Notes under the pieces: model-generated | What the model saw: the letters and a program-made list of their open reading frames with translations, nothing else | Told to the model about the DNA's origin: nothing | Database searches by the model: none | Shown here: in pieces, positions 1 through 6,908 of the stretch | Layout of the letters: every line of letters starts with the position of its first letter | Position numbering within the stretch: position 1 is the stretch's first letter | Source of the DNA: JBHIBR01 sp046759145 [NCBI: Nitrospinota bacterium] | GTDB taxonomy: Bacteria > UBA8248 | Assembly: GCA_046759145.1 (NCBI GenBank) | Contig: JBHIBR010000098.1 | Span: forward strand, 1 to 6,908 | Direction: 5' to 3' | DNA: 6,908 bases | Program-made: the position numbers and the translations under genes

Positions 1-2
1 GC

Positions 3-413
3 CGGGAGCTGAGAGGCCTCGGGGAAAGGTTCCACGGGCTCAGGGCCCGGAGGGAGCGGGGAAGCTTCCTGGGATTCGGGCCGCGCTGGATGGCACGCCA
101 CGTGCGCCGGTGGGCCCGGGCCCTCGACCTCACCCCCGAACAGCGCCGCCAGCTCAATGCCCACAAGAACGACTACCTGAAGAAGGTGGCCCTCCTGCGG
201 GGAGAACTCACGGTGCGCCGCATCGAGCTGCGCGAGGCACTGGGCGAGCCCAAGGCGTCCTTAAAGACCCTGGAGGAGAAGGTCCGGGCCCTGGAGGAGA
301 AGCGCACGGCCATCCTGCTCGAGGGGGTGCGCATGCACAGGGCTATGCTGAACCTTCTCACTGAGGCCCAGAGGAAGAAGCTCGAGGAGCTCGCGGGGAC
401 GAACCTCCACTGA
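3..413 (+). CDS. Spy/CpxP-like LTXXQ-family protein, 5' end outside window
   Basis: This is the C-terminal part of a small helical protein with two LTXXQ-type motifs. LTPEQ lies at nt 129-143 and LTEAQ at nt 357-371, separated by a charged, heptad-like helical region rich in Glu, Arg, Lys and Leu. This pattern is typical of the Spy/CpxP/ZraP group of periplasmic chaperones and metal-stress sensors (LTXXQ or metal-resistance families). The reading frame stays open for 29 codons upstream of the first ATG (nt 90) with mostly G/C third positions, and that ATG has no convincing ribosome binding site. The true start and any signal peptide therefore probably lie left of the window; the visible part is 136 residues, 107 if nt 90 is the start. 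The export location is inferred from the family and not seen here. It is separated from mrpA by 259 nt, so it is probably a different transcription unit. Family assignment is moderately sure; the exact role is unknown. Confidence 0.75.
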   Translation, partial: RELRGLGERFHGLRARRERGSFLGFGPRWMARHVRRWARALDLTPEQRRQLNAHKNDYLKKVALLRGELTVRRIELREALGEPKASLKTLEEKVRALEEKRTAILLEGVRMHRAMLNLLTEAQRKKLEELAGTNLH

Positions 414-439
414 GGGCCCGCCGGGGCCGCCGCGGGCCC
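414..439 (+). terminator. GC-rich stem-loop directly after the LTXXQ gene, possible terminator
   Basis: Perfect 8-bp arms GGGCCCGC (414-421) and GCGGGCCC (432-439) enclose a 10-nt loop and start on the base after the stop codon. No T-tract follows, so it is not a classical intrinsic terminator. It could stabilise the 3' end of the mRNA or act with Rho. Position and stem strength are seen; the function is inferred. Confidence 0.3.
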
Positions 440-455
440 ATCGGGGCCGCCGCGG
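422..455. repeat. 14-bp direct repeat, GC-rich
   Basis: The 14-mer CGGGGCCGCCGCGG occurs at 422-435 and again at 442-455, a 20-bp period. The second copy can itself fold, with GGCCGC at 445-450 facing GCGGCC at 452-457. It overlaps the stem-loop after the upstream gene. It may be a small repeat element or simple GC-rich drift. Confidence 0.4.
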
Positions 456-542
456 CCGACGCCCGCCGGCCGGTCCCCCCGGACGGTCGGGATGCGAGCC
501 CTTCGTTGCCTTTTGGCGACGCCCCGGGAGCACTTCCCCCCC

Positions 543-571
543 TTGCCGCTTCCTGTCTAGCACGGTATCCT
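543..571 (+). promoter_or_regulatory. Candidate sigma70-type promoter for the mrp operon
   Basis: TTGCCG (543-548) and TATCCT (566-571) are separated by 17 bp, the ideal spacing. They match 3 of 6 and 4 of 6 consensus bases. The site lies in the locally least GC-rich part of the gap and about 100 nt before mrpA. No other pair in the gap looked better by eye. This is inference from a partial match. Confidence 0.3.
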
Positions 572-584
572 CCGACGAACGCGC

Positions 585-619
585 GGGAGCTGGGTCCTCT
601 GATCCTGTCCCGGGCTCCC
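585..619 (+). promoter_or_regulatory. Hairpin in the presumed mrpA leader
   Basis: GGGAGC (585-590) pairs with GCTCCC (614-619). The stem can continue with GGG (592-594) against CCC (609-611), leaving a 14-nt loop. It would sit in the 5' untranslated region if the promoter near 543-571 is real. No T-run or known riboswitch consensus is recognised. Confidence 0.25.
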
Positions 620-672
620 ATCGGTCCAACCAACAGATGACCGGAGGAGGCCGCCGCCGTCGGTGAGGGAAG

Positions 673-3195
673 TTGGCTGACACCCTTCTGATCGTCTTCT
701 TTCCTTTCCTGGCCGCGGCCCTGATGCCCCTTGTGGAGCGGCTCCACAGGCAGGCCATCGCCTTCTACGCCCTGATCGCCCCCCTCCTCTGCCTCCTGAG
801 CCTCATCCGCCTCTACGGCCGATGGTCGCCCCAGGCGGGGCGGTTGGGGGGGACGTTGCGCTATTCCCTCCCGTGGGTGGTCCCAGGGCCGCTGCCCGTC
901 CAGCTCTCCTTCCTGGTGGACGGCCTGAGCCTGATGTGGGGCTTCCTGGTGGCGGGGATGGGCCTCCTCATCGTCCTCTACTCCCACTGGTACATGGCCC
1001 CCGGCCACCGGGCCGGTGCGGAATCCCCAACTCCGTCGGAGCCCCCGCTCGAGAGCGGGGCTCAACTGAGCGGGCTCCCCGCTCGGGGCCGCGTGGCCCC
1101 CGAGGAAGCCCTGGGCCGCTTCTACGGCTGGCTGCTAGCCTTCATGGGCTCGATGCTGGGCGTGGTGCTCGCCGACAACCTGGTGAGCCTCTTCGTCTTC
1201 TGGGAGCTCACGAGCCTCACCTCCTTCTTCCTCATCGGCTTCTGGTCCGAGCGGGAGGCTTCGAACTACGGCGCCACCAAGGCGGTCTTGATCACGGGCG
1301 GTGGAGGGTTGGCCCTGCTGGGCGGGTTCATCCTCCTGAACCAGGGGACGGGGAGCTGGGAGCTCTCGGAGCTGTTGGCCCACCCCCGGCCGGAGGCGGT
1401 GACGCCCTGGGTGTTCGCCCTGATCCTCCTGGGCGCCGCCACCAAGAGCGCCCAGCTCCCCTTCCACATCTGGCTCCCGAACGCCATGGAGGCGCCCACC
1501 CCCGTGAGCGCCTTCCTCCACTCGGCCACCATGGTGAAGGCGGGGATATACCTCCTCGCCCGCTTCTACCCCCTGATGGGTGGGCACCCCTGGTGGGGCT
1601 ATGCGGTCCCGGCACTGGGGATGGCCACCATGATCGCGGGGGGGCTCCTGGCGCTGCGCGCCCACGACCTGAAGGCCATCCTGGCCTACAGCACGGTGAG
1701 CCAGCTGGGCCTCATCGTGACCTTCCTGGGCTGGGGGGGCGAGGCGGCCGTCCTCGGAGGGACGCTCCACCTCTTGAACCACGCCGCCGCCAAGGCGGGC
1801 CTCTTCATGTTGGTGGGCATCGTGGAGCACGAGACGGGGACGCGCGACGTGCGAGAGCTCGGGGGCCTGCGAAAGTCCATGCCCAGGACCCACCTCCTGG
1901 CCTTAGTGCTGGCGGCATCCCTCACGGGCATCCCTCCCCTGGGGGGGTTCCTGACCAAGGAGATGCTCTATGAGTCGAGCCTCCACACGGGGGGCGCCTG
2001 GCCTTACTGGACCCTCCTCGCGGGGTTCCTGACGGCCCTCTACCACTTGCGGCTGGTGGGCGTCCCCTTCTGGGAAGACAGGGGCGGGCGCCCACCGAAA
2101 CACCCCCACGACCCACCCCGGGGGATGCTGCTCGCGCCCGCAGCTCTTGCGCTGCTGGCCATCCTGTTCGGCATTGCGCCCGGCCTCATCGAGGGGAGCA
2201 TCGTCGAGCCCGCGGCGAGCGCTACCATGGGGTGGGGCCGGCCAGTGGAGGCGGACCTCGCCCTGTGGCACGGCTTCAACCTCCCGCTCCTGATGAGCGC
2301 CCTCACCCTCGCCCTGGGCGGTGCGGTCTACCTCCGCCTGGCGGCGGTGGAGGGAGCCGTGGGTGGTGCCGCCCGCGCCTGGGGGCGGGGACCCACCTTC
2401 AACCGCATCTACGACGGGACCATCCGCCTCGCGGTGCGCTACAGTTGGCCCTCCCTGCTCCTGGTCCAGCACGGTTTCCTGCGCCGCTACCTGGCATGGA
2501 TGATCCTGGCCTTCCTGGTGCTCGTGGGGGTGATGGGGACACAGCTCGGCTGGCGGCTGGGGAGCCTGCCCGGCCCCCTCCGGGTGGGCTTCCTGCCCGC
2601 GGTCGTCTGCGTCCTCCTGTGGGGGGCGGCCTTCGCCACCGCCCTTTTCCGCCACCGCCTCTCGGCCATCCTGGCCCTGGGGCTCACGGGCTACCTGACG
2701 GCGGGCCTCTACCTTCTGCTCAAGGCGCCCGACCTGGCCCTCACCCAGATCATGATCGAATCGATGACCGTCATCCTCTTCCTGCTGGTCTTCTGGTTCC
2801 TCCCCGAGCTCCACCCCGCCCCCAACTCCACCCTCCGGAGAGCCCGGGACTGGGCAGTAGCGGGGGCCATGGGCGCGACGGTGACGGCCCTCACCGCGCT
2901 GGCCATGAACACGCGACACCTGGGCCTGGGCACCGTCGCCGACTACTTCATGCAGACCAGCTACCGCCTCGCCGGCTTCAAGAACGTGGTCAACGCCGTC
3001 ATCGTGGACTACCGGGGCTACGACACCCTGGGGGAGATCACCGTGCTGGCCGTGGCGGGCGTGGCCATCTACGCCCTGATGCGGCTTGCGGGGGGTACCC
3101 CAGCGCGCCCGCGCTCCGGGGACCCCAGGCGACCTGTCGCCTGGGGAGCCCCGCGCGCGGGGGGCCCCGCGGGGAGGCGACCGTGCGCTCACTGA
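673..3195 (+). CDS. mrpA: Mrp Na+/H+ antiporter subunit A
   Basis: This is the large subunit of the Mrp complex, a polytopic inner-membrane protein of 840 aa related to NuoL. An antiporter core with Proton_antipo_N and M type segments spans roughly residues 60-500. It includes the conserved Glu178 in FVFWELTS, Lys258 in TKSAQLPFH, His283 and Lys289 in FLHSATMVKAG, and Lys374. The C-terminal part carries the MbhD/DUF4040-like segment (Asp687, Glu696 in TQIMIESMT) and the MbhE-like segment (DYRGYDTLGE, Glu788). The TTG start at 673 is chosen because an in-frame stop lies at 664-666 and the first membrane helix would be lost with the next ATG (724). GAGGG (665-669) precedes it at a short spacing. 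Two parts look foreign to the family: an extra loop at about residues 114-147 and an Arg-rich tail at 807-840, both encoded by hairpin-rich DNA. Without them the length is about the usual 770-800. It overlaps mrpB by 13 nt. The family is certain; the start is less so. Confidence 0.96.
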   Translation: MADTLLIVFFPFLAAALMPLVERLHRQAIAFYALIAPLLCLLSLIRLYGRWSPQAGRLGGTLRYSLPWVVPGPLPVQLSFLVDGLSLMWGFLVAGMGLLIVLYSHWYMAPGHRAGAESPTPSEPPLESGAQLSGLPARGRVAPEEALGRFYGWLLAFMGSMLGVVLADNLVSLFVFWELTSLTSFFLIGFWSEREASNYGATKAVLITGGGGLALLGGFILLNQGTGSWELSELLAHPRPEAVTPWVFALILLGAATKSAQLPFHIWLPNAMEAPTPVSAFLHSATMVKAGIYLLARFYPLMGGHPWWGYAVPALGMATMIAGGLLALRAHDLKAILAYSTVSQLGLIVTFLGWGGEAAVLGGTLHLLNHAAAKAGLFMLVGIVEHETGTRDVRELGGLRKSMPRTHLLALVLAASLTGIPPLGGFLTKEMLYESSLHTGGAWPYWTLLAGFLTALYHLRLVGVPFWEDRGGRPPKHPHDPPRGMLLAPAALALLAILFGIAPGLIEGSIVEPAASATMGWGRPVEADLALWHGFNLPLLMSALTLALGGAVYLRLAAVEGAVGGAARAWGRGPTFNRIYDGTIRLAVRYSWPSLLLVQHGFLRRYLAWMILAFLVLVGVMGTQLGWRLGSLPGPLRVGFLPAVVCVLLWGAAFATALFRHRLSAILALGLTGYLTAGLYLLLKAPDLALTQIMIESMTVILFLLVFWFLPELHPAPNSTLRRARDWAVAGAMGATVTALTALAMNTRHLGLGTVADYFMQTSYRLAGFKNVVNAVIVDYRGYDTLGEITVLAVAGVAIYALMRLAGGTPARPRSGDPRRPVAWGAPRAGGPAGRRPCAH
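1031..1084. repeat. Hairpin cluster inside mrpA (extra loop)
   Basis: Consecutive inverted repeats fill this stretch. CTCC/GGAG lies at 1031-1041. CCCCGCTC (1043-1050) faces GAGCGGGG (1053-1060), extendable to 11-bp arms with one bulged base. CTCA/TGAG lies at 1061-1070, and GAGCGGG (1068-1074) faces CCCGCTC (1078-1084). It lies in frame and encodes a Pro/Ser/Gly/Glu-rich loop between YM (residues 107-108) and RFYGW (149-153), where Mrp proteins normally have only a short connector. This looks like a small palindromic element tolerated in a solvent loop. The palindromes are seen; the insertion is inferred. Confidence 0.55.
3092..3174. repeat. Compound palindromic element at mrpA 3' end and mrpB start
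   Basis: An 83-bp run of back-to-back palindromes. GGGGTACCCC spans 3092-3101. AGCGCG/CGCGCT spans 3102-3115. CCCCAGGCGAC (3123-3133) faces GTCGCCTGGGG (3136-3146) with a 2-nt centre. CCCCGCGCGCGGGG spans 3149-3162 and CCCCGCGGGG spans 3165-3174. The outer parts also pair across the centre with small bulges (3117-3121 with 3149-3153, 3108-3114 with 3155-3161), so the whole is one imperfect long inverted repeat resembling a REP or miniature element. It encodes nearly all of the extra MrpA tail and ends inside the mrpB ribosome binding site. Confidence 0.65.
3171..3177 (+). promoter_or_regulatory. mrpB ribosome binding site embedded in a palindrome
   Basis: GGGGAGG lies 5 nt before the GTG start of mrpB and decides that start. 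Its first four bases are the right arm of the CCCCGCGGGG palindrome (3165-3174), so mRNA folding could mask it. Translation of mrpA, which runs through to 3195, could open it. The masking is inferred. Confidence 0.5.
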
Positions 3196-3593
3196 TCTTC
3201 CAGACGGTGGCGCCCATCGCGCTCCACCTCATCCTGGTTTTCTCCGCCTTCCTCCTCTTCATGGGCCACAACCAACCCGGCGGGGGTTTCATCGCGGGGC
3301 TCATGACCTCGGTGGGGCTCATCCTCCAGTTCATGGCCTTCGGCCGGCGCTACGGCTTGGAGCGCTTCCCCTGGCCCTTCGACCGGGTCTACCCGCTCGG
3401 GCTGGCGGTCGCCGGAGGGGTGGGGCTCGCCGGCCTCGCCTTCGGGGCGTTCCTCAAGTCGCGCCAGTTCCACCTGACCCTCCCCCTCCTGGGCGGGGTG
3501 GAGGTGTTGACGGCTTTCTTGTTCGACGTGGGGGTGTACTTCGTGGTTGTCGGGATGACCATGGCCGTCCTCCTCCTCTTGAGCGAGCGATGA
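3183..3593 (+). CDS. mrpB: Mrp Na+/H+ antiporter subunit B
   Basis: This 136-aa membrane protein of the MnhB/MrpB family has about four transmembrane segments and the family hallmark GHNQPGGGF at residues 28-36, just after the first helix. MrpB is a small integral subunit required for assembly and Na+/H+ exchange by the Mrp complex. The GTG start at 3183 is supported by GGGGAGG 5 nt upstream and by VRSLIFQTVAP matching the usual MrpB N-terminus. The open frame extends far upstream through mrpA, but that part is an out-of-frame shadow. The start lies 13 nt inside the end of mrpA, so translation is probably coupled. The stop overlaps an ATG that opens a 16-codon mini-ORF in the gap before mrpC. 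Length and motifs are normal. Confidence 0.95.
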   Translation: MRSLIFQTVAPIALHLILVFSAFLLFMGHNQPGGGFIAGLMTSVGLILQFMAFGRRYGLERFPWPFDRVYPLGLAVAGGVGLAGLAFGAFLKSRQFHLTLPLLGGVEVLTAFLFDVGVYFVVVGMTMAVLLLLSER

Positions 3594-3600
3594 AGCCCGG

Positions 3601-3630
3601 CCGGTCCACCGAAAGTCGGTCCACCGAAAG
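3601..3630. repeat. Two tandem 15-bp units in the mrpB-mrpC gap
   Basis: CCGGTCCACCGAAAG (3601-3615) is followed directly by TCGGTCCACCGAAAG (3616-3630); 14 of 15 bases agree. The core TCGGT-CC-ACCGA is a small inverted repeat. The same unit occurs inverted and doubled at 6713-6742, with 27 of 30 bases complementary to this pair. The last two bases of the second unit run into the likely mrpC ribosome binding site AGAGGGG (3629-3635). Confidence 0.8.
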
Positions 3631-3644
3631 AGGGGCGTGAGGCC

Positions 3645-3992
3645 GTGAGCTGGCTGGTATCCATCACGGTGGGGGTGCTCTTCACGACGGGGGTGTACCT
3701 CATCCTCCAGCGCAAGCTCCTCCAGCTCATCCTGGGGCTCTCGCTCCTGAGCCACGCGGCCAACCTCCTCATCGTCGCCTCGGGCTGGGTGCGCGACGGC
3801 TTCGCCCCCATCGTCCCTCCCACCGCCAGCGTGGACCCGACCCTCTACGTGGATCCCCTCCCCCAGGCCATGGTGCTCACGGCCATCGTCATCGGCTTCG
3901 GCGTCACGGCCTTCCTGCTCGTCCTGGCCGTGCAGGCGTACCGGCAGTTCGGCACGGACGACCTGGACCAGATGCGGAGGTCCCGGGGATGA
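3645..3992 (+). CDS. mrpC: Mrp Na+/H+ antiporter subunit C
   Basis: A 115-aa NuoK-like subunit with three predicted transmembrane helices. It shows the family signatures GLSLLSHAANLL in helix 2 and DPLPQAMVLTAIVIGFG leading into helix 3. In the Mrp complex MrpC sits between the MrpA and MrpD modules and contributes to the ion path, as known for the family. The GTG start at 3645 is chosen because an in-frame TGA lies at 3636-3640 in the alternative readings and MSWLVSITVGV fits the family N-terminus. AGAGGGG (3629-3635) gives a 9-nt spacing, and a weaker GAGG lies closer. It follows the only sizeable gap in the operon (51 nt), which is largely filled by the tandem 15-bp repeat. The stop overlaps the mrpD start as ATGA. 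Confidence 0.95.
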   Translation: MSWLVSITVGVLFTTGVYLILQRKLLQLILGLSLLSHAANLLIVASGWVRDGFAPIVPPTASVDPTLYVDPLPQAMVLTAIVIGFGVTAFLLVLAVQAYRQFGTDDLDQMRRSRG

Positions 3993-5467
3993 GCGCCGTG
4001 GTGGTGCTCCCCGTGGTGGGCCCGCTGGGGGTGGCCATCGCCCTGCTGCTGCTGAGGCGCTCCCTGCGGCTGCAGCAGGCGGCGAGCCTCGGGGCGATGG
4101 TGGCCTACGTCGCCCTCGCCGCCCTCCTCCTCTCCCACACGGGCCGGGGGGCCATCTCCGTCCACAGGATGGGACTCTGGCCCTTCCCCTACGGGATCAT
4201 CCTGGTGGCGGACGCCCTCTCCTCCACCATGCTGCTGCTGGCGGCCGTGGTGGTGGGGGCCTGCACCGTCTTCGCGTTCCACTACCTGGAGGAGTCCATG
4301 CGGCGGGAGGTGTTCTTCCCCCTGGTCCACTTCCTCCTGATGGGCATCAACGGCGCCTTCCTCACGGGCGACATCTTCAACCTCTTCGTCTTCTTCGAGG
4401 TGTTGCTGATATCGGCCTACGCGCTGCTCTCCTTCTACGGGAGCCTGGAGCAGTTGGAGATGGCCTTCAAGTACGTGGCCATCAACCTCATCGGCTCCAC
4501 CCTCTTCCTCCTGGGGGTGGCCCTCCTCTACGCCCAGGTGGGGACGGTGAACATGGCCGACCTCTCGGAGAAGGTGGCCCGGCTGGGACCCCGGCCCCTG
4601 CTGGTGGTGACGGCCCTCATCTTCCTCATGGTCTTCAGCATCAAGGCGGCCATCTTCCCGATGCAGATCTGGCTGCCCTCGGCCCACTCCATCTCGCCCA
4701 CCCCCATCGCCGCGATCCTGGCGGGGATCATGGTCAAGGTGGGCATCTACGCCATCCTCCGCTGCGCCACCCTCATCTTCCCGGGCCCCGTCCGCCAACT
4801 CGCCCCCCTCCTCTTGCTCCTGGCGGTCATCACCATCGCCTTCGGCGCCATAGGGGTGCTCCCCCAGCGGAACCTCAAGCGGGTGCTGGCTTACTCCACC
4901 ATCAACCAGCTGGGATACATCCTCTTCGGGCTCTCCCTCCTCACCCCGGCGGGGGTGAGCGCGGCGCTCTTCGCCCTCATCAACCACGCCTTCATCAAGA
5001 GCTCCCTCCTCCTGGGAGCGGGCCTCACCCACGTGCTCACGGGCTCGGGGGAGCTGGACGAGATGGGCGGCCTCCAGGAGAGGGCGCCCGCGGCCTCCCT
5101 CCTGCTCTTGCTCGGGTTCCTGGCGCTGGCGGGCTTTCCCCCCATGAACGGCTTTTTCTCCAAACTCTTCCTGATCGCGGCGGGCTTCGGCGCGGGGGCC
5201 TACGTCGCCACGAGCCTCGCCCTGGGGCTCGGGCTGGTGACTCTCTACTACTGCTTCGTCACCTGGCAGCGCATCGCCTGGGGAACTCCGGTCGAGACCC
5301 GGCGGGCGCCGCTTGGGGTTTACCTGCCCGTGGCCTTCCTGGTTTCCTTCACCGTCCTCTTCAGCCTGGGCGCGGGGCCGCTCGCGGGGTTCACCGACCG
5401 GCTGGCGGCGGAGGTGCTGGAGCCCGCCCTTTACGTGGCGGCCGTCAAGGGGGCGGTGGGCCCCTGA
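3989..5467 (+). CDS. mrpD: Mrp Na+/H+ antiporter subunit D
   Basis: A 492-aa polytopic antiporter-like subunit of the NuoM/NuoN type, with the Proton_antipo_M core at about residues 125-420. Key residues are intact: Glu137 in FVFFEVLL, Lys219 in FSIKAAIFP, Lys250 in MVKVG and Lys337 in NHAFIKSSLL. Glu137 and Lys219 fall at the same numbers as the functionally important residues described for Bacillus MrpD, so this copy appears active. MrpD forms the second proton channel next to MrpA. The ATG start overlaps the mrpC stop as ATGA, and GGAGG (3976-3980) lies 8 nt upstream. The length is standard and no insertion is seen, in contrast to mrpA. A long antisense open frame over this gene is a composition artefact. 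Confidence 0.97.
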   Translation: MSAVVVLPVVGPLGVAIALLLLRRSLRLQQAASLGAMVAYVALAALLLSHTGRGAISVHRMGLWPFPYGIILVADALSSTMLLLAAVVVGACTVFAFHYLEESMRREVFFPLVHFLLMGINGAFLTGDIFNLFVFFEVLLISAYALLSFYGSLEQLEMAFKYVAINLIGSTLFLLGVALLYAQVGTVNMADLSEKVARLGPRPLLVVTALIFLMVFSIKAAIFPMQIWLPSAHSISPTPIAAILAGIMVKVGIYAILRCATLIFPGPVRQLAPLLLLLAVITIAFGAIGVLPQRNLKRVLAYSTINQLGYILFGLSLLTPAGVSAALFALINHAFIKSSLLLGAGLTHVLTGSGELDEMGGLQERAPAASLLLLLGFLALAGFPPMNGFFSKLFLIAAGFGAGAYVATSLALGLGLVTLYYCFVTWQRIAWGTPVETRRAPLGVYLPVAFLVSFTVLFSLGAGPLAGFTDRLAAEVLEPALYVAAVKGAVGP

Positions 5468-5480
5468 GGGAGGAAAACCG

Positions 5481-5957
5481 ATGCTCCTCGCCCTCACCGC
5501 CCTGATCCTCGCCCTCATCTGGGGCTTCCTCCGGGGGGGCGAGTTCGGCCCCGCGGATTTCTTCGCGGGGCTCCTGGTGGCCCTCGTGGTGCTGGCCGCG
5601 CTGCGTCGCACTTACGGTGAGCGGGTCTTCTTCGTCCGACTGCACCACGTCGCGGTCTACATCCCCCGTTTCCTGTGGCAGATGGTGTTGGCCAACCTCT
5701 GGGTGGCCCGGCTCGCCCTCCGGCCGCGGCTCTCGCTGCGCCCGGGCATCGTGGCTTTTCCCACGCGCGCCCGCAGCGACGTGGGCATCACCACCCTGGC
5801 CAACTCCATCACCCTCACCCCCGGCACCATGAGCGTGGACGTGAGCGAGGACCGCTCCACCATCTTCGTCCACACCATTGACATCGAGGACCCCGAGGGG
5901 GTGCGGGAGGGCATCCGGCGGGGGCTCGAGGACTACAGCACGCGGGCGGCGCCATGA
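5481..5957 (+). CDS. mrpE: Mrp Na+/H+ antiporter subunit E
   Basis: A 158-aa MnhE-family subunit with two or three N-terminal membrane helices (about residues 1-45 and 55-80). A cytoplasmic domain follows with the typical TLANSITLTPGTMSVDV motif (about residues 107-123) and a VHTIDIEDPEGVREGI-like end. MrpE supports assembly of the complex and is often less essential than the others. The ATG at 5481 has a strong site, GGGAGG (5468-5473), 7 nt upstream, and lies 13 nt after the mrpD stop. The frame is open further upstream but only as a shadow of mrpD. The stop overlaps the mrpF start as ATGA. Length and motifs are normal. Confidence 0.95.
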   Translation: MLLALTALILALIWGFLRGGEFGPADFFAGLLVALVVLAALRRTYGERVFFVRLHHVAVYIPRFLWQMVLANLWVARLALRPRLSLRPGIVAFPTRARSDVGITTLANSITLTPGTMSVDVSEDRSTIFVHTIDIEDPEGVREGIRRGLEDYSTRAAP

Positions 5958-6223
5958 TCGGAGTGCTGACCGAGGCGATCATCGCCGTCGTGGGGGCCTC
6001 CATGGCCTTGTCCTTCTACCGCCTCGTGCGGGGGCCCTCCATCCCCGACCGGGTGGTGGGCGCCGACGCCGTGGTCACGAACCTCATGGGGCTCATCGTG
6101 CTCTTCACCATCGAGACTTCCTATCCGTTCTTCTTTGTAGCAGTCCTGGTGCTCGCCATCCTGGGGTTCGTGGGCACGGTGGCGTACGCGAAGTTCATCG
6201 AGAGGGGGAGCATCATTGAGTGA
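5954..6223 (+). CDS. mrpF: Mrp Na+/H+ antiporter subunit F
   Basis: An 89-aa MnhF-family membrane protein with three helices. The signature PSIPDRVVGADAV places Asp32 and Asp38 between helix 1 and helix 2. The first Asp is highly conserved in MrpF and linked to Na+ transport in the family. The ATG start overlaps the mrpE stop as ATGA with no good ribosome binding site, so translation is likely by coupling. The end overlaps mrpG by 8 nt. Length and sequence are typical. Confidence 0.95.
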   Translation: MIGVLTEAIIAVVGASMALSFYRLVRGPSIPDRVVGADAVVTNLMGLIVLFTIETSYPFFFVAVLVLAILGFVGTVAYAKFIERGSIIE

Positions 6224-6632
6224 GATCCTGACGGCCCTCGGCCTCCTGGTGGGGGGTTTCTTCATGCTGGTGAGCGGCATCGGCCTCGTGCGCTTCCCCG
6301 ACGTCTACTGCCGCCTCCACGCCCCCACCAAGGCGCAGACGCTGGGGATGATCGGCCTCCTCACCGCCGCCATCTTCCACTTCGAGAGAGCCGACGTGAC
6401 GGCCCAGGCCGTCCTGGTCATCCTCTTCCTCTTCCTGACCGTCCCCACCGGGGCGCACCTCATCGCGCGGGCGGCCTACCGCTCGGGGGTGGGCCTCTGT
6501 GAGGAGACGATCGTGGACGACTACGGGCCGTACGTCCGCGAGGGGTCCGAGGGCGGAGCCGGCCTCCAGGGTCCGGGAAGGGGTGCCGCGGGCGGAGAGG
6601 CACCCTCTCCTCCCTCTCCCCCGGAGCCTTGA
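6216..6632 (+). CDS. mrpG: Mrp Na+/H+ antiporter subunit G with extra C-terminal tail
   Basis: A 138-aa MnhG/PhaG-family membrane subunit. Three helices are visible, with the signature GIGLVRFPDVYCRLHAPTKA (residues 21-40) and LTVPTGAHLIARAAYRSG before the C-terminus. It completes the Mrp complex. The TTG start at 6216 is supported by GGGGGAG (6204-6210), 5 nt upstream, and by SEILTALGLLVGGFF matching family N-termini; it overlaps mrpF by 8 nt. The conserved part ends near residue 108. The last 30 or so residues are Gly/Pro/Ser-rich low complexity without family resemblance, and their DNA holds overlapping hairpins. The stop shares bases with the TTG of the next gene. Family certain; the tail may be non-functional. 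Confidence 0.95.
   Translation: MSEILTALGLLVGGFFMLVSGIGLVRFPDVYCRLHAPTKAQTLGMIGLLTAAIFHFERADVTAQAVLVILFLFLTVPTGAHLIARAAYRSGVGLCEETIVDDYGPYVREGSEGGAGLQGPGRGAAGGEAPSPPSPPEP
6581..6610 (+). promoter_or_regulatory. Two mutually exclusive hairpins at the mrpG end
   Basis: GGGTGCC (6581-6587) can pair with GGCACCC (6599-6605). Alternatively GGAGAGG (6594-6600) can pair with CCTCTCC (6604-6610) around a 3-nt loop. The arms share bases, so only one can form. A pyrimidine-rich tract (6603-6622) follows just before the next start codon. The pairing is seen; a switch or attenuation role is speculative. Confidence 0.3.
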
Positions 6633-6908
6633 GCGCCCCCCAGCCCGGGTCGGGCCGAGCGCGCTCTCTGTACCTTCGACGGGAGGGTCTCCGCCTCCAC
6701 GCCCTGGACTACCGTTCGGTGGACCGACGTTCGGTGGACCGAGGCGGGGAGGGCCTCCCGCCCCTCCTCTTCCTGCACGGGAGCGGCGCCCACGCGCGCT
6801 GGTGGGACCACATCGCGCCCCGCTTCTCGGACCTCTTCCGGGCGGTCGCCCTGGACCTCCGGGGCCACGGCGAGAGCGAGCGGTCGAAGGACTACAGCCT
6901 CGGGGCCT
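6629..6908 (+). CDS. Alpha/beta hydrolase fold protein, 3' end outside window
   Basis: The first 93 residues of an alpha/beta hydrolase are visible. After strand-like LYLRREGLRLHALDY comes PPLLFLHGSG (His50-Gly53, the HG motif that shapes the oxyanion hole), then WWDHIAPRF and ALDLRGHGES (residues 74-83), a typical early-fold signature. The nucleophile Ser and the rest of the catalytic triad would lie beyond the edge, so substrate and reaction cannot be stated. The proposed TTG start shares four bases with the mrpG stop (TTGA), with GGAG (6623-6626) very close upstream; this is the only sensible start before the conserved part. Ten residues, RSVDR twice (29-38), come from a perfect tandem 15-bp repeat and interrupt the usual short link between the first strand and the GGEG turn. 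Its place behind mrpG suggests co-transcription but no known functional link. Confidence 0.85.
   Translation, partial: MSAPQPGSGRARSLYLRREGLRLHALDYRSVDRRSVDRGGEGLPPLLFLHGSGAHARWWDHIAPRFSDLFRAVALDLRGHGESERSKDYSLGA
6713..6742. repeat. Two perfect tandem 15-bp units inside the hydrolase gene
   Basis: CGTTCGGTGGACCGA occurs at 6713-6727 and again, identical, at 6728-6742. It is in codon register and encodes RSVDR twice. The reverse complement of the unit, TCGGTCCACCGAACG, differs at one base from the 3616-3630 unit in the mrpB-mrpC gap. This supports a dispersed repeat family present in both orientations. Confidence 0.8.

Follow-up and report, generated by a model that had tools for sequence, protein, structure and literature searches.

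The RPEs of Rickettsia are 105-146 bp long, with long stem-loops and terminal inverted repeats, and in the available part of their description they sit both between genes and in frame within genes for conserved proteins; a guanylate kinase bearing one is both translated and active (PMC2229807). Two short ones, RPE-4 and RPE-6, are equivalent to CGTC-tagged REPs, and REPs in general are given, in the portion of that account at hand, as 20-40 bp long with a tag at one end, the stems measuring 6-13 bp in the GTAG type and 8-9 bp in the CGTC type, for which TGTC and CCTC are tag variants (PMC3733652). The same portion reports that more than half of intragenic REP inserts are dimers or groups, encoding 20-30 amino acids, and that CGTC dimers are mostly head-to-head, head-to-tail dimers being negligible (PMC3733652). 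MITEs such as RUP, NEMIS/Correia, ERIC and YPAL are small non-autonomous repeats of about 100-200 bp that sometimes form in-frame gene fusions, most of them having terminal inverted repeats and target duplications, according to the available part of the source (PMC2229807). Palindromes within genes are also known from nematomorph mitochondria, again from an account available in part (PMC6649704).

The stretch of DNA considered here (6,908 nucleotides, “the window” below; GC content 69.5%) is, judged from its sequence, an mrp Na+/H+ antiporter operon with a downstream alpha/beta hydrolase gene. An LTXXQ-family protein is encoded at the left edge, and the order of the remaining genes, all on the plus strand, is mrpA, B, C, D, E, F, G and then the start of the hydrolase gene. 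Domain matches identify mrpA (673-3195; MnhA-like, with MbhD and MbhE domains) and mrpB (3183-3593; 3186-3593 was scanned, the GTG at 3183 being taken from a reading of the sequence); mrpC (3645-3992), mrpD (3989-5467), and mrpE, mrpF and mrpG (together 5481-6632) follow, and the hydrolase gene (6629-6907; Pfam Abhydrolase_1, 2.9e-07) extends past the end of the window.

Two doubled copies of a 15-bp unit are found in this cluster. Copy A (3601-3630, plus strand), in the gap between mrpB and mrpC, is made of two head-to-tail units, CCGGTCCACCGAAAG and TCGGTCCACCGAAAG; copy B (6713-6742, minus strand), inside the hydrolase gene, is made of two identical units, TCGGTCCACCGAACG twice over. Searched as YCGGTCCACCGAAMG, the unit has exact matches at 3601-3615 and 3616-3630 on the plus strand and at 6713-6727 and 6728-6742 on the minus strand, which confirms the original prediction of a tandem pair and an inverted pair agreeing at 27 of 30 positions (the other three differ). 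The units within a pair are direct copies of each other, identical at 15 of 15 bases in copy B and at 14 of 15 in copy A. Each consists of a 5-2-5 palindrome, TCGGT-CC-ACCGA, and three further bases, AMG (A, then A or C, then G). Position 14 of the unit varies between the loci and is the same within each pair (A,A at one locus, C,C at the other): a single variable position, uniform within each pair, fits either doubling in place or homogenisation.

The pairs had been judged too similar to be expected by chance, and the counts bear this out. Matches with up to three mismatches number six in the window against 1.14 expected, a count reached in none of 200 shuffles; two of the six, at 621 and 5697 and with three mismatches each, lie outside both dimers. 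Tandem 15-mers with at most one mismatch occur in two places; 200 dinucleotide shuffles had 0.015 on average and never more than 1. When one mismatch is allowed, the pairs themselves form the longest inverted match of the window, 27 nt (mean 17.1 and maximum 25 in 100 shuffles). The dimers agree in unit number (exactly two) and unit phase, are oppositely oriented, and have flanks that share no similarity. Other parts of the original prediction need narrowing. The contexts, called unrelated, do differ as an intergenic gap and a hydrolase gene, but both belong to one co-directional gene cluster. “Dispersed, always doubled” describes two sites, doubled in both cases, with nothing shown beyond them. 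The unit is indeed free of stop codons in all six frames, but as an argument that it can sit within genes this is weak, since of 20,000 random 15-mers with the same composition as the window 59% are likewise stop-free in six frames.

The two surroundings can each be compared with relatives. From the mrpB stop at 3593 to the mrpC start at 3645 there is a gap of 51 nt, which holds copy A; in relatives, the corresponding distance ranges from -13 to +3 nt in all 10 regions where both genes were matched. Twelve regions had been fetched, L098 and L099 being without an mrpB match, and the start codon nearest the aligned start was used; L106 and L107 are nearly duplicates of each other in the alignments. 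The 30 bp of copy A account for most, not all, of the gap excess.

In the hydrolase reading frame, copy B encodes RSVDRRSVDR (residues 29-38), flanked by LHALDY and GGEG. A first alignment used four plasmid-borne relatives (4 of 16 records), and the ten residues were absent from 4/4 of them; it included the insert-free fragment as a row, however, which biases towards such a result. A larger set was made up of 25 of 44 matches from one phylum plus four plasmid loci, 28 of these 29 being matched. Without the ten residues, pairwise scores rose for 17 of the 28, were equal for 2 and fell for 9; when ten-residue deletions were slid along the fragment (n=61), residues 29-38 gave the largest mean pairwise gain, +5.1. 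MAFFT, run with the 28 homologues, filled the ten inserted columns with residues from 27 of the 28 instead of opening a gap. A homologue profile built from 27 sequences (L130, a truncated row, was dropped) scored the fragment at 85.2 bits with residues 29-38 and at 93.3 without them. Among 68 slid ten-residue deletions scored against this profile, the top four start at residues 26-29 (93.3-93.7 bits) and all overlap copy B, the deletion of 29-38 itself ranking fourth; the insert-free fragment aligns through the profile motif vdgvrvhvrewG, where the full fragment misaligns. On this sequence comparison it is well supported, not proven, that copy B is an in-frame insertion adding ten amino acids. 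From the fold family, its position would be a surface loop. The expectation that the repeat tolerates insertion into coding DNA is upheld in that copy B is most likely an in-frame insertion, on the profile scores more than on the mixed pairwise ones. Insertion as the origin of the copies has partial support, because copy B behaves as an in-frame insertion and the gap holding copy A is much shorter in relatives.

A single unit, with its two-base loop, is unlikely to form a stable hairpin. The isolated single-strand dimer is predicted to form one hairpin, a fold that needs both units: the outer halves (the start of unit one and the end of unit two) pair with each other, and the inner halves close around a three-base loop, giving two 5-bp stems (the outer stem of copy A has 4 bp, not 5), a CC/CC internal loop and a 3-nt end loop. 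The hairpin has a z of -3.06 for copy A and of -1.65 for copy B, the latter not unusual (13 of 200 shuffles as good). Since a true inverted repeat would set GG against CC, the direct repeat is probably the conserved feature and the hairpin its by-product. Isolated RNA of the dimers folds with an energy of -11 to -12.1 kcal/mol. Within their native RNA surroundings (z -1.12 and -0.03), structures other than the two hairpins have the lowest energy, and a function as an RNA hairpin, considered as a candidate, is unsupported there because the hairpins are not preferred.

Set beside the available parts of the published descriptions, the repeat is like an RPE in being palindromic DNA found both between genes (copy A) and in frame in a gene for a conserved protein (copy B), and unlike one (105-146 bp, long stem-loop) in its 30 bp, its stems of 4-5 bp, its two direct units and the absence of a shared tag. 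The likeness to Rickettsia in the original prediction thus extends to in-gene palindromic insertion, common to both, but not to RPE size and stem or to CGTC REP features, as far as the accessible portions of those papers set them out. Rickettsia genomes are AT-rich, and a Rickettsia host is disfavoured by the window's GC content. Like the REPs in the portion available, the repeat is a short palindrome, doubled, with one copy within a gene; unlike them, it has a 15-bp unit with 5-bp arms around a 2-nt centre, where REP stems are given as 6-13 bp. No CGTC or GTAG tag is common to both copies: CGTC is confined to the place where the two units of copy B join (AACGTCGG), copy A having AAGTCGG there, and GTAG is present after copy B only. 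The dimer is head-to-tail in both copies, unlike the CGTC dimers of that account. From MITEs, in what is available of their description, it differs in its 30 bp and in that no target-site duplication is visible by eye in 20 bases on each side of either copy. Membership in the RPEs, REPs or MITEs was rejected on the features tested: size, stem, tag, dimer orientation and target duplication. The best reading, by analogy, is that the element may nevertheless work as they do. In-gene palindromic inserts are already described from Rickettsia and several REP- or MITE-bearing genomes, and against the available parts of those descriptions the present element would be a smaller, differently built kind; if so, even a palindrome as small as this can lengthen a conserved enzyme by a short peptide.

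Searches elsewhere were made with the dimer, the unit and the neighboring proteins. A relaxed dimer pattern, scanned over one genome per species (84,980 species, the stated size), gave 36 stretches, arrays or pairs, mostly of another period and from many unrelated organisms; the AAMG linker was found in none of the 36. Two of them are tandem arrays of the unit core with a 15-bp period, one in a deltaproteobacterial MAG (L001, about 7794-7834, CCGGTCCACCGATGC) and one in a Pirellula MAG (L004, about 7640-7700, CCCGGTCCACCGAAA); possibly these are proline-rich protein repeats. A search of two phyla that allowed up to three mismatches gave the dimer in 0 of 377 and 0 of 251 genomes. In viral contigs, three dimer patterns gave no match, and the single 15-mer gave 34 stretches of one unit each, with a neighboring unit in none of the 34. 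BLAST of copy B returned seven plasmid records at E 0.3-3 and ten phage records (E 4 among the eight matches listed), both at chance level, and Rfam gave no match at gathering scores. The mrpA palindrome was not found in viral contigs, where MrpD had one pattern match, not confirmed as a relative. Open literature searched by sequence yielded no title on a bacterial repeat and, searched by topic, named no such element among the matches listed.

Relatives of MrpD lie at about equal distance in all samples, with best identities of 37-41%. The best in 12 genomes is 37%; in the phylum of genome G001, 14 of 112 genomes have a match at 1e-70 (best 40%), in that of G006 3 of 61 at 1e-70 (best 40%), in that of G003 1 of 61 at 1e-90 (39%), and in that of G007 1 of 149 at 1e-95 (40%). 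Plasmids gave 398 records, all below 60%, with 41% in the top-listed record among the best 40 of the 398. The phylum samples were centred only on the phyla of loci found with the relaxed dimer pattern. Absence of the dimer elsewhere fits a lineage-restricted element or, equally, two isolated copies.

MrpA has an insert of its own. By alignment, 34 residues (1009-1110, plus strand) are inserted in frame and are absent from 11 of 11 relatives, one of which is three residues longer at this place (L098, a twelfth row, is a paralogue); the DNA is GC-rich, with several hairpins at about 1039-1100, and by inspection is unrelated to the 15-bp unit. When the seven mrp proteins were each compared with 10 to 12 relatives, window-specific runs of more than six residues were found only in mrpA, as adjacent runs of 24 and 9; runs of four to six residues are limited to one of five in mrpA (832-846) and one of six in mrpG (6567-6584). 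Toward its end, where the C-terminal tail of MrpA is not conserved and just before the mrpB overlap, the gene also contains a GC-rich inverted repeat with 26-nt arms (3108-3161, plus strand). Folding of the insert DNA (1020-1105) gave a z of -2.65, and of its RNA -1.94, with 12 of 159 tiles lower; for the tail palindrome the values are -3.01 (3090-3182) and -2.45, with 5 of 159 tiles lower. The 159 control tiles were of 86 nt, folded with RNA parameters, and the mrpA stretches had been chosen by eye. A simple scan for ungapped palindromes picked out 3108-3161 and 425-457 alone, missing the mrpA insert and both dimers. A coincidence of insertions with strong palindromes in the window was proposed and failed the tiling control; repeated uptake of palindromic DNA by the mrp operon is a suggestion only.

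By analogy, copies A and B are read here as an unusually built insertion of the REP/RPE kind, a head-to-tail dimer of a 15-bp unit. There is about an even chance that they represent a short, non-autonomous insertion element that is tolerated in gaps and loops and is copied either as a head-to-tail dimer or into that form. Under such a model, a 30-bp element of two direct 15-bp units would have entered the operon as two copies in opposite orientation, one into the intergenic gap and the other near the start of the hydrolase gene, where 30 bp would preserve the frame. A hairpin-handling activity of the host, or one acting in trans, would have copied it to new sites; candidates are templated repair and a transposase, whether of the REP/RAYT type, which accompanies REPs in GTAG-bearing genomes, or another. 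The element might persist because gaps and protein loops tolerate insertion; its mobility, copy number, enzyme, loop position and neutrality are all points that we infer. The model is favored by the two near-identical dimers in the same unit phase without shared flanks, by the in-frame insertion tests, the short mrpB-mrpC gap in relatives and the copy A hairpin, and by the rarity in mrp proteins of long window-specific stretches, confined to the hairpin-rich stretch of mrpA. It is disfavored by there being only two known copies, in one operon, by the remoteness of the Mrp relatives (about 40% identical in protein, with no close-relative empty site among them), by the filled MAFFT columns and a pairwise gain in only 17 of 28, by the lack of a visible target-site duplication, the ordinary fold of copy B and the preference of native RNA for other folds, by the unexceptional folding of the mrpA insert, and by the absence of a dimer with the AAMG linker from the collections searched. 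A broader version, offered tentatively and itself doubtful, is an undescribed ultra-short class (a 15-bp unit, obligately doubled head-to-tail) that would be multiplying through gene gaps and loops of a GC-rich uncultured lineage, alongside other in-gene palindrome families; if that is true, conserved proteins of the lineage hold many small palindrome-encoded inserts.

The main rival to an insertion element is local templated copying without mobility: replication slippage or hairpin-primed repair would double the unit in place, and one copy would reach a second site in the operon, with no element and no enzyme. Two copies only, 3.1 kb apart in one operon, and a base 14 that is alike in both units at each locus, as in-place doubling would give, are what it predicts; it is less at ease with two dimers that agree in phase and in having two units, no more and no fewer, yet lie in opposite orientation and in different surroundings, and the mrpA insert weakly hints at repeated insertion. 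On balance it is unlikely. Tandem palindromes also resemble dimer binding sites, and a tandem operator, or a site of RNA processing or stability common to the operon's genes, would suit the presence of both copies in one gene cluster and the folding energies of the isolated RNA. This is improbable, however: copy B is part of the coding sequence of an enzyme from a conserved family, and copy A lies between two operon genes, neither upstream of the first gene; the copies have opposite orientations; the hairpins are not the preferred RNA folds in native context; and relatives have no room for copy A. Because the proposed coincidence of insertions with strong palindromes failed the tiling control, the insertion element was lowered from slightly above even to its present standing and the undescribed class was lowered a little from an already tentative one, while local copying was raised somewhat and the regulatory site marginally. 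A tandem repeat at the protein level, as may hold for the unit core in unrelated genomes (several relaxed-pattern matches are tandem arrays, with a 15-bp period in L001 and L004), is very improbable here, with copy A lying after the stop of mrpB and before the start of mrpC, and copy B read as RSVDR in the gene frame, in the other orientation. Least credible of all is a coincidence of composition: high GC and a window rich in short inverted repeats would lend themselves to it, but no shuffle among 200 reached the unit count, tandem places number two against a mean of 0.015, and the 27-nt inverted match exceeds the maximum of 25 in 100 shuffles.

Among the stretches found with the relaxed pattern, a CGGTCCACCGA pair spanning 27 nt is conserved in L002, L005, L007, L009, L015, L018, L026 and L034, with Rhodococcus, Williamsia, Nocardia and a Pseudonocardiaceae genome as hosts and a similar sequence context; from that context it looks like one shared gene region, not the 30-bp element. 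In the window itself, the interval between the LTXXQ gene and mrpA contains, at 414-490, a series of short GC-rich repeats, both tandem and inverted.
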